Source: Bacteroidota bacterium (GTDB lineage Bacteria; Bacteroidota; Bacteroidia; Chitinophagales; Saprospiraceae). Taken from it: DNA of 64,000 nt. Both the position numbers and the translations under genes were made by a program. Positions 1 through 64,000 of this stretch are shown here, piece after piece (the stretch's first letter is position 1; each line of letters starts with the position of its first letter). Below the pieces are notes generated by a model. It was not told where the DNA came from. It saw nothing but the letters and a program-made list of their open reading frames with translations, and did not search any database. The stretch covers positions 186,001 to 250,000 of the forward strand of contig JAIUPL010000002.1 of assembly GCA_020160935.1 (NCBI GenBank), written 5' to 3'.

Positions 1-440
1 ATAGTGCCATCGCCAAGATGTCCGTCGAAATCCAGGATCAGCACTTTTTTGCCTTTGCTGGCAGCCAGTTGGGCGGCTACCGCTACGTTGTTGAACAGGC
101 AAAAGCCGTGCGATTCTTCGGCAAAAGCATGGTGGCCGGGAGGCCGCACCAGCGCAAAATCGCCGCGCTCCATCGCCATGATGGTTGCGCCGACGGCACA
201 GGTGGCGGCTTTGAAACTCCCGGGACATACGACGGTATCGCCGTCGAGGTCGAGGCTGTTCTGGCAGTGCGTACGCACCATTTCAATATATGAACGTGGG
301 TGCACCAGATCGAGGTAGGCTTCGCCATCAAGCAAAAGTGGTTCGGCCGGCAGTTCACCAAATGCCAGCAGGCGCTTTCGGTTTTCCGGGTGCGTACCAT
401 TATCATGGTCGAGAAAAACAGGGTGGGAAATTATTTTCAT
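1..440 (-). CDS. Histone deacetylase superfamily protein (AcuC/HDAC-like), N-terminal part, cut by window edge
   Basis: The minus strand from the ATG at 438-440 stays open for 146 codons to the left edge, so only the N-terminal part is present. It reads like the arginase/deacetylase fold: HPENRKRL at residues 17-24, a PGHHA motif at 101-105 (the paired active-site histidines), GFCLFNNVA at 112-120, and [11 protein letters not shown] at 136-146, which contains the Asp-x-His zinc ligands. Members of this family remove acyl groups from lysine or polyamines; the substrate cannot be told from this part. A TAnnTTTG box lies 19 bases upstream. The gene is divergent from rmlD across an inverted repeat at 591-718. 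The family call is firm; the specific substrate is not. Confidence 0.85.
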
Positions 441-458
441 ACCGATACTTGTTGCCGA

Positions 459-466
459 CAAAGGTA
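459..466 (-). promoter_or_regulatory. Bacteroidota -7 box (TACCTTTG) for the deacetylase gene
   Basis: The minus strand reads TACCTTTG, a full match to the Bacteroidota -7 consensus TAnnTTTG, 18 bases before the ATG. No clear TTTG -33 element is seen at the usual distance. Confidence 0.5.
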
Positions 467-590
467 AATGATCGCAATTATAGCCCGTGTGAAGAAGATC
501 ATCCTTCAGGGTGATATGCGGCGAATGAACTGGGAAAGGTTTGGGGCTTGCGAAAAGCAGAAATTTTCGAACATTTGCGGCAGGAGGGAT

Positions 591-718
591 GAGTTATGAG
601 TTATGAGTTATGAGTTATGAGTTATGAGTTATGATGCTGTACTCATGGCTTTGTAAATAGTGTGGCCACAAGCAGCGTGAGTATAACTCATAACTCATAA
701 CTCATAACTCTATAACTC
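591..718. repeat. Long inverted repeat 1 (GAGTTAT tandem arms)
   Basis: Left arm: six exact copies of GAGTTAT (591-632). Right arm: five copies of the complement ATAACTC (683-718), with one extra T before the last. Between them lies a 50-base core beginning GATGCTGTACTC and containing GTGGCCACAAGCA. The same core and arms recur at 2591-2724 and 14805-14938. Here the element sits between divergent genes (deacetylase and rmlD), so it cannot simply be a terminator. Confidence 0.95.
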
Positions 719-747
719 CTCTGCCACCATCTACAAACCCACCCACC

Positions 748-1623
748 ATGATTCTCGTTACCGGCGCCAACGGACAACTCGGGCAGTCTTTTCAAAAAAT
801 GGCTGCTCAATACCCGAACCTGCAGTTCCTGTTTGCGGGTTCTGCTCAATTGGATATTGGGGATAACAAGGCTGTGAAGCGTTTTTTTCAGCAACATAAC
901 CTGCGTGGTTGCATCAATTGCGCGGCCTACACGGCCGTAGACAAAGCAGAATCGGAACCCGAACAAGCGCAGCGCATCAATGTGAGCGGCGTGCAACACT
1001 TGGCGCGCGCCTGTGCAGCACAGCATATTCCGCTGATTCATTTTTCCACCGACTATGTGTACCATTCCCGGCAGAATCGCCCATTTGTGGAAACCGATGC
1101 GGTCAGCCCCAAAGGTGTGTATGCGCGTACCAAATTGCAGGGAGAGCGTGCCGCCCTGCGCCTGCATCCCACAGGGGCAATGGTCATTCGTACCTCGTGG
1201 GTGTACTCGGAATTTGGCCATAATTTTTTGAAAACCATGCTTCGCCTGGGCGCCGAGCGCCCGGCTTTATCGGTGGTATTCGACCAGATCGGTACGCCTA
1301 CGTATGCGCCCGATCTGGCTGAAGCCGTACTTTTTATCATCGATCGCGTGCAGCATGGGGTACTTTCGGGTAGCCAATTGCCGGGTATTTGGCACTATTC
1401 CAATGAAGGAGTGGCCAGTTGGTACGATTTTGCGCAGGCGATCTTTGATATACAAGGCTTATCGTGCCGCGTGTCGCCCATTGAAACGGCTAAGTATCCC
1501 ACACCGGCACAGCGCCCGCCATTTAGCGTAATGAACAAATTGAAGATCAAGAACCGGTTGGGGGTGGAGATTCCGCACTGGCGGGAAAGTTTGGAAAAAT
1601 GTTTGGGTGAAATGGGGAAGTGA
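748..1623 (+). CDS. rmlD: dTDP-4-dehydrorhamnose reductase
   Basis: RmlD/RfbD reduces dTDP-4-keto-L-rhamnose to dTDP-L-rhamnose, the last step in making the rhamnose donor for surface polysaccharides. The 291-residue product has the usual length. It shows the Rossmann glycine motif TGANGQLG (residues 5-12), NCAAYTAVDKAE (57-68), the catalytic STDYV (100-104) and the SDR pair Tyr125/Lys129 in YARTK. The C-terminal part carries the sugar-binding region with GIWHYSN and a final RPPFSVMN segment typical of RmlD. The other rml genes are not in the window. The stop lies about 30 bases before the xdhC start, so the two may be co-transcribed. Confidence 0.93.
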   Translation: MILVTGANGQLGQSFQKMAAQYPNLQFLFAGSAQLDIGDNKAVKRFFQQHNLRGCINCAAYTAVDKAESEPEQAQRINVSGVQHLARACAAQHIPLIHFSTDYVYHSRQNRPFVETDAVSPKGVYARTKLQGERAALRLHPTGAMVIRTSWVYSEFGHNFLKTMLRLGAERPALSVVFDQIGTPTYAPDLAEAVLFIIDRVQHGVLSGSQLPGIWHYSNEGVASWYDFAQAIFDIQGLSCRVSPIETAKYPTPAQRPPFSVMNKLKIKNRLGVEIPHWRESLEKCLGEMGK

Positions 1624-1655
1624 ATCAGTGTTCCAGATATCCAGATATACAACAC

Positions 1656-2606
1656 ATGTTATGGCCTTTCTTACATAAAAAACTCCGCGACCGCATTCCG
1701 GTCATGCTGTTGCTGGTGCTGCAGAGCGAAGGTAGTTCGCCGGGGCGGCAGGGATTCAAGATGGGCGTTTCGGCCGACAGCGATTTGCTGGGCAGCATCG
1801 GTGGCGGTATCATGGAGCACAAACTGGTGGAAAAAGCACTTGCCTTGCTGGCCCGGCACCATCCAGGTGTTTCTACCATGTGGCAGCACCACAACAAAAC
1901 ACAGCCTTCCGACCGCTCGGGCATGATCTGCTCGGGAAGCCAGCGGATCGTATTCGTGCCGCTGACGCCCCTGCACCTGCCGTTGCTGGAAATGATTCTG
2001 GAAAACAGAACACCACTGTGGCTGAAAATTTCGGAAAGTGGGTTTTCCCTGGCCAATGAAGGGCCGGAAGAGATTGAATTGACGGAAAACGATGAAGGCC
2101 GCTGGGAGTACATCGAGCGATTGCAGCGGCAACCCGTGGCGCATATTTTCGGCGCCGGACATGTAGGTCTGGCCTTATCGGAAATACTGCACTTCCTGGG
2201 GTTTTATGTAAAAATTTACGATGACCGGGAAAGGCTGAACACGCTGGAACAAAATCAATTTGCTGATGAAAAACACGTTGTGGCGTACGACTGCATCGAC
2301 GATTTCCTGCAAAGTCACCCCGCCGATTATGCCATTATCATGACCATCGGATACCGTAACGATCAGTTACTGCTTCGTCAACTAACGAAGCGCGCCTGGA
2401 AATATGTAGGGATGCTCGGCAGCGCTGCCAAAATTGAAACCTTGAAAGCAGAAATGGCTAACGAGGGTTTCGACCCCGCGCTGTGGAAACACATTTCGGC
2501 GCCCATCGGATTGCCCATTTCCAGCAAAACCCCGCAGGAAATTGCCGTCAGCATTGCGGCGGAAATCGTTTGGGTCAAAAACGGGAAAAAGAGTTATAAG
2601 TTATGA
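1656..2606 (+). CDS. xdhC: XdhC/CoxI family molybdenum-enzyme maturation protein
   Basis: XdhC-type proteins bind molybdenum cofactor, help sulfurate it and insert it into xanthine dehydrogenase-like enzymes. The product (316 residues from the ATG at 1656) has the N-terminal XdhC_CoxI signature SEGSSPGRQGFKM and GSIGGGIMEH, then a C-terminal Rossmann-like domain starting HIFGAGHVG, with GYRNDQLLL and YVGMLGSAAK further on. A GTG at 1620 overlapping the rmlD stop is a possible alternative start. The ATG is preferred because the family begins near WPFLHKKL. The last codons (Ser-Tyr-Lys-Leu-stop) lie inside inverted repeat 2. Cofactor synthesis genes lie 5 kb downstream; the target enzyme is not in the window. 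Confidence 0.9.
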   Translation: MLWPFLHKKLRDRIPVMLLLVLQSEGSSPGRQGFKMGVSADSDLLGSIGGGIMEHKLVEKALALLARHHPGVSTMWQHHNKTQPSDRSGMICSGSQRIVFVPLTPLHLPLLEMILENRTPLWLKISESGFSLANEGPEEIELTENDEGRWEYIERLQRQPVAHIFGAGHVGLALSEILHFLGFYVKIYDDRERLNTLEQNQFADEKHVVAYDCIDDFLQSHPADYAIIMTIGYRNDQLLLRQLTKRAWKYVGMLGSAAKIETLKAEMANEGFDPALWKHISAPIGLPISSKTPQEIAVSIAAEIVWVKNGKKSYKL

Positions 2607-2724
2607 GTTATGAGTTATGAGTTATGAGTTATGAGTTATGATGCTGTACTCTTGGCTTTATGAATAGAGTGGCCACAAGCAACGAGAATATAACTCATAA
2701 CTCATAACTCATAACTCATAACTC
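2591..2724. repeat. Long inverted repeat 2 (GAGTTAT tandem arms), between convergent genes
   Basis: Left arm: seven units (2591-2639), one of them AAGTTAT. Right arm: five ATAACTC units (2690-2724). The 50-base core (2640-2689) starts GATGCTGTACTC and contains GTGGCCACAAGCAACG, closely matching elements 1 and 3. Both convergent neighbours run into the arms: xdhC ends -KSYKL and the VOC gene ends -KSYEL, with both stop codons made of repeat sequence. Confidence 0.95.
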
Positions 2725-3116
2725 TTTTCCAACAGGTCCCACAAGTTTCCGTACAAATCCTCAAAAACGGCTACGGTTCCATATGCCTCTTTCACAGGTT
2801 CCCTGACGAAATGAATACCCTGAGCCAGCATTTCCCGGTAATCGCGCCAGAAATCATCGGTGTACAAAAACAGAAACACCCGCCCGCCTGTCTGGTTGCC
2901 TATGCGCGTTGCCTGGGTGTCGTTGGCGGCTTTGGCCAGCAACAAACAACAGGAAGCATCGTGCGAAGGCGCCACGAGCACCCACCTTTTTTCGGGTGAT
3001 AGCACGGTGTCTTCCACCAGCGTGAAATGCAGTTTATCTACATAGAAACGAATGGCCTCGTCGTAGTCGCGCACCACCAATGAGATGTGCGCAATATGTC
3101 TTTTTGTCTGTTTCAT
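2709..3116 (-). CDS. VOC (glyoxalase/bleomycin-resistance/dioxygenase fold) family protein
   Basis: This 135-residue product is a single vicinal-oxygen-chelate module: HISLVVRDYDEAIRFYVDKL near the N-terminus (beta-alpha-beta, first metal-ligand His in AHISL) and VAVFEDLYGNLWDLLE at the end (the second-half DPdGN-like motif with the C-terminal Glu ligand). Such proteins are metal-dependent lyases, dioxygenases or antibiotic-binding proteins; the substrate is not predictable. The C-terminal residues -KSYEL and the stop are encoded by the inverted repeat at 2591-2724, so the natural end of the gene may have been altered by the element. Confidence 0.85.
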   Translation of the reverse strand: MKQTKRHIAHISLVVRDYDEAIRFYVDKLHFTLVEDTVLSPEKRWVLVAPSHDASCCLLLAKAANDTQATRIGNQTGGRVFLFLYTDDFWRDYREMLAQGIHFVREPVKEAYGTVAVFEDLYGNLWDLLEKSYEL

Positions 3117-3154
3117 ATCCTTTTACAAGTCATTTACACTGTTTTACATGCGTT

Positions 3155-3187
3155 TTTGAGCAGGGGTGTTCGACGCATCTACCTTTG
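3155..3187 (+). promoter_or_regulatory. Bacteroidota promoter for the small secreted protein gene
   Basis: A TTTG at 3155-3158 and a TACCTTTG -7 box at 3180-3187 are separated by 21 bases, matching the TTTG/TAnnTTTG promoter of Bacteroidota. The ATG follows at 3219. Confidence 0.6.
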
Positions 3188-3218
3188 CCCTATCATTCAG
3201 TTTAAAACCCGTTTATAC

Positions 3219-3626
3219 ATGACAAACAAATTCTGCGTCCTTGCACTGTTTATGTGCCTGATGGTCAGTTCTGCTGCTGCCCAGGGGTCTTTTACCAATT
3301 GTACTGCCGCATTTCTCAACGGTCGGCTTGTCGTCAACGAATATTCCCCGGAAGGTAAATGTATGATCGACAGCACCGCGCAGGGGATGCTGACGGTAAG
3401 CCCTGCCACCTATGAGAACAACGTATGGAAAGCATCTTACCCGGCAGAATTCATGATCGCCATCCGCGATAAAAATACCGGAACACTGTGTATGTTTTCA
3501 GATAAAAAAATCAAAAAAGTGGACATCAGCAAGGTGCTGGCCAAATGCCGGAAAGGCGACCACATCGTATTGTTAACCATGGACGAGCACCTGGCATTGC
3601 CCCACAACGAAATTCTCATTCAGTAA
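3219..3626 (+). CDS. Small secreted protein of unknown function
   Basis: The product is 135 residues from the ATG at 3219. The reading frame is open further upstream, but the promoter at 3155-3187 places the start here. Residues 1-21 are a clear signal peptide (MTNKFCVLALFMCLMVSSAAAQ) with cleavage after Ala-x-Ala. The mature part has four cysteines and ends with an amphipathic segment. I do not recognise the family. The next gene, a membrane-spanning winged-helix regulator with a large exported domain, begins 80 bases downstream on the same strand, so this protein could be its ligand or target. That is only an inference from position. Confidence 0.7.
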   Translation: MTNKFCVLALFMCLMVSSAAAQGSFTNCTAAFLNGRLVVNEYSPEGKCMIDSTAQGMLTVSPATYENNVWKASYPAEFMIAIRDKNTGTLCMFSDKKIKKVDISKVLAKCRKGDHIVLLTMDEHLALPHNEILIQ

Positions 3627-3693
3627 GCCTCATGCAACCCAGCCCTCAGCATCCTGTGCGGGAATTGGAACGCGCAATTTCCTCTGCAATGGC

Positions 3694-3701
3694 TATTTTT
3701 G
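3694..3701 (+). promoter_or_regulatory. Possible -7 box (TATTTTTG) for the membrane winged-helix regulator
   Basis: TATTTTTG matches TAnnTTTG but ends only 5 bases before the ATG at 3707, so a transcript from here would be nearly leaderless. The real start could instead lie upstream at 3632 or 3689. Confidence 0.35.
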
Positions 3702-3706
3702 CAGAT

Positions 3707-4612
3707 ATGGAACGCACGACGATCGACAGGAATTACCGCCCATTTGCCATCGCATTTGTAGTACTGATTGCTGCCTCCACCGGTCTGTGGTGGACGCTGC
3801 AGCACCAATCCGTACAATACATACGGCCCGACTACTTTGGCGACAAGGTCAATCTGGCTTTGCGCCGAACGGCCCACTACCTGATGGTGGCTTCCGGTGA
3901 TTCTACTTCGACCATTGCGCCCGTGGAAAAAACGGGCGACAACACCTGGCAAATTCGCATGGATCGGAACCTCGACTACGATCGACTTCCTGCCGTGCTG
4001 CAGGAATCGCTGGAACGCCACAATATTCAGGATAACTACGATGTGGAAGTGTTGAAATGCAAGGATAGCACGCTGCAACTGGGTTACAATTTTTTTGATC
4101 TGCAACGTGAAGGGGTAGTGCCCTGTGGTGGCCGGGATCTTTCACCAGACTGCTACAATCTTGTGGTGCGTTTTTTACCCGAAACAAAGGCTGCCGGCAA
4201 TAATGGGCTTGCATGGGCGCTGGCAGCCAGCGGCTTGTTGACGGGAATTTTCATGACAGCCCGCTGGCGGCGCAAAAAAAAGTCCACCGCCGAAGATGTT
4301 GCCCCCGCCGGCGCAATTCAATTGGGAAATTCCAGATTTTACGCAGGAAATCAAACCCTGCAAAGTGGCAAACAACTGCACAAACTGACGTACCGGGAGG
4401 CCAAACTCCTGCACCTTTTTGCCACCAACCCCAATCAATTGCTGGAGCGGGAATTTATTCTGCAATCTGTGTGGGCCGATGAAGGGATTTTGGTCGGACG
4501 CAGTGTGGATGTGTTTGTGTCGCGTTTGCGGAAACTGCTGCGCGACGACCCCAGTGTGCGCATCACGGCCGTGCACGGGGTAGGATACCGGTTGGAAACA
4601 GTGATTTCGTGA
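3707..4612 (+). CDS. Membrane-anchored winged-helix transcriptional regulator
   Basis: From the ATG at 3707 this is a 301-residue one-component regulator. A first membrane helix lies near residues 11-30 (PFAIAFVVLIAASTGLWWTL). An exported domain of about 130 residues follows with paired cysteines (LKCKDSTL and VPCGGRDLSPDC). A second membrane helix lies near 165-185, then RWRRKKK. The C-terminal 100 residues are an OmpR/PhoB-type DNA-binding domain (LTYREAKLLHLFATNPNQ, VDVFVSRLRKLL, GVGYRL). The layout resembles ToxR with the domain order reversed: an outside signal sensed by the exported part would act on DNA from the membrane. ATGs at 3632 and 3689 are alternative starts. The gene converges with the cyclase gene, 6 bases apart. 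Confidence 0.85.
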   Translation: MERTTIDRNYRPFAIAFVVLIAASTGLWWTLQHQSVQYIRPDYFGDKVNLALRRTAHYLMVASGDSTSTIAPVEKTGDNTWQIRMDRNLDYDRLPAVLQESLERHNIQDNYDVEVLKCKDSTLQLGYNFFDLQREGVVPCGGRDLSPDCYNLVVRFLPETKAAGNNGLAWALAASGLLTGIFMTARWRRKKKSTAEDVAPAGAIQLGNSRFYAGNQTLQSGKQLHKLTYREAKLLHLFATNPNQLLEREFILQSVWADEGILVGRSVDVFVSRLRKLLRDDPSVRITAVHGVGYRLETVIS

Positions 4613-4618
4613 CAGGAA

Positions 4619-5929
4619 TCAAACTATGCCCAGACAATAATACATCTCCATCTCGGCCTTGTTTTTAGCAGAAATTTTGCCCCGGTATTCCCACTGAAAT
4701 TCCTCTTGTACTACTTCCCGGGCAGCGCCGCTCACATTGATGCGGCCGGGCTCGCAGGCTTCTTCCAGGCGCGCGGCGGTATTGACGGTGTCGCCCCAAA
4801 TATCGTAGGCAAATTTTTTGGTGCCGACCACGCCGGCCACCACAGGCCCGAAATGGATGCCGATGCGCGCCTCGAACGCGGGCAGCCCTTCGGCTATGCG
4901 CTTTTCGCGGTGTTTTTGCAAAAAATCCTGTATCGACAGGGCTACCCGAATCATATCTGTGGGCCGTTCATTGCGGTCGGTAAGGCCGCTGGCGCAGATA
5001 TAGGCGTCGCCCACGGTTTTGATTTTTTCGATGCGGTTTCGCCCGATCAGGTCGTCGAAACGCGAAAAGCAGTAGTCGAGTTCGGCCAGCAAAACTTCCG
5101 GCGGCAGTATTTCTGCAATGCGCGTAAAACCGACAAAGTCGATAAACATGACGGTACTTCGCTCGTAGCGGCGCGCGGCCACTTTGTTGCGCACGGTCAG
5201 TTCGGCAGCCACGGCGGGGGGCAGGATATTGAGCAGCAATTGTTCGCTGCGCCGGCGTTTTTCCTCGATCATGGCATTTTTTTCGGCCATTTCTCCCCGA
5301 ATTCGCCTGTTGGTGCGCTGGCGGTAGTAATAAAAAATTGCCAGCAGCAAGCCCAGCAGCGCCGCCACCAGCAGAATCGTTTGGTTTTCGCGCTTTTTTT
5401 GAGCAGTGAGCGCAGACTGGCTTTCTTCGTATTTTCTACGTTGTTCTTCGGCTACCTGCCTTGCTTTTTCCTGTAGCAATGAGGAACGTCGGCGACTCCA
5501 TTCATAAGCCTCCCGAAAGTTATTCTGACGGGCTTGCAATACCTGCATTTTGTCAGTAGCCTGCAATGCCAGATCGGGGAGGGGCGACACGATGGCTGCG
5601 TCGTAGGATTTTTGATAGTATGCCAGCGCACGAGGCCAGACTGCCTGTCGTTCTGCCACATCGGCAAAGGCCCAGGCCGATTCTGCCTCGCGTTTTTTGT
5701 CTTGCAAAGAGAGGGCCAGTTGCAGGGCCTTTTCAGCATACGAGCCTGCCCGTGCCAGGTCTATGGTAAAAAGGCTGCGCGAAAGCCGGTAGTTGAGTTC
5801 CCAGCGCTGTACAGAATCTGTTGTCTGCTGCAATTGCCGCTCCAGTTCTGCCACCGATTGTGCCGGCAAGCCGGCAGGGCAACACCAGGTACAAAACAAA
5901 AGTATGTAAAGAATCAGGCGAACGGACAT
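4619..5929 (-). CDS. Class III adenylate cyclase with exported TPR-like sensor region
   Basis: This is a membrane enzyme predicted to make cAMP. From the ATG at 5929 (436 residues) there is a signal peptide (MSVRLILYILLFCTWCCPAG), a helical TPR-like region to about residue 185, a coiled segment, one membrane helix (TILLVAALLGLLLAIFYYY), a signalling helix (RRRSEQLLLNILPPAVA) and a C-terminal class III cyclase domain. The catalytic features are visible: FIDFVGFT and KTVGDAYI carry the two metal-binding aspartates, and the Lys before TVGD with Asp in YDIWGDTVN is the adenine-specific pair. NTAARLEE carries the transition-state Asn/Arg. In-frame starts exist up to 5998, but the signal peptide supports 5929. 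Confidence 0.88.
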   Translation of the reverse strand: MSVRLILYILLFCTWCCPAGLPAQSVAELERQLQQTTDSVQRWELNYRLSRSLFTIDLARAGSYAEKALQLALSLQDKKREAESAWAFADVAERQAVWPRALAYYQKSYDAAIVSPLPDLALQATDKMQVLQARQNNFREAYEWSRRRSSLLQEKARQVAEEQRRKYEESQSALTAQKKRENQTILLVAALLGLLLAIFYYYRQRTNRRIRGEMAEKNAMIEEKRRRSEQLLLNILPPAVAAELTVRNKVAARRYERSTVMFIDFVGFTRIAEILPPEVLLAELDYCFSRFDDLIGRNRIEKIKTVGDAYICASGLTDRNERPTDMIRVALSIQDFLQKHREKRIAEGLPAFEARIGIHFGPVVAGVVGTKKFAYDIWGDTVNTAARLEEACEPGRINVSGAAREVVQEEFQWEYRGKISAKNKAEMEMYYCLGIV

Positions 5930-6206
5930 CAGCAAAAGTCTGTCAGAAAGAGGATTTTGAGAGCAAAATAAAGCAAAAGACAGCCAAGCATGGGTCAAAT
6001 TGCATCAAAATATCATTGCCTGTTATTGTTTGTGTCCAATTGTGAACGTCGGTGTTCGTATTCGAACTGATTATTTTTGAAAATGCAGGTATAAGATGTT
6101 GGTTATCAGTTTATTGTAAAAATGGCATAATCATGGCAGGGAAATTTTTTAAGGTATCCCAACACCGCCTGAACGCAACTTTTCATCACCCTCTCAATTA
6201 TTCCAT

Positions 6207-6503
6207 ATGGCATTTATCGCTGTACCTATTCCGTCGTTGCCCGGCAAACAGGACATTGAGATCGAGGTCACCATCAACGGACAAAAACAACAACTGCATT
6301 ACCGCGTCGAACTGTTCTACTGGCAGGACTGCGCCATTCCGCAAATCGATCGCGCCGAATGTATCCGGCAAATGCTGTCACGCTACGATGAGGACTGGAC
6401 GCTTTATTACATCGGCGCTCCCACCGACGAATTTGTGCCCATCACTTTTGTGAAAAAAGGAGACATCGCGTTGCAGAGGAAGATGATGCTGGGCGCGGTC
6501 TGA
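6207..6503 (+). CDS. Small protein of unknown function
   Basis: This 98-residue product starts with MAFIAVPIPSLPG and then reads as a beta-rich small domain (DIEIEVTINGQKQQLHYRVELFYW), followed by DRAECIRQMLSRYDEDWTLYYIGAP. There is no signal peptide or membrane helix. I do not recognise the family. Coding is supported by an ATG after a clean intergenic gap, a composition like neighbouring genes, and a stop just before inverted repeat 4. Confidence 0.6.
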   Translation: MAFIAVPIPSLPGKQDIEIEVTINGQKQQLHYRVELFYWQDCAIPQIDRAECIRQMLSRYDEDWTLYYIGAPTDEFVPITFVKKGDIALQRKMMLGAV

Positions 6504-6505
6504 TT

Positions 6506-6802
6506 GTTATCAGTTATCAGTTATTGGTTATCAGGGCAGGTAAGGGGTTATCTGTTTTTCAGGCTGGGCAACTCGGGTAGTTGAGTAGTTGAGAGGTAGA
6601 GTAGTTGAGTAGTTGAGAGGTTGAAGAGTTGAGTAGTTGAGGGGCGGCCACCCTGGAGAATTTTGATCACCTCTCTTTGTGTTTCATTACTACGTTCCCT
6701 CAACTCTTCAACCTCTCAACTACTCAACTACCCGAGTTGCCCAGCCTGAAAAACAGATAACCCCTTACCTGCCCTGATAACCAATAACTGATAACTGATA
6801 AC
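6506..6802. repeat. Long inverted repeat 4, perfect 92-base arms
   Basis: Positions 6506-6597 are the exact reverse complement of 6711-6802 by direct reading. Outermost is a tandem GTTATCA module; next a unique stretch containing GGCAGGTAAGGGG and GGCTGGGCAACTCGGG; then a tandem GAGTAGTT module that continues into the loop, so the arms can also pair in shifted registers. It lies between two convergent genes (6207-6503 and 6807-7856) and fills the whole gap. Confidence 0.97.
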
Positions 6803-6806
6803 TAAA

Positions 6807-7856
6807 TTAGCCCAACTCCGCCGGCACCGCAGCCATCTGCTTCAAATTGCCATTCCGCAGCACCCAAAGCGTTACTTCACGGCCGATGGTTTTTTCATCC
6901 AGGCCTTTGTGCAGGTCGTCAATAGAATCAATCGGGCGGCCCTCAAATTGCACGATGATGTCGCCTGGAGCGATACCGGCGCGTTCGGCGGGGCTGCCTG
7001 TTTCCACACTTTGTATCTGAATGCCGCCTTTGGAGGGCAATTCCAGGGCATTGAGCCACTTGGCGGGCAAGGGCACCGATTGTGCGCCGATACCCAGAAA
7101 ACCGCGTCGTACGCGCCCTTCGAGGATGAGTTTTCCCACGACAAACTGCGCGAGGTTGGAGGCCACGGCAAAACAAATGCCTTGTGCCGGTAAGATGACT
7201 GCTGTATTTACCCCGATCACCTGTCCGTGTGAATTCATGAGCGGGCCGCCGCTGTTGCCGGGGTTCAGGGCCGCATCGGTTTGAATGACATCGTCGATAA
7301 GTCTGCCATTCTGGCTGCGCAGCGTACGCCCCAGAGCGCTCACCACACCGGCAGTGACGGAATACTGAAAGCCGTAAGGGTTGCCGATGGCAATGGCGAT
7401 TTGACCAACCTGGAGCCGGTCGCTGGCGCCGAAAGGCACGGTAGCGAGGTTGTCGCCGTCTATTTTTACTACTGCAATATCAGTGGCTGGGTCGTCGCCT
7501 ACTACCCGGGCCTGAAATGCGCGGCCATCGGGTAGGCTGGCTTCGATGTGCGTAGCGCCATTTACGACATGGCTGTTCGTCACCATATATCCATCGCTGC
7601 TAATCAGGAAACCGCTTCCCGTTCCGCCGGCCTGCTGATTGGGAGGTGTTTGTCGGCCGCGCTGGTTCGGCGCAGGCGGTTTTTGTACTTTCAAATGCGC
7701 GACGGCATTGCTCACGCGTTGGGCTACCCGAACCACCGTTTGTGAATACGCATCCAGAAGATTCATGTCCTCGTCGGCCACACGTCGTTTTTCCTCCGCG
7801 CCCGCGCTGGCGGCACTGCCTTCCGTTGCAAGAAAACTTAGCATATTAATTACCAT
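6807..7856 (-). CDS. Trypsin-like serine protease with PDZ domain (DegP/HtrA family)
   Basis: The 349-residue product has one S1C protease domain and one C-terminal PDZ domain. The catalytic triad is visible: His96 in MVTNSHVVNG, Asp126 in ATDIAVVKI, Ser202 in NPGNSGGPL. The PDZ domain (about 250-349) has GFLGIG and GSPAERAGIAPGDIIVQF. HtrA proteins degrade or refold damaged envelope proteins, but here the N-terminus (MVINMLSFLATEGSAASAG) is not a convincing signal peptide, so the location is uncertain. There is a single PDZ, as in the DegS type. A second ATG at 7844 is possible. The gene lies downstream of moaE on the same strand, 127 bases away. Confidence 0.9.
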   Translation of the reverse strand: MVINMLSFLATEGSAASAGAEEKRRVADEDMNLLDAYSQTVVRVAQRVSNAVAHLKVQKPPAPNQRGRQTPPNQQAGGTGSGFLISSDGYMVTNSHVVNGATHIEASLPDGRAFQARVVGDDPATDIAVVKIDGDNLATVPFGASDRLQVGQIAIAIGNPYGFQYSVTAGVVSALGRTLRSQNGRLIDDVIQTDAALNPGNSGGPLMNSHGQVIGVNTAVILPAQGICFAVASNLAQFVVGKLILEGRVRRGFLGIGAQSVPLPAKWLNALELPSKGGIQIQSVETGSPAERAGIAPGDIIVQFEGRPIDSIDDLHKGLDEKTIGREVTLWVLRNGNLKQMAAVPAELG

Positions 7857-7983
7857 TAAAAATGAAAGGAATCACCCTCCACCAAGGGTGGAGAGATTGC
7901 GAAAGGGCAGGAGGTTGTTTCAAAAAGATACTGGCGAGAAACGTGCCAAGGTAGCGAGGGTGCCATTTTGACACGAGAAGGCA

Positions 7984-8403
7984 TCAGGGATGAGCGGCTA
8001 CCCACACTTCCCCATCTTCAAAAACTTCCTTTTTCCAGATAGGAACGCTTTGCTTGAGGGTATCGATGGCAAAACGGCAGGCATCGAAAGCGGCGGCGCG
8101 GTGTGCAGCAGAAACGGCAATGATAACTGCTACTTCTCCAACGGTCAGCACACCGGTGCGATGGTGCATGGAAAACGACTGCACAGGCCAGCGTTCGAAT
8201 GCCTCCTCGGCAATCCGGCGCATTTCCTTTAGCGCCATGCTTTCGTAGGCTTCAAATTCGAGCCGCAGCACGCGTTTACCCTGCGTAGCATCGCGCACGG
8301 TTCCGATAAAAACATCGATACCGCCACACGAAGGGCTTTCCACTTCACGGATACAGGACTGGATGTCGAGCGGGGTATCAGACAATTTCAAAAACAGATT
8401 CAT
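7984..8403 (-). CDS. moaE: Molybdopterin synthase catalytic subunit
   Basis: MoaE with MoaD turns cyclic pyranopterin phosphate into molybdopterin by adding two sulfurs. The 139-residue product shows VFIGTVRD (the F-x-G-x-V-R motif), FEAYESMALKEM, HRTGVLTVGE and the active-site lysines in DTLKQSVPIWKKE. The ATG at 8401-8403 is chosen; a GTG at 8433 in frame would overlap moaD. It lies 19 bases after the moaD stop, last in the order moeA-moaC-mobA-moaD-moaE. Confidence 0.95.
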   Translation of the reverse strand: MNLFLKLSDTPLDIQSCIREVESPSCGGIDVFIGTVRDATQGKRVLRLEFEAYESMALKEMRRIAEEAFERWPVQSFSMHHRTGVLTVGEVAVIIAVSAAHRAAAFDACRFAIDTLKQSVPIWKKEVFEDGEVWVAAHP

Positions 8404-8422
8404 GGCAAATTGCGCGGATGGG

Positions 8423-8665
8423 TTATCCTCCACTCACAGGAGGAATTATGGCGACCTCATCGCCTGGTCGAATGAGGGAGTTGTCTGCTGCAAATTCTTC
8501 ATTTACCGCCAGCAAAAAGGATGCAAGGCCTGAGAGGCGTGGAAATTGTTCGGCCAAATGCTGCTTCAACGCTTCAGCCGTGGTGTCGTCGGGCACATCC
8601 ACCCGAATGCGGGAGCCACCACAAATATCCCGGGCGATACCAAATGTGAGTATATCGATCTGCAT
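8423..8665 (-). CDS. moaD: Molybdopterin synthase sulfur carrier subunit
   Basis: This is an 80-residue ubiquitin-fold protein. It starts MQIDILTFGIARDICGG and ends VAIIPPVSGG; the C-terminal Gly-Gly is the thiocarboxylate carrier that donates sulfur in MoaE's active site. The frame stays open far upstream inside mobA, but the ATG at 8663-8665 gives the standard MoaD length and sits just after the mobA stop (8677). Confidence 0.94.
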   Translation of the reverse strand: MQIDILTFGIARDICGGSRIRVDVPDDTTAEALKQHLAEQFPRLSGLASFLLAVNEEFAADNSLIRPGDEVAIIPPVSGG

Positions 8666-8676
8666 GTTTGAAACTG

Positions 8677-9810
8677 TTATACGCCTGTTCGTATTTGTGC
8701 TGCTTCTTCCGGCGTGTTTACATTGGTGAGTTTTTCGGGCGATTCGGCTTTCAGAATCTGGGCGTCGGAGTTGAGCAGCACCTTGCGGGGGCAGGAATAA
8801 CCCTGTGCAAGGAAAGAAAGTAGTACTGCATAACTCTTTGGTTCCCAAATAGTAATAAGCGGTTCCGGCATTTGGTCGAACGGACTTTCAAATGCAGTGG
8901 CGGTGTGCAGCGGCCGCCGATTATTGAGCAAAAAATCAAGCGTAGCCGCATCGAGCAATGGTAAATCGCAGGCTACCACCAGCCAGGCGCGATCGGGCGC
9001 ATGCCGAAATGCGGACAAAATGGCGCCATATGGGCCGAGGTCGGCAAAGGTATCGGGCAATGCAGGATAGGCGCTCTGTAGTGCGGTTTCTTGTCCGGCC
9101 CGGCAGGAAATAAACGTTTCAGCACATAGTGGCGCCAGCAGATCCGCCACATATTCGCGTTGCGGCTTGCCGTGCCAGTCCATGGCGCCTTTGTCGCGGC
9201 CCATGCGCAGGCTATGCCCGCCGGCGAGTACCAGGCCATTGAGCAGCGGAATGGATTGCTGCATTGCCTCTTCGAAAAACGCCAGAATGCCTGTAGTGTC
9301 GCTTAAAAGCAATTGCGGGATGTCGTGCCAATTCGGAATGGCTTCAGCAAGGAATCCAAACGGCGGCACAGCCTTGTCTGCCAGCAAAATGAGCCGCACG
9401 TCGCTGAGTTGGGCGAGTCGTTTGCGCAGGGAGTTTTCTTTGGCCGGGTCGATGACGACGATTTGGCGGGCGGCTTGATGGTGGTTGCCATTCACCAGAA
9501 TAAGGTCGGCCTCGTTGAATACCTGCCGAAACTGGTGCTGGTTCCAGTCGGCATGTACCTGCAGTCGGTGGCTGCCAATGGCGTCGGTGTATTCCGCCCG
9601 CGCCCCGGAAGCCAGCATGCCCGGAAGCACCGTTTCTTCCGAATGGTCGGCGTCAACATACGCACAGCGGAAACGGTCATTCAGCGCAGCAATCAACTGC
9701 CCCGACAAGTGGCGGATGGCGCTGCAATGTGTGCCTACGATGGCCCATTCATTACGCCCGAAGCGGCCGAGGGCAGGACGGGCCAATGCGGTATGTTTGG
9801 AATGTTTCAT
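8677..9810 (-). CDS. mobA: Molybdenum cofactor guanylyltransferase MobA with N-terminal MobB-like domain
   Basis: The C-terminal half (residues 193-377) is MobA: LVLAGGHSLRMGRDKGAM is the nucleotide-binding loop, followed by DLGPYGAILSAF and VACDLPLLD. MobA attaches GMP to molybdopterin. The N-terminal 185 residues look like a MobB-type GTP-binding domain, but the expected P-loop (G-x-x-G-S-G-K-T) reads VGTHCSAIRH, without the Lys-Thr. So the domain is probably unable to bind GTP in the usual way (inference). The ATG at 9808-9810 is chosen because the longer frame runs into moaC. Overall length is 377 residues. Confidence 0.88.
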   Translation of the reverse strand: MKHSKHTALARPALGRFGRNEWAIVGTHCSAIRHLSGQLIAALNDRFRCAYVDADHSEETVLPGMLASGARAEYTDAIGSHRLQVHADWNQHQFRQVFNEADLILVNGNHHQAARQIVVIDPAKENSLRKRLAQLSDVRLILLADKAVPPFGFLAEAIPNWHDIPQLLLSDTTGILAFFEEAMQQSIPLLNGLVLAGGHSLRMGRDKGAMDWHGKPQREYVADLLAPLCAETFISCRAGQETALQSAYPALPDTFADLGPYGAILSAFRHAPDRAWLVVACDLPLLDAATLDFLLNNRRPLHTATAFESPFDQMPEPLITIWEPKSYAVLLSFLAQGYSCPRKVLLNSDAQILKAESPEKLTNVNTPEEAAQIRTGV

Positions 9811-9832
9811 AAAATACGAAGCATTTTGGACC

Positions 9833-10309
9833 TTACAGTCTTGAAAAATCCCGCTTTCCGCCCGTTTTGGCCATGAGCCGGGTTTCACGGATTACAATAT
9901 CGTGCGACAGCGCCTTGCACATGTCGTACACTGTGAGCGCTGCCATGCTGGCGCCTACGAGGGCCTCCATTTCCACGCCGGTTTTGGCCGTGATGCGTGC
10001 GGTACAGTCAATTACAACTTCCTGATTTTCATTTAAATGAATGTCGATATGGCAATGATCCAACCCCAAAGGGTGGCACAGTGGAATCAGGTCGCCCGTT
10101 TTTTTGGCCGCCATAATACCTGCCAGAATTGCCGTCTGGAACACGCTGCCCTTGGCAGATTGCAGGGTGGCGCCGTCGCTGAGTTGTGCCAATACTTCTT
10201 CGGGCAGCACAACAATGCTGCGCGCAGTGGCACTGCGACGGGTGACCTGTTTTTCGCCGGTATCAACCATACTGGCATTGCCTTGTGCATCGAGGTGGGT
10301 GAGTGGCAT
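9833..10309 (-). CDS. moaC: Cyclic pyranopterin monophosphate synthase
   Basis: MoaC makes cyclic pyranopterin monophosphate, the first stable intermediate of molybdenum cofactor synthesis. The 158-residue product has the whole family pattern: MPLTHLDAQGNASMVD, GDLIPLCHPLGLDHCHI, KTGVEMEALVGASMAALTVYDMCKA and the final RLMAKTGGKRDF. Its ATG (10307-10309) is preceded within a few bases by inverted repeat 5, which separates it from moeA upstream. moaA is not in the window. Confidence 0.96.
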   Translation of the reverse strand: MPLTHLDAQGNASMVDTGEKQVTRRSATARSIVVLPEEVLAQLSDGATLQSAKGSVFQTAILAGIMAAKKTGDLIPLCHPLGLDHCHIDIHLNENQEVVIDCTARITAKTGVEMEALVGASMAALTVYDMCKALSHDIVIRETRLMAKTGGKRDFSRL

Positions 10310-10312
10310 TTT

Positions 10313-10508
10313 TTTAGTGTTTGGGTGTTTTAGTATTTTGGTGTTTTAGTGTTTGGGTGTTTTGGTGTTTTTGTGTTTTGGTGTTTTGGTGTGCTTCGCG
10401 CATGGCATTTGTCAGGCAACTCCATGACCTTATTTTCAAATGCCATACGCGAAGCACACAAAAACACTAAAACACCCAAACACCCAAACACCAAAACACA
10501 AAAACACC
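10313..10508. repeat. Long inverted repeat 5 (TTTTGGTG-type arms), inside the molybdenum cofactor gene set
   Basis: Left arm (10313-10388): tandem variants of TTTTGGTG, TTTGGGTG and TTTTAGTG. Right arm (10460-10508): the complement (CACCAAAA, CACCCAAA). Inside is a 22-base unique stem, GTGTGCTTCGCG(C/T)ATGGCATTT, at 10389-10410 pairing with 10438-10459, with a 27-base loop. It lies between moeA and moaC, both read on the minus strand, so a read-through transcript would carry the hairpin directly before the moaC start. Confidence 0.93.
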
Positions 10509-10516
10509 TCTAAAAA

Positions 10517-11710
10517 TCAATAACTCCAAAGCCTGAAAACACGTCCTGCCTCAAAAACAGTTTGTCCGGCAGGTAGTTCCAGAAAAGCGTCGGCGTCGAG
10601 CAGGTTGGCAAAATCGCCGGAGCCATGCCCTTGCAGGGGTGTAGCCCAGCGTTGTGCGGTTTCATCCTGCCAGGTTTTCACCTGCATGAAATAGGTCAGA
10701 TTGGGTTCGAAATGCACGGTTTTTTCCAGTTGTGCCCACTGCGGTGGTTTTTCAGGAAAGCCCAGTGAGCGCTCCAGCCAGGGCAGCACATACCGTTGTA
10801 AACACAAAAAAGTGGAAACCGGATTACCAGGCAGTGCAAAAATAACGCCCTGGCTTCCAAAAGTGCCGAATTGAAACGGTTTTCCGGGGCGTTGTTGCAC
10901 CTTGTTAAAATGTATCTGCACCCCTGCTTCCAACATGGCTTGCGGAATGTAATCGAATTTCCCCATCGACACGCCGCCACTGAGCAGCAGCAGGTCATAG
11001 GATTGCAGGCAGTTTTTTATTTCATGCAAAATCACATCCGACGAATCGGGCAAATGCCGCAAGTCGGCCTCGATGCCATACCGCTGCAAGGTTGCGTGCA
11101 GGGCATATGAGTTGGAACGCCGGATCTGGTGTGGGAGGGGGGGTGTGGCGGCCACTTCTACCAGTTCGTCACCGGAAGACAGGATGACCGTACGCGGCAA
11201 TTTATTTACCTGCAAAACACTTTTCCCAACCGATGCGGCCATGCTGATTTCAAGGGGCCCGATGACCCTGCCAGAAAGCATAACCAGATCGCCCTGGCGC
11301 CGGTCTTGACCTTGTCGGTGAATGTTTTGGCCCTGGCGAACCGCTTGGGTTATCCGCGCCGTTCTGTCCGACATATGCAGATGTTCATAAGGAACCACCG
11401 TATCGGCCGGACTGGAAAGTGCTGCGCCGGTCATGATTTCGATACAGGCATTCGATGACAGACTTGAAACAGGCGAATCGCCCGCCGCCTGAACGGCTTC
11501 TATCGTAAAATGCCGGCACCCTGCTTCGTAATCGGCAAACCGGATGGCGATACCATCCATCGTCACCCGATCGAAAGGCGGCAGGTCACGGTCGGCGTGC
11601 ATATCTTCGGCCAGCACCCGGCCTTGCGCGGCCAAAAATGACAGGGCTTCCGCACCCCAGGAACGGGCTTGAGAAAGTACGATTCGTTCTGCTTCAGCGA
11701 CAGGGAGCAT
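10517..11710 (-). CDS. moeA: Molybdopterin molybdenumtransferase
   Basis: MoeA inserts molybdate into adenylated molybdopterin. The 397-residue product starts MLPVAEAERIVLSQ and has RVLAEDMHADRDLPPFDRVTMDG (first signature), RQGQNIHRQGQD, the MoCF-biosynthesis core (VILSSGDELVE, SGGVSMGKFDYIPQ, GKPFQFG, ALPGNPVSTF) and a C-terminal barrel. The ATG at 11708-11710 is chosen; an upstream TTG at 11740 overlaps a near-consensus -7 box (TTTG) and is unlikely to be translated. It is the first gene of the minus-strand set ending in moaE. Confidence 0.94.
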   Translation of the reverse strand: MLPVAEAERIVLSQARSWGAEALSFLAAQGRVLAEDMHADRDLPPFDRVTMDGIAIRFADYEAGCRHFTIEAVQAAGDSPVSSLSSNACIEIMTGAALSSPADTVVPYEHLHMSDRTARITQAVRQGQNIHRQGQDRRQGDLVMLSGRVIGPLEISMAASVGKSVLQVNKLPRTVILSSGDELVEVAATPPLPHQIRRSNSYALHATLQRYGIEADLRHLPDSSDVILHEIKNCLQSYDLLLLSGGVSMGKFDYIPQAMLEAGVQIHFNKVQQRPGKPFQFGTFGSQGVIFALPGNPVSTFLCLQRYVLPWLERSLGFPEKPPQWAQLEKTVHFEPNLTYFMQVKTWQDETAQRWATPLQGHGSGDFANLLDADAFLELPAGQTVFEAGRVFRLWSY

Positions 11711-11840
11711 GTGGTGAGGAGGAAGTTTGGTGGAGGGCAAAGATGATATTTTTCAGAAAAGAATGCTATAAGGCAGTATTTTGAGCAACGGATTGTGCGG
11801 GTGAGTGTTTATGTCATTCCATGAATAAATTTTATTGCCA

Positions 11841-13136
11841 ATGCGACACCAACCCATCGGCTTAAAAGCCAATCTGCATCAGTTTATCCTGCTGGTGATC
11901 GTCAATGCTTTTGTTGGCGGTATGGTGGGTATGGAACGAAGTGTTTTGCCGCAAATTGCCGAAGTAGAATTCGGCCTGGCTGCCAAAACAGCGGCGCTGT
12001 CGTTTATTGTGGCTTTCGGTATCACCAAGGCATTTGCGAATCTCTTTACTGGAACCCTGGCGTCTCGCCTGGGTCGGAAAAAAATGCTGTTACTGGGTTG
12101 GGTACTGGGTTTGCCCGTGCCTTTTATGTTGATGTACGCGCCTTCCTGGAATTGGATTATTGCGGCAAATGTGTTGCTGGGCGCTCACCAGGGTTTTGCC
12201 TGGTCGGCAACAGTCATTATGAAGATTGATTTGGCGGGCGAGCGGAACAGAGGCCTGGCAATGGGATTAAATGAATTTGCCGGCTATCTGGCCGTCGCAA
12301 TGGCAGCCTTGGCGAGCGGCTGGATTGCCGGGCGGTATGGCCTGCGCCCTTACCCTTTCTATTTGGGGGTAGGCCTTTCCATCATTGGGATCCTTGCAAC
12401 CTTGTTTTTTGTGAAAGATACGCACGGACATGTAGCCACCGAAGCGGCCATAAGTAAAATTAAACGACTCGATCATGTTTTCCTTGATACCTCCTGGCGG
12501 CATAAGAATCTTGGTTCAGTCACATTTGCGGGGCTCGTAAATAACCTCAATGACGGCATGGTTTGGGGCCTTTTGCCTTTAATGCTTTCACAAAAATCGT
12601 TCTCCCTTTCCGATACCGGGGTGCTGGCAGCCATTTACCCGGCGGTATGGGGTATCAGCCAGATTTTCACGGGCCGTTTGTCCGATTATGTTTGCAAAAA
12701 AGATCTTTTAATGTGGGGAATGGTTTTACAGGGAATTGCGCTCTTTGGACTGGCATTTTCCCATCAGTTTCTCTTTTTCGCACTGTGGTTATCCCTGCTG
12801 GGTTTCGGTACGGCGCTGGTATATCCAACTTTTTTGGCATCTATTGCCGACAATACGCATCCTTTCGACCGGGCGCACAGCCTGGGTATTTTCCGTTTTT
12901 GGCGTGATCTGGGCTATGCAGTTGGGGCATTGTTGTGCGGCTTACTGGCCGATTGGGCGGGTATTTCTTTCAGCATAGCGAGTGTGGCAGTACTCACCGT
13001 TCTGACGGGTCTGGGGGCCAATTACCGAATGCGTTGCAGAACCGATCATCCGGGGGTGTGGAAATGGCTGAAGTCTAAAGTGTTGTTGCGTAGGGGCGGG
13101 CAAAGGCTGCTGGTGTTGGAGGGGCGCACGATTTGA
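11841..13136 (+). CDS. Major facilitator superfamily transporter
   Basis: The product has 431 residues with about twelve hydrophobic segments. The loop-2 motif A is clear (GTLASRLGRKKML, about residues 71-83), with ERNRGLAMGLNEFAGYLA in the fourth-fifth helix region and a central cytoplasmic loop (KDTHGHVATEAAISKIKRLDH). The substrate cannot be told; the pattern fits drug or small-molecule proton antiporters. The ATG at 11841 is chosen over an upstream TTG. A 14-bp perfect hairpin overlaps the stop codon. It is divergent from moeA. Confidence 0.85.
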   Translation: MRHQPIGLKANLHQFILLVIVNAFVGGMVGMERSVLPQIAEVEFGLAAKTAALSFIVAFGITKAFANLFTGTLASRLGRKKMLLLGWVLGLPVPFMLMYAPSWNWIIAANVLLGAHQGFAWSATVIMKIDLAGERNRGLAMGLNEFAGYLAVAMAALASGWIAGRYGLRPYPFYLGVGLSIIGILATLFFVKDTHGHVATEAAISKIKRLDHVFLDTSWRHKNLGSVTFAGLVNNLNDGMVWGLLPLMLSQKSFSLSDTGVLAAIYPAVWGISQIFTGRLSDYVCKKDLLMWGMVLQGIALFGLAFSHQFLFFALWLSLLGFGTALVYPTFLASIADNTHPFDRAHSLGIFRFWRDLGYAVGALLCGLLADWAGISFSIASVAVLTVLTGLGANYRMRCRTDHPGVWKWLKSKVLLRRGGQRLLVLEGRTI

Positions 13137-13161
13137 CAACTTTTTTGAAAGTTGTCAAATC
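13130..13161 (+). terminator. Perfect 14-bp hairpin overlapping the MFS stop codon
   Basis: GATTTGACAACTTT at 13130-13143 pairs with AAAGTTGTCAAATC at 13148-13161 around a TTTG loop. The TGA stop of the MFS gene is inside the left arm. There is no T-run after it, so it may protect the mRNA end rather than be a strong intrinsic terminator. Confidence 0.5.
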
Positions 13162-13462
13162 TGGCATTCACTCTGTGTATCTGTATTAATGTCTTCCAGA
13201 AAACGTTGAACACCTCTTTTCTTTATTTTGGATTCCAATTGTACGGAAGCACCACGAGTGTTGCATTCAAAAAAAATGGACGAGTTTCCAGGGCCTGCCA
13301 TTTCGAGCGGAAGAAACCTGGCCTTGATTGTGTCGCTCGATACGATTTCCGAGGTGGTTGGTTTGTCCGACGTAAAATTTGCCAGTCAATTGACTGAACA
13401 GAATGTAGACATAAAACATGGCGTGGAGATGAAGATTATGCGATGTTAGCAGTAAAAAAAAA
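13162..13462. other. Intergenic stretch with no recognised gene
   Basis: About 300 bases between the MFS gene and the tRNA terminator. A short plus-strand frame (13228-13449, 73 codons, starting MDSNCTEAP) is open, but it has no recognisable domain and no convincing promoter. I see no RNA gene or repeat here. Confidence 0.5.
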
Positions 13463-13493
13463 GTGCAATTGCCTGCTTATCAGGCAATTGCAC
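13454..13493 (-). terminator. Intrinsic terminator of the tRNA-Thr/tRNA-Pro transcript
   Basis: GTGCAATTGCCTG (13463-13475) and CAGGCAATTGCAC (13481-13493) form a perfect 13-bp stem with a 5-base loop. On the minus strand it is followed by nine T (13454-13462). It lies about 45 bases after the tRNA-Pro gene. Confidence 0.85.
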
Positions 13494-13536
13494 TAATGGT
13501 GAAGAGGGGGGACGCTTTGGCGCCACGACCTTTGTT

Positions 13537-13613
13537 TGGTCGGGATGACTGGATTCGAACCAGCGACTTCGTCGTCCCGAACGACGCGCGCTACCGGGCT
13601 GCGCTACATCCCG
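13537..13613 (-). tRNA. tRNA-Pro (CGG)
   Basis: On the minus strand CGGGATG (5' end) pairs with CATCCCG in the acceptor stem. The anticodon loop is TTCGGGA with anticodon CGG, and GGTTCGAATCC is the T arm. The discriminator A and an encoded CCA follow (13537-13540). The gene is transcribed after tRNA-Thr, and its 5' end directly abuts inverted repeat 6. Confidence 0.95.
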
Positions 13614-13750
13614 AGAAGTGAGAAGTGAGAGGTGAGAAGTGAGAGTGCGTAGAATACACCGTTTCGTGCCTTTATAAGAAAACTATTATAGCGAAGCGGT
13701 GTACTCTACGCACTCTCACCTCTCACCTCTCACCTCTCACTTCTCACCTC
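13614..13750. repeat. Long inverted repeat 6 (GAGAAGT/GAGAGGT arms), exactly filling a tRNA spacer
   Basis: Left arm: GAGAAGT/GAGAGGT heptamers, then GTGCGTAGAATACACCG. Right arm: CGGTGTACTCTACGCAC, then complementary heptamers (CACCTCT, CACTTCT). Only a few unit-order mismatches are seen. The loop is about 35 bases. The hinge ACTCTACG lies at 13703-13710. The element starts right after the 5' end of tRNA-Pro and ends right before the encoded CCA of tRNA-Thr, leaving no other spacer sequence. Confidence 0.95.
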
Positions 13751-13825
13751 TGGAGCCACTCAAGGGATTTGAACCCTCGACCTGCTGATTACGAATCAGC
13801 TGCTCTACCGCTGAGCTAAAGTGGC
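13751..13825 (-). tRNA. tRNA-Thr (CGT)
   Basis: On the minus strand GCCACTT pairs with GAGTGGC. The D arm is GCTCAGCGGTAGAGC, the anticodon loop TTCGTAA gives CGT (Thr), and the T arm contains GGTTCAAATCC. The discriminator is T, with an encoded CCA at 13751-13753. It is upstream of tRNA-Pro in the same direction. Confidence 0.95.
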
Positions 13826-13997
13826 TTGTTATGCTTGCAAAAAAGGCTCAAGGATGGTGCCAAAAAACAATATTTTGCTAAAGCGGCGGCAAATATAGTG
13901 GTATCAGGTAAAATGTGTCAAGCGGCGGCAGAATTTTTCATAGAAAAAATGCCTTTAAATCTGACGACCTCCCAATATTGTTATACTGAAACGGCCG

Positions 13998-14005
13998 TAC
14001 TTTTG
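13998..14005 (+). promoter_or_regulatory. Bacteroidota -7 box (TACTTTTG) for tatD
   Basis: TACTTTTG is a full match to TAnnTTTG, 28 bases before the tatD ATG. A TTG at 13978-13980 is a weak -33 candidate. Confidence 0.5.
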
Positions 14006-14033
14006 CGCCCGAAAAAATAGATTTGCTTCTGCC

Positions 14034-14804
14034 ATGCACCACCTCATCGACACCCATGCCCACCTGTATTCTTCCAAATTCGATTCCGATAGAAGCGAGA
14101 TGGTGCAACGCGCCATTCAGGCTGGTGTAATCCGGATGTACTTGCCTAATATCGACGCCGAATCCATTGAAGGTATGCTGGCCCTGGAAGCACAGTTTCC
14201 GGAACACTGTTTTGCCATGATGGGCCTGCATCCGGGCTCTGTGCAGGCTACCACATATCGAAAAGAACTGGAAATTGTGGAACACTGGCTGGGGCAGCGC
14301 GCCTGGGCTGGTGTGGGAGAAACAGGTATCGACCTGTACTGGGACAAATCGACGCTCGATATTCAGAAAATTGCTTTTGCCCGTCAGATCGAGTGGGCCA
14401 AAGACCTGGGCAGACCCATCATCATCCATTCGAGAGAAAGTAACCGGGAATGCCTCGAACTCGTGGGCAAGGCGCAAGATGGCCGCCTGCGAGGTATTTT
14501 CCACTGTTTTTCCGGTACACTGGAAGAAGCCAGGCAAATGATCGACCTGGGTTTTATGCTTGGGATCGGCGGCACACTGACTTATTCCAAATCGGAATTG
14601 CCCACTATACTTCGGGAAGTGCCGCTCGAACATATTGTACTGGAAACCGACGCCCCCTATCTCCCGCCGGTACCATACCGTGGTAAGCGCAATGAAAGCG
14701 CTTATATTCGCCAAACGGCTGATATGCTGTCGGAAGTAAAAGTGGTGCCACCTGCAGAAATCGCGCGGGTGACCACGGCAAATGCGCTGAGAATGTTTTT
14801 GTAG
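14034..14804 (+). CDS. tatD: TatD family metal-dependent DNase/hydrolase
   Basis: This is a 256-residue TIM-barrel metalloenzyme. Visible ligands are DTHAHL (residues 6-11), GETGIDLYW near 101 (the Glu ligand), PIIIHSRE near 128 (His), IFHCFSGTLEEA near 157 (His) and LETDAPYLPP near 204 (Asp). TatD proteins are 3'-5' exonucleases or related amidohydrolases. The stop codon immediately precedes the first heptamer of inverted repeat 3. Confidence 0.93.
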   Translation: MHHLIDTHAHLYSSKFDSDRSEMVQRAIQAGVIRMYLPNIDAESIEGMLALEAQFPEHCFAMMGLHPGSVQATTYRKELEIVEHWLGQRAWAGVGETGIDLYWDKSTLDIQKIAFARQIEWAKDLGRPIIIHSRESNRECLELVGKAQDGRLRGIFHCFSGTLEEARQMIDLGFMLGIGGTLTYSKSELPTILREVPLEHIVLETDAPYLPPVPYRGKRNESAYIRQTADMLSEVKVVPPAEIARVTTANALRMFL

Positions 14805-14938
14805 GAGTTATGAGTTATGAGTTATGAGTTATGAGTTATGAGTTATGAGTTATGATGCTGTACTCCTGGCTTTGTTATTAGAGTGGCCAAAAGCAAAGTG
14901 AGTAAAACTCATAACTCATAACTCATACCTCATAACTC
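14805..14938. repeat. Long inverted repeat 3 (GAGTTAT tandem arms)
   Basis: Left arm: seven exact GAGTTAT units (14805-14853). Right arm: five units of ATAACTC type, one AAAACTC and one ATACCTC (14904-14938). The core (14854-14903) starts GATGCTGTACTCC and contains AGAGTGGCCAAAAGCA, the same core as elements 1 and 2. It lies between convergent tatD and the OmpA-family gene. Confidence 0.95.
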
Positions 14939-14944
14939 CAAAAC

Positions 14945-16105
14945 CTACCCATTCATCGTCAAAATCTTCACCTCCACTCGTTGGTTCTTTTTCTTTCCTT
15001 CCGGAGTGGTATTGGGTTGGATCGGGTATTTCCAGCCATAACCTTTGTATTGCACGCGGTTGGAGGTGACACCTTTGCTCACCAGCCAGTTGGCCACGGC
15101 TTTGGCGCGGTTGGTGGAAAGTTCTTCAGCGAAGGCTTCGTTGGGCCACATAGCGTTGTTGGTGTGGCCGCCCACTTCGATCACCACATCCGGGTTGTCT
15201 ATCAGGAAATCATATAAAGAGGTGAGTTCGGGCTCACTTTCCGGCTTGATTTCGTATTTGTTGGCATCGAAATAGAGTCGTTCGAGGCGATAAATTTTAC
15301 CCGTTTTCATCACCTTCCGCTCAATTTTTGTGACGGCGGCAGGTTTGGGCTCCACCTTTCTGGCGGGTGTGTCTACTTTTGGCGCGGCGGTTACCCGGGG
15401 AGCGGTTGGCGTGATTTTAGGCGGCGCTTTGGCGGCTACCGGCGGCTTTTTGGCATCCGGCATTTTGTCGGGGTTGCAAGGCACCGGTTTGATTGCCGAG
15501 GCGTTGTCTACCAGTACGTTGCCATTGGTAGGGAAGAGGATCGGCGTTTTATAGTACGCTTCAATCATCAGGTAGGTGTAATTGCCTTTCGGATTGAAGC
15601 GGAAATTATATGTCAGCCAGCGCGTGTTGGTGATGATGGATGTTTCCGCCAACAGTTCGCGGGAGTCGCAGTACCCCATACCGCCCCAGATGCGAACGCG
15701 GGCCGGAACTGCATAATTCACATCTTCGCCGGTAACACGGCTCACACTGAGGTACAGTTCGGCGCGGCACAGATCGAGGCTGAATTCGTAGCACTGGCCG
15801 GATTCCAGCGGGCGGCTGAGGCGCTGGCCTACGCCTTCCCAGGTTTCGTTGTCGCGTACCACCAGGCCGAGGTAAGTTTGTCCGTGGTTGGCAGGTTTGG
15901 CAACAGTCCAGCCGCCGGGCTGTACGTCGGGAGGTGTTTCGCCGGCTTTTCCACAATTGTACCAGCCGGTAGGTGTTTCGCCCATTTTAGGCAAGTCTTC
16001 AAAAGAAGGGTTGGTGAGTACGATAGGGGCATCCTTCTGTGCCGATAAACCGATCGGCAGCATCAGTACCAGTGAAAAACACCAATGTTTTAAGTTATTT
16101 CCCAT
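14945..16105 (-). CDS. Secreted OmpA-family protein with N-terminal jelly-roll-like domain
   Basis: From the ATG at 16105 (386 residues; 16114 also possible) there is a signal peptide (NLKHWCFSLVLMLPIGLSAQ). An N-terminal domain begins IVLTNPSFEDLP and is beta-rich with paired Cys, resembling carbohydrate-binding-like modules (inference). A Pro/Ala/Lys-rich linker (about 230-270) follows, then a C-terminal OmpA domain (LYFDANKYEIKPES, VIEVGGHTNN, LSTNRAKAVANWLVSKGV, YKGYGWKYP, NQRVEVKIL) that binds peptidoglycan. It probably sits in the periplasm or outer membrane, tied to the cell wall. Confidence 0.87.
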   Translation of the reverse strand: MGNNLKHWCFSLVLMLPIGLSAQKDAPIVLTNPSFEDLPKMGETPTGWYNCGKAGETPPDVQPGGWTVAKPANHGQTYLGLVVRDNETWEGVGQRLSRPLESGQCYEFSLDLCRAELYLSVSRVTGEDVNYAVPARVRIWGGMGYCDSRELLAETSIITNTRWLTYNFRFNPKGNYTYLMIEAYYKTPILFPTNGNVLVDNASAIKPVPCNPDKMPDAKKPPVAAKAPPKITPTAPRVTAAPKVDTPARKVEPKPAAVTKIERKVMKTGKIYRLERLYFDANKYEIKPESEPELTSLYDFLIDNPDVVIEVGGHTNNAMWPNEAFAEELSTNRAKAVANWLVSKGVTSNRVQYKGYGWKYPIQPNTTPEGKKKNQRVEVKILTMNG

Positions 16106-16312
16106 GCTTCTCATGTTTCGATTAGTGCATATATGACTAACAAAGCCTATGCCATTCGAAGTTGTTAAACGCGTTTGTCCGTGCTTGGTCACACATAACT
16201 AAACGCAAATGTCCGGGCATAAACGTCTGTATTGTAAATTTTAATGTCCGCTTTTCGATGAAAAAAGGATTTGAGCGGTAGTTAGTCATAAAAAAGCGGT
16301 CTAAACATATCA

Positions 16313-16348
16313 AAACGGCTTGCGGAGAAGGTTCTCTGCAAGCCGTTT
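16313..16348 (-). terminator. Intrinsic terminator of glutaryl-CoA dehydrogenase gene
   Basis: AAACGGCTTGC (16313-16323) pairs with GCAAGCCGTTT (16338-16348), with additional inner pairing. On the minus strand a short TTTT follows. It is 20 bases past the gene's stop. Confidence 0.8.
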
Positions 16349-16368
16349 AAGTAAATTTTAACGCTGAA

Positions 16369-17589
16369 CTATTTGAAAGCGTCGAGTCCCGTTACGTCGT
16401 GGCCTGTGATCAGCAGGTGTACATCGTGTGTGCCTTCGTAGGTCAGCACCGTTTCCAGGTTCATCATGTGGCGCATCACCGGATATTCATTGGTGATACC
16501 CATGCCGCCGTGAATCTGGCGTGCTTCGCGGGCTACTTCGAGGGCCATCAGTACGTTGTTACGCTTGGCCATCGACACTTGTGCAGGCGTCATTTTACCC
16601 TCGTTGGCGAGGGTTCCGAGGCGCCAGGCCAGCAGTTGGGCTTTGGTGATTTCGGTGATCATTTCGGCCAGTTTTTTCTGCGTCAACTGGAAACCGCCGA
16701 TTGGTTTGCCAAACTGAATACGTTCCTGCGAATAACGCAGTGCCGAGTCGTAGCAGTCGAGTGCAGCGCCCATGGCGCCCCATGCAATGCCGTAGCGGGC
16801 TTTGGTAAGGCAGGTGAGCGGACCGCGCAGGCCAACTACGCCGGGGAGTACGTTTTTCTTTGGCACGCGCACGTCTTCAAACACCAGTTCGCCGGTGATG
16901 CTGGCGCGCAGCGACCATTTGCCATGGATTTCAGGGGCCGAAAAACCTTTCATGCCTTTCTCCACGATCATACCGATGATTTTGCCTTCTTCATTTTTTG
17001 CCCAAACTACGGCGATGTCGGCCACCGGAGAATTGGTGATCCACATTTTGGCGCCGTTGAGGATGTAGGCATCCCCATCGTCTTTCACATTGGTGATCAT
17101 GCCGTTGGGGTTGGAGCCGGCGTCTGGTTCGGTGAGGCCGAAACAGCCGATGAGTTCGCCTTTGGCGAGTTTGGGCAGGTAGTGCTTGCGGTGTTCTTCA
17201 GAGCCGAATTTGTAAATCGGATACATCACCAGCGAGCCTTGTACCGAGGCCATGGAGCGTACGCCCGAGTCGCCACGTTCCAGTTCCTGCATGATAACGC
17301 CGTAAGCAATTTCGTCCATGCCGCCGCAGCCGTACTCGGCAGGCAGCGAGGGGCCGAAAGCGCCAATTTCTGCCAGGCCTTTGAACAAGTGCGTGGGGCA
17401 TTCGGCGCGGTTGGCGTAGTCTTCAATGATGGGGCTTACTTCCGCTTTTACCCAATCGCGCACGGCTTCGCGCGCAAGCAGGTGTTCGGACGTAAGCAGG
17501 TCGTCTACCATATAATAATCGTGGTGCTGGTAGCGGTCCTCGCGGGCGGTGCGGGGCTTATGAGCGGTTTTGGTTCCGTTCTCGTGCAT
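16369..17589 (-). CDS. gcdH: Glutaryl-CoA dehydrogenase (acyl-CoA dehydrogenase family)
   Basis: GcdH is an FAD enzyme that oxidises and decarboxylates glutaryl-CoA to crotonyl-CoA in lysine and tryptophan breakdown. The 406-residue product has all the parts: GVRSMASVQGSLVMYPIYKF, CFGLTEPDAGSNP, KMWITNSPVADIAVVWAK, CLTKARYGIAWGAMGAA, RIQFGKPIGGFQL, and the catalytic Glu in TYEGTHDVHLLITG. The Ser-Met-x-Ser-Val-Gln-Gly and Thr-Lys-Ala-Arg-Tyr-Gly-Ile motifs separate it from short-chain acyl-CoA dehydrogenases. It appears to be monocistronic, with a -7 box at 17662-17669 and a hairpin after the stop. Confidence 0.93.
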   Translation of the reverse strand: MHENGTKTAHKPRTAREDRYQHHDYYMVDDLLTSEHLLAREAVRDWVKAEVSPIIEDYANRAECPTHLFKGLAEIGAFGPSLPAEYGCGGMDEIAYGVIMQELERGDSGVRSMASVQGSLVMYPIYKFGSEEHRKHYLPKLAKGELIGCFGLTEPDAGSNPNGMITNVKDDGDAYILNGAKMWITNSPVADIAVVWAKNEEGKIIGMIVEKGMKGFSAPEIHGKWSLRASITGELVFEDVRVPKKNVLPGVVGLRGPLTCLTKARYGIAWGAMGAALDCYDSALRYSQERIQFGKPIGGFQLTQKKLAEMITEITKAQLLAWRLGTLANEGKMTPAQVSMAKRNNVLMALEVAREARQIHGGMGITNEYPVMRHMMNLETVLTYEGTHDVHLLITGHDVTGLDAFK

Positions 17590-17661
17590 GATATATCGTA
17601 TTATTGGTTAGTGTTGTGATGGGAAGAATGACTGAGTGTGCCATTGCCTCCGATTTTGCCG

Positions 17662-17669
17662 CAAAAGTA
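17662..17669 (-). promoter_or_regulatory. Bacteroidota -7 box (TACTTTTG) for gcdH
   Basis: The minus strand reads TACTTTTG, matching TAnnTTTG, about 73 bases before the gcdH ATG. Confidence 0.5.
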
Positions 17670-17790
17670 AACAAACTTCATCGGGTAAAATACTGTCATT
17701 TACCAGTTTGATTTATTTTTACAGAATATAATTTTATTTGAATCCTTCGCCCGGTTTAAAAAACGAAGATGGTTTTGAAATGAAACATCT

Positions 17791-18126
17791 TCACCAAACC
17801 CAGTCATCCATATCCTCGAGGGGTTTGGGTTTCAGCGACTGTTTGGTTTCTACGCGTTGCCGTTGCCGTTCGAGCACCAGCCGTGCCAGTCCTAGTGCAG
17901 GCGGCTCCGGAGCGGAGGGGTGCATGACGGGTACAATTTTTTCCTCCAGTACATCGAGGCGGTACAACATGCTCATCAGGTACTCGGGTCTTTTTTCGAG
18001 CATTTCCTCGATGCGCTCGGCCAGCAAGGCCAGCAGGGCCTCTTCAGAAGGCGGGTCTTGCGCCCCTTCCAGTTCGAAAGGACCGCGAATCAGGGCAGCG
18101 GTTTGTTGAAGTATCTGGTCGTTCAT
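17791..18126 (-). CDS. Small helical protein of unknown function
   Basis: This 111-residue product starts MNDQILQQTAALIRG. It contains LALLAERIEEMLEKRPEYLMSMLYRLDVLEEKI and then HPSAPEPPALGLARLVLERQRQRV. It is mainly helical, with no signal peptide. I recall similar unannotated proteins in other Bacteroidota sharing the EYLMS-YRLDV and ARLVLERQ patterns, but have no function for them. The start is set by a TACCTTTG box only 6 bases upstream, which implies a nearly leaderless mRNA. Confidence 0.7.
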   Translation of the reverse strand: MNDQILQQTAALIRGPFELEGAQDPPSEEALLALLAERIEEMLEKRPEYLMSMLYRLDVLEEKIVPVMHPSAPEPPALGLARLVLERQRQRVETKQSLKPKPLEDMDDWVW

Positions 18127-18131
18127 ACGCA

Positions 18132-18139
18132 CAAAGGTA
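18132..18139 (-). promoter_or_regulatory. Bacteroidota -7 box (TACCTTTG) for the 111-residue protein gene
   Basis: A full TAnnTTTG match on the minus strand ends 5 bases before the ATG at 18126. Confidence 0.5.
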
Positions 18140-18143
18140 AATG

Positions 18144-18172
18144 AAAAAAGCCACCCCGAAATCGGAGTGGCT
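18144..18172 (-). terminator. Intrinsic terminator of tRNA-Asn
   Basis: On the minus strand AGCCACTCCGA pairs with TCGGGGTGGCT (one G-T pair) around a short loop and is followed by six T. It starts 6 bases after the tRNA-Asn 3' end. Confidence 0.85.
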
Positions 18173-18177
18173 TTGTG

Positions 18178-18251
18178 CGTCCCATCAAGGACTTGAACCT
18201 TGGACCTACGGATTAACAGTCCGTTGCTCTAACCAACTGAGCTAATGAGAC
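18178..18251 (-). tRNA. tRNA-Asn (GTT)
   Basis: On the minus strand GTCTCAT pairs with ATGGGAC. The D arm is GCTCAGTTGGTTAGAGC, the anticodon loop CTGTTAA gives GTT (Asn), the T arm contains GGTTCAAGTCC, and the discriminator is G. Unlike the Thr and Pro genes, no CCA is encoded (the next bases are CAC), so the tail must be added by an enzyme. Confidence 0.95.
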
Positions 18252-18332
18252 AGCGCTTGTTTTTTAAGCGGGGCAAAGATATGATGGGCTGATTTAAATT
18301 TGCAACCTTTGTCGAGCAAAATTTTTTCCAAC

Positions 18333-19256
18333 ATGCAAAAAAAATGGCTTTCGCTGTCATCCGAGGTGCAAAATGCCCTTGCGGAAGGCAAACCGGTGGT
18401 AGCGCTGGAAAGTACCATCATTGCGCACGGCATGCCTTTCCCGCAAAATGTGGAAACGGCCCTGCGCGTCGAACAGGTGGTGCGCGATGCCGGCGCCATT
18501 CCTGCCACTTGTGCAGTGATGGGAGGGCGGCTCACTTGCGGACTGAATGCCGATCAAATTGAATTGCTCGGACGTGGCGGCCATCAAATTCCCAAAGCCA
18601 GCCGACGCGACCTGGCCTACCTGCTCAGCCGGGGCGACGACGGGGCAACGACGGTGGCTTCTACCATGATTATTGCCCATCAGGCGGGCGTGCGGGTGTT
18701 CGCCACCGGTGGCATCGGTGGTGTCCACCGAGGTGCAACCACCACGATGGATATTTCGGCCGACCTGCCCGAACTGGCACAAACGCCTGTGGCCGTGGTG
18801 AGTGCAGGAGTCAAAAGCATCCTCGACCTTCCGCTCACGCTGGAATACCTCGAAACGCAGGGGGTGCCGGTGATCGGTTATCAAACCGACGAATTCCCCG
18901 CGTTTTATACCCGCCACAGTGGCCTGAAGGTCGATTTTAGGATGGATTCGCCCTCTGAAATTGCGCGGATGCTGGATGCACAATGGAGCGCCGGTTTGCG
19001 CTCCGGCGTTGTAGTGGCCAATCCGGTGCCCGCTGAGTATGAGGCCGATCCGGTCATGATAGACCGGGCCATTGCCGAGGCCCTGGCGGCTGCCGAACAA
19101 CAAGGAGTACGTGGAAAGACCATTACTCCGTTTTTATTGGCATTTATCGAACAAACTACCGGCGGCCGTAGCCTGACAACGAATATCGAACTGGTGTGTA
19201 ATAATGCGCGGCTGGGAGCGGAAATTGCCGGTGCGTTGGGGAGGAGGATGAATTAG
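18333..19256 (+). CDS. psuG: Pseudouridine-5'-phosphate glycosidase
   Basis: PsuG splits pseudouridine 5'-phosphate into uracil and ribose 5-phosphate (reversibly) during breakdown of modified RNA. The 307-residue product shows VVALESTIIAHGMPFPQN near the start, IPATCAVMGGRL, KASRRDLAYLLSRGDDGATT, VFATGGIGGVHRGA, SAGVKSILDLPLTLEYLET and a C-terminal GKTITPFLLAFI. The ATG at 18333 is chosen over an upstream TTG. No PsuK kinase is adjacent. The stop codon (TAG at 19254-19256) is already part of the left arm of inverted repeat 7. Confidence 0.95.
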   Translation: MQKKWLSLSSEVQNALAEGKPVVALESTIIAHGMPFPQNVETALRVEQVVRDAGAIPATCAVMGGRLTCGLNADQIELLGRGGHQIPKASRRDLAYLLSRGDDGATTVASTMIIAHQAGVRVFATGGIGGVHRGATTTMDISADLPELAQTPVAVVSAGVKSILDLPLTLEYLETQGVPVIGYQTDEFPAFYTRHSGLKVDFRMDSPSEIARMLDAQWSAGLRSGVVVANPVPAEYEADPVMIDRAIAEALAAAEQQGVRGKTITPFLLAFIEQTTGGRSLTTNIELVCNNARLGAEIAGALGRRMN

Positions 19257-19478
19257 GATTTAAGGGATTGAAAGGATTAGAAGGATTCCCAAAGGGATGT
19301 CGAAATTATCCAAATTGATTTAGAGGTATTTAGGAATTGCAGCCACCAGCAAAAAATCTCCAACACCTCTAAATTTGGTGTGCAAAAAGACATCTCTCAT
19401 CTCATTCAATCCAATTTTTATAATTTTGACATCCCTTTGGGAATCCTTCTAATCCTTTCAATCCCATAAATCCTAATT
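19251..19478. repeat. Long inverted repeat 7 (59-base arms)
   Basis: Positions 19251-19309 and 19420-19478 are reverse complements with two mismatches in 59. Arms contain GGATT-based units (GGGATTGAAAGGATTAGAAGG) and CCCAAAGGGATGTC. The 110-base loop has its own short stem (TTTAGAGGT with ACCTCTAAA). The left arm begins in the last two codons of psuG. The right arm ends 22 bases before the DUF58 gene, so it separates co-directional genes. Confidence 0.95.
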
Positions 19479-19500
19479 CACCTCCTTATCAACCCTCACC

Positions 19501-20370
19501 ATGGATACCACCGAACTCCTCAAACAGGTTCGCAAACTGGAGATCAAAACCCGCCGCTTAAGCCGCCACCTGTTCAGCGGAGGCTACCACAGTGCTTTTA
19601 AAGGCAGAGGAATGTCGTTCAGCGAAGTGCGGCAGTACCAGTTTGGCGACGATGTGCGTGCCATCGACTGGAACGTGACAGCGCGTACCGGCGAGCCGCA
19701 TATCAAAATCTTTGAGGAAGAACGCGAACTCACCGTGATGCTGCTGGTAGATGTCAGCGGCTCGGCTTTTTTCGGCACCAACGGTCGTTTCAAACAGGAA
19801 ATGCTGGCAGAAATATGTGCGGTACTGTCGTTTGCCGCCACTGCCAACAACGACAAAGTGGGGTTGTTGCTGTTTTCCGATCAGGTGGAATTGTTCCTTT
19901 CACCCAAAAAAGGGCGTCAACACACCCTGCGCCTCATCCGCGAACTGCTGCACCTGGAACCTTCCGAACACCGGACGAATATGACCAGCGCGCTCGAAAC
20001 CGCTAATAACCTGCTGAAAAAACGGAGCATTTGTTTTGTCATGTCCGACTTCATGACCGCGGGCTACGAAACGCCGCTGCGTGTGCTGGCCCGCCGCCAC
20101 GACTGTATCGGATTGCACTGCTGGGATCCCCGCGAACGCGAGTTGCCCGACGTGGGCCTCCTGCCCGTGCGCGACGCCGAAACCGGTAAAACACAATGGA
20201 TCGATACCACCGACCCGGATATGCGAAAACGCTACCGCAAACGATTTGAAGAGAACCTGGCCAAAACAAAAAATACTTTCCTGCGCGCCGGCGCCGATTT
20301 CCTGAGCCTGCAAACGACCGATGCGTATATTAATGTGTTGTTGCAGTTTTTGAGAAGTCGTAAGCCCTGA
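19501..20370 (+). CDS. DUF58 domain protein (von Willebrand-like)
   Basis: This is a 289-residue soluble protein. The DUF58 signature is plain: FKGRGMSFSEVRQYQFGDDVRAIDWNVTARTGEPHIK (residues 35-70). A VWA-like domain follows with LLVDVSGSAFFGT (a MIDAS-like D-x-S-G-S), CFVMSDFMTAGYE and a conserved C-terminal FLSLQTTDAYINVLLQFL. In other Bacteroidota such proteins are encoded with MoxR ATPases and Bat proteins; none of those is adjacent here. The role is probably chaperone-like or in metal-dependent assembly (family knowledge, not shown here). Confidence 0.9.
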   Translation: MDTTELLKQVRKLEIKTRRLSRHLFSGGYHSAFKGRGMSFSEVRQYQFGDDVRAIDWNVTARTGEPHIKIFEEERELTVMLLVDVSGSAFFGTNGRFKQEMLAEICAVLSFAATANNDKVGLLLFSDQVELFLSPKKGRQHTLRLIRELLHLEPSEHRTNMTSALETANNLLKKRSICFVMSDFMTAGYETPLRVLARRHDCIGLHCWDPRERELPDVGLLPVRDAETGKTQWIDTTDPDMRKRYRKRFEENLAKTKNTFLRAGADFLSLQTTDAYINVLLQFLRSRKP

Positions 20371-20376
20371 CTTATA

Positions 20377-20510
20377 AAGTCCTGAGTCCTGAGTCCTAAG
20401 TCCTAAGTCCGTAGAGTTGACCATGTACATTGGGTATCTACACTAATAATAGCCAAAAGTACATGGTCAACTCTACGGACTTAGGACTCAGGACTTAGGA
20501 CTCAGGACTT
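20377..20510. repeat. Long inverted repeat 8 (GTCCTGA heptamer arms)
   Basis: Left arm 20377-20428 and right arm 20459-20510 (52 bases each) differ only in the order of GTCCTGA and GTCCTAA units. Inside each arm lie the hinge (CGTAGAGT at 20410-20417, ACTCTACG at 20470-20477) and a unique stem TTGACCATGTAC. The loop is 30 bases. It lies between convergent DUF58 and DUF4286 genes; the latter's stop codon is in the right arm. Confidence 0.96.
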
Positions 20511-20822
20511 TTCATTATGATCCACCACCTCCATCACCGTCCGGAATACCGCATATTTCCCGTCGTATCTTTTTCTGACAGCCTCCTGTAATTCAGGTGC
20601 GTATTCCTGTTGATAACGCATGAGGTGGGCCATATCCTTGACCAAGTATTGCACGGTAAATATCTCGGAGTCGGTGTGTTCGTGGCCGATGAGGCGGCAC
20701 ATGCGATACGACACAAACATCCCGGTAGCCATCACGTCGGGGATGTGCGTATCCTGCATCCAGTGTTGCCAGTCCTTGAAAACATCGAGATCGATTGTGA
20801 CAGTGACATTGTAAAGCAGCAT
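20502..20822 (-). CDS. DUF4286 family protein
   Basis: This is a 106-residue protein of a small family common in Bacteroidota. It begins MLLYNVTVTIDLDVFKDWQHWMQ and has HIPDVMATGMFVSYRMCRLIG, TVQYLVKDMAHLMRYQQEYAPELQ and KYAVFRTVMEVV. It looks like a ferredoxin-like dimeric alpha-beta barrel fold. The function is unknown. The ATG at 20822 is chosen; the longer frame upstream lacks conserved sequence. The final Glu-Lys-Ser-stop is read from inverted repeat 8. Confidence 0.85.
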   Translation of the reverse strand: MLLYNVTVTIDLDVFKDWQHWMQDTHIPDVMATGMFVSYRMCRLIGHEHTDSEIFTVQYLVKDMAHLMRYQQEYAPELQEAVRKRYDGKYAVFRTVMEVVDHNEKS

Positions 20823-20992
20823 ATACAGGGAATTTGGTATCTGAAAAGGAAGGAATTCTGCGGGTTTGGGCAAAAAAACGCATTTTTCTGATACCCTCCG
20901 AAAAATTATTCTAAACTTGTTCGTTGTAAGAGAAACCCTTGGTGCATCCTTTACCTCCCAAAACTGTTTCAACAACAATTTAAGCAGAAAAC

Positions 20993-23734
20993 ATGACCAT
21001 ACGGCAATTATTTACCCTGCTGGCCGGCTTGCTGATTCCGGCATTCGCATTTGCCACCCACAACCGTGCCGGTGAAATCCATATCCGACAAATCGGGCCG
21101 CTCACCATCGAAGCGACCATCATTACCTGGACCAAGGCCAGCAGTGTCAATGCCGACCGCGATACGCTCATTATCTGCTGGGGCGATGGCTCGCCTTGCC
21201 AAAATGTGCCGCGGAGTAATGGCGGTGGAGAAGGCATTTTTTTCCCGGGCGACCTGAAATACAATACCTACGTGGCCGTACACACCTTTGCAGGGCCGGC
21301 TACCTATCGCATTTCCATGACCGACCCCAACCGCATTGCGGGCATCATCAATGTAAACCCGCCCTCGTCGGATAATGTGCCGTTTCACATCGAAACCATC
21401 TATACGTTTCAGGACCCGCAATTCGGGGGCATGAACACCACGCCCTACCTGAAAACCGATCCCATCGACAATGCCTGTGTCGGGAAGGTGTTTCGGCACA
21501 GCCCCAGCGCTTTCGACCCCGAAGGCGACAGTTTGTCTTTCCATTTTATTGTGCCCCTGCAAGGGCTGGGCACGCCCGTTCCCAATTACAGTTTTCCCAA
21601 CCAGATATCGCCAGGGCCTAATAACTCGCTTACAATCAATGTATTCAATGGCGAAATTGTGTGGAATAGCCCCCAGCAACCCGGCGATTACAACCTGGCA
21701 TTTATTGTCGTTTCCTGGAGAAATGGCCAGCCCATCGACACGACCATCCGCGATATGCAGATTTTTGTGGATGAATGCGACAACAACCCGCCCATTGTGG
21801 AAACCATTGAAAAACTATGCGTGGTGGCGGGCGACTACATCGAGTTCCAGGCAACGGCCGATGATCCCGATTCCACCGACCGCGTGCTGCTGACGGCGGC
21901 AGGCGGCCCGTTTGATACCCTGCGCCCCAGCCCGGCTACTTTTGATGCGCCGACCCAATATCAGGACCCGATCGTAACGGGAACCTTCCGCTGGCAAACC
22001 ACCTGCGACCACATAGCCCGTTATCCGTATTCTGTAGTGTTCAAGGCCGTGGATGATGCCAATCCTGCTTTGGCCGACCTCAAAACGGTGTCGATCAAGG
22101 TAGTAGGGCCTGCGCCTGAAGACGTACAAGCCACAGCCAGCCCCGGTGAAGTGCTTATCACCTGGGCAAAACCCTATGCCTGTGAGGATGCCCTGAACGA
22201 CTATTTCTTTGGGTTTTCCGTGTGGCGAAAAGAGGGGTCCAACCCGTTTGAGCCCGATACCTGCCAGCCCGGACTGGCCGGCAAAGGATATACCGAACTG
22301 GTACTGGTGACCCGGCAAATGCAGGACGGCCGTTATTTCTACAAAGACACCGAGGTGCAACGCGGGCGCACCTACTGCTATCGTGTGGAAGCAAAATTTG
22401 CGCGACTTTCGGGCGGCGGCTATCCTTACAACCTGGTGGAAAGCCTGCCTTCGGACGAAGTGTGTGTGCAATTGCCGCGCGACCTGCCGCTGATTACGAA
22501 TGTTTCAGTAGATGAAACCGATGCCGCCAACGGACAGATTATGGTGAAATGGTCGAAACCCGACCCCACCGACCTCGATACTATGATCAATGCCGGGCCA
22601 TACCGGTATCAACTGTTGCGCGGAACCGGATTGGCGCCGGGCAATCTGACGGAAGTACCTGGAGCATCGTTTGTGGCCAATAATTTCTGGGAAGCCAACG
22701 ATACAGTGTTTATAGACCAAAACCTCGATACAGAAAACAATCCCTATCACTACCAGGTTGCATTTTATGTAAATGGCAATAACACGCCGCTGGGCTCTAC
22801 CAACGAGGCATCATCGGTTCGGCTGAATATAAAATCTACTGACGAAACCAATATTCTTAGTTGGCAATACCTGGTGCCCTGGGACAATTACCGCTATGAT
22901 ATTTTCCGAAAAAACGATGCAACGGGCGATTTTGATTCCATTGGAACAACAACGGCCGTCATCTACCTGGATCGCGGGCTGAGCAACGGCAAGGAATACT
23001 GTTACTACGTGCGCAGCGTAGGGACGTACAGCATCGGCGGGGTGATCGATCCGATCGTCAATCTCTCGCAGGAAGAATGTGGCGTACCGATCGACACCGT
23101 TCCTCCTTGCGCACCGGTGTTGGCGGTAAACAACCTGTGCAACGGCGGCGGCAGCAATTTCCCCGATCCGCCGTATGAAAATACACTTTCCTGGACGAAC
23201 CCGAATGTGGCCTGCGCGGAAACAACGGACGATGTGGTGTTGTACCGAATATGGTATGCGGAAGCGGAAGATGAGCCTTTCACCCTCTTGACAGAACAAG
23301 GCGACGCCAACAATACCACCTTCGTCCACAGCATTGATGAAGGGCTTGCAGGATGCTATGCCGTATCGGCGCTCGATTCGGTGGGCAATGAAAGCCAGCG
23401 CAGTGCAGCCATTTGTGTCGACAACTGTCCGCAATACGAACTACCGAATGCCTTCTCCCCAAATGGCGACGATCGCAATGAGGTGTTTATGCCCTTCCCG
23501 GGCTGGCGTTTTATCGACCGGGTCGATTTTCAGGTATTTAACAGATGGGGAAATCTCGTTTTCCAGACTCAAGACCCCGCTATCAACTGGAACGGCACCA
23601 ACCAGGAAGGAAAATCTGTTGCGGATGGCACCTATTTCTTTGTTTGCAAAGTGTATGAAAAACGCGTGAGCGGCGTGGTGCTGCGCCCGGATGTGTTGAG
23701 TGGGTATATTGAATTGGTCTCTGGAGAGAAGTGA
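20993..23734 (+). CDS. Large secreted protein with Fn3 domains and type B T9SS sorting domain
   Basis: The 913-residue product has a signal peptide (RQLFTLLAGLLIPAFAFA, then THNRAGEI). The N-terminal half is PKD/cadherin-like (AFDPEGDSLSFHF, FQATADDPDSTD), followed by about three fibronectin type III-like modules (EVLITWAKP, QIMVKWSKP, NTLSWTNP). The C-terminal 90 residues are the gliding-motility-type CTD (LPNAFSPNGDDRNEVF, VFNRWGNLVFQT, WNG, DGTYFFVCKV), the type B signal for the type IX secretion system. It is therefore probably a cell-surface adhesin or structural protein. The last codons (Gly-Glu-Lys-stop) fall in inverted repeat 9. Confidence 0.9.
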   Translation: MTIRQLFTLLAGLLIPAFAFATHNRAGEIHIRQIGPLTIEATIITWTKASSVNADRDTLIICWGDGSPCQNVPRSNGGGEGIFFPGDLKYNTYVAVHTFAGPATYRISMTDPNRIAGIINVNPPSSDNVPFHIETIYTFQDPQFGGMNTTPYLKTDPIDNACVGKVFRHSPSAFDPEGDSLSFHFIVPLQGLGTPVPNYSFPNQISPGPNNSLTINVFNGEIVWNSPQQPGDYNLAFIVVSWRNGQPIDTTIRDMQIFVDECDNNPPIVETIEKLCVVAGDYIEFQATADDPDSTDRVLLTAAGGPFDTLRPSPATFDAPTQYQDPIVTGTFRWQTTCDHIARYPYSVVFKAVDDANPALADLKTVSIKVVGPAPEDVQATASPGEVLITWAKPYACEDALNDYFFGFSVWRKEGSNPFEPDTCQPGLAGKGYTELVLVTRQMQDGRYFYKDTEVQRGRTYCYRVEAKFARLSGGGYPYNLVESLPSDEVCVQLPRDLPLITNVSVDETDAANGQIMVKWSKPDPTDLDTMINAGPYRYQLLRGTGLAPGNLTEVPGASFVANNFWEANDTVFIDQNLDTENNPYHYQVAFYVNGNNTPLGSTNEASSVRLNIKSTDETNILSWQYLVPWDNYRYDIFRKNDATGDFDSIGTTTAVIYLDRGLSNGKEYCYYVRSVGTYSIGGVIDPIVNLSQEECGVPIDTVPPCAPVLAVNNLCNGGGSNFPDPPYENTLSWTNPNVACAETTDDVVLYRIWYAEAEDEPFTLLTEQGDANNTTFVHSIDEGLAGCYAVSALDSVGNESQRSAAICVDNCPQYELPNAFSPNGDDRNEVFMPFPGWRFIDRVDFQVFNRWGNLVFQTQDPAINWNGTNQEGKSVADGTYFFVCKVYEKRVSGVVLRPDVLSGYIELVSGEK

Positions 23735-23989
23735 GAGGGTGAGAGGGTGAGAGATGTGAGAGAGTGAGAGAGTGAGAGGGTGAGAGATGTGAGAGAAGTG
23801 AGAGAGTGAGAGATGTGAGATCGTAGAGTACTCCCCTTCGCTATAACCTTTTCTACAGTATTTGTACAAGTAATGCGGTACACTCTACGAACTCTCACAT
23901 CTCTCACCCTCTCACTCTCTCACATCTCTCACCCTCTCACATCTCTCACCCTCTCACATCTCTCACCCTCTCACATCTCTCACTTCTCT
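23725..23989. repeat. Long inverted repeat 9 (GAGAGGGT/GAGAGAGT/GAGATGT arms)
   Basis: Left arm 23725-23830 and right arm 23878-23989 are built from 7-8 base GAGA-type units and their complements. The hinge is CGTAGAGTA (23822-23830) and TACACTCTACG (right, ending 23889). The loop is about 47 bases. The convergent neighbours both end in it: the T9SS protein as -GEK-stop and the TMTC-like protein as -LEK-stop, both from GAGAAGTGA. Confidence 0.94.
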
Positions 23990-26007
23990 AACATCCTCTG
24001 GTCCATACTTTCCAGTTTCACCCCCATTTGCTGGGCGCGCTGGTAATCCTGCTGGGCGGCGGCTTTATTGCCCGATTGCGCATAGGCGCGGGCACGCTCC
24101 AGATACGCCACTGCGATATTAGGATTCAATTGGATGGCTTTGGTGAGCGCCTGAATAGCCTCCTGGTTTTTGTTCATACTGCGCTGAATCATACCGCTTT
24201 CATACCATACATTGGCATTAAAAGGGTCGAGTTTCAGGTAAGCATCATAATCGACCAGGGCCTTGTCGTATTGCTGGGTAGAATAGTAAGCGATTGAGCG
24301 GTTGAAATACCCATTTTTGTTTTTCGGGTCAATTCGAATGCCCTCCGTCAGGTCGGCAATGGCTTGCTGGAACTGACCTGCTGCCCCTTGCGCCGCTCCG
24401 CGGTTGATCAATACCTCCGCACGTGTACCTTCTTTCATCCGGGCGCCATTGAGTGCATTGGTGTAGTCTTTCATGGCATTGGCCATTAATTCAGGTGTTT
24501 GCGCTTTGTATTTACCCGACATAGCCATATCGAAGTAGGTTTTTCCGCGGCTGTTGAGCAATTCGCCACTGGTGGGTTCGATGATAACACCCTGGTTGTA
24601 GTCCTTGATAGCGGATTCAAAATCACCCTTTTCGCGGAAATATTGTCCGCGGTTCCAGTAGGGGAGCGAATTGCTCTTGCCTTCCAGGGAGATCACATGC
24701 GTCCACAGCGTGGCGCCATTTTCCCAGACAGCGATCTGGCGAACCGTCCAGACGCCACATACAAGAACAAGCACACCCAACAAGCCGTTCAGCAGCCCGC
24801 GTTTGGATGCGTCGGCATAATTTTCCTGAAAATACCAGGCTGCAATGGCGAAGAACCCGAAATAGGGTACATATGTGAAACGATCTGCCAGGAAGCCTTG
24901 CCCGGCGCCCAGCACCTGCAACAGGAACATCACATTGAAAAAGAAAAACAGCACACCGAATACCCACACCCGTTTGTCGGCCTTCCAAAGGCGCCAAACG
25001 CCGTACCACACCGCCGCAAAGAGAATAGGCGACAGGTACACCCAGATCGGCAGCGGCTTGGGATAGGGGTACAGCGGCGACATGGGCCAGGGCAAGAAAA
25101 GTTTGTAGAGGTACACGCAAAACGAGTAGGCGCCGATGCACAAACGATCCAGGAAATTGAAATTTGTAATATCGTCGTTGGTAGAACCCTGTTGTTTCAG
25201 GGTGTACAGGTTCATCGAACCAATGATGAGCGAAATGATCCAGAACGGCGTTTTTTCCAAAATCAATTTGAATCCGATCGGGCGGCGGTACCAGTAGTCG
25301 AGTGCCAGCATCGACAGCGGCAAAGTGACAGCCTGCACCTTGGAAAAACCCGACAACAGCGCCAGGATCATCATGCCGATGTAAAGCCCCATACGTGGCT
25401 GGCCGGTGCCTTCGCGCTTCACCCATCGGTCGTACAGGGCCAGTGCCGCAAAGAAAAATATAGCAAACAACACGTCTTTGCGCTCGGTTGCCCAGGCCAC
25501 CGATTCTACCCGCATAGGGTGAATGCCGAAAAGAAGGCCGCCAACCAGTACGCCCCAATTGCCAAATCCCATTCGAAACAACAGCAGCATCACCAGCCAC
25601 ACAGTGCCGAGGTGCAGCAGCAGGTTGGTGGTGTGTATCAGGCGCGGACTGATTTGATTGCCCGCCAGCGATTTTTCCACGGCAAAAGAGAGGATCGGCA
25701 GCGGATTGTAGTTGCCGATAACGTTGCCGGTGTTGACATCAAAGATGTTTTTCACCGTTTCCCCCCAGGTAATGCCCTGGCCTACCCGCTCGATGTTCGG
25801 GTTTTCAGTTATATTCGGGTCGTCGTCCCAGTTGACTAATTTGTTCGACAACGAAGGCCAGTAGCAAGCAGCCGTAATGGCCAGTACGATAAACCCGAAG
25901 GTGTACCAACTGCGGTTGCTCGATTCATCGGCTGCTTTTTTGGGTGTGGCAGCAGGGCGCTGTGCAGGTTTTTGGGTTGTTCTGGCAGGTGTGTGTTTTT
26001 TCGCCAT
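23980..26007 (-). CDS. TMTC-like membrane protein with C-terminal TPR repeats
   Basis: The product has 675 residues. After a basic Ala/Pro-rich start (residues 1-30) comes a first membrane helix, then NWDDDPNITENPN, the acidic motif of PMT-like (GT-C fold) glycosyltransferases. About ten further membrane helices (to about 390) follow, with FGIHPMRVESVAWATERKD, a TMTC hallmark. Then come at least six TPR units (YWNRGQYFREKGDFESAI, EVLINRGAAQGAAGQFQQAI, GYFNRSIAYYSTQQYDKAL, AVAYLERARAYAQSGNKAAA). Known TMTC proteins transfer mannose to exported proteins; the substrate here is unknown. The promoter box is at 26033-26040. The stop lies in inverted repeat 9. Confidence 0.87.
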   Translation of the reverse strand: MAKKHTPARTTQKPAQRPAATPKKAADESSNRSWYTFGFIVLAITAACYWPSLSNKLVNWDDDPNITENPNIERVGQGITWGETVKNIFDVNTGNVIGNYNPLPILSFAVEKSLAGNQISPRLIHTTNLLLHLGTVWLVMLLLFRMGFGNWGVLVGGLLFGIHPMRVESVAWATERKDVLFAIFFFAALALYDRWVKREGTGQPRMGLYIGMMILALLSGFSKVQAVTLPLSMLALDYWYRRPIGFKLILEKTPFWIISLIIGSMNLYTLKQQGSTNDDITNFNFLDRLCIGAYSFCVYLYKLFLPWPMSPLYPYPKPLPIWVYLSPILFAAVWYGVWRLWKADKRVWVFGVLFFFFNVMFLLQVLGAGQGFLADRFTYVPYFGFFAIAAWYFQENYADASKRGLLNGLLGVLVLVCGVWTVRQIAVWENGATLWTHVISLEGKSNSLPYWNRGQYFREKGDFESAIKDYNQGVIIEPTSGELLNSRGKTYFDMAMSGKYKAQTPELMANAMKDYTNALNGARMKEGTRAEVLINRGAAQGAAGQFQQAIADLTEGIRIDPKNKNGYFNRSIAYYSTQQYDKALVDYDAYLKLDPFNANVWYESGMIQRSMNKNQEAIQALTKAIQLNPNIAVAYLERARAYAQSGNKAAAQQDYQRAQQMGVKLESMDQRMLEK

Positions 26008-26032
26008 GGTGGATTGGATTGCGGTGTGGGGG

Positions 26033-26040
26033 CAAAAGTA
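26033..26040 (-). promoter_or_regulatory. Bacteroidota -7 box (TACTTTTG) for the TMTC-like gene
   Basis: The minus strand reads TACTTTTGCC, a full TAnnTTTG match 25 bases before the ATG at 26007. Inverted repeat 10 begins 5 bases upstream of it, so the -33 region is inside the repeat arm. Confidence 0.55.
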
Positions 26041-26045
26041 GTAAA

Positions 26046-26187
26046 CAGTCCTGAGTCCTGAGTCGTAAGTCCTGAGTCCTGAGTCCGTAGAGTCCACCTG
26101 ATTAAACTTGGCTTCCGTAAAAAGAATACCCAGGGTAATCAGGTGGACTCTACGGACTCAGGACTCAGGACTTACGACTCAGGACTG
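26046..26187. repeat. Long inverted repeat 10 (GTCCTGA heptamer arms)
   Basis: This is the same family as element 8. The left arm 26046-26104 has one more GTCCTGA unit than the right arm 26136-26187. Hinges: CGTAGAGT (26086-26093) and ACTCTACG (26147-26154). The unique inner stem is CCACCTGATTA; the loop is about 31 bases. It lies between two minus-strand genes: it holds the stop codon of hemD and the upstream promoter region of the TMTC-like gene. Confidence 0.96.
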
Positions 26188-26839
26188 TTACAGCCAGTCC
26201 CCGCTCGTTCGCTTCCTCCGCCACATGCACTTCCGCTATGCCCAGTTGTTGCAGGGCAGCGGCCGTGGTGGCACCGATGGCCACTACTTTTTGATGTAGG
26301 AGTAGGTCATGTTGGGTAAAATAAGTTCGGGCATTCATAGGGCTCGTAAAAACGAGCACATCATCCTCTTGAAGCACAACATCGTCAACAGGTTGATTGT
26401 CATATACTTCGAGATGCAGAATGGAGAAACGTTCGCTTAATTGTGCAGCGACACTTTGCATGGAATGCCGCGCTGCCGGAAACAGTACACTGCAAGGTGC
26501 CACCTGTGCAGCAAAGGCGGCAGTGCTGGATACCGGGTCGCCAGTGCCTGTAAAATCGACCTGCGGCACGAATCCGGAAAGGGCCTCGGCAGTGGCCGCG
26601 CCCAAAGCCGCCCATTTGACCTGCGGAATGGAAATATTGGCGGCAGCGATTTGTTGGAAAAAGAAACGAACCGCATGCTGGCTGGCAAAAAAAATCCATT
26701 CGCACGCAGGCACTTCATAGAATGGCAGCGGTGTGAGGCGCACCAGCGATCGAGCGCTTACCTGCCAGCCGTTTTCCTGCAGGTGTCGGGAAAATTCGGA
26801 TTCGGGCGTTTGGGCGCGGGAGATAAATGCGGTTGGCAT
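26165..26839 (-). CDS. hemD: Uroporphyrinogen-III synthase
   Basis: HemD closes and isomerises hydroxymethylbilane to uroporphyrinogen III in heme synthesis. The 224-residue product has the weakly conserved but recognisable family pattern: N-terminal FISRAQ, EWIFFASQHAVRFFF (the [I/V]-F-T-S-x-N-A-V-like stretch), KWAALGAATAEAL, then DDVLVFTSPMNARTYF and VVAIGATTAAALQQLGI in the second half. The fold is two Rossmann-like lobes. The final residues (Thr-Val-Leu-Ser-Arg-Lys-Ser) and the stop codon are all encoded by the GTCCTGA arm of inverted repeat 10, so the natural C-terminus has probably been replaced or extended. Confidence 0.85.
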   Translation of the reverse strand: MPTAFISRAQTPESEFSRHLQENGWQVSARSLVRLTPLPFYEVPACEWIFFASQHAVRFFFQQIAAANISIPQVKWAALGAATAEALSGFVPQVDFTGTGDPVSSTAAFAAQVAPCSVLFPAARHSMQSVAAQLSERFSILHLEVYDNQPVDDVVLQEDDVLVFTSPMNARTYFTQHDLLLHQKVVAIGATTAAALQQLGIAEVHVAEEANERGLAVTVLSRKS

Positions 26840-27251
26840 GGGGCGAAGGTACGCCTGCTGCCCGAAACGTGGGATAGGTATGTCAGGGAGGAGATGGCGT
26901 TCGGCTTCACCTCACGCTTCTAAGTGGGATGGAGATCGTTTGGATCAAGCGGATGAAATGGATTTTTGTGGCCTGTGGGCACTTGTTCCCTTTTCAGTTA
27001 TACATGGTAGGGATTGGTTCGTGCCCGAAAATGTTGCATTCACACATTCCTTATTATCAACTCGAAAACCATTCTTATTTTTCCAATTGTACCTTATTAT
27101 TGGGTTGGGCGCCAATACCACCACCTGACTAACGCTTGGCTTAACTCGCAACTTTAGCCCTTGTCAAGGTTTTTATCAACAGCAACAATAGACAGGGTGC
27201 AATATGCTGATAGTCAATTTCTTATATAAACCTTTCCAAATCAAACGAATC
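26840..27251. other. Intergenic stretch without recognised gene
   Basis: About 410 bases between the hemD start and a T9SS cargo gene. Short plus-strand frames (for example 26929-27132) have no recognisable sequence. A near-consensus box (TACCTTCG on the minus strand at 26844-26851) could be the hemD promoter. I see no RNA gene or repeat. Confidence 0.5.
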
Positions 27252-28937
27252 ATGAAAAATCTGTACTTGTTGCTTTGTTTATTGCCTGCGCTGAGCGCGC
27301 CGGGGCAGGCGCCCGTTTCCGAAACCATTCATGTCAATTCCATCGAAGCCAAGGTGTGGAGCAATGGCGCGTTTTTCGGATACAACAACGAACGGAGTTT
27401 TAAAATACCGGTTTCGGAGGAGGAGGATAGTGTGAAGGTTGCAGTATTCCGTAGTGTCGTACCGTGGATGGGCGGGTATGACGATTTTGGAAATTTAAAA
27501 ATAGCCTGTGCTTCACCTACTGGTATTACAACAGATTTCCTTCCGGGAATTATGTGGCACAACGAGTTCAATCAAATTTGGAGGGTTACCAAAGAGCAAA
27601 TCATTGGGCATATTCAGGATTGGCAAGACAACGGAATAATTGACAATCCCATACCCGCCATTATCAATTGGCCAGGAATGCTAATGTTACACTCCTATCC
27701 TTCTGATACAACATTTGTAAATACCAAAGTTGCACCATTTTATGACAGTAACTTTAATAATGTATATGAGCCTTTACTCGGAGATTTTCCGCATCCTGAC
27801 ATTTTAGGTGTGCAAGGTGTAATACGCATACCAGATGAAATGCTCTTTTTCGCCTTCCATGATTACACTGATTCTACTCACCCATATTCTCATAGTAAAA
27901 AAATGGGTATGCAAATTTTTTGTACAGTTTGGGCTTATTCTTGTCCGGAGGATGATTTCTTTAACAATAGCATTTTTGTTAATTGGGAATGCTGGAATAG
28001 AATGCAAGACCCTATAGACTCCTTGCATATCGGCTTTCTTATGAATATTGAATTGGGCAATAGCAACGACAACTTTATTGGCAGTATACCGGAACAACAT
28101 ATCTTTTATACATATAATGGAGATTCGATTGATGAGAACGGGTTTGAAGAAAATACTCCATTAGTAAGTGTATTTACCTTTAATGCTTATGCCGGCACAG
28201 AGCCTAACATTGATATTGCTATGGAATATTTTATGCCAATCAATTCAGGAAACAACGTGCCTGCAGGTAGCGGCTACCCGCAGTCTCCTCAAGGTTTTTA
28301 CAATTATCTGACTGGTCACTGGAGCAATGGTACGCCTTTAAGAGAAGGAGGCAATGGTTTCCATCCTAATGAGAACCTTCCGGCAGTACGCTGTGTATAC
28401 CCTGATAATCCGACCGTTACAACCGGTTGGTCTGAACCTGCCGCGGGCAATAATCCCGGACAAAGGATGGCTTTGGTATCGGTTCCTACTTCGAGGATGA
28501 ACCCCAATACTCGTACGTTCAGAACTTTTTGTTATTCATGGTTAAGGCAAAATGATGCCTTAAATCCGTTATCCACAGCGATAGACGTTATCCAGCAAAA
28601 ATCAAACTACCTGTCAGACCTTTGGACGAGTTGGGATAGTGGATTAGAATATCCAGACTGTTTTGTTGCTAGCAGCGCACCTTCTGTTTTTCAGAATGAA
28701 GAGGAGATAAAAATTTGGCCCAATCCAAGTACAAGTATTCTGCAGGTTTCGTCTCCAGATTTGATAATGAAGAAAATTGTTCTTCTGGATGTTTCTGGAA
28801 AAACTTGCTATGAACAATCCAATGCCAACAACTCTCAATATATACTCCATCTCTCCCTCCCTCCAGGCCTGTACTTTCTAACCATCGATTTAGAAAACAA
28901 TACCCGTATCGTTCGGAAAATAATCATAACCCCCTGA
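27252..28937 (+). CDS. Secreted protein with type A T9SS sorting domain
   Basis: From the ATG at 27252 the product has 561 residues: a signal peptide (NLYLLLCLLPALSAPGQ), a long beta-rich region of unknown fold with many Trp, Asp and Asn (WSNGAFFGYNN, FFAFHDYTDSTHPYSHSKKMG), and a C-terminal type A T9SS domain of about 75 residues (IKIWPNPSTSILQVSS, LLDVSGKTCYEQ, LPPGLYFLTID). It is exported by the type IX system and probably anchored on the surface. The body of the gene (about 27500-28300) is visibly more AT-rich than both its ends and its neighbours. Confidence 0.85.
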   Translation: MKNLYLLLCLLPALSAPGQAPVSETIHVNSIEAKVWSNGAFFGYNNERSFKIPVSEEEDSVKVAVFRSVVPWMGGYDDFGNLKIACASPTGITTDFLPGIMWHNEFNQIWRVTKEQIIGHIQDWQDNGIIDNPIPAIINWPGMLMLHSYPSDTTFVNTKVAPFYDSNFNNVYEPLLGDFPHPDILGVQGVIRIPDEMLFFAFHDYTDSTHPYSHSKKMGMQIFCTVWAYSCPEDDFFNNSIFVNWECWNRMQDPIDSLHIGFLMNIELGNSNDNFIGSIPEQHIFYTYNGDSIDENGFEENTPLVSVFTFNAYAGTEPNIDIAMEYFMPINSGNNVPAGSGYPQSPQGFYNYLTGHWSNGTPLREGGNGFHPNENLPAVRCVYPDNPTVTTGWSEPAAGNNPGQRMALVSVPTSRMNPNTRTFRTFCYSWLRQNDALNPLSTAIDVIQQKSNYLSDLWTSWDSGLEYPDCFVASSAPSVFQNEEEIKIWPNPSTSILQVSSPDLIMKKIVLLDVSGKTCYEQSNANNSQYILHLSLPPGLYFLTIDLENNTRIVRKIIITP

Positions 28938-29050
28938 CAAACAGCATTGGACACTCCACGCACTCCATCCGTCCAAAAATTTTCCCTACAAACCCAAAAT
29001 CCACAAACTGTACTATCTTGGCCCCCTGAAACCAATTATTAGCGAACAAT

Positions 29051-30532
29051 ATGAATCTTTTTGCAAAGAAATCTTTGAAAACGCTGCTGAGCGAAGCATC
29101 GGAAGAAGGACAAGGCACCCTGCGCCGCCACCTTGGCGCCGGCAACCTCATCCTGCTGGGTATTGGCGCCATCATCGGCGCCGGTCTGTTTGTACGTACC
29201 GCTGCTGCTGCTGCCGAACATGCCGGCCCGGGCGTTACCTATAGTTTTATTATCGGCGCCATCGGCTGTGCATTTGCAGGGCTGTGCTATGCCGAATTTG
29301 CTTCCATGATTCCAATTTCGGGCAGTGCATACACTTATTCGTATGCTACCATGGGCGAATTTATCGCCTGGATTATCGGCTGGGACCTCGTGCTGGAATA
29401 CGCCCTCGGCGCCGCCACCGTATCCATCGCCTGGTCGGAATACCTGAACAAACTTCTCGAACAGTTTCTGGGGCCGGGGTCGGTCATACCCTATCAATGG
29501 TGTCACTCGCCCTTCCAGACCTCGCCCGACGGCGTAGCGGGCATCATGAACCTGCCTGCGCTGCTTATTCTGCTGATTCTGACGCTCATCCTGATTCGGG
29601 GCATTCAGGAATCGGCTACCGTCAATGGCATTATCGTGGCTGTGAAAGTGGTTATTGTGCTGTTGTTTATTGCACTGGGCTGGTCGTTTATCAACCCTGT
29701 GAACCACGACCCGATGATTCCTGCCGTTTCTACCTACACCAATGCGCTGGGCAATACCCATAGTTTTGGCGGCTGGGGCGGTATTCTGGCCGGCGCCGGG
29801 GTGGTGTTTTTCGCTTTCATCGGCTTCGATGCCGTATCGACAGCGTCGCAGGAAACCAAAAACCCGAACCGCGATATGCCGATCGGCATCATGGGTTCGC
29901 TGGCCATTTGCACTGTGCTGTATATCCTGTTCAGTTATGTGCTGACGGGTATGGCCAACTATACCGAATTCCGCACCGAAGGCGCCGAAGCATCCGTTGC
30001 TTACGCCATCAGTACCTATATGACCGGCTACGGGTGGCTGGCCAAACTGGTGACAGTAGCCATCCTGTTCGGCTTCTCGTCGGTAATTCTGGTGATGTTG
30101 CTGGGCCAAAGCCGCGTGTTCTACTCCATGGCCAAAGATGGTCTGGTACCAAAAGTTTTCTCGGAAATCCATCCGCAATACCGCACGCCGTGGAAATCCA
30201 ACTGGCTGTTCCTGGGATTTGTAGGTGTATTTGCCGCATTTGTGCCGGGCAGTATCGTAGGCGATATGACCAGTATCGGCACCTTGTTTGCCTTTGCACT
30301 GGTATCGATCGGTGTAATTGTGATGCGCAAAAGCGATCCCAATGCAGAGCGCCCGTTCAAAACACCGCTGGTACCCATCGTGCCTATCCTGGGCGCACTG
30401 GTATGCGGCGCCATGATTTTTGGCCTGGGCCTCGAAAACTGGGTGCGTCTGATTATCTGGCTGGCCATCGGCCTGGTCGTGTATTTTACCTACAGTCGCT
30501 ATAATAGCAAGGTTCAAAAAGGAGAAAGTTGA
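29051..30532 (+). CDS. Amino acid permease (APC superfamily, cationic amino acid transporter type)
   Basis: The 493-residue product has about 12-13 membrane helices. The first carries GIGAIIGAGLFVRTA (the unwound substrate-binding TM1 of APC transporters), then CYAEFASMIPISGSAYTYSYA in TM3, a long loop (FIGFDAVSTASQETKNPNRDMPIGI) and GQSRVFYSMAKDGLVPK. This pattern is typical of the CAT/YfnA-like branch. It takes up amino acids with protons. It overlaps the next symporter gene by four bases, so they form one operon. Confidence 0.92.
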   Translation: MNLFAKKSLKTLLSEASEEGQGTLRRHLGAGNLILLGIGAIIGAGLFVRTAAAAAEHAGPGVTYSFIIGAIGCAFAGLCYAEFASMIPISGSAYTYSYATMGEFIAWIIGWDLVLEYALGAATVSIAWSEYLNKLLEQFLGPGSVIPYQWCHSPFQTSPDGVAGIMNLPALLILLILTLILIRGIQESATVNGIIVAVKVVIVLLFIALGWSFINPVNHDPMIPAVSTYTNALGNTHSFGGWGGILAGAGVVFFAFIGFDAVSTASQETKNPNRDMPIGIMGSLAICTVLYILFSYVLTGMANYTEFRTEGAEASVAYAISTYMTGYGWLAKLVTVAILFGFSSVILVMLLGQSRVFYSMAKDGLVPKVFSEIHPQYRTPWKSNWLFLGFVGVFAAFVPGSIVGDMTSIGTLFAFALVSIGVIVMRKSDPNAERPFKTPLVPIVPILGALVCGAMIFGLGLENWVRLIIWLAIGLVVYFTYSRYNSKVQKGES

Positions 30533-32172
30533 GCCGTAAGGAATCATGGGGCAGCAGGGCCGGACTGGTGCTGGCTATGGCCGGCAATGCAGTGGGGCTG
30601 GGGAATTTTCTGCGATTCCCGGTACAAGCCGTTCAAAACGGTGGCGGTACCTTCATGATTCCTTATCTCGTTTGTTTCCTGCTGATGGGCGTCCCCCTGC
30701 TCTTTGTAGAATGGAGCATGGGGCGCTTCAGCGGGCAATACGGCGACCACTCGGCGCCATTTATCCTGCAACGCCTGGCGCCCCGCCGGCAGTTCTGGTG
30801 GAAATACGTTGGTGTATTCGGCATTTTTACTAATCTAACCGTTGCAGGTTATTACAGTTATGTGGAAAGTTGGACGCTCTCCTATGTCTGGCATTCCATT
30901 TCCGGCGTTTTTCAGGGCCGAACAGCGGATGAAATTGCCGCTTTTTTCAATAATTATGTCCTTCATCCTGGCGCCGAAGCCCTCCTGTGGTGGCTGCTGT
31001 GCCTGCTGCTCAATGTGTGGGTACTATCGCGCGGACTGAAAAACGGTGTAGAAGCCGTGGCTAAAATTGCCATGCCACTGCTGGTACTTTTTGGACTTTT
31101 CCTGGCATTTAAAGGATTGACCGTGCAGGCGGGCGTCGATGGCGCGCGTTTCAGCAGCGCGGAAGGACTCAATTTTTTATGGACGCCCGCTGTGGGCAGC
31201 ACCATCTGGGACCCTAAAATATGGATTGCCGCCGCCGGGCAAATTTTCTTTACCCTGTCTGTCGGCATGGGCAGTGTGCAATGCTACGCCTCGTACATGG
31301 GTGCGCACGAGGATGTGGCGCTCAATGCCATGAGCGCTGGCTGGATGAACGAATTTGTAGAAGTATGTCTGGGTGCTGCTATCGTAATTCCTATTTCGGT
31401 GGGCTATTTCGGCGTGGACTGGGTGGTGGAAAATACGCGCAATGGTGGGCTGGGGCTCGGTTTTCGCACCCTGCCCTATTTGTTTCAGCAATGGGGCCCT
31501 GCGATGGCGTTGCTGAGTGGCATGTGCTGGTTCGGGTTGTTGTTTTTTGCAGGCATCACTTCCTCATTGGCCATGGGCATGTCCATCATGGGTTTTCTGG
31601 AAGATGAGTTTCAGTTGGATCGCCTGAAAAGCGCCTGCCTGTTTGGCCTGGCGGCCTTTGTACTGGGCTTGCCCACAGTGCTGTTTTTCAGCCACGGCGT
31701 ATTCGATGAATTCGATTACTGGGCGGGCACCGTTTCGCTGGTGGTATTTGCCATGTTCGAAATGATCCTGTTTGCCTGGGTGTTTGGTATGGACAAGGGC
31801 TGGCGCGAAATCACCGCCCATGCCGATATTCAGGTGCCGCTTGTGTTCAAATTCATCATCAAATGGGTGACACCCACGCTGCTGCTGCTGGTATTTGTAG
31901 GCGCTTTTTTCAAACCTGAAAACAACGACTGGCACGCCGTGCTGCAAGGCCAATGGGTGCTCGATGACGGCTCCGTAGTGCATCAAATCCTGAACACCCG
32001 CCTGAAAAAAGCCATGGCTGCCGCTACCGACGCCGAACAATTGCAAACCATGCAGGAACAACTGAACTACGTCAACCTGTCGCGCCTGTTGCTGGCCATT
32101 ACCTTTGCGGGCGTATGGGCCATGGTGTACGTAGCCTATCAAAAACGACTTAAAAAAGAAAAACAGGCATGA
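30529..32172 (+). CDS. Neurotransmitter:sodium symporter family transporter (MetP-like), TTG start
   Basis: The 547-residue product has about 12 membrane helices and starts SRKESWGSRAGLVLAMAG, followed by the sodium/substrate motif NAVGLGNFLRFP in TM1. It begins at a TTG whose last two bases overlap the TGA of the permease. GGAGAAAG directly precedes it, and no ATG would keep the conserved WGSRAGL segment, so the TTG start is well supported. The next gene is a 34-residue MetS-like protein, which suggests a two-part MetPS-type carrier; methionine or alanine are known substrates of that type. Confidence 0.9.
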   Translation: MSRKESWGSRAGLVLAMAGNAVGLGNFLRFPVQAVQNGGGTFMIPYLVCFLLMGVPLLFVEWSMGRFSGQYGDHSAPFILQRLAPRRQFWWKYVGVFGIFTNLTVAGYYSYVESWTLSYVWHSISGVFQGRTADEIAAFFNNYVLHPGAEALLWWLLCLLLNVWVLSRGLKNGVEAVAKIAMPLLVLFGLFLAFKGLTVQAGVDGARFSSAEGLNFLWTPAVGSTIWDPKIWIAAAGQIFFTLSVGMGSVQCYASYMGAHEDVALNAMSAGWMNEFVEVCLGAAIVIPISVGYFGVDWVVENTRNGGLGLGFRTLPYLFQQWGPAMALLSGMCWFGLLFFAGITSSLAMGMSIMGFLEDEFQLDRLKSACLFGLAAFVLGLPTVLFFSHGVFDEFDYWAGTVSLVVFAMFEMILFAWVFGMDKGWREITAHADIQVPLVFKFIIKWVTPTLLLLVFVGAFFKPENNDWHAVLQGQWVLDDGSVVHQILNTRLKKAMAAATDAEQLQTMQEQLNYVNLSRLLLAITFAGVWAMVYVAYQKRLKKEKQA

Positions 32173-32273
32173 ATACCCGGGCTTTCATCATGATGTTAGG
32201 CACCAACCTGATCGTGGCTGGATTCACGGCCTGGTTTTTCTGGAAAATACTGCGCAAACCGCGTGGGAGGTAG
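32169..32273 (+). CDS. MetS-like small subunit of the NSS transporter (34 residues)
   Basis: The short frame MNTRAFIMMLGTNLIVAGFT... ends in WKILRKPRGR. It is one membrane helix with a basic cytoplasmic tail. Its ATG overlaps the symporter's TGA (ATGA), a strong sign of translational coupling. Small single-helix subunits of this kind are known beside NSS transporters (MetS with MetP in Corynebacterium). The assignment rests on length, topology and position, not on a sequence search. Confidence 0.75.
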   Translation: MNTRAFIMMLGTNLIVAGFTAWFFWKILRKPRGR

Positions 32274-32305
32274 ATCCACTTCATTCAAATCCTTATCATT
32301 TTACC

Positions 32306-33202
32306 ATGCAAGTATCCTGGCAAGGCGTTTATCCTGCACTTACCACTCCTTTTACTGCCGACGACCGCATCGACTTCGCGGCGTTTGAGCAAAACCTGAA
32401 AGCGCAACTCGATGCCGGGGTCGATGGCGTCATCCTCGGCGGCACGCTCGGTGAGGCCAGCAGCCTGCTCAATGAAGAAAAATACGATCTCGTTCGATTC
32501 ACCGTCGATCGTGTAGAAGGCCGTGTTCCGGTGGTGATGAACATTGCCGAACAAACCACCCGCGCCGCCGTGGCGGCCGCTCAGGCGGCACACATCTTTG
32601 GCGCATCGGGCCTCATGTTGCTGCCCCCCATGCGCTACAAGGCCGATGACCGCGAAACCCTGGAATATTTCAGGGCCGTGGCAGAATCGAGTTCTTTGCC
32701 GATTATGATTTACAACAACCCGGTGGATTATAAAATCCTCGTGACGCTCGATATGTTCGACGCCATGACGGAATGGCCCACCATACAGGCAGTGAAAGAG
32801 AGCACCCACGATGTGAGCAATGTAACCCGCATGATCAACCGTTTTGGGCAGCGTTTCAAAATCCTCTGCGGCGTGGATACCCTCGCACTGGAAAGCCTGT
32901 TTATGGGCGCCGACGGCTGGGTGGCAGGCCTGGTGGATGCTTTCCCAAAAGAAACAGTCGCCATTTACCGGCACGCCAAAGCCGGCCGTCATGCCGAAGC
33001 GCTGGCGATCTACCGCTGGTTTTTGCCATTACTCGAACTCGATATTCATCCGAAACTGGTGCAATATATTAAACTGGCGCAGGTAGCCACCGAACTGGGT
33101 TCCGCACACGTGCGTGCACCCCGGCTACCGCTGGAAGGGGAAGAATATGCAACGGTGTGGGCGACGATCCAGGAGGCGCTGGCAAAACGACCGAAATTGT
33201 AA
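32306..33202 (+). CDS. Dihydrodipicolinate synthase/N-acetylneuraminate lyase family protein
   Basis: This is a 298-residue class I aldolase of the DapA/NanA superfamily. Visible motifs: GVYPALTTPFTADDRID at the N-terminus, GGTLGEASSL (46-55; DapA proper has GTTGES), Tyr136 in MIYNNPVDY, and the Schiff-base Lys164 in QAVKEST. The change from GTTGE to GTLGE, and its place behind two amino-acid transporters, argue against true DapA and for a catabolic aldolase or deaminase (inference). It is 32 bases after the MetS-like gene, probably in the same operon. Confidence 0.85.
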   Translation: MQVSWQGVYPALTTPFTADDRIDFAAFEQNLKAQLDAGVDGVILGGTLGEASSLLNEEKYDLVRFTVDRVEGRVPVVMNIAEQTTRAAVAAAQAAHIFGASGLMLLPPMRYKADDRETLEYFRAVAESSSLPIMIYNNPVDYKILVTLDMFDAMTEWPTIQAVKESTHDVSNVTRMINRFGQRFKILCGVDTLALESLFMGADGWVAGLVDAFPKETVAIYRHAKAGRHAEALAIYRWFLPLLELDIHPKLVQYIKLAQVATELGSAHVRAPRLPLEGEEYATVWATIQEALAKRPKL

Positions 33203-33215
33203 ACAACCAGGAGTC

Positions 33216-33332
33216 TTTGTCTACTCTACGCCTTGTGTCCTTTGTGAAACCTTGGTGAACTTGGTGGTTAAATTTTTTTACCACGAAGTTCACCAAGGTT
33301 TCACAAAGGACACAAGGCGTAGAGTAGACAAA
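33216..33332. repeat. Long inverted repeat 11 (CCTTTGTGAAACCTTGGTG arms)
   Basis: The outermost 45 bases or so of the two arms (from 33216 and up to 33332) are exact complements; the innermost part is imperfect and there is almost no loop. From outside in: TTTGTCT, the hinge ACTCTACG (33223-33230; complement 33318-33325), then CTTGTGTCCTTTGTG and AACCTTGGTGAACTT. It lies between co-directional genes (aldolase and TfoX-like). Confidence 0.95.
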
Positions 33333-33341
33333 TATTTTTTG

Positions 33342-33349
33342 TATTTTTG
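33342..33349 (+). promoter_or_regulatory. Bacteroidota -7 box (TATTTTTG) for the TfoX-like gene
   Basis: TATTTTTG matches TAnnTTTG 52 bases before the ATG. It lies 10 bases after inverted repeat 11, so the -33 region is in the repeat arm. Confidence 0.5.
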
Positions 33350-33401
33350 ATCCCGCAGCAGGTGATTTGCACACAAGTCACATTCATTTCCTTCTATTAT
33401 C

Positions 33402-33755
33402 ATGACTGAAAATCACATCACTGCGCAGCGCATCGCCGATATTCTCACAGTAAAAAATGTTGCCCACGATCAAAAGCGCATGTTCGGCGGCGACTGTTTT
33501 ATGGTGGATGACAAAATGCTCATCGGCACCTACAAAGGCGGCCTGATGGCGCGCGTCGACCCTGCTGATGAAAGTACCTTCACCAACAGAAACGGCGTGG
33601 AAGCCATGATTCACGGCGGCCGACCCATGCCGGGGTATCTGTTCATCGACCCGGTGGCCTACGAAAGCGACGCAGACCTCCAATTCTGGGTTGAAAAATG
33701 CCTGGAATTCAATCCGAAAGCAAAAGCCAGCGGAAAGAAAAAAACGGCGAAGTAG
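33402..33755 (+). CDS. TfoX N-terminal domain protein
   Basis: This 117-residue protein has the TfoX_N fold: KRMFGGDCFMVDDKMLIGTYKGGLMARVDP, followed by GRPMPGYLFIDP and FWVEKCLEF, and a lysine-rich tail (KASGKKKTAK). TfoX/Sxy regulates competence in Haemophilus and Vibrio, but the stand-alone N-terminal domain in Bacteroidota has no proven role. There is no C-terminal TfoX domain. Confidence 0.88.
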   Translation: MTENHITAQRIADILTVKNVAHDQKRMFGGDCFMVDDKMLIGTYKGGLMARVDPADESTFTNRNGVEAMIHGGRPMPGYLFIDPVAYESDADLQFWVEKCLEFNPKAKASGKKKTAK

Positions 33756-33761
33756 TTTTTT

Positions 33762-33971
33762 CTACTCCCGCACATACCCGTTAAAAACGCTTGCCTTCGA
33801 ATTGAATGGATTCCCGGACGAACGGCGAAACGTCACCACCTGACCGATGTGCCAGAGCGCATCGGCGATCGGGCCGTTGAGCATATTCCAGAACGGAAAC
33901 TCGGAGCGTTTTTCACCATTTTGAAATACAATTTCTGAATCGGCGAGGCGTGTGCCCGGCTGCCGCAGCAA
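33762..33971 (-). pseudogene. C-terminal remnant of a DinB-like protein
   Basis: The 69-codon frame reads EFPFWNMLNGPIADALWHIGQVVTFRRSSGNPFNSKASVFNGY, which looks like the last third of a DinB-fold protein. It keeps the third metal-ligand helix (W-H-I-G-Q) but lacks the N-terminal two thirds of a normal 150-200 residue protein. Nothing upstream restores the family in any frame: the GH172 stop codon is only 9 bases away. I read this as a gene truncated by a deletion or rearrangement. Confidence 0.5.
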
Positions 33972-33980
33972 ATCGGACGT

Positions 33981-35168
33981 CTAACGCATTTTGGCTGTAC
34001 GCAAAGCAAGCGGCGCCAGTGCGGGCAAGCCGTTTTCCGGCCGGTCGAGGTAAAAATACGCAGTAGCGCAGTAGTCCTCCGAACGGTAAAAATTGACCCA
34101 TCCGTCGGGAAAATCCGCGTCTTGCAAGGCCGGGTGTTTGCCTTGCAGCAATTTGATGCATCCGGCTTTTACGTTGACGGTTACGGGAATAAGCGCGGTG
34201 CCTGCATCCACCATTTTGCGCACCTCATCGCGCATGTACCCGCCCAACACCTGAATGGTGGCGCGCATTTCCTTGCTAAAATACAGCGGGTCGTCGAGGT
34301 GAAAGCGATACAACGACCAATATCCCGTGCTGTCGTCGGCTACCGGGCAGCCTTGCGTGCGCTGGATGAATTTTCCAAGCCCCCAGCCCGAACCCACATA
34401 ATCTTCCGAGCCGGTACCAACGATGGTCGGGAGTTCGCCGTCGCCATCGGTGTACATTTTCACTTCCCCTTCGCCCCACCAACTTTGGCCGTATTCGGGT
34501 GCTGTGATGAGCCCGAAATTGACGCCCAGCAAGCGCCCGCGGCCCGTCACTTTGGGCAGCAAGTCAAAATCCTTGCCCAGTTCGGTTTTCAATTCACGCC
34601 GCCAATGGCAATGGAAGTATAGCGCATCGGCAGGTAAAACGTCTGTCCGTTCAAAGTCGACATCATAAAAAAACAGGTCGAGCCGCCGATCGGATTCGTT
34701 GGTGACGGTAATGCGCGCACCTTTCCGAAAGGGCATGGGGATAAAACAGTTGAACGAACGCCCTTCCGGACTGGAAAACAGCGCGTTTTCGAAAGGTATG
34801 ATCCGCCCGTGCGAAATGCTGAAAAAATCGCCCATTGGAACGGATACCGCCGGCGTTCGGGCGCCATCCCAGTACATATCGATGCGGAGCGAACGCAGCA
34901 TCTCGGGCGAACGGTCGTTCACAGTCATCCAGATTCTGCGAATCGTGCCAGCGCCCTTAATATCGAGCAGGGTAGCGCTGGCGCCCGCTTCAATGGGTTC
35001 GAAAGCATGGCCTTTGGCGCGCTGATTTTCGGTGCCGCCTGCGCCTTCGGCCGCTTTCGGGTTTTCGAAAGTAGCCCAGCGGGGGCGGGTGTTTTGCCAC
35101 TGATACAGTTCCTGTGCAGGTAGAGCCAGGCAAGAAAGAAGAAAGGAGAGCAGAAAAAAGCGTTTCAT
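33981..35168 (-). CDS. Secreted GH172 (DUF2961) glycoside hydrolase
   Basis: The 395-residue product has a signal peptide (FFLLSFLLSCLALPAQ). The DUF2961/GH172 pattern is clear: GASATLLDIKGAGTIRRIWMT, RIDMYWDGARTPAVSVPMGDFF, SFNCFIPMPFRKGARITV, and GTGSEDYVGSGWG, followed by GYWSLYRFHLDDPLYF. GH172 enzymes act on fructofuranosides or arabinofuranosides (family knowledge). It would act in the periplasm or outside. The C-terminus (RTAKMR) abuts the DinB remnant, so the last residues might be affected by the same rearrangement. Confidence 0.88.
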   Translation of the reverse strand: MKRFFLLSFLLSCLALPAQELYQWQNTRPRWATFENPKAAEGAGGTENQRAKGHAFEPIEAGASATLLDIKGAGTIRRIWMTVNDRSPEMLRSLRIDMYWDGARTPAVSVPMGDFFSISHGRIIPFENALFSSPEGRSFNCFIPMPFRKGARITVTNESDRRLDLFFYDVDFERTDVLPADALYFHCHWRRELKTELGKDFDLLPKVTGRGRLLGVNFGLITAPEYGQSWWGEGEVKMYTDGDGELPTIVGTGSEDYVGSGWGLGKFIQRTQGCPVADDSTGYWSLYRFHLDDPLYFSKEMRATIQVLGGYMRDEVRKMVDAGTALIPVTVNVKAGCIKLLQGKHPALQDADFPDGWVNFYRSEDYCATAYFYLDRPENGLPALAPLALRTAKMR

Positions 35169-35187
35169 AAAAAAATTGGAAAAACAG

Positions 35188-35298
35188 GTACACGCTACGC
35201 GTTGTGTCCTTTGTGAAACCTTGGTGAACTTGGTGGTTAAAATTTTTCACCACGAAGAACACCAAGGTTTCACAAAGGACACAACGCGTAGCGTGTAC
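35188..35298. repeat. Long inverted repeat 12 (same family as 11)
   Basis: The outermost 39 bases of the arms (from 35188 and up to 35298) are exact complements; the inner part is imperfect around a tight A/T centre. From outside in: GTACACGCTACG (a degenerate hinge), CGTTGTGTCC, TTTGTGAAACCTTGGTG. It lies between the GH172 start and the next co-directional gene, so it is upstream of GH172. Confidence 0.95.
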
Positions 35299-35397
35299 AA
35301 ATAGTAGGTTGGGCCATTAGGCTATAAAAAATCAGTTCAAATCAGTAAAAATCCGGTTCATCCGTTATCTCATCCTGTCGCGCCGGGTAAAAGACGT

Positions 35398-35703
35398 TTA
35401 TCCCAATTTCTCTCCTTTCATCAACCAAACAGCGCGGATCGACTGCTCTTTCAGGTGCAAAAACTGCTTGCGGGTTTCATCTTTCATAAAATCCAGAAAA
35501 TCGGATTCCGAAGGAAACGACACCACATGCGTTTCATACGGCAATTCCATCGTTCCTTCGATCAGGCTGTCCTGCGAATGCCGCATACGGAGTAGCAGAC
35601 TGCCCCGATAGCGACTTATCAAAGGAATCGCCACTGATTCGAATTGATCGAAAGTGTCTTCTTGCCCGGCTTGCAGGTAAATGAGTTGGGTAAGGTAAAT
35701 CAT
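35398..35703 (-). CDS. DUF1330-like small alpha/beta protein
   Basis: This 101-residue product starts MIYLTQLIYLQAGQEDTFDQFESVAIPLISRYRG and continues THVVSFPSESDFLDFMKDETRKQF, the pattern of dimeric ferredoxin-like (ABM/DUF1330) proteins. The function is unknown. Its start lies 11 bases after the stop of the frameshifted SDR gene, so the two probably share a transcript. Confidence 0.75.
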   Translation of the reverse strand: MIYLTQLIYLQAGQEDTFDQFESVAIPLISRYRGSLLLRMRHSQDSLIEGTMELPYETHVVSFPSESDFLDFMKDETRKQFLHLKEQSIRAVWLMKGEKLG

Positions 35704-35713
35704 ATAAATCTGT

Positions 35714-36447
35714 TTAGCGGCCGCCCAGAATGTCGATAAAGGAGCCGGAAGTGTAGGAAGCCTGGTCTGACAAAAGCCACAAAATAGCCTGCGCCACTTC
35801 TTCCGGTTTGCCCGCTCTGCCCATGGGCACGGAGGCTACTACCCGGTCGAGGCGGCCCGGCGCGTGAATTTCGGTGTCGATAAAACCGGGCCGAACGGCA
35901 TTCACCCGGATGCCTTCCTGCGCCACTTCTTTTGCAAGGCCCATGGTGAAGGTATCGATAGCGCCTTTGGAAGCAGCATAATCCACATATTCGAAGGGTG
36001 AACCCGATTTCGCCGCGCCCGACGACACGTTTACAATAGCGCCACCCGGGCCGCCATGCCGGGTCGACATGCGCCGCACGGCTTCCTGCGCGCACAACAT
36101 ACTCCCAATACATTTACCTGAAAAGTGTGCTGAATGCGCTCGGCACTGATGTCGATGAAAGGCGACAAGTCGCCGAGAATGCCTGCATTGTTTACCAGCG
36201 CTGTCAGGGTGCCGAACGCCCGATCGAATGTTTGGAACATGGCTTTCACCTCCTGTTCGTTCGACACATCGGCCTGGATGGCAATGGCCCTGCCTCCGCG
36301 TTGGTGGATGGTTTCCACGATTTGTTCGGCTGCCGCCTGCTGGTCGCGGTAATTGACGCCGACGGCATATCCTTTTTCAGCAGCCAGCAGTGCAGTAGCC
36401 GCGCCGATGCCGCGGCCGCCTCCGGTAATCAGTATTGTCTTGTCCAT
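35714..36447 (-). pseudogene. Short-chain dehydrogenase/reductase, frameshifted
   Basis: Two overlapping minus-strand frames together make one SDR of about 245 residues. The first part (from 36447) has ILITGGGRGIGAATALLA, the NADP-binding glycine motif, and LVNNAGILGD, reading to FQVNVLG near 36105. The second part (to 35714) continues MLCAQEAVRRM, IVNVSSGAAKSGSP, the catalytic YAASK, VRPGFIDTEI and a C-terminal GSFIDILGGR. The break is in a run of three G (36104-36106 on the complement), where four would restore one frame. It may be a real mutation or a sequencing error. Confidence 0.8.
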
Positions 36448-36454
36448 GTTCGAA

Positions 36455-36462
36455 CAAAAATA
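36455..36462 (-). promoter_or_regulatory. Bacteroidota -7 box (TATTTTTG) for the SDR gene
   Basis: The minus strand reads TATTTTTG 7 bases before the SDR ATG. It is back to back with the promoter box of the divergent kinase at 36490-36497. Confidence 0.5.
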
Positions 36463-36489
36463 AAGAAAACTGGAATCGCTTGAGAATGT

Positions 36490-36497
36490 TATATTTG
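36490..36497 (+). promoter_or_regulatory. Bacteroidota -7 box (TATATTTG) for the PAS kinase gene
   Basis: A full TAnnTTTG match, 58 bases before the ATG at 36556. Confidence 0.5.
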
Positions 36498-36555
36498 CTT
36501 GCCCTTAGCAAAATCCTGCACATTAGGATTTCCATTTCAAACCATCACCTTCCAT

Positions 36556-38259
36556 ATGCCAGTAAGGAATACCCGTCCAAATGTTCAATTCCTTTCAGGA
36601 GGAGGTGAAATGGGAGATTTGATTCAAAACAAGGATTGGAGCGCCACTCCGCTCGGACCACCGGATACATGGCCGCAAAGCCTGCGAACTACCCTGAGCA
36701 TCATCCTTAAATCCCGTTTCCCGCAGTTTTTGTGGTGGGGGCCACAGTTGATCTGTTTTTACAATGATGCCTATCGACCCAGTCTGGGCATCGACGGCAA
36801 GCACCCCGGCATCCTCGGCGAGCCCGCCGAAACAGCCTGGTCTGAAATCTGGCATATCATCAAACCCCTCATCCACCGTGTCATGTCGGAGGGCGCTTCT
36901 ACCTGGAGCGAAGACCAATTGATCCCGATTTTTCGCAACGGGAAGATGGAGGATGCTTACTGGACCTTTAGTTACAGCCCCGTCAACGACGAATCGGGCA
37001 AACCGGCCGGGGTGTTGGTTACGTGCAACGAAACGACTTCCAAAGTCTGCGACCGTCTGCGCCTCGAAAAAAGTGAGGAAAAACTCAAACTGGTAATCGA
37101 GGCCAGCGAACTGGGTACCTGGGAGTTGAATATAAAAACGGGCGCCGTGCAATACTCTGACCGATACCTGCAAATATTGGGATATCCGGATCGCGTGGAA
37201 CTGACGCACCAGCAAATTGTCCGGCACCTGCACCCCGAGGACTTGCCTGTACGGGAAGCCGCGTTTCGTAAATCGTTCGAAACAGGCGTGCTGCACTACG
37301 AATCGAGGGTGATCTGGAACGACCAAAGCATACACTGGATCGAAGGGCGTGGTAAGGTTTTTTTCGACGAACAAGGCAAACCCGACTGGATGGCCGGTAC
37401 TTTACGCGATATAACAGAGGAAAAACGATACCGCCAGGAGCAGAAAACTTTTACTGAACAACTCGAACTGCTGGTACAGGAACGCACCCACCTGCTGCAG
37501 GAATCCAATGAAAAACTGGAAAAATCTATCCTCGACCTGCAAAAAATGAACGCAGAACTCCAGTCTTTCGCCTATGTATCGAGCCACGATTTGCAGGAGC
37601 CGCTTCGAAAAATACAGGCGTTTGCTGGCCGTATCAAAGAAAAAGAAGAGCAAAACCTGTCGGAACTGGGTAGAGATTACCTGCAACGCATGCAGGACGC
37701 CGCCCGACGCATGCAAACGCTGATCGAGGATTTGCTGATGTACTCGCGTACCAATACAACCGAGCGCATTTTCAAAAAAGTGAAAGTGGCAACGCTGCTG
37801 GAGGAGGTGAAAAACGATTTCCGCGAAACACTGCAGGAAAAACAAGGTGTCATGGAAATCGGTGAGATGGGCGAACTCGAACTCATCCCTTTTCAATTCA
37901 GACAACTGTTACACAACCTCATCGGAAATGCAGTAAAATTTTCCAAACCCGAGGTGCCGCCCTTCATTTCAGTAACCGGCCGATTTGTGACGGGCAGCGA
38001 TGCCCATATTGCGGGACTTTCCTCTCGGAAAAATTACTTCCACTTCTGCATTTCCGATAATGGTATCGGATTTTCACCGCAATACAAAGAACGCATCTTC
38101 GAGGTGTTTCAAAGGCTGCACGGCCGCTCCGAATATCCAGGCACGGGCATCGGGCTGGCTATCGTCAAAAAGATTGTAGACAACCACAACGGCATCATCG
38201 AAGCCTCGGGTGAAGAAGGAGTGGGGGCACAGTTCGATATCTACATTCCGGTGAGATAA
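36556..38259 (+). CDS. Soluble PAS-domain sensor histidine kinase
   Basis: From the ATG at 36556 the product has 567 residues. An N-terminal sensor domain starts GEMGDLIQNKDWSATPLGPP and has LWWGPQLICFYNDAYRP (a PAS-like domain found before bacterial histidine kinases). A second PAS-PAC domain (about 175-300: GTWELNIKTGAVQYSDRYLQILGY, GTLRDITEEKRYRQE) follows, then a coiled linker, HisKA with SSHDLQEPLRKI (the phospho-acceptor His), and HATPase (NLIGNAVKFSKP, ISDNGIGFSPQY, GTGIGLAIVKKI). There are no membrane helices, so it senses something inside the cell. No response regulator is adjacent. Confidence 0.92.
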   Translation: MPVRNTRPNVQFLSGGGEMGDLIQNKDWSATPLGPPDTWPQSLRTTLSIILKSRFPQFLWWGPQLICFYNDAYRPSLGIDGKHPGILGEPAETAWSEIWHIIKPLIHRVMSEGASTWSEDQLIPIFRNGKMEDAYWTFSYSPVNDESGKPAGVLVTCNETTSKVCDRLRLEKSEEKLKLVIEASELGTWELNIKTGAVQYSDRYLQILGYPDRVELTHQQIVRHLHPEDLPVREAAFRKSFETGVLHYESRVIWNDQSIHWIEGRGKVFFDEQGKPDWMAGTLRDITEEKRYRQEQKTFTEQLELLVQERTHLLQESNEKLEKSILDLQKMNAELQSFAYVSSHDLQEPLRKIQAFAGRIKEKEEQNLSELGRDYLQRMQDAARRMQTLIEDLLMYSRTNTTERIFKKVKVATLLEEVKNDFRETLQEKQGVMEIGEMGELELIPFQFRQLLHNLIGNAVKFSKPEVPPFISVTGRFVTGSDAHIAGLSSRKNYFHFCISDNGIGFSPQYKERIFEVFQRLHGRSEYPGTGIGLAIVKKIVDNHNGIIEASGEEGVGAQFDIYIPVR

Positions 38260-38334
38260 GGGGCCATTTTTTCACACTTTCCCGCAGGCATACGGTTTTT
38301 AGAAGCCTTCTATCTTCTATAAAACTGCATTGCC

Positions 38335-38763
38335 ATGAAAAAGAAAGATCTGTTCAAAAATATGCCCTACATGTCTCCCCTTACCAACCGTATGGAGGCA
38401 TCGAAACAGAAGGGTTTTACCGAAAATTTTGAAGTAGTTTCGGCTACCACCCTTAAAAACCACGAAACCGGGAAAGAATACGGCGCCAGAGACCTGACCA
38501 TCGTCAACCACTACCGTTTTGAAGGCATGTCGGATCCGGGCGACAACAATATCCTCTATGAAATCAGCGCCTCTGATGGCGTACAGGGCATCTTGGTCAC
38601 GCCGTATGGTTCCGATTGCCCGGCGCATGTGGCCGACTTTGTAGCCAATATTCCCCAGATTGAAAAACAGCATGGCGGCACGTCGCCCGATACGCGCCAT
38701 GCGCAAACGCCTACCGAGACTTCACACGCGCAGATACTCGTGGAAGAAAAGGGGCAGTCCTGA
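38335..38763 (+). CDS. Small conserved Bacteroidota protein of unknown function
   Basis: The 142-residue product has a core (about 25-100) with EYGARDLTIVNHYRFEGMSDPGDNNILYEISASDGVQGILVTPYG, a pattern I recall from small Bacteroidota proteins sometimes auto-annotated as phosphoribosylpyrophosphate synthetase, without good reason. The tail (from about 108) is rich in Thr, His and Ala with a repeated T-x-H-A-Q motif. There is no signal peptide. Confidence 0.75.
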   Translation: MKKKDLFKNMPYMSPLTNRMEASKQKGFTENFEVVSATTLKNHETGKEYGARDLTIVNHYRFEGMSDPGDNNILYEISASDGVQGILVTPYGSDCPAHVADFVANIPQIEKQHGGTSPDTRHAQTPTETSHAQILVEEKGQS

Positions 38764-38834
38764 CCTGATACCCCCGGATTTTTAAAAAGAAAACAGGTGT
38801 TCGCCCTGCGAATACCCAAAGCGGAAGTGAGCCA

Positions 38835-38950
38835 TCGGCGTACGCTACGCATGGTGCCCTTTGTGAAACCTTGGTGTCCTTTGTGGTAAAAAATTTAACC
38901 ACAACGAACACCAAGGTTTCACAAAGGGCACTATGCGTAGTGTACGCCGA
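38835..38950. repeat. Long inverted repeat 13 (same family as 11 and 12)
   Basis: Arms 38835-38891 and 38893-38950 pair with a few mismatches. From outside in: TCGGCGTACGCTACGCAT (degenerate hinge CGCTACG), GTGCCCTTTGTG, AACCTTGGTGT, TTGTGGT. It is about 70 bases after the gene at 38335-38763. It is the last such element in the window. Confidence 0.94.
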
Positions 38951-39485
38951 TAATATTTTTCAGAATAGATTTTCCTACCCTGTTCACGGCTTTACATAAA
39001 AAGACATACAAGATAAAAAACATCCTCGCAAATACCCTATTTGTGTTAATAACAAGGTCTGATCCGAAAAAAAATTGGGCTTTCAGGAGAAAAAAACTAC
39101 ATTGTCCAACGTTTCTTTCTAATCCGCCCAACAATATGTGTCGCAACCTTGTGCTGTACGTTCTCAGAAACGCCAATGTGTTGAAATTCAATTGTTTGAC
39201 TGCTGCAATTTAATCCGTACGGGAAAGATTTTAGACAGGTTTTGTTTTAACAGCCTTTTCCAGAAAGCAGCGAAAACCGATGAACAGTCATGATGCCCAA
39301 GTACCACCCGAATGAACGATCTGTAAGCGAAAAGCGCCCTGCTTTTCTGCCCCGCCCGCCGCTGCTGCAACAGCATGCCTGTTGTGTTCAACTGCCCGAT
39401 TATTAATTGTACCTGAATCGCCATTGCTGCCACTTGCAATGGAGCGCTCACCCTGTACTGCTACTTGCTAAAACCCACTTTCCTG
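38951..39485. other. AT-rich intergenic stretch before the giant-protein region
   Basis: About 530 bases. Two minus-strand frames (38931-39191 and 39188-39451) are open but have no recognisable sequence and an unusual composition. I see no tRNA, repeat or clear promoter. It marks the border between the repeat-rich left part and the repeat-free right part. Confidence 0.45.
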
Positions 39486-39863
39486 ATGCGAAGGAAACTG
39501 CTTTCGGCTTACCTGCCTCTGTGGTGCCTGCTATGCGGACTACCGGTTTTTTCCAACTTTAAATGCCATCCTGCTATGGAAAAAGATTTTTGTCAGGCAC
39601 TGATCGATGATGATCGGAAAGCATTACAGCCTGTAGTGAATGCTTTTTTGTCCACCATCAACCCTCGGGAAAATTACGCGGCGAATATGGACAAAGTAAA
39701 AGCCTGGGTGGCGTCTCATGACTGTATTGAAAAGGTCGAAATCTCTACTGAATTGCTTGATACTGATCCCCCTGTACAGCAATTGAAGGTAACATACGCT
39801 GGAAAAAACAACACCATTGGAATCGTACTTCGTCAGGAGGCATGGGCATTTAATATCAAATAA
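39486..39863 (+). CDS. Small secreted protein of unknown function
   Basis: From the ATG at 39486 the product has 125 residues with a signal peptide (RRKLLSAYLPLWCLLCGLPVFS). The mature part is short: MEKDFCQALIDDDRKALQPVVNAFLSTI, then VKAWVASHDCIEKVEISTELLDTDPPVQQLKVTY. It has three cysteines, one near the mature start. I do not recognise the family. It lies 12 bases before the protease gene on the same strand, so it is probably the first gene of the large operon. Confidence 0.65.
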   Translation: MRRKLLSAYLPLWCLLCGLPVFSNFKCHPAMEKDFCQALIDDDRKALQPVVNAFLSTINPRENYAANMDKVKAWVASHDCIEKVEISTELLDTDPPVQQLKVTYAGKNNTIGIVLRQEAWAFNIK

Positions 39864-39875
39864 AAATCCTAGGAC

Positions 39876-41432
39876 ATGAACCAATCCGAACTATTTGCCA
39901 GACAAAACCTGATTTCATCCCGCCTGGAAACAGCCAAAGAAACCCTTTCGCAATACCCAAATGTTGTTGCTGTCGGGATAGGTTTTAAGGAAACGGGCAA
40001 AAAATTTACCGATGAACTGTCTCTAAGGGTTTTTGTAACCCGCAAAAAAGACCTTTCAGCGTTGAGCGCAAAAGACATTATTCCGGATGAAATCAACGGA
40101 ATCAAAACGGATGTGCTCAACCCGCTCGTCGTCACCAATGATTCGGATGTGTGTGGTACCGAAAGAAGAACGCTGGCACATCATCGGCCTCTGAAAGCCG
40201 GTATCGCCATTTCCACCGATTCTGATTCTTATGGCACATTGGGATGGTTTGGAAAACTCGATGTGGACGACACACCTGTTTTGCTGACCAACAAACACGT
40301 ATTGTACGATTCAACGATCGGCACAGATTCGAGGCACTTGCCGACCGCCCAGCCCCAGGTAGGATCACCGAGCAAATGTTGTTGCTGCGAATGTGGCAGC
40401 GACAACGTTATTGGAGAAAGTATCATTGGAATCAAGGATACCAACCCGTTTACCAGCACCTCTGTCGATTGTGCCATTGCAAAAATAAACCCTGAATTCG
40501 CTTCCAATATTCAATTGCACATCACCAATAGTGCTACAGATGAAGTGCTGAATGTTTCGGGTACCGGGCAGGCAGTAGTAGGCCAGCATGTACGAAAAAT
40601 TGGCGCCCGCTCGGGGTATACCAGAGGCGTGGTGGTGCATATCGGCGACATTGCTGTGGCGGCTCCCCAGGATTCGGGAGGCACCGACATCGACGTACGC
40701 GAAGGGCAGGTGCTCATTATTCCGGAAGACGACGAAACCTATGAAGTGAAGGAGGGTGTGTGCAAACGCGCTTTTTCAAATAGCGGCGATTCCGGCGCTG
40801 TTATCCTGAACGAAGACGACGAAATCATTGCCTTGAACTGGGGCGGTGACCGAACCACTAATGTAGTTGGCATTACCATCGCCAGCAATATTGCCAATGT
40901 ATTGCAACAACTGAGCGATCTCGGTTTCCCCATTTCCCTGTCTGTTTCGCCGTCCGGGGGCGATGTCGACCGCCACAAGGCAACAAGAACTCGATCTTCT
41001 GCTATTGCCGACCCACACAATGTGTTGCTGTTGCTGAAAGAACACAATCCGGACAGCCTACTCCACCACCTCTTCGACGAGCACCACCGCGAAATACTCG
41101 CCCTCATCAACCACGCCCGGCCCGTTATGGTCGCCTGGCAGCGCCACCAGGGCCCGGCGTTCGTCGCCGCCATCGCCCGTGCGGCACGGGAGGAACATTA
41201 CCGAATACCGGAAGAAATCAACGGCGTCAGCCGCACCCGATTGCTGCTGGCCATGAAAGAAGCGCTTATTCTGAGCGGCTCAGCGGCATTACAGCAGGAT
41301 ATCGTACGCTACGAATCGGCTATTTTGAAATCGGTCGCGCAGGGAGATACCATTCGCGCTTTGGCCGAAAAACTGCTGGCCGCAGGTCTGATCGATCATA
41401 TCCCCACCCATTTGTCAACCGCAATCGCTTAA
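39876..41432 (+). CDS. Trypsin-like serine protease at the head of the giant-protein operon
   Basis: The 518-residue product has no signal peptide. An N-terminal domain (1-105: NVVAVGIGFKETGKKFTDELSLRVFVTRK) resembles the prodomain-like start of bacterial trypsin-fold proteins. The catalytic triad is His141 in LLTNKHVLYD, Asp198 in SVDCAIAKI and Ser306 in NSGDSGAVIL. A Cys cluster, CCCCECG (168-174), is inserted between the His and Asp blocks and might bind metal or form disulfides. The C-terminal 190 residues are helical (LLLLKEHNPDSLLHHLFDEHHREILALI). It is 3 bases from the next gene and probably acts on or with the giant proteins (inference). Confidence 0.87.
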   Translation: MNQSELFARQNLISSRLETAKETLSQYPNVVAVGIGFKETGKKFTDELSLRVFVTRKKDLSALSAKDIIPDEINGIKTDVLNPLVVTNDSDVCGTERRTLAHHRPLKAGIAISTDSDSYGTLGWFGKLDVDDTPVLLTNKHVLYDSTIGTDSRHLPTAQPQVGSPSKCCCCECGSDNVIGESIIGIKDTNPFTSTSVDCAIAKINPEFASNIQLHITNSATDEVLNVSGTGQAVVGQHVRKIGARSGYTRGVVVHIGDIAVAAPQDSGGTDIDVREGQVLIIPEDDETYEVKEGVCKRAFSNSGDSGAVILNEDDEIIALNWGGDRTTNVVGITIASNIANVLQQLSDLGFPISLSVSPSGGDVDRHKATRTRSSAIADPHNVLLLLKEHNPDSLLHHLFDEHHREILALINHARPVMVAWQRHQGPAFVAAIARAAREEHYRIPEEINGVSRTRLLLAMKEALILSGSAALQQDIVRYESAILKSVAQGDTIRALAEKLLAAGLIDHIPTHLSTAIA

Positions 41433-41435
41433 AGC

Positions 41436-44400
41436 ATGCCCGCAACCACTCCGCAACAGACCGGCACGTTCGAAGCCATTGCACTGGGACTGGCACGTCT
41501 GTTCTCTCCGCTCGAACAAGACCTGGCCGAAGGCCGGGCCAAAGTGTTGCTGGCCCAACTGGGGCTGCAATTGCCACCTGCTGCCGATGGTGTGGCGGCA
41601 TTTTCGTCGGCCGTGCAGGGTATGGCGACTGCTGCCGGTCAGATGCCGGGTCTCATCACCCAATTGATCGATGCCATCGATGCAGAAGACACGGGCAGGA
41701 TGGTCAGTTCCGGCCGCGACCTGGCATCTTCGGTGATCAATACGATCAAAGGTATCAGCGATCTGGCTACTGCCGTGCGCGGCCTTGGCGGCGCCACCGG
41801 CATTCCACCTGCAACGCTCAACGAATTTGCCGACAACCTGCCCAAACGCCTGGTCGATTACCTCGTGGTACGCAACCTGGAAGGGGTGCCGGTGGTACCT
41901 GAAGTGCTTGAATTTGTGGGTATTATTGGCCGAGAACTGCGTAATTCGGGCTCTACGGACCCAAATTTGCCGGAATACACGGAATACAGCCTTGATTTCG
42001 ATCATTTGAGTGAGTTTATCAAATCGCCGCTGGATCGTTTCCGTACGCTGTACGACTGGGGTAATCCGGGTTTTGACGCCAGCCGGCTGCTGCCCGCTTT
42101 GCAAAGCCTGTTGAGCAATGCAGGTTTCCCGGCCGTACTCGACCCCGCTGTGACGCCCGCTGTGCTGGATGTGCTTTTTGCCGAAGTTTCCGCAAAAACC
42201 GACGTCGATCCGCGCGGACTGATGATCCGGCTGGTAGAAAAGATCAACATTGAAAATACCATCCCTTTCAATCAGGGCGGCGACTGGATACTCGAAGCCC
42301 TGGCATCGGGCAATATAGAGGCGCAAACAAGCCTGGTGATCCAGCCCAACGGCAATTTTATTTTTACCCCGCCATCGGCGACTGCCGATGGTACGCTCGG
42401 GCTGCGTTTTACTGCCGGGAAAGCCGATGGTACGCCGTTTATCATTTTTGGAGAAGCAAACGGCTCGAGGCTGGAAGTCGGAAAATTTATCATCGAAACC
42501 GAGGCCAACCTCAATTTCGACTCCACTACGCACAGCGCTCAAAGCACTTTCCGGATTTCCGGCGATATTCAGGAGGGCAAATTCCTGATCGACGTGTCGA
42601 ATGCCGACGGCTTTATTGGCCAGATTTTGTCGGGCATCAAAGTGGAAAACAATTTCGACCTCGGCATCGGTTTTTCTTCGGAGCAGGGGCTTTACTTCCA
42701 TGGGAGCAGCGTGCTGGAAGTGCAGTTGGCCGTGCATATTACGCTCGGGCCTGTTGAAATCAACGGACTATCATTTTTTATAGGCCTGGAAAATGGCAAA
42801 TTCCCGGTCGGGATCGCCATCGACCTGAAAACCAACCTGGGCCCGCTACAAGGTGTAATTGAAAATTTTGGAGTAAAAGCCGACCTCTCCCTGCCGGCCG
42901 ACCGCAAGGGCAACCTCGGCCCCGTCGACCTCGCTTTCGGCTTCAAGCCGCCTAACGGTGTAGGCCTCTCCATCGATGCCGGCGTGGTGAAAGGCGGCGG
43001 CTACCTCTCCTTCGATTTCGACCGCGAGGAATACGCCGGCGCTTTGGAACTCACGTTCGCCAATTTCCTGGCGCTAAAAGCCATCGGCCTGGTGACCACC
43101 AAAATGCCTGACGGCTCGAAAGGTTTTTCGCTGCTCATCATTATTACCGTAGAATTTGGAACGGGGCTGCAACTTGGCTTCGGGTTCACGTTGCTCGGCG
43201 TGGGCGGCTTGCTGGGCCTCAACCGCGCTTCCAACGGCGAAGCACTGCTGGCGGGCATCCGCGCGGGCAGCGTCGCCAATATCATGTTCCCGCGCGATGT
43301 AGTGGCCAATGCGCCGCGCATCATCAGCGATTTGCGAGCATTTTTCCCTGCCGAAGAAGGTAAATTCCTGATCGGGCCCATGGCCAAACTCGGCTGGGGC
43401 ACGCCTACACTGGTGAGCGTGTCGCTGGGTGTGATCGTCGAATTTTCCACGCAAGGCAGTTTCAGTGTGGAAAGCCTGACCATTCTTGGTGTGTTGAAAG
43501 TAGCGTTGCCCACCGAAGAAGCCGCCTTGCTGCAATTGCAGGTACAATTCCTCGGTCGCATCGAATTCGACAAGCGCCGCGCCTATTTCTTCGCCAGCCT
43601 CTTCGATTCGCGCATCCTCTTTATGACCATTGAAGGGGAAATGGGCATGTTGATCGACTGGAGCGACAACCCGAATTTTGTGTTGTCGGTCGGCGGTTTC
43701 CACCCGCGTTTTTCGCCGCCACCGCTGCCCTTCCCGACCCCGCGTCGCATTGCGGTGGAATTGTCGAACAATCCGTTCTACCGCGTTCGCGTGGAGGGTT
43801 ATTTTGCCGTTACGTCCAACACCGCCCAATTCGGAGCCCGCGCTGAACTGGAATTCAAAATCGGCGATGTGTTCCAGATCAACGGGCACATTGCGTTCGA
43901 CGCACTGTTCCAGTTTTCGCCGTTTTATTTCATCATCGAAATATCGGCCTCCGTTTCGCTGCGCCTCTTCGGCATGGGCGTATTCAGCATCCGGCTGGAA
44001 TTTGCGCTGTCGGGCCCAACGCCATGGCGCGCTCGCGGTACCGGATACATTTCTTTCCTGTTCTTCGAATTTTCTGCCGACTTCGACGTCACCTGGGGCG
44101 AAAGTGCCGATACGACGCTGGAACCCGTTGCCATCCTGCCGCTGCTGTCGGGCGAACTGAAAAAAGAGCAGAACTGGACCGCGCGACTACCCGAAGGCAG
44201 CAATATTCAGGTGTCGCTGCGCAAACTGGAAGGCGCCGAGGATACCCTGGTGCTGCACCCGCTGGGCACCCTGCTCATCACGCAGCGCCTGGTGCCGCTG
44301 GCACTCACGCTCGACAAACTTGGCAACCAGAAACCCTCCGATTTCAAGAAATTTGAAGTCATGGTGGAAGGCAACACGCTGCAGCCCACGAAGGCCGACG

Positions 44401-44894
44401 AACAATTTGCCCTGGCGCAGTTCAAAAACATGAGCGACGCTGAAAAACTGTCGCAAGCCGCCTTCCAGCCCATGCAGGGTGGCCTGGCCCTGTCGGGCGC
44501 CGACAATGGCGGTTACAAAACAGGGCGTGCGGTCAAACGCATTGTGCGCTATGAAACCATTGTGATCGACACCCGCTACCGGCGTTTCCAGCGGAAATTC
44601 TTTGAATGGATTGGCACTTTGTTCACACACTTCTTTGTGGGCAGCGCCATCACCAAATCGCCGTTGTCGAAGCACCAGCAGACGCAATTGCAGCCATTTG
44701 CCGATAAAATCGAGGTACTCGGCTCCGACCTGTACACCGTGGCTGTCATGGCCGACAATACGCCATTTACCGCCGAAGCGCGCAGTTTCAGTAGTGAAGC
44801 ATCGGCACGAGAATACCTGCAAACACAGGTGAGCAACAACCCGACCCTGCGCGACACCCTTCACGTGATTCCTCAATACGAAGCCAATCTTTGA
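41436..44894 (+). CDS. Giant protein 1, DUF6603 domain, 1152 residues
   Basis: The first 120 residues are helical (FEAIALGLARLFSPLEQDL ... GISDLATAVRGLGG). From about 260 to 900 almost everything is amphipathic beta-strand, with Asn/Gly turns and alternating hydrophobic residues (LGPVDLAFGFKPPNGVGLS, GYLSFDFDREEYAGALEL). The best-conserved part (about 615-890) matches what I know as DUF6603: IMFPRDVVANAPRIISDLRA, PMAKLGWGTPTLVSV, SVGGFHPRFSPPP, TSNTAQFGARAELEF, FDALFQFSPFYFI, LSGPTPWRARGTG, DFDVTWGE. There is no signal peptide. The C-terminal 250 residues are mixed. The function is unknown; a long beta-ladder lining a hydrophobic groove is possible (inference). Confidence 0.85.
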   Translation: MPATTPQQTGTFEAIALGLARLFSPLEQDLAEGRAKVLLAQLGLQLPPAADGVAAFSSAVQGMATAAGQMPGLITQLIDAIDAEDTGRMVSSGRDLASSVINTIKGISDLATAVRGLGGATGIPPATLNEFADNLPKRLVDYLVVRNLEGVPVVPEVLEFVGIIGRELRNSGSTDPNLPEYTEYSLDFDHLSEFIKSPLDRFRTLYDWGNPGFDASRLLPALQSLLSNAGFPAVLDPAVTPAVLDVLFAEVSAKTDVDPRGLMIRLVEKINIENTIPFNQGGDWILEALASGNIEAQTSLVIQPNGNFIFTPPSATADGTLGLRFTAGKADGTPFIIFGEANGSRLEVGKFIIETEANLNFDSTTHSAQSTFRISGDIQEGKFLIDVSNADGFIGQILSGIKVENNFDLGIGFSSEQGLYFHGSSVLEVQLAVHITLGPVEINGLSFFIGLENGKFPVGIAIDLKTNLGPLQGVIENFGVKADLSLPADRKGNLGPVDLAFGFKPPNGVGLSIDAGVVKGGGYLSFDFDREEYAGALELTFANFLALKAIGLVTTKMPDGSKGFSLLIIITVEFGTGLQLGFGFTLLGVGGLLGLNRASNGEALLAGIRAGSVANIMFPRDVVANAPRIISDLRAFFPAEEGKFLIGPMAKLGWGTPTLVSVSLGVIVEFSTQGSFSVESLTILGVLKVALPTEEAALLQLQVQFLGRIEFDKRRAYFFASLFDSRILFMTIEGEMGMLIDWSDNPNFVLSVGGFHPRFSPPPLPFPTPRRIAVELSNNPFYRVRVEGYFAVTSNTAQFGARAELEFKIGDVFQINGHIAFDALFQFSPFYFIIEISASVSLRLFGMGVFSIRLEFALSGPTPWRARGTGYISFLFFEFSADFDVTWGESADTTLEPVAILPLLSGELKKEQNWTARLPEGSNIQVSLRKLEGAEDTLVLHPLGTLLITQRLVPLALTLDKLGNQKPSDFKKFEVMVEGNTLQPTKADEQFALAQFKNMSDAEKLSQAAFQPMQGGLALSGADNGGYKTGRAVKRIVRYETIVIDTRYRRFQRKFFEWIGTLFTHFFVGSAITKSPLSKHQQTQLQPFADKIEVLGSDLYTVAVMADNTPFTAEARSFSSEASAREYLQTQVSNNPTLRDTLHVIPQYEANL

Positions 44895-44896
44895 CT

Positions 44897-47800
44897 ATGA
44901 GCCAATCGTCCCTTTCCACTTACTCTTTTTTGCCGTACCTGCGTCAGGGCCTGGCCAATAACATAGCCGAGGCGGATGCTCCCGGTCGTACCGGCACACG
45001 TGGCACGATTCAGGTGAAACTGAAAATCAACCCGGAAAAGGTAGATGCAGCCGTCGATGACCCCAACGCGGCCGACACCGATATTGAAAAAAATATTGAA
45101 ATCTACGGCCCGGGCGACATCGTGGGTATCGACCCGAATGCGATTATCAAACATGAGCCGCGCAACCGGATCACCAATTTCGAGACGAACTACCTGCCGT
45201 ACATCGAGTTTTACGACGAGGATTTTCCCTGGCGCTACACCCCGGCCACGCCCGACACGTCGAAACACCGCCTGCGCCCCTGGCTGACGCTCATCGTGCT
45301 CAAGGAAGACGAATTTGACGACGGCGGCCGACAGCAAGGCCAACCGCTGCCTTTTATTCAACTAAAAGGCGACCCGGCATCCCTGTTTCCACTGCCCGAT
45401 CAGATTTGGGCCTGGTCGCATGTGCACGTGAATGGCGCCCTGTTCGACGAAGGGGCTGACAAAACCACGTCCGACCAAACCGCGGCAGTGTTGGGGAAAT
45501 TTCAGCAAACCCTCGCCCAAAACCGCGATCTGGCCTATTCCCGCATCATTTGCCCGCGCCAACTGGAAGCCAACACGGCTTACTACGCCTTTCTGGTGCC
45601 TACTTTTGAAAGCGGCCGACTGGCGGGTCTGGGTTTTCCACCTGAAAAAACACCGGGCGTGATGCTTACCGGTTGGGAAGCCTATTCCGGCGGCGACCCA
45701 AAGGAAGCGCCCGACCAATACCCGTATTATTTCCGCTGGCAGTTCCGCACGGCTACGGTGGGTGATTTTGAATACCTCGTGCGGCTGTTGCAACCCCAGC
45801 CTGCCGATGCGCGCATCGGCAACCGAGATATGGATGTGCAAACGCCCGGTTCCAACCTGCCGGGTGTGACCGATCCGCTGCTGCTGGGCGGCGCACTGAT
45901 GGCGCCATTTGCTACGCAACAAAACGATGCGGGCACGGCATTTACAAAAGAAAAATGGCTGGATTACGAAGACTGGGACGAACCATTTCCATCGCCCTTA
46001 CAGCAAGGGCTCGCCCAGTTTGTGAATCTGGCCGCCGAATATGAGGAAAAAACTGCCGAAGAGGCACATACAGCCGCTACGGATGCCAATGTGCAGGATC
46101 AGATCGACGCCTTGCAGGAACCCGGCGCCGACGACCCCGACCCCATCGTGACGCCGCCACTTTACGGTCGCTGGCATGCCTTGCAAAACCGGCTCTTGAA
46201 AGACCCGAACGGCAGGGAAGAAGACGGGCGCATGCAACCCAACTGGCTCAACGAACTCAACCTCGACCCGCGCTACCGCGTACCGGCTGGCTATGGCACC
46301 AAAATTATTCAGGACAACCAGGAAAAATACATGGATGCTGCCTGGGGACAGGTGGGCAAGGTGATCGAAGCCAACCGGAAAATCCGCCAGGCGCAGGTAT
46401 CCAAAGAAATTGCCGCCATCTGGTACAGCCGGCATTTGTTGCCGCTGCTGACTGCTTTCCCTGAAAAAGCCCTGCAATGGAGCGTACCCGTACAGCGGCG
46501 GGTGCTGCTCAACAGCGGCGTGGTGCTGCGGGATGCCCCGGCGCCCGCATCGCCCCTGCAAATCGTGACACCTTTGCAACAGCGCGTGACCGCATATCAC
46601 GCCGTATCGCAAAGCAATGTGCATACCTCGCTCGTTTCGGCGCCCATGCGACGCGTCGTTCGGCCACGGGGCAAAACAATGCGAACACTATCATTCAACC
46701 AGGCCGACATTCGTCCGGACAACCTGCTGAGCCGTGTGGCGGAGGGTACAGTGCTTCCAACACCACCCAAAACCGCCCCGGCAGGCGCCGTTACCACCGA
46801 ACAACTGGCCACCGCCGCAAGCCCTCACAATGTACCCGCCTGGATATTGAACTGGCTGGACAAGTATCCCTGGCTGCGTTTTTTGCCGCTGGCGCTGGCC
46901 GCCCTTTTGATCTTGTTGCTGCTGCTGGCAGGGCCTTCGGCTATACTCTGGACAACAGGTTTGGTGATAGTTGGTGCGCTGGTGTACCTGTATCAATTGC
47001 TGAACAAATGGTACACGCAGTCTCGCGCAGTAGCAAGCAGTATTGGCAATGAGTTTCCACAACCTGCGGATGTGGCGCGCCTGCCGAACAGCCCCGATTT
47101 CAGGATCACGCGGCCGGGCGACACTTTCCAGCCGCGGCCCGGCACGGCCGACAGTGCGGAAGCCATTCGTTTCAAAAACGCCCTGTTCGACCTCTTCAAA
47201 GTGCTGGATGCGGGCGTAAAAACGGCCGTCGAACCGGTCAAACGCCCGCTTCATATCGACGCATTAAGCAGTGAAATGGTGCAGGCTATCAACCCCGACA
47301 AGGTTATCCCCAAACGCATCCTCGGCACCCTGTTGTTGCCGCCACGCCTGGCTACCCTGCCGGAAGAATCGTTCAAGGAAGTGATGGCTTACCCGGAATT
47401 CGACATTCCGATGTACAAACCCCTGAGCGACAAGTCGGGCGATATGTTTGTGCCCAACCTGAACCTGCTGACGCAAAACAGCATCACGCTGCTGCAAACG
47501 AACCAGAAATTCATCGAATCATACATGGTGGGCCTCAACCACGAGTTTGCCCGAGAACTGCTCTGGCGCGAGTACCCGACCGACCAGCGCGGCAGTTATT
47601 TCCGCCAGTTCTGGGATGTGAGCAGTTTTTTCAGGAAAATAGAAGCGGCTACCGAAGAAGAACGCGAGCAGAAACTCAAAGCCTTGCGCGAAGAACTGCG
47701 CGATATTCCGGAAATCAGTCGCTGGAAAAAACGCAGCCTCCTGGGCGATCACGACCACCGCGAAAAAGACGGCGCCAAGGAAGAAGAGGTGGTGCTGGCT

Positions 47801-48454
47801 ATTCGCGGCGAACTGCTGAAAAAATACCCGACGGCGGTGGTGTATGCCCATAAAGCAGAATGGGACATTGAAAACAACCAACCCGACCCGTCCAAACCCC
47901 GTAAAATGGTGCTGCTGAGTGCCGCAGAAGAAGACAATCCGCCGGAAAGCAAAGTGAAAACGCCCCTGTACGAAGCAAAAGTCGACCCGGATATTTATTT
48001 CTTCGGTTTCGATCTGACGGTAGATGAAGCGCGCGGACTTCCCAATCCGAACGATCCCAATGGTGTGCCCGACCCCGGATGGTTTTTTGTGATCAAGGAG
48101 CGTCCCGGCGAACCCCGCTTTGGTTTCGACATTCCGAAAGAAGGCGCTGTCGAAGACCTTAAAATCTGGAACGACCTGTCCTGGGCCGATATTGAGGTCA
48201 GCAACGACTACATCAACCTGTCCGGAGGGAAAAATGCGACCGTACAACTGGCTGCTGCACCTGCCAATTCGCCCGACCCGCCCGACCCGAACGAGCCGCC
48301 ATCGGAAGCGCACCTGCACTGGCTACAGCAACTGGAAGACCGGCATATCCACTGGAACACCTCCAACCAGAGCAATGCGGCCGAACTGGCCTACATCATG
48401 TATCAGGTGCCCGTCATGATTGCCGTGCATGCAGAAGAAATGTTGCCCAAATAA
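44897..48454 (+). CDS. Giant protein 2, 1185 residues with two central membrane helices
   Basis: The ATG at 44897 follows the previous stop by 2 bases. The first 640 residues are soluble-looking: CPRQLEANTAYYAFLVPTFESGRLAGLG (near 225-250), PPLYGRWHALQNRLL (near 420). Two adjacent membrane helices lie at about 660-705 (FLPLALAALLILLLLLAG and ILWTTGLVIVGALVYLYQLL). The second half has PMYKPLSDKSGDMFVPNLNL, MVGLNHEFARELLWREYPTD (near 880), RGSYFRQFWD, GWFFVIKERPGEPRFGFD and a final IMYQVPVMIAVHAEEML. I recall these motifs in unannotated proteins of Actinobacteria and other phyla beside DUF6603 genes; no function is known to me. Confidence 0.85.
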   Translation: MSQSSLSTYSFLPYLRQGLANNIAEADAPGRTGTRGTIQVKLKINPEKVDAAVDDPNAADTDIEKNIEIYGPGDIVGIDPNAIIKHEPRNRITNFETNYLPYIEFYDEDFPWRYTPATPDTSKHRLRPWLTLIVLKEDEFDDGGRQQGQPLPFIQLKGDPASLFPLPDQIWAWSHVHVNGALFDEGADKTTSDQTAAVLGKFQQTLAQNRDLAYSRIICPRQLEANTAYYAFLVPTFESGRLAGLGFPPEKTPGVMLTGWEAYSGGDPKEAPDQYPYYFRWQFRTATVGDFEYLVRLLQPQPADARIGNRDMDVQTPGSNLPGVTDPLLLGGALMAPFATQQNDAGTAFTKEKWLDYEDWDEPFPSPLQQGLAQFVNLAAEYEEKTAEEAHTAATDANVQDQIDALQEPGADDPDPIVTPPLYGRWHALQNRLLKDPNGREEDGRMQPNWLNELNLDPRYRVPAGYGTKIIQDNQEKYMDAAWGQVGKVIEANRKIRQAQVSKEIAAIWYSRHLLPLLTAFPEKALQWSVPVQRRVLLNSGVVLRDAPAPASPLQIVTPLQQRVTAYHAVSQSNVHTSLVSAPMRRVVRPRGKTMRTLSFNQADIRPDNLLSRVAEGTVLPTPPKTAPAGAVTTEQLATAASPHNVPAWILNWLDKYPWLRFLPLALAALLILLLLLAGPSAILWTTGLVIVGALVYLYQLLNKWYTQSRAVASSIGNEFPQPADVARLPNSPDFRITRPGDTFQPRPGTADSAEAIRFKNALFDLFKVLDAGVKTAVEPVKRPLHIDALSSEMVQAINPDKVIPKRILGTLLLPPRLATLPEESFKEVMAYPEFDIPMYKPLSDKSGDMFVPNLNLLTQNSITLLQTNQKFIESYMVGLNHEFARELLWREYPTDQRGSYFRQFWDVSSFFRKIEAATEEEREQKLKALREELRDIPEISRWKKRSLLGDHDHREKDGAKEEEVVLAIRGELLKKYPTAVVYAHKAEWDIENNQPDPSKPRKMVLLSAAEEDNPPESKVKTPLYEAKVDPDIYFFGFDLTVDEARGLPNPNDPNGVPDPGWFFVIKERPGEPRFGFDIPKEGAVEDLKIWNDLSWADIEVSNDYINLSGGKNATVQLAAAPANSPDPPDPNEPPSEAHLHWLQQLEDRHIHWNTSNQSNAAELAYIMYQVPVMIAVHAEEMLPK

Positions 48455-48477
48455 TTTTATTGAAAACCACCCATGCC

Positions 48478-51400
48478 ATGCCCGATCTGAAACAGATACA
48501 AAACGACCTGCAGCAGGCGCGCAACGATAAAAAGGCGGCGCAGGATACCCATTTTGCCGCCTCTGAAACCCTCAAAAGGGTAGAGCGCGAACGTGCTCGA
48601 CTGGAGCAAACCGCAGGCCCGAACAATGGTGCGTACCTGCACCGAAAGTCGCAACTAGATGAAATATCGGCCACCCTGAAACGAACCATCGAAAGCAGCC
48701 AGGCCGATTTACAGAAACATCTCGCTGTAGAAGGCCATTTGTGGGAAATCCTCCTGCCATTCAGCGACCCTCGGGAGCAACTGAAAAACCTGCCCGACGA
48801 CACCCCTTTCCTGCTGTTTCCAGTGCGCCTCGAAACGCGTTTTAAAAAAGTAACGCAGCGCGGTGGCGGCGAAAAAGACCAACTCTGGGTGCGGGTGTAC
48901 CCCGACGATTGCGCCATCGATCAGTTTGAAGAAGTGTTGTCGGAAAGCGAATTGCGCAGCGCACGCATTTTCTGGGAACAATGGTGGAAAGCAGGCGGCC
49001 ATGAATCGCAGCAGCGCGGCGCATGGGCCGGACTGGTTTCTGCACATGGTTCGGGCAGGGCAGCGTGGATTACCGGAAAATCCGTATTGCAACCCGGCGC
49101 CGACGGCGACCCGAACGCCCTGCAAAAAATATACCGCCCGCTCAATGCCGAACCTTCCAAAGCAAGTGCGGATGATATAATCCTTGTCGCCACCATCGAA
49201 ACCGACAATGCCGCCACCCTGCCATTCACTACGCAGGAAGAAACACTTCTGAAAACTTACTGGGCTTCCTTCTGGCTGGCCGATGGCGACCCTGTTGCAG
49301 AACAGGCCGCTCGAACTGCCCTGGAGACTGACACCGGCGCTGCCCGGGCCGATGCCTTGCTGGAAATGTACGTTCCCTCGAACCTCAAGGACGTACCTAA
49401 AAACGGCCTGCCCAAATCTTCGGTTGCAGTAAAAGTAGAAACCCTGCTGCTGCCCCGTACCGACACCATGGCCACGCGCTCGCAGGCATGGTCGCGCGCG
49501 CCGCAGGTAAACGTGATGCCCGAACGTTTTATCCTGCTGGGGTATCAGGACGACGACATTGTGCTCAATGAAATCAGCGCGCCCATTCCGTCGCCGCTGG
49601 TTGCAGGCCCCAACCCCAGTGCCCCCAAACCTGAAAACGGCCAGCCGGAAGATGCTTTCGATGCCGTACTGCACCCTGAAATACGCTGGATGACCGATTT
49701 TGAAGAAGCCGTCCGCATAGGAATGGGCTTCAAGGCCGACCTCAGCGCCGTACAGGCCGAGCGTGGCTTCGACCGCCTGATTGTGGTTGGGCTGCGCGTG
49801 GGCAGCGATGCACAGGGCGGGCGCGAACTGCTCGAACAGTTGCTGCAACACCATCAGTACAGTTCCAAAGGATTCGGCCTGTTGCCGCAGGGCGCCGCCA
49901 CCAACAATACCGACAAGGTAAATGCCGCATTTACGCGGGCCGACGACCCCGACGAAAGTTTCGACCTCTATTTCAAACCCGCTGCACCTGCGCCTTTGCC
50001 AGGCACTGACCCGATACTGGATAAGCGCGACGGGGAATGGCTGTGCGACCGGCTTGGCCTCAACCCCGGCACATTTACCCAAACCCTGTATGCTGACGGT
50101 GCCGACCAGTCGGAGGCACGGGCCATGAACATCGCACTGTGGCCCGTTACGCTCGGCTACCTCATGGATTCCATGATGCAGGAGGTGTTCAGCGCCCAGG
50201 ATGTTGAGCGCACGCGGCAGTTTTTTACCCGTTACGTCAGCGGAAGAGGCCCCATTCCAGCCCTGCGCATTGGCCGACAGCCGTATGGCATTCTGCCTGC
50301 CTGCGATTTCGATAATATGGCCTGGTTCAAAGGCGAGCGGCGCGCTGCCGTTTCTCAATGGGTTGGCTACCTCGAACAATTACACGGCGTGCTGAGCAAA
50401 TTGTCGGGACACTGGAATGTGATGAAAAACCGGGCCGACTGGGTAGGCAAAACCCGAAACATAGACGGCTCGCCCGCCGATGCGCACCAGACCCTGCTGA
50501 ACATCGTGGGACTGCACCCGGCCAGCGTGGAATTTTACCAGCGCCATACGCCGGGCCGCGATTTCTGGTGGAATTTCCTGCTGATTTCCGGTTTCTACAA
50601 CCGGGCTGATTTTCTCGGGCGTGGTATTCCCGAAACGCCCGACATGGCAGAAGGACTGGACAACGACGGCATGAATTACCTGCGTTTTCTGGGCTATAAC
50701 GGAGAAGAAAAACCGGGTATTCTGGATAAAATTTTCATGCGGTATGCACCCCGGCTGCAAGGGCCACTCATCGACGACGTGCCACTGTCGGAAACCGACC
50801 TCATACGCGCCTACACCGCTCCTGTGGCGCCCGACACCACGGGAAAAAACTACATTCAGTGGCTGATCGAACACGCGCAGTCGCCGGAAGTACTGCGCAA
50901 ACAGGAAGGTTTTATCGACAACAAACCACCTACGGCGCTGCTGTACATGATGTTGCACCAGGCGCTGATAGAAGGCTATTTCGATGCCGGGCTACGTGCC
51001 CATGTCGAACTGGGCCTGGCAGATGTGCAAACGGCCCGCGCAGCCCGCATCGACCGGCCGTTTATTCATGTAGAGCAGGCAGTAAAAACAAACACAGCAG
51101 AAGCCGTTTCTACCATTCGGGAAAGCAAATACGAGTGGCTCTACACGCCCGTTTCAGCGGCAGACAACCAGGTGATGTTCGAACATTTGGCCGGGAAGGT
51201 ATTTACGAATTTTCAGCCGGTGCGCTACCTGAGCGAGCAACTGAAAGCCCTGCCTTACCTGAAAGATGCGCCTACTGCTCGGCTGGAAAGGGTATTTGCT
51301 GAACACATCGACACCTGTTCCTACCGGCTCGACGCCTGGAAAACCGGCCTCATGCACCTGCAAATGGAAATGATGCAACCTGCCAGTGATGATGCAGAAA

Positions 51401-54390
51401 GCGGTCACGGCATGTACCTGGGTGCATTCGGTTGGCTGGAAAATGTGCGTCCTGAAAACAAGGTGCTTACCAGTCCGCAAATTCCTCAGGAACTGCAAAC
51501 GGAATTTCAAAACCCGCAGGAGCCTCCGCTCATGAGCGACAGCACCAACGCCGGCTATATCCTGGCCCCTTCGCTCAACCATGCAGTGGCAGCCTCCGTA
51601 CTGCGCAATGGCTACCTCTCCAACGCCACCCCTGCCAACCCGCAAACCCTGGCCGTCAACCTATCCTCGGAGCGGGTGCGCAAAGCACTGGGCGTGCTCG
51701 AAGGTATCCGAAACGGGCAGCCGCTGGGTGCGCTGTTGGGTTACCACCTCGAAAGAGGCTTGCACGACCGCTATGACGACGCCACCGGATTTACCGTAGA
51801 CGAAGTGATTTACGACCTGCGGCTGGCATTTCCGCTGTACGGCGGCCAACTGGCTACTTCCGAGGAAGACGACCCGCAGGAATCCGTGGAAGCCAACAAC
51901 GTCATCAACGGCCTCGACCTCGTCACCGTTATCAAGGAAAATCCGGCCAACAAAACCTACCCTTTCGGAAAAAGCACCCTGCCCAATACCCTCAGCAGCG
52001 CCCAGGTGGCGGCCATCAACGAGGAAGTGGATCGTATGCTCGACCTGCACGACGCCATTGCCGACCTTGTCATGGCAGAATCGGTGTACCAGGTGACGCT
52101 GGGCAACTACGACCGGGCTGCCTCCACCCTCGATGCCTTCAGCAAGGCCGGGTTCCCGCCCGAACCGCAGATCGTACAAACTCCAAGAACGGGCGTAGCC
52201 CTCACACACCGCGTGGGACTTCACCTGAATGCTGCCGCCGTAGCCCCCGCCGGCGCAGCGCCACGTGCCCTGCTGGAGCCTGCACTGAATGAATGGCTGG
52301 GCGGCCGACTGCCCGCCATGAACACGATCGGTTGTGCCGTGTACTATGCAGATACTGCGACGGCAAATGACAATGAGCGGGTGTTTGTCACCGCACAGGA
52401 TCTTGGTTTGCAACCCATCGACCTGTTGTATTTGCTCCAGCAATCGATGTTTACCCCGAGTACCGACCTGCAAGCCAAAACGGAATCGACCTCTGAAACG
52501 GCGTCCAAACGCGCGTTTTCTGAAATGGACGACCTGATTGAACATTTTATCCGGAAAAGACCAACCGCAAGGCCTGACCGGGAAATACGCATCGCCTATA
52601 CCGAAATCGGGAGCGGCGGCCAGGTGTCCTGCTTCGAAATTGCGGCGCTGGTAAAAAGTCTTCGCGCACTGGTACTGGCCTCGCGTGCGCTGCGTCCGGC
52701 CGATCTGATGCTGCCAGAATCGGCTTCCGACAAAGACAATGTGCAGGCAAGCCTGGCGCCGGGCCGCGTCACCGCGCTTCAAACCATCATCGATGTTACG
52801 CTGGATGGGCTGAAAACCGATTTTTTCAATCTGGCGGCTCCCTTGCGCAATTTGCGCACACTGGAAAGCAATATTTCTACCCTGGAAAAACGCATCGCGC
52901 AGCCCGAGCCGGGTGATGATGTGCCGACGATGACCTTGCAGTTGCAGGCGCTTCAGGCACAGGTACCAGTAGACAAACAAAGCATTACCGACAATTCCGA
53001 TACGCTGACTGCCAAGATCATTCCATTGCTGCTGTCGGTTGGGAAACACGGATTTGCCGACTCCGGCATCGGCAATATCTACGCGGAAAGGCAGCGTATC
53101 ATCAGCGTATTGCGGCAAAAAGCAAGTGATTATCACACGCGCTGGCAAGGAAAACTAACTGATTACGATGCGGCCATTGCAGAATTTGACGCCGTGAAAC
53201 CGGACGGTACTGTACCGGAATCGCAGAAAGTTGAACTGCTGCGCAAGGCAGAACGCCTGGTGTCTACTGCCATTGCGACCGGAAATACCATGGCCGAAGT
53301 GGAAGGTCCGGTGAAAGCAGCGCGTGCGCCGTTTGTCGGCAAACTGGCCGGATTACAGGCATTCCTTGCTGCTGTGCCCGTTTCACCCCTGGAGCAAAAA
53401 AATGCACTTGAAACTTTCCGTGCAGGAATCGAAGTATTCGATACGATTCTGCTGGATATTCAAACGGAAACTACCTGGATTTACACTTTTGCTGAAGAAC
53501 TGCTGACCCGCGCTGATTTGCTCTCTAAACACTTGGATGTCGCCGTTGAAAATTCGCCGCTGAACAAACTCAAAGCGGCATTTGACAAAATAGCCGGCAC
53601 CGCCGATGCGCAGCAACAAGTGCAATTTGCCATTGAAACGGCGCAATTGCTGCTCGGGGAAGATTTCAGGATGATTCCGGTGTATGCCACAGGTTCTGCC
53701 TTGCAAGCCACCTGGCAAAACGCCCATGCTGCCTCCGCCAGCCTGCTTGATTTTCAGAAAAACACCTTGGGCAACGACTTTCCGGAAGACGATTGGCTGC
53801 ATGGCGTGGCCCGTGTCCGTGAAAAAATGTGGCACTGGGAAAACCTCACCCTGCTGTCCGAAGGGCTTGGTCTGAATGAACCGGCGCTTACGCCGCTGCA
53901 ATTTCCCCTGGAACCCGACGATCGCTGGCTGGCGCTGCAATACAGAGAAGAAAATGATGCATTCGCTACGCCTGAGCACGACCATTTGTTGTACACGCCG
54001 CATTATGGCGTCGCCGTGCCCGATACATCCAGCGTGTGCGGGCTGTTGCTGGACGAATGGACGGAAATGATTCCGCAGAAAGAAGAAACCATCGGCGTGG
54101 GCTTCCACTACGATCGACCGAATACCGAACCACCGCAAACCTGGCTGATGGTGCTGCCCACCGATTTCAGGGGCGGCTGGACCTGGAACGATGTAACCGG
54201 CGCGCTGCTGCACACGCTGGATGAAGCCAAACGCAGGGCCGTCGAACCCGCTTTCATCGACGACACTTCACTGGCGCGTTTCCTGCCTGCTACCATGGCG
54301 GCCGTTACCACTTACCCCATTACCCTGCAGATGAATTACGCGGTCAACAACCAATATTTCCAACTGGTCAACCTGGAAAACAATGGATAG
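48478..54390 (+). CDS. Giant protein 3, 1970 residues
   Basis: This is the largest gene in the window. It starts with a coiled coil (LKQIQNDLQQARNDKKAAQD, residues 3-80). Landmarks: LLFPVRLETRFKK and LWVRVYPDDCAIDQFEE (near 108-155), GFDRLIVVGLRV and GFGLLPQGAATNNT (430-475), LRIGRQPYGILPACDF (near 597), CSYRLDAWKTGLMHLQM (near 945), YLGAFGWLENVRP, AVNLSSERVRKALGVLEG (near 1060), DLGLQPIDLLYLLQ (near 1308), a helical stretch (1400-1750), and LLLDEWTEMIPQKEETIGVG (near 1856). There is no signal peptide or membrane helix. The ATG at 48478 is preferred over an upstream TTG. It overlaps the next gene by 8 bases. The family is unannotated; the function is unknown. Confidence 0.87.
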   Translation: MPDLKQIQNDLQQARNDKKAAQDTHFAASETLKRVERERARLEQTAGPNNGAYLHRKSQLDEISATLKRTIESSQADLQKHLAVEGHLWEILLPFSDPREQLKNLPDDTPFLLFPVRLETRFKKVTQRGGGEKDQLWVRVYPDDCAIDQFEEVLSESELRSARIFWEQWWKAGGHESQQRGAWAGLVSAHGSGRAAWITGKSVLQPGADGDPNALQKIYRPLNAEPSKASADDIILVATIETDNAATLPFTTQEETLLKTYWASFWLADGDPVAEQAARTALETDTGAARADALLEMYVPSNLKDVPKNGLPKSSVAVKVETLLLPRTDTMATRSQAWSRAPQVNVMPERFILLGYQDDDIVLNEISAPIPSPLVAGPNPSAPKPENGQPEDAFDAVLHPEIRWMTDFEEAVRIGMGFKADLSAVQAERGFDRLIVVGLRVGSDAQGGRELLEQLLQHHQYSSKGFGLLPQGAATNNTDKVNAAFTRADDPDESFDLYFKPAAPAPLPGTDPILDKRDGEWLCDRLGLNPGTFTQTLYADGADQSEARAMNIALWPVTLGYLMDSMMQEVFSAQDVERTRQFFTRYVSGRGPIPALRIGRQPYGILPACDFDNMAWFKGERRAAVSQWVGYLEQLHGVLSKLSGHWNVMKNRADWVGKTRNIDGSPADAHQTLLNIVGLHPASVEFYQRHTPGRDFWWNFLLISGFYNRADFLGRGIPETPDMAEGLDNDGMNYLRFLGYNGEEKPGILDKIFMRYAPRLQGPLIDDVPLSETDLIRAYTAPVAPDTTGKNYIQWLIEHAQSPEVLRKQEGFIDNKPPTALLYMMLHQALIEGYFDAGLRAHVELGLADVQTARAARIDRPFIHVEQAVKTNTAEAVSTIRESKYEWLYTPVSAADNQVMFEHLAGKVFTNFQPVRYLSEQLKALPYLKDAPTARLERVFAEHIDTCSYRLDAWKTGLMHLQMEMMQPASDDAESGHGMYLGAFGWLENVRPENKVLTSPQIPQELQTEFQNPQEPPLMSDSTNAGYILAPSLNHAVAASVLRNGYLSNATPANPQTLAVNLSSERVRKALGVLEGIRNGQPLGALLGYHLERGLHDRYDDATGFTVDEVIYDLRLAFPLYGGQLATSEEDDPQESVEANNVINGLDLVTVIKENPANKTYPFGKSTLPNTLSSAQVAAINEEVDRMLDLHDAIADLVMAESVYQVTLGNYDRAASTLDAFSKAGFPPEPQIVQTPRTGVALTHRVGLHLNAAAVAPAGAAPRALLEPALNEWLGGRLPAMNTIGCAVYYADTATANDNERVFVTAQDLGLQPIDLLYLLQQSMFTPSTDLQAKTESTSETASKRAFSEMDDLIEHFIRKRPTARPDREIRIAYTEIGSGGQVSCFEIAALVKSLRALVLASRALRPADLMLPESASDKDNVQASLAPGRVTALQTIIDVTLDGLKTDFFNLAAPLRNLRTLESNISTLEKRIAQPEPGDDVPTMTLQLQALQAQVPVDKQSITDNSDTLTAKIIPLLLSVGKHGFADSGIGNIYAERQRIISVLRQKASDYHTRWQGKLTDYDAAIAEFDAVKPDGTVPESQKVELLRKAERLVSTAIATGNTMAEVEGPVKAARAPFVGKLAGLQAFLAAVPVSPLEQKNALETFRAGIEVFDTILLDIQTETTWIYTFAEELLTRADLLSKHLDVAVENSPLNKLKAAFDKIAGTADAQQQVQFAIETAQLLLGEDFRMIPVYATGSALQATWQNAHAASASLLDFQKNTLGNDFPEDDWLHGVARVREKMWHWENLTLLSEGLGLNEPALTPLQFPLEPDDRWLALQYREENDAFATPEHDHLLYTPHYGVAVPDTSSVCGLLLDEWTEMIPQKEETIGVGFHYDRPNTEPPQTWLMVLPTDFRGGWTWNDVTGALLHTLDEAKRRAVEPAFIDDTSLARFLPATMAAVTTYPITLQMNYAVNNQYFQLVNLENNG

Positions 54391-56287
54391 AATTCCTGTC
54401 ATAGAAAATATGAGCGCCGTGCTGGAAGCGCAGTTTGCGCTGCCAACCATCACTTACTGGAACCGCCTGGAAAGCAGGCCCCGTGCCGACAATTTCGAAC
54501 GCGCCTTGCGTGCCGAAGTGCGCGACCCGCTGTGGATGTTGTGCAAACAATGGCAAATGGGCGAATTTCAGGGCGATGATGCGGGTTCGCCCGCACAAGC
54601 CAAGGTGCAACTGGCTTTTACGCCGCTCACCAAATACCGGCCGGACAGCCAGGACGCTTCCGCATTCGACCGCAATACCCCGCTCGAAGCGCAGGTGGAG
54701 CGCCGACCTATTCCACTGCAATCAGGCACGCAGGATATCAGCCTCGACATTCGCCTGCTGGCAGGGCGTCGCTGGAAACAGATGCTTCGGAAAGCGCACA
54801 CGGCAGCGGCCTTCAGCCGCAACCTCGAGCCGGAATTTCTGACGCAGTTCAACATTGCCACACCCAACGCAGCCGACGAAACGCAGGCGGCACTCATTGC
54901 ACACAGCGAAGCCTGGCAGCAGTGGTCGGCCGTTGCCGACAGGGCCATCGACGGTGGGGCTTTGCTTCAAAAACTGGCGGGGCCGGAAGCGGGATGGTTC
55001 GATTTTCTGGCTGGACTTTCTGCCTCTGATGTTTCGCGGCTCACCGACCTCGGCCAATCGTTTAAAGCCTGGTTTGCACAGCAGTATTTCCAGCCGGAAA
55101 ATGCCGCGGACCACGCCTGGAACGCCGAGCGGCTTACTTACGAGGCGGCTTGTTCGGCTCCGGAAACGGCGCGTACGGAAAAAGTGTACGTGGCCGACGA
55201 CTACCACGAAGGTCGGCTCGACTGGTACAATTTCGATGTGGATACTTCGCAGCGTTTTTTGGGAGATTCGCCTGACGATCCGGCTGCTACCAGCACACAA
55301 ACCTTGAAATTTTTACCCACTCCCGTGAGCTTCAATGGCATGCCCAATACGCGCTGGTGGACTTTCGAGGACGGGAAAACCAATTTCGGCGACATCCAGC
55401 CGGATACCAGCGACCTGTCGAAACTGCTGCTCATAGAATTCGGGCTGGTGTATGCCAACGACTGGTTTTTGCTGCCCTACACGGTGCCGGTAGGCTCGGT
55501 GATCGAAGTAAAAGGTATGGCCGTTACCAATGTATTCGGCGAACGGTTCTGGATAGAAGCCTCGGGCAAAGGCCAGGACGAGTCGTGGCAGCAATGGCGC
55601 ATGTTTTCGCAAAGCGTAAAGGGACATGCCAACACCCCTGCCGACAACAGCCTGCTGCTGCTACCCTCGGCGCCGAAGGTGCAGGAAGGTAAGCCGTTGG
55701 AAGAGATCATGCTGATTCGTGACGAAATCGCCAATATGGTGTGGGGCATCGAAACGGTGGTGCCGCTTCCTTCCGGACTGGGCAAACCTGGTAAAGAGGC
55801 CGCTTCCGAAACCCGTCGTTATTTCAAAAAAAGGTACGAAAACAAGGCCCCACTGACGCCGCCACCGCCGCCGAATGCTGATATTCAATACAAACTGATG
55901 ACGGAGGTGCCCGAGAACTGGATTCCTTTTGTACCTGTTCAGATTAAGAAAAGCAATGCCTTCGATGTGCGGGAAATTCAATTGCAACGTTCGTCCATGC
56001 TGCGCATTTATCCGGGTATGGAAGCGCCGTATGCCCGCATCAAACCGCGAACAGCCTTGCTGCGCGAAGGACTCGACCCACTACCTGGCAACGACAAAAA
56101 GCCTTATTTCGTAGCAGAAGAAGAAGTGCCGAGAGCGGGCGTGCGCGTGGCGCAAAGTTTCCAGCGCACCCGCTGGCTCGACGGCCGGGTATTTACCTGG
56201 CTGGGTGTTCGCAAGCAGACGGGCAGGGGTGAAGGCAGCAGCGGGCTTGCATTCGATCAGGTATTGCCGGTGAAGAGTGGAGGATAA
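54383..56287 (+). CDS. Giant-operon protein 4, 634 residues
   Basis: The gene starts inside the end of giant protein 3 (ATGGATAG), a sign of translational coupling. The N-terminus has LEAQFALPTITYWNRLESRP, then RDPLWMLCKQWQMGEFQGDD and AGSPAQAKV (near 46-75). The centre has TRWWTFEDGKTNFGDIQPDT and KLLLIEFGLVYANDWFLLPY, then IEVKGMAVTNVFGERFWIEA (320-392). The end has SSMLRIYPGMEAPYARIKPR and TRWLDGRVFTWLGVRK. It is Trp-rich and soluble, without a signal peptide. I associate these motifs with unannotated proteins that accompany DUF6603 clusters. A long hairpin follows 50 bases after the stop. Confidence 0.85.
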   Translation: MDRIPVIENMSAVLEAQFALPTITYWNRLESRPRADNFERALRAEVRDPLWMLCKQWQMGEFQGDDAGSPAQAKVQLAFTPLTKYRPDSQDASAFDRNTPLEAQVERRPIPLQSGTQDISLDIRLLAGRRWKQMLRKAHTAAAFSRNLEPEFLTQFNIATPNAADETQAALIAHSEAWQQWSAVADRAIDGGALLQKLAGPEAGWFDFLAGLSASDVSRLTDLGQSFKAWFAQQYFQPENAADHAWNAERLTYEAACSAPETARTEKVYVADDYHEGRLDWYNFDVDTSQRFLGDSPDDPAATSTQTLKFLPTPVSFNGMPNTRWWTFEDGKTNFGDIQPDTSDLSKLLLIEFGLVYANDWFLLPYTVPVGSVIEVKGMAVTNVFGERFWIEASGKGQDESWQQWRMFSQSVKGHANTPADNSLLLLPSAPKVQEGKPLEEIMLIRDEIANMVWGIETVVPLPSGLGKPGKEAASETRRYFKKRYENKAPLTPPPPPNADIQYKLMTEVPENWIPFVPVQIKKSNAFDVREIQLQRSSMLRIYPGMEAPYARIKPRTALLREGLDPLPGNDKKPYFVAEEEVPRAGVRVAQSFQRTRWLDGRVFTWLGVRKQTGRGEGSSGLAFDQVLPVKSGG

Positions 56288-56337
56288 AGGGTAGTGTTAA
56301 CAGAAAACATCACCAGAAGAATGGAATTTCAAAAAGT

Positions 56338-56380
56338 GCAGGATTCTGGCCCGGACTTTTCATCCGTGCCTGAATCCTGC
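56338..56380 (+). terminator. Hairpin after the giant-protein operon
   Basis: GCAGGATTC-GGC-CGG (from 56338) pairs with CCG-GCC-GAATCCTGC (to 56380) with two mismatched positions and a loop of about 9. It is followed by TATCTAACTTTGG rather than a clean T-run; on the other strand five T follow (56331-56335). It is likely the operon end. It is not of the tandem-arm repeat type. Confidence 0.65.
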
Positions 56381-56612
56381 TATCTAACTTTGGTATTTTA
56401 AGATTTACTAGCCACCTACTTATTGTAAAATATTCTAACCTATCTGACTAACAATTGAATAAGTACACTGCAATAGTAAACCTGTACGAGATATGTATTT
56501 CCCCCTGATTTTTCAAAACCTCTACGCATTTTATGTTTGGTTTTCCGGGCTTGTATGCATAAAAAATTGAAAGACAGTTTTTTGTGTCTATTATTTTTGT
56601 AAATATCCTCTG
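56381..56612. other. AT-rich promoter region upstream of the 498-residue protein
   Basis: About 230 bases with no gene. Apart from the -7 box at 56592-56599 I see no further signal. Together with the hairpin it makes a clear break between the giant-protein operon and the next unit. Confidence 0.5.
56592..56599 (+). promoter_or_regulatory. Bacteroidota -7 box (TATTTTTG)
   Basis: A full TAnnTTTG match 13 bases before the ATG at 56613. A weak TTG (56567-56569) lies 22 bases upstream as a -33 candidate. Confidence 0.5.
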
Positions 56613-58109
56613 ATGAAAAATCCCTTTTTTTGTCGTTGTTTGCAAAAAAATATGCGCATGAAATTGCACGCCCTCCTTTGTTCTCTCCACCCCGATGAAT
56701 ACCGTGCATTTGAAAAATTCCTGCAATCTCCCTATTTCAAGGAAAGTGAGCAGTACCTCCGTTTTTTTCAATACCTGGTAAAACGACATCCTGGTTTTGA
56801 GATGGATGTGGCGACCTTGCGCGAAGCATGCCAGCGAAGTTTGAAAGTGAAATCACTGACCGACCCTCAATGGCATAACCTTACTTCGGGATTGAGCAAG
56901 CAGATTGAAATGTTTCTGGTGGCACAACTAGTACTGGATACTGTGCCATCCGAATGTGAGACCGACTGGTATGGGCAACTATTGGTTCGGGCTTTGGGAG
57001 TGCGTAATATGAATAACCATTTTCGCCAGCAAGCGGAAACCCAGATCAAAAAAAATAAAAATTCAACTTGCTTACACGCAGATATTTACCTGAATACGTA
57101 TCAGTTGTACCATCAAATCTATTACAACCCCGACACACCCAAATCAGAAGAGTACGCCTCGAACCTGCAGGAATCTATCCGCAACCTTGACCTGTATTTT
57201 TGCATTGCCAAACTTCGCGATGCTGCCGAACTAAAAGCACGGGAATTGATATTGGACGTGCAATATGAGCCACCCATGCTGCTGGAAGAGGTCTTGCAAT
57301 ACTGTGCAGGCTCCGGTACTGCCCGCCAGCATCCTCTTCTCATGATGTATTACCGGCTGAATTTGTTGTATCAAAATGGTATTGACGAAGCCGAGTTCCG
57401 ACAAACGAAAGAATTATTTGACACGCTGTCGCCTGACCTGTCCCATGCAGATCGCACCCTGATACTTCGCCACCTGACCAACTGCGGCATTTCCCTGGTG
57501 GCTCGCCATTCAGCCGTGGAAGCCGAACTCTTGTCGCTTTACAAAAAGGCCATCGAATCGGGCGTGCTGCTCATGGGCAACCGAATTACGCATGCCAGTT
57601 TTGTAAACATCGCCAACCTTGCGAGCCTATGCCAGGAATTTGATTGGGCGCTCGAATTTATCGATCAGTTTTCAGGTCATCTGGAAAAATCCAAAAAAAA
57701 GCCCTCCGTACTATTGGCAAAAGCCGGCGTGTTCTATAACCAGCAGGCACTCGATGCAGCACAAAAATGCCTGTCACAGGATGTATTTGCAATTCAACCG
57801 TTTGATATTCTTGGCCGAGGCTTGCTCATAAAAATTGCTTTCGACCGCTATCTCATGCATGACAAAGACTATGAATTTTTACAAAGCCTCTTAAATGCGT
57901 TTGAAAAATATATTCCAGGCAGAACCCTTACGGATGAGAAAAAAAAGGCGCAAATAAACTGGATAAAAATGGTGCGCAAAATGAGCAAGATCAGGTTTGA
58001 TCTGGTGAACGTCACAGACGCAAAGAAGATGGTGCTCAGGCAAAAATTGCAGGAGTTGAAACCAGTGGTGTACAAAAAATGGCTGGATGATCGAGTAGAA
58101 TTGCTATGA
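56613..58109 (+). CDS. Helical repeat-like protein of a Saprospiraceae-type family
   Basis: The 498-residue product is all-helical and probably TPR-like. The N-terminus reads KLHALLCSLHPDEYRAFEKFLQSPYFKESEQYLRFFQYL, a pattern I recall from multi-copy unannotated proteins in Saprospiraceae (D/E-x-x-x-F-x-K-F-L-Q-S-P-Y-F). Further parts include DIYLNTYQLYHQIYYNPDTP and SFVNIANLASLCQEFDWALEFI, with pairs of helices at about 35-residue spacing. There is no signal peptide or membrane helix. Starts at 56652 or 56658 are also possible. The function is unknown. It is more AT-rich than the giant genes before it. Confidence 0.75.
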   Translation: MKNPFFCRCLQKNMRMKLHALLCSLHPDEYRAFEKFLQSPYFKESEQYLRFFQYLVKRHPGFEMDVATLREACQRSLKVKSLTDPQWHNLTSGLSKQIEMFLVAQLVLDTVPSECETDWYGQLLVRALGVRNMNNHFRQQAETQIKKNKNSTCLHADIYLNTYQLYHQIYYNPDTPKSEEYASNLQESIRNLDLYFCIAKLRDAAELKARELILDVQYEPPMLLEEVLQYCAGSGTARQHPLLMMYYRLNLLYQNGIDEAEFRQTKELFDTLSPDLSHADRTLILRHLTNCGISLVARHSAVEAELLSLYKKAIESGVLLMGNRITHASFVNIANLASLCQEFDWALEFIDQFSGHLEKSKKKPSVLLAKAGVFYNQQALDAAQKCLSQDVFAIQPFDILGRGLLIKIAFDRYLMHDKDYEFLQSLLNAFEKYIPGRTLTDEKKKAQINWIKMVRKMSKIRFDLVNVTDAKKMVLRQKLQELKPVVYKKWLDDRVELL

Positions 58110-58157
58110 CATCCAGCCATTTTGCCGCTTACAGGAGTTGCACCTTAATGACTCATA

Positions 58158-59990
58158 TTATTCTGTTTGTGTATCTTTTTTTATGAGCGGCACGTTGTAA
58201 CTTACACCTATATACCAGGATCGGCCGCTCTTTTCCACCAGAGAAGGTTGTGCATCTGCACCGGTCAGGATGGTGCCGATACCCTGCCCGTTTCCAAATG
58301 CCTTGTATTTGCCAAAAGCGCAACCTGCATCGAGAGAGATGCGGTGCTGACCGTCATAGAAGAGTATGCCGCCGCCCAGCAAATACCGAATGTTGGTTTC
58401 GGGGTAAATATCGGCCCCAAGGCCTACTTCCGGCCCGAAGCCGACCCTGATTTTTGTGCCTCCAATACAGGTTCTCCAGTACAGATGAGTAAGCGTACTG
58501 GCCCCCAATGCAATCTTGTTAGGACTGCTCTCATCCAGAATCTCCCGCTTCGCCTGGTCGGTGATACTTTGAATACTATCCACGACCGTGCTGTCGGGGC
58601 GTGTTACTGTTATGATGCCACCATTGGGATATCGGGCATACATGGTATCCGGCACTGTAAACGAATGTAATCCGAACTCCTGGTTCCAGAGGCCATGCAG
58701 GACAACTCCGTACGACTGATCCACTTTCAGTCCGCCCCGGATCAAATACTGGAACAGGCGGGGCGGGTAGGTTTCATTGGTTTTAAGATTTTTGAGTGTG
58801 ATGGTAAATTCCAGTTTATCGAAACTTCTCACTTTGATTGGTACGATCGTCGCCTCAGCCAGGTAAGAGAGCAACAGCAGTTCGGCGCGGGTGGCGGCAA
58901 ATTGCTGGGCCTGTTTATAAGTATTTTCTTTTGCGGCACGAGTGGCATCGTCCAGCAAATTGTAAAGCGAGTCGATGTTTTCATCCACGGTTAGTCGGTA
59001 ATCTGCCAGGTTTATTATAATAATCCCTTTGTTGGTTTCGAGTAGTTCATGGTCGGGTTGGGTATTGTGTTTGGTCAAGTCGATAAATGCGCGCATTTGC
59101 AGATTAGCCTGCGCATAATGCTCCAGTTGGAGCAGGGCTGAGACGGGCACCGAACCTACTACACCCACTGAAGCATCGGCTCCTCCTTTTTTGTCATCCT
59201 CCGGTTTTTTGAATAAATCGAAGTTGCCGCCAAATTCAGCATCGATCTGGCGGTCTTCCATTTTGGCAGAATAGAGGTACGGGTTGAAGTTGTCGAGGTA
59301 CACCTTTACATAATCGCCTACCCGAATGGTTTTTTGTTTGCATTCCTCACACGTTCCTTCCTTGCAGGATTGCCTGTACACTTTTGATTTTGCCGATTTT
59401 CGGGTGGAACAATCCAGCAGGATCAGTACGTTGGCATCTTCCATCATAGCGCAATAGTCGAATGTTCTTTTGGATACGTCCGTTTGCAGGCCTTTGAGCA
59501 CATTGATTTTTTCGGCATGGAGGTCGACGGGCTGTTCTGATTTTGCATGTTTTGCGTCGCCTAAAACGAGTACTTTTTCTTTGCCATCAGCGGGGACATA
59601 CGTAATTTGATAGGGGTAGGCCAATTGTCGGGTTTCATTATGAATTTGCATGATTCCGTTCCCTTTTACTTCCATCAAGAGGTGAATAACAGTGCCAGCA
59701 TCTTGAATATCCAGTTTGTCTTTAGAGATCATCACGGTTTCGGGTTTATCACTGTCCGATGTTGCTTCGTATTTAATTTCTTGTACGTTATCCTTTGGAA
59801 TGATGATATCCAATACAACCTTTTTCGATGGCAGCACGTCCACGCGATCGAGCCGTTTGTCCGGATCATCTGATTTTGAGTCGGAGATATTTGGGTGGTC
59901 GCTGTCGGCAATATTCCAACTAACTGTGTATTCCTGTGCATTGCATACGTATGCCAGGCAGGACAAAAAAATGCTGAGAATCGTTTTCAT
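58158..59990 (-). CDS. Exported protein with C-terminal outer-membrane-barrel-like region
   Basis: The 610-residue product has a signal peptide (TILSIFLSCLAYVCNAQ). The N-terminal 150 residues are beta-rich (VVLDIIIPKDNVQEIKYEAT). A middle part has FDYCAMMEDANVLILLDCS and a Cys cluster CKEGTCEEC (near 216-224), then GDYVKVYLDNFNPYLYS. A helical segment near 360-390 follows. The last 130 residues (VGFGPEVGLGADIYPETNIRYLLGGGILFYDGQHRISLDAG) have the short alternating strands of a small outer-membrane barrel and end near WYIGVSYNVPL. I do not recognise the family. It starts 11 bases after the membrane protease gene, so the two are an operon. Confidence 0.75.
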   Translation of the reverse strand: MKTILSIFLSCLAYVCNAQEYTVSWNIADSDHPNISDSKSDDPDKRLDRVDVLPSKKVVLDIIIPKDNVQEIKYEATSDSDKPETVMISKDKLDIQDAGTVIHLLMEVKGNGIMQIHNETRQLAYPYQITYVPADGKEKVLVLGDAKHAKSEQPVDLHAEKINVLKGLQTDVSKRTFDYCAMMEDANVLILLDCSTRKSAKSKVYRQSCKEGTCEECKQKTIRVGDYVKVYLDNFNPYLYSAKMEDRQIDAEFGGNFDLFKKPEDDKKGGADASVGVVGSVPVSALLQLEHYAQANLQMRAFIDLTKHNTQPDHELLETNKGIIIINLADYRLTVDENIDSLYNLLDDATRAAKENTYKQAQQFAATRAELLLLSYLAEATIVPIKVRSFDKLEFTITLKNLKTNETYPPRLFQYLIRGGLKVDQSYGVVLHGLWNQEFGLHSFTVPDTMYARYPNGGIITVTRPDSTVVDSIQSITDQAKREILDESSPNKIALGASTLTHLYWRTCIGGTKIRVGFGPEVGLGADIYPETNIRYLLGGGILFYDGQHRISLDAGCAFGKYKAFGNGQGIGTILTGADAQPSLVEKSGRSWYIGVSYNVPLIKKDTQTE

Positions 59991-60001
59991 ATGTGAAGAT
60001 G

Positions 60002-61507
60002 TTAATAAGAATGTGCAATGGAAGAGACCGGGTCGGTCAGCAGCGCCAGGCCATGCAACTCAAGAATATCGTGAATAGGTATGGCATATCCGAATTGATC
60101 ATCGCAGGCTACGATCATGCCGAGGGCTTCGTTGGTTTGGGCGTCCAGAATTACCGTACCGGAATCGCCTTTGTTGCAAGGTTTTTTGAATGGTTTTGCC
60201 GATGTTTTTGAAAAAACGATCAGGTTTCGCAGTACGTGCGGTTCTTCGTCGCCGGGATAATTTACGGGTTCGGTGTATCCGATATTGATGATGTATCCTT
60301 CGCAATTGCCGGAACGTGCGCCAGAAAACCAGATGCGTGTTTTTTTCCTGATATCTTCCACCGTTACGGTTCTGTGTCCTTTCGGCACCGTCAGGCTGGA
60401 AGACCACTGATAATCGCTGATAATATCATTGGAAAGGGGCTTCACCATGGCGATGTCCATTCGGCCGTTGCGATAACCCGATTTGATTTTCCCAACGACA
60501 AATGGTTTTTTATCGACAAAATTCTTTACATATTTTACCTCCCGGTCTACACTTTCCTCTTTGATACCATCCCAGGAATGTTTGTCGCGGACTCGAACAC
60601 AGTGGTAACAGGTGAGTAAAAAATATTCATTGCTGCCGTTTTTCACATCTCTTACGATGCAGCCGAAGGTTCCAATATTTTGAGGAGTAGCGGTATTCAG
60701 CAAACCTCCACCGGCTGTTGCTGGGGAGAATATCTCGTTGGCTGTTTCAACTTTTCCCGGCAACAGTATAAATATTGGAAAGTGAAAGGCATATCCATAA
60801 TTTGTAATGTATGAAATCTGTTTCATTGAGCCGGTCGTTACCGCCTTTTCAGAAGCAGGTTTTTCCCGATCCATTACAACTACGCACAACCTGAACTCCT
60901 GCTTGATATACTCATAACCCATGTGGAAGGAGGCGCCGGGGAAGGCTTTTTCCAGGCGTTCTCTATTGGCTTCCAATGCCAAAGTGGATACCTGAAATTC
61001 GTCTTCTTTGAGGTACTGATCTACCTGTTTAATATCGGTGAGGCCTTGCGGATTGAATTCGTTTGTTTTCCGCTGACTGTTTTTTATGAAAAGAACAAGA
61101 TCCAGCAGATCGTGCCAGAATTTGGAGCCCAGGCTGATAAAAAGTGCTGTAAAAAAGCATCCGGCAATAGCATAAAATCTTGTATCACTTTCCTTTTGAA
61201 GCCTATCTATGAAGTTGAGTAGTTTCTTGTCGCCAAATACATCTTTGTTATCGATCAGCAGTGTAAGAAAGTTAATATTAAGAAGCACGGCGGTAAAAAT
61301 GCCAAATCCAAAAGCAAGCAACCATAACCTTTTGGATCGCCTGAACTCCTCTTTCTGGTTAAAAGATTTTAGGTACAGATCCGGAACCCGCAGTTTGATA
61401 AAATCGATAATGCGTTCATTAACCGTGCTGGCAACAAAAAGCGTAAACAGAATGACGATAAGTGCATCACTCGGTTCCACGACATTGAATAAAAAAGGGT
61501 AACTCAT
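60002..61507 (-). CDS. Membrane-anchored trypsin-like serine protease
   Basis: From the ATG at 61507 the product has 501 residues. Three membrane helices lie at about 13-30, 60-85 and 110-130. A linker and a protease domain (about 275-480) follow, with His302 in LTCYHCVRV, Asp351 in MDIAMVKP and Ser449 in NKGDSGTVIL. The C-terminal protease half ends GMIVACDDQFGYAIPIHDI. GDSG and the layout are shared with the protease at 39876-41432, but the Cys cluster and N-terminal domain are not. It probably cleaves a membrane or periplasmic partner, perhaps the product of the next gene (inference). Confidence 0.83.
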   Translation of the reverse strand: MSYPFLFNVVEPSDALIVILFTLFVASTVNERIIDFIKLRVPDLYLKSFNQKEEFRRSKRLWLLAFGFGIFTAVLLNINFLTLLIDNKDVFGDKKLLNFIDRLQKESDTRFYAIAGCFFTALFISLGSKFWHDLLDLVLFIKNSQRKTNEFNPQGLTDIKQVDQYLKEDEFQVSTLALEANRERLEKAFPGASFHMGYEYIKQEFRLCVVVMDREKPASEKAVTTGSMKQISYITNYGYAFHFPIFILLPGKVETANEIFSPATAGGGLLNTATPQNIGTFGCIVRDVKNGSNEYFLLTCYHCVRVRDKHSWDGIKEESVDREVKYVKNFVDKKPFVVGKIKSGYRNGRMDIAMVKPLSNDIISDYQWSSSLTVPKGHRTVTVEDIRKKTRIWFSGARSGNCEGYIINIGYTEPVNYPGDEEPHVLRNLIVFSKTSAKPFKKPCNKGDSGTVILDAQTNEALGMIVACDDQFGYAIPIHDILELHGLALLTDPVSSIAHSY

Positions 61508-61730
61508 GGAATTTTTTTTAAATAATATCCACTGCAATGTTGCCCCTTTGTTGTAAAAGTGTTTCTACCCAAAAATGTGCTTTTCTCTATAAAAAACATA
61601 TTCTCTATAAAATAAATATTGTAGCATGTTTTTGAAAATCAGCACTTTACACCAATTCGTTTCTCTGCTTTGCAGGTTGGATTTTTCACTTGAAAGAATA
61701 TCTTTTTTTAGATTTGAAGTGCAGGCCTTC

Positions 61731-61763
61731 AAAAAAAACGAGGGCGCCCGGTTGGCGCCCTCG
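61731..61763 (-). terminator. Intrinsic terminator of the small Fn3 protein gene
   Basis: On the minus strand CGAGGGCGCC pairs with GGCGCCCTCG around a 5-base loop, followed by eight T (61731-61738). It begins 9 bases after the stop codon. Confidence 0.92.
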
Positions 61764-61771
61764 ACATTCGC

Positions 61772-62125
61772 TCATGCCCCGATCACATCTTCTATCCCGA
61801 TATACCCGCTTTCGCCGCCCCGGCAGATAACGGTGCAATAGAATGTATGCGTGCCGGTGCTCAGCCCTGTAAATGTGTAGTTCGTATTCGTCGTGTAGAA
61901 ATATCCGCTGAAATAATTGTCAGACTGGCGTACGTACCACACCTTGTACAGAATCGGGTCGCCGGAATAATTCCAGTCCATGGCATAGGAGTTGGACGTT
62001 TCGCCAGTTTTTTCCAGATTGCTGACGGCAGGACAAGGGTCCAGTTGTTCTTTTGAGGAATGGACAGCGTCAAAATCGTGGCCGGAGAAATGAAAAAGGC
62101 TCAGAAAAAGCAGTACTTTAAGCAT
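61772..62125 (-). CDS. Small secreted fibronectin type III protein
   Basis: The 117-residue product has a signal peptide (LKVLLFLSLFHFSG) and one Fn3-like domain (SNSYAMDWNYSGDPILYKVWYVRQS ... YTFTGLSTGTHTFYCTVIC). Two cysteines near the ends of the domain could pair. There is no T9SS tail. It has its own strong terminator. The function is unknown. Confidence 0.75.
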   Translation of the reverse strand: MLKVLLFLSLFHFSGHDFDAVHSSKEQLDPCPAVSNLEKTGETSNSYAMDWNYSGDPILYKVWYVRQSDNYFSGYFYTTNTNYTFTGLSTGTHTFYCTVICRGGESGYIGIEDVIGA

Positions 62126-62161
62126 GATAATCAGAGTTTATTCAGTGAATGAAAAGCCCCG

Positions 62162-62329
62162 TTACTTGCCGAAAGGCATGAGATGGCCAGGCTGATGCAG
62201 TGTCAGCAGCGTAGCGGGGGATGAAAATGTGCTCAGGATATTTCGCGCGAAAAGTTGCTCCCGAAAGAGGGGAGGCTCACTTCCTGTGCCGGTTATGATC
62301 TGAATGATCGCTTCCGACAGTACAAACAT
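62162..62329 (-). CDS. Possible 55-residue protein, unrecognised
   Basis: An open frame from the ATG at 62329: MFVLSEAIIQIITGTGSEPP, then LFREQLFARNILSTFSSPATLLTLHQPGHLMPFGK. There is no promoter box or clear ribosome site. It fills most of the 306 bases between the LytTR gene and the Fn3 gene, so it may simply be chance coding in a spacer. Confidence 0.3.
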   Translation of the reverse strand: MFVLSEAIIQIITGTGSEPPLFREQLFARNILSTFSSPATLLTLHQPGHLMPFGK

Positions 62330-62368
62330 GGGGGCTTGCAACGAGCGCTGCAAACGATAGGTATGAAG

Positions 62369-62396
62369 CCCGGGGTTTTACAAACGAAACCCCGGG
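62369..62396 (-). terminator. Hairpin after the LytTR response regulator gene
   Basis: CCCGGGGTTT (62369-62378) pairs with AAACCCCGGG (62387-62396) around an 8-base loop. It is 36 bases past the regulator's stop. T-rich sequence is clearer on the plus strand (62397 onward), so it may block transcription both ways. Confidence 0.65.
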
Positions 62397-62431
62397 TTTT
62401 TCCAATAAAGCATTTGTAAAATGGGCTGGAA

Positions 62432-63196
62432 TTATTTGCCAGGGGCTGCAATAGCAAGCCGATGCAGTAATTCATCCAGTTTGTCGGCTGCTACGGGCAC
62501 CTTCTCACCTGTAGTCATGATAACCTGCCGTACAGGGCGCTGATATTCGGCTATTTTTGTCAGGTTGAGGATGTGTGATCGGTGCACTTGCATCAGGATA
62601 TCGGGAAAATCCGCTTCGAGCGAAGTATACATACCGATATTTTTTGTTACCAGCATTTTGGAAGCAGGAGCATCGAAATGAAAAACAGTGGATGTGCCGT
62701 CCGCCTGGATGTGTACGATGGTGTCGAGATAGGGAAAAAGAATACGCTGCTGATCGGCAAGTGCAATACGCGGGCGTTTGCTCTGCACCACACTGTCTCG
62801 CCAGCGCTGGTATTGTATATTTTGGGTGCGAAGTATTCGCTCTGCCAGGGCGCGATCTACCGCCTGTCGCAATTCTGTTTCCACAACGGGTTTTTGTAAA
62901 AAATCAATAGTGTTGTCGGAACGAAAGGCTCGAACCGCAAATTGACCATAAGCGCTCGTAAAAATCACCTGAATATCCGGCAACCTGCAGGCTTCCAGCA
63001 CCTCAAATCCATTGCCGTTGTCGGCCAGTTCGACATCCATAAAAACCAGGTCGGGTTGCAAGTCCATCATCAGACGAATCGCATCATTTTGTGTGGCAGC
63101 ATGCCCGATGACCTCTATTTCAGGACACAAGTCGGATAGTAAACCCATCAAATCCTGCAGGGCGTGGTAATGATCTTCTACAATAATTGCTTTCAT
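62432..63196 (-). CDS. LytTR-family response regulator
   Basis: The 254-residue product has a receiver domain (acidic Glu7/Asp8 in IVEDHYHA, phospho-acceptor Asp54 in VFMDVEL, Thr/Ser in VIFTSAYG, Lys in FLQKPV) and a C-terminal LytTR DNA-binding domain (LFPYLDTIVHIQADG, DILMQVHRSHILNLTKIAEYQRP, GEKVPVA). Its ATG overlaps the stop of the kinase gene (ATGA), so the pair is co-translated. Targets are unknown. Confidence 0.93.
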   Translation of the reverse strand: MKAIIVEDHYHALQDLMGLLSDLCPEIEVIGHAATQNDAIRLMMDLQPDLVFMDVELADNGNGFEVLEACRLPDIQVIFTSAYGQFAVRAFRSDNTIDFLQKPVVETELRQAVDRALAERILRTQNIQYQRWRDSVVQSKRPRIALADQQRILFPYLDTIVHIQADGTSTVFHFDAPASKMLVTKNIGMYTSLEADFPDILMQVHRSHILNLTKIAEYQRPVRQVIMTTGEKVPVAADKLDELLHRLAIAAPGK

Positions 63197-64000
63197 ATTG
63201 AATGTTGTGCCATGCCTAATCGCAATGTTATACGGGTGCCTGCAGCAGAGCCGTCTGCATGTGTCAAATCTTCCATTTGCAGGCTGGAGTGGGTGTGGTG
63301 TTGCAGGTCGTATAAATTCAAACGCTCTCTCGTGATTTCCAGGCCATGTGATTTCCTTTCGGTCCCTGGTGTTATTTTTTCACGCCTACCTACTCCGTTG
63401 TCTTCTATCACAAAAACAAGTGCATGCGGCGCCATAGAAATGCTCAACCTGATACTGCCTACGCCATTCCTGGGCCCCAGACCGTGTATTATTGCATTTT
63501 CCAGAAAAGGCTGGAGCAACATGCCGGGTAAATGAAAACGAGCAACATCCAGTCCTTCTTCTATTTCTATGGAAAATTCTATCGGTTGGGGAAACCTGCC
63601 CGATTCCACTTCCACGAAATATCGCAACATATTTAGTTCATCTGCAAGGGGCACAACGGGCTGCCGGGCACTTTCCAGCACACTGCGCATGAGGTTTGCA
63701 AAAGTGGCTACATAACCGCGTACTTTCTCCACACCGTTATGGCGTATGTAATTGTTGATAGAAATCAGGTTGTTGGAAATAAAGTGAGGGTTTAACTGCG
63801 CACGAAGCGCATTTAGTTCCAATTCGATCATGCGCCGCTTTTGTTCTTCTTTGCTGCGTATCGAAGCCATTCTGGTACGATATACGACATAGAGCAATAA
63901 CAGCGCCAGCACAAGCGACAAGGTGGCAAACCACCAGGTCTGATAAAAAGGCGGTGTGATTTGTATTGAAATTTGCCGGGGCGTCGGACTCCAGACGCCA
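63193..64000 (-). CDS. LytS-type sensor histidine kinase, C-terminal part, cut by window edge
   Basis: The frame is open to the right edge, so the N-terminal sensor is missing. What remains: PPFYQTWWFA just before a membrane helix (LSLVLALLLLYVVYRT), typical of the end of a Y_Y_Y/two-component-propeller sensor; then the His_kinase domain with RAQLNPHFISNNLISINNYI (phospho-acceptor His) and an ATPase domain (LQPFLENAIIHGLGP, VIEDNGVGR, HGLEITRERL). It works with the LytTR regulator that overlaps it. The full protein is probably over 900 residues if it carries a propeller sensor (inference). Confidence 0.9.
   Translation of the reverse strand, partial: GVWSPTPRQISIQITPPFYQTWWFATLSLVLALLLLYVVYRTRMASIRSKEEQKRRMIELELNALRAQLNPHFISNNLISINNYIRHNGVEKVRGYVATFANLMRSVLESARQPVVPLADELNMLRYFVEVESGRFPQPIEFSIEIEEGLDVARFHLPGMLLQPFLENAIIHGLGPRNGVGSIRLSISMAPHALVFVIEDNGVGRREKITPGTERKSHGLEITRERLNLYDLQHHTHSSLQMEDLTHADGSAAGTRITLRLGMAQHSI

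Follow-up and report, generated by a model that had tools for sequence, protein, structure and literature searches.

The genes for tRNA-Thr and tRNA-Pro of a Saprospiraceae bacterium (assembly GCA_020160935.1, here G000) are separated by a long palindrome. The locus raises the question of whether this element takes part in tRNA processing, whether its insertion used tRNA ends as landmarks, or whether it is a repeat that is tolerated in this position. The window analyzed here comprises 64,000 nt (contig JAIUPL010000002.1, positions 186,001 to 250,000), and window coordinates are counted from its first base. We consider it probable, at roughly 0.75, that the palindrome is a copy of a dispersed, non-coding GTGAGAG palindromic repeat, located in a spacer that is normally very short within a probable Thr/Pro operon, and that this repeat is spread and kept as DNA and is tolerated there.

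Structure and transcription of the tRNA-Thr/tRNA-Pro locus

Both tRNA genes were identified with ARAGORN and lie on the minus strand, with tRNA-Thr(CGU) (13751..13825) as the first and tRNA-Pro(CGG) (13537..13613) as the second gene of the operon. The CCA of tRNA-Thr is encoded (13753-13751). The 137-nt spacer between the two genes (13614..13750, minus strand) is a heptamer-armed palindrome of the GTGAGAG family, with tandem GTGAGAA/GTGAGAG heptamers outermost and a GTAGAGTACACC-type core inside. Its first arm (13613..13666) leads from GTGAGAA/GTGAGAG heptamers into the core GCGTAGAATACACCGTTTCG and is followed by a 25-nt loop (13667..13691) and the second arm (13692..13745), in which the core CGAAGCGGTGTACTCTACGC precedes the heptamers. 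These gapless arms are complementary at 50 of 54 positions, and the longest uninterrupted helix in the predicted fold of the precursor RNA measures 49 bp, which bears out the stem of about 50 bp in the original prediction. The accompanying claim that the palindrome exactly fills the spacer held up with two small corrections: the spacer is palindromic over its whole length, but the first arm includes base 1 of tRNA-Pro (13613), and the last 5 nt of heptamer sequence next to the tRNA-Thr CCA (13746..13750) fall outside the gapless stem. The gapless palindrome score of the spacer was 41, whereas none of 500 mononucleotide shuffles scored above 11, and the RNA fold including both tRNAs reached -161.3 kcal/mol (z -12; none of 200 shuffles was as low).

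The two tRNAs had been proposed to be transcribed together, and we find this likely, based on signals at both ends of the pair. A promoter-like motif, TTG-N21-TATATTTG (13890..13921, minus strand), which we take to be the promoter type of Bacteroidota, starts 96 nt upstream of tRNA-Thr, an intrinsic terminator-like hairpin with a 14-bp stem followed by a T run is found downstream of tRNA-Pro (13462..13494, minus strand), and a check for separate promoters revealed no such motif in this spacer. Among 23 loci of the genus, the full promoter-like motif precedes tRNA-Thr in 18 and the TAnnTTTG half alone in three (G006, G016 and G014); neither of them was seen upstream of tRNA-Thr in G023 and G027. 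The full motif was not found upstream of tRNA-Thr in G006 and G016, the sister loci that share the GTGAGAG element, and this counts against our preferred explanation. Two transcriptional roles for the palindrome were considered and rejected. As for a separate promoter of tRNA-Pro, TAnnTTTG was seen in one of the 23 spacers (G016 only), and as for an intrinsic terminator, the scan found none in the palindrome and placed the minus-strand site after tRNA-Pro.

The same spacer in related genomes

We searched 37 genomes of the same genus, G000 included, and, from at most 30 loci retained, read 23 with both tRNAs, some further pairs being cut by contig ends. The Thr-Pro spacer measured 2-28 nt in 13 loci, 40-50 nt in three and 91-244 nt in seven. 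The expectation that relatives would normally have a short spacer was thus confirmed, short being the commonest state of this spacer. Since the spacer is usually shorter in relatives, the palindrome is, as judged from these loci, a secondary gain. Heptamer palindromes make up four of the seven long spacers, with GTGAGAG in G000 and G006 and GTTTTGAG in G020 and G023, and at least two palindrome sequence types therefore occupy the same spacer. In G016, a single GTGAGAG arm is left, G034 carries other palindromes, and the spacer of G014 contains a terminator-like hairpin together with part of a tRNA-Pro copy. Partial tRNA-like copies were also seen more generally around the pair, either in the spacer (G014, L013) or just upstream of Thr/Pro (G023, L012; G027, L015).

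The GTGAGAG copies at the Thr-Pro site differ in how closely they approach the tRNAs. The G006 copy begins 5-6 nt after tRNA-Thr and ends 9 nt before tRNA-Pro, and the G016 copy leaves ca. 3 nt on the tRNA-Thr side. No flanking nucleotides are present in G000, the only one of these copies with an exact fit.

Palindromes across the genome

A survey of long hairpins was carried out in an 800 kb sample of G000, composed of 40 stretches of which 27 were chosen around tRNAs, with genes called by a crude codon-score caller. The sample contained 153 hairpins, or ca. 1,100 if scaled to 5.84 Mb. Their total length ranges from 62 to 378 nt (median 136) and their arm length from 22 to 110 nt (median 48; the minimum is set by the search threshold). 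Families are represented by 14 motif classes defined here, in addition to 25 unclassed hairpins, and the gap comparison described below used a slightly larger list. The largest families were AGTCCTG (26) and GTGAGAG (18 of the 153). In G000 as a whole, the GTGAGAG family occupies at least 40 distinct places, this one included (85 matches, with 40 of 242 seed candidates scored).

Placement of the hairpins was far from even. None of the 153 was centered in a called ORF. Among gaps between protein genes, 49 of 88 contained a hairpin where the neighbors were convergent, 61 of 290 where they were co-directional and 13 of 81 where they were divergent; convergent gaps of 100-199 nt held one in 23 of 25 cases. 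Elements were located at a median distance of 11 nt from stop codons (n=169) and 96.5 nt from start codons (n=94). Most hairpins lie at the 3' end of a gene, frequently flush with its stop codon, and both genes and 5' regions are avoided. Because palindromes are often equally flush with the stop codons of protein genes, the exact fit in the Thr-Pro spacer is not specific to tRNAs, and flush neighbors are ordinary in this genome. The fit would result from a short target and counter-selection of copies that harm a tRNA, and would not be functional in itself. A filling resembling that of the tRNA spacer was seen in the window at 10310-10516, where the gap between moaC-like and moeA-like genes (identified from translations) is mostly occupied by GTGTTTT repeats from 10312 and a palindrome extending to 10508.

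GTGAGAG seed candidates, which are not confirmed matches, numbered 159-365 in G000, G006, G016, G028 and G031 and at most 18 in each of the other 55 of 60 genomes. These five element-rich genomes share long DNA matches across intergenic regions. A sample of 149 order-level genomes, which does not include the four sisters, contained 32 matches of the core CGTAGAGTACACCG in G000 and one each in two others. With regard to mobile carriers, no exact match of an 18-nt core was found in viral_contigs, and a plasmid search matched 164 records, of which the ten listed hit the tRNA parts of the query as judged by query coordinates. Neither a transposase nor a target duplication was identified, which counts against the preferred explanation, and we infer insertion as an event from comparison only. 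A MITE of a TA-inserting transposon should show a TA duplication at both ends and have a parent transposase with matching inverted repeats. As for the duplication, some GTGAGAG copies read TAGAG...CTCTA, in which the T-A pair may be part of the palindrome, and the spacer copy is flanked by CA and CG.

GTGAGAG elements at tRNA 3' ends

Taking all families of the G000 sample together, elements were found within 40 nt downstream of 6 of 34 tRNAs and 126 of 527 protein genes (P 0.53). GTGAGAG copies alone were present at 4 of 34 tRNAs and 17 of 527 protein genes (P 0.03), a weak enrichment. Of the six elements lying no more than 40 nt from the 3' end of a tRNA, four belonged to this family, compared with 14 of 147 elsewhere (P 0.002). 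We rejected tRNA spacers as a general hot spot, as two of five tandem tRNA spacers and 61 of 290 co-directional protein gaps were occupied (P 0.29).

Wider tRNA surveys covered 34, 35 and 35 tRNAs in G000, G006 and G028, respectively; the underlying Rfam searches scored 150 of 218-243 candidates each, and some of the downstream stretches end early at contig ends. Among heptamer-armed elements located ca. 15 nt or less from a tRNA 3' end, GTGAGAG made up five of six in G028 and six of seven in G006, compared with a background of 18 of 153 in G000. Two of the six in G006 are one-armed (after Leu and Gly). GTGAGAG sites comprise Thr-Pro, Val-Pro, Thr-Tyr and Tyr-Gly as well as positions after Ile(GAU), Leu(UAG) and Gly(UCC), and the family also occurs at the tRNA-Gln site, there behind a terminator-like hairpin. 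In G028, a palindrome of another kind starts 15 nt after tRNA-Ser(CGA).

The second idea of the original prediction, that insertion targets tRNA 3' ends and uses them as landmarks, could draw on the weak enrichment of GTGAGAG and on offsets from the tRNA that are mostly 4-8 nt in the copies read. Several observations speak against it: all families together show no preference for tRNAs, 14 of the 18 sampled GTGAGAG copies lie away from tRNA 3' ends, other families are present in the tRNA spacers of G023, the copies in G006 and G016 are not flush with the tRNAs, the 3' ends of protein genes are approached just as closely, and tandem tRNA spacers are not significantly enriched. We therefore regard a landmark mechanism as quite improbable.

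The surveys yielded three further observations on tRNA loci. The spacer between tRNA-Ser(GGA) and tRNA-Ser(CGA) contains a different palindrome-like repeat around CCGCCGWAGCC in G000, G006, G028 and, as several units, G022 (L132, L193, L200, L209). A tRNA-Thr-Tyr-Gly-Thr cluster of the sister genomes is absent among the 35 tRNA matches of G000 (150 of 218 candidates scored), perhaps reflecting an assembly gap. Dense arrays of tRNA matches, many of them low-scoring, were present among the matches listed at G009:C4:239778-243185 and G007:C2:584545-587455, in two relatives whose assemblies comprise few contigs.

Turnover at protein-gene gaps and retention at tRNA sites

We located 39 protein-gene gaps of G000 in at least one of four sister species; at least one of these gaps contains a tRNA gene (tRNA-Asn, window 18126-18333). 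This resulted in 101 gap comparisons, three of which had sister gaps longer than 1000 nt and were dropped before counting. Occupied G000 gaps had an occupied counterpart in the sister in 29 of 40 comparisons, and empty ones in 19 of 58 (P 2e-4). The contrast was weaker (28 of 39 and 11 of 28, P 0.012) when the comparison was confined to non-divergent gaps and, among the empty G000 gaps, to those measuring 60 nt or more. The same nominal family was seen in 7 of the 29 occupied orthologous protein gaps, and three of those seven look loose by eye. These comparisons suggest that an occupied protein-gap site tends to remain so in the sister species, usually with a palindrome of another family. The combination of occupied gaps and changing family offers a concrete test between parasites with hot spots and exchangeable 3'-end structures.

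Individual gaps illustrate a range of states. In the convergent gap between TatD-like and OmpA-like genes (window 14804-14945; L237, L238, L239), a GAGTTATG palindrome is found in G000, GATGAATG in G016 and GTGTTT palindromes in G031 and G006. A presence/absence pair is provided by a 199-nt gap of G000 (ca. 33203-33401) with a ACCACGAAGG-type palindrome, which corresponds to 11 nt in G028 (L250:13451-13461). A larger difference was seen at window 30538-32291, where ca. 1.75 kb of G000 is missing between adjoining matches in G028.

The four GTGAGAG tRNA sites of G000 gave ten sister readings, namely seven intact GTGAGAG copies, two single arms (Thr-Pro in G016 and Leu in G006) and one site without an element. 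At the tRNA-Leu(UAG) locus of G006 (L249, G006:C180), the single GTGAGAG arm is succeeded by a GTGTTT-type palindrome, after which the contig ends (211 nt covered). The right arm may lie beyond the contig end, and the GTGTTT-type palindrome may be nested in an older element or represent its partial replacement. No element was seen after tRNA-Gln in G006 in the tRNA downstream survey. With the G006 Leu site taken as a swap, in keeping with the treatment of the protein gaps, the family was retained in 7 of 8 readings at tRNA sites compared with 7 of 29 protein gaps (P 0.002, the value adopted here). Other ways of counting the tRNA readings gave P 4e-4 (7 of 7) and P 7e-5 (9 of 9). In G016 and G031, the sites after tRNA-Ile and tRNA-Leu had been read because they matched the family search. 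Sister comparisons are not phylogenetically independent, and the contrast in retention is inflated by shared ancestry. Two readings fit these data: greater age of the tRNA copies together with protection from replacement, or a particular suitability of GTGAGAG for tRNA ends. The stronger retention of GTGAGAG at tRNA ends, relative to other families at protein gaps, argues against a purely tolerated element.

Maintenance of the palindrome and a possible role in tRNA processing

Several comparisons bear on whether the palindromes are kept as DNA or as RNA. In four orthologous copies after tRNA-Leu, 16 of 48 pairs changed on both sides, i.e. in a compensatory manner. Over 17 tRNA-adjacent copies, G-U pairs made up 47 of 965 pairs in the sense RNA and 45 of 943 in the antisense RNA, and no strand asymmetry was seen. 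The G000 and G028 copies at window 26040-26190 differ by whole heptamers. As selection on the RNA should favor G-U pairs in the sense strand, the lack of asymmetry is most simply explained by upkeep at the DNA level, with one arm corrected by the other or with copying from other elements.

Long RNA duplexes are expected to be substrates of RNase III. The predicted precursor fold has C1 (position +1) of tRNA-Pro engaged by the hairpin, and the 3' ACC of the same tRNA engaged by GGU of the spacer; this joint fold is only ca. 3 kcal/mol better than independent folding. In PMC9433436, pairing of a leader with the 3' RCCA is described as inhibiting a step of RNase P binding, and a leader stem-loop in E. 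coli valVW as inhibiting RNase P and ordering processing. Given the predicted pairing of +1 and ACC, these reports and the duplex as an RNase III substrate, an effect of the hairpin on RNase P and on processing, as first suggested for this locus, is plausible. The valVW case resembles the present one in that a polycistronic tRNA transcript has a hairpin immediately 5' of one of its tRNAs. It differs in that the valVW stem-loop is backed by experiments cited in that source (PMC9433436), whereas the spacer hairpin is a lineage-specific, predicted 49-bp helix.

These considerations allow a stronger alternative, in which the hairpin is a functional RNA processing element that is cut by RNase III and thereby separates the tRNAs or times RNase P, with the tRNA-adjacent GTGAGAG copies being kept for this purpose. 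The high share of GTGAGAG at the tRNA 3' ends of G028 and G006, the seven intact copies among ten sister readings, the predicted engagement of +1 and RCCA of tRNA-Pro by the spacer and the valVW precedent would all fit such a role. It is nevertheless rather unlikely in our judgment. The sense and antisense strands do not differ in G-U pairing, 13 of 23 loci manage with spacers of 2-28 nt, so that most of these relatives do without the hairpin, a single arm is all that G016 retains, G006 has no element after tRNA-Gln and carries a GTGTTT-type palindrome behind the single GTGAGAG arm after tRNA-Leu, and retention is partly explained by shared ancestry. A broader version, which we consider speculative and on balance unlikely, would treat gene 3' ends as conserved seats for family-exchanging palindromes, with GTGAGAG as the tRNA-specialized resident at co-transcribed tRNA 3' ends, kept as a working processing hairpin. 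If the processing idea were true, lineage-specific repeats would have made their way into essential tRNA operons, and the division of labor between RNase III and RNase P could naturally be tested on a 49-bp hairpin that abuts the +1 position of a tRNA.

According to our preferred reading, that of a tolerated dispersed repeat, the element would spread and stay palindromic as DNA, through copying and arm-to-arm correction of hairpin DNA. The spacer copy would be tolerated because it leaves both tRNAs intact and because maturation eliminates the long RNA hairpin, presumably by RNase III acting on the 49-bp helix and then by RNase P and 3' processing.

Relation to known repeat systems

As set out in PMC3733652, REPs measure 20-40 bp, have stems of 5-13 bp and carry a terminal unpaired GTAG/CGTC tag, and their convergent copies, in the species plotted, are mostly located less than 20 bp from both 3' ends. 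The present palindromes are similar to the REPs and BIMEs of that account in being palindromic, intergenic, present in high copy number, scarce in divergent gaps and concentrated at gene 3' ends. They are unlike them in their longer spans and arms, many of which consist of tandem heptamers, and in that no matching RAYT flank was found in the seven Y1 neighborhoods read.

The possibility that the spacer element is an ordinary REP of a RAYT (Y1 transposase) system is, in our assessment, highly unlikely, even though REPs share its genomic habit of convergent and co-directional gaps near 3' ends (PMC3733652) and Y1 transposase matches are present in 33 of 41 genomes of the genus. Length, stem and heptamer arms differ from those of REPs; GTAG occurs inside the arm (GTAGAGTACACC) and not as a terminal tag, and the helix comprises 49 bp and not 5-13 bp. 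Further, in 7 of 15 Y1 neighborhoods read in the five element-rich genomes, no GTGAGAG palindrome was found within 1.8 kb of the Y1 gene, and thus none of these genes was flanked by the repeats in question. Three of the seven neighborhoods contained GGGCG...CGCCC hairpins, three contained different hairpins and one (G028) contained none; a heptamer-like palindrome of another family lies ca. 1.7 kb from the Y1 gene of G006. The GGGCG...CGCCC hairpins are found beside the Y1 genes of G000 (L230:4583-4677), G006 (L233:4220-4376) and G016 (L234:4331-4606). They may be the Y1 genes' own REPs, unlike the heptamer palindromes.

Heptamer repeats are also known from cyanobacterial STRR and from the heptanucleotide stem of P6b in the tRNA-Leu(UAA) intron, and the spacer palindrome likewise consists of tandem 7-nt units in intergenic DNA, the feature of STRR-type repeats. 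The spacer element is kin to known dispersed intergenic palindromes. Its features include the heptamer arms, the strong placement at 3' ends, the exchange of families at protein gaps and the retention at tRNA ends. The listed titles and abstract beginnings of the open-licence literature searched contained no description of palindromes in tRNA spacers of this group. TAACTGA heptamer repeats occur in Beggiatoaceae, Cyanobacteria and Bacteroidetes and, in the genome studied in that work, are mostly direct repeats just upstream of start codons (PMC4679880). They share tandem 7-nt intergenic units with the present elements, among them a palindrome at window 6506-6802 in which TCAGTTA, complementary to TAACTGA, occurs; unlike the TAACTGA sets of that source (PMC4679880), the heptamers here form two complementary arms at gene 3' ends.
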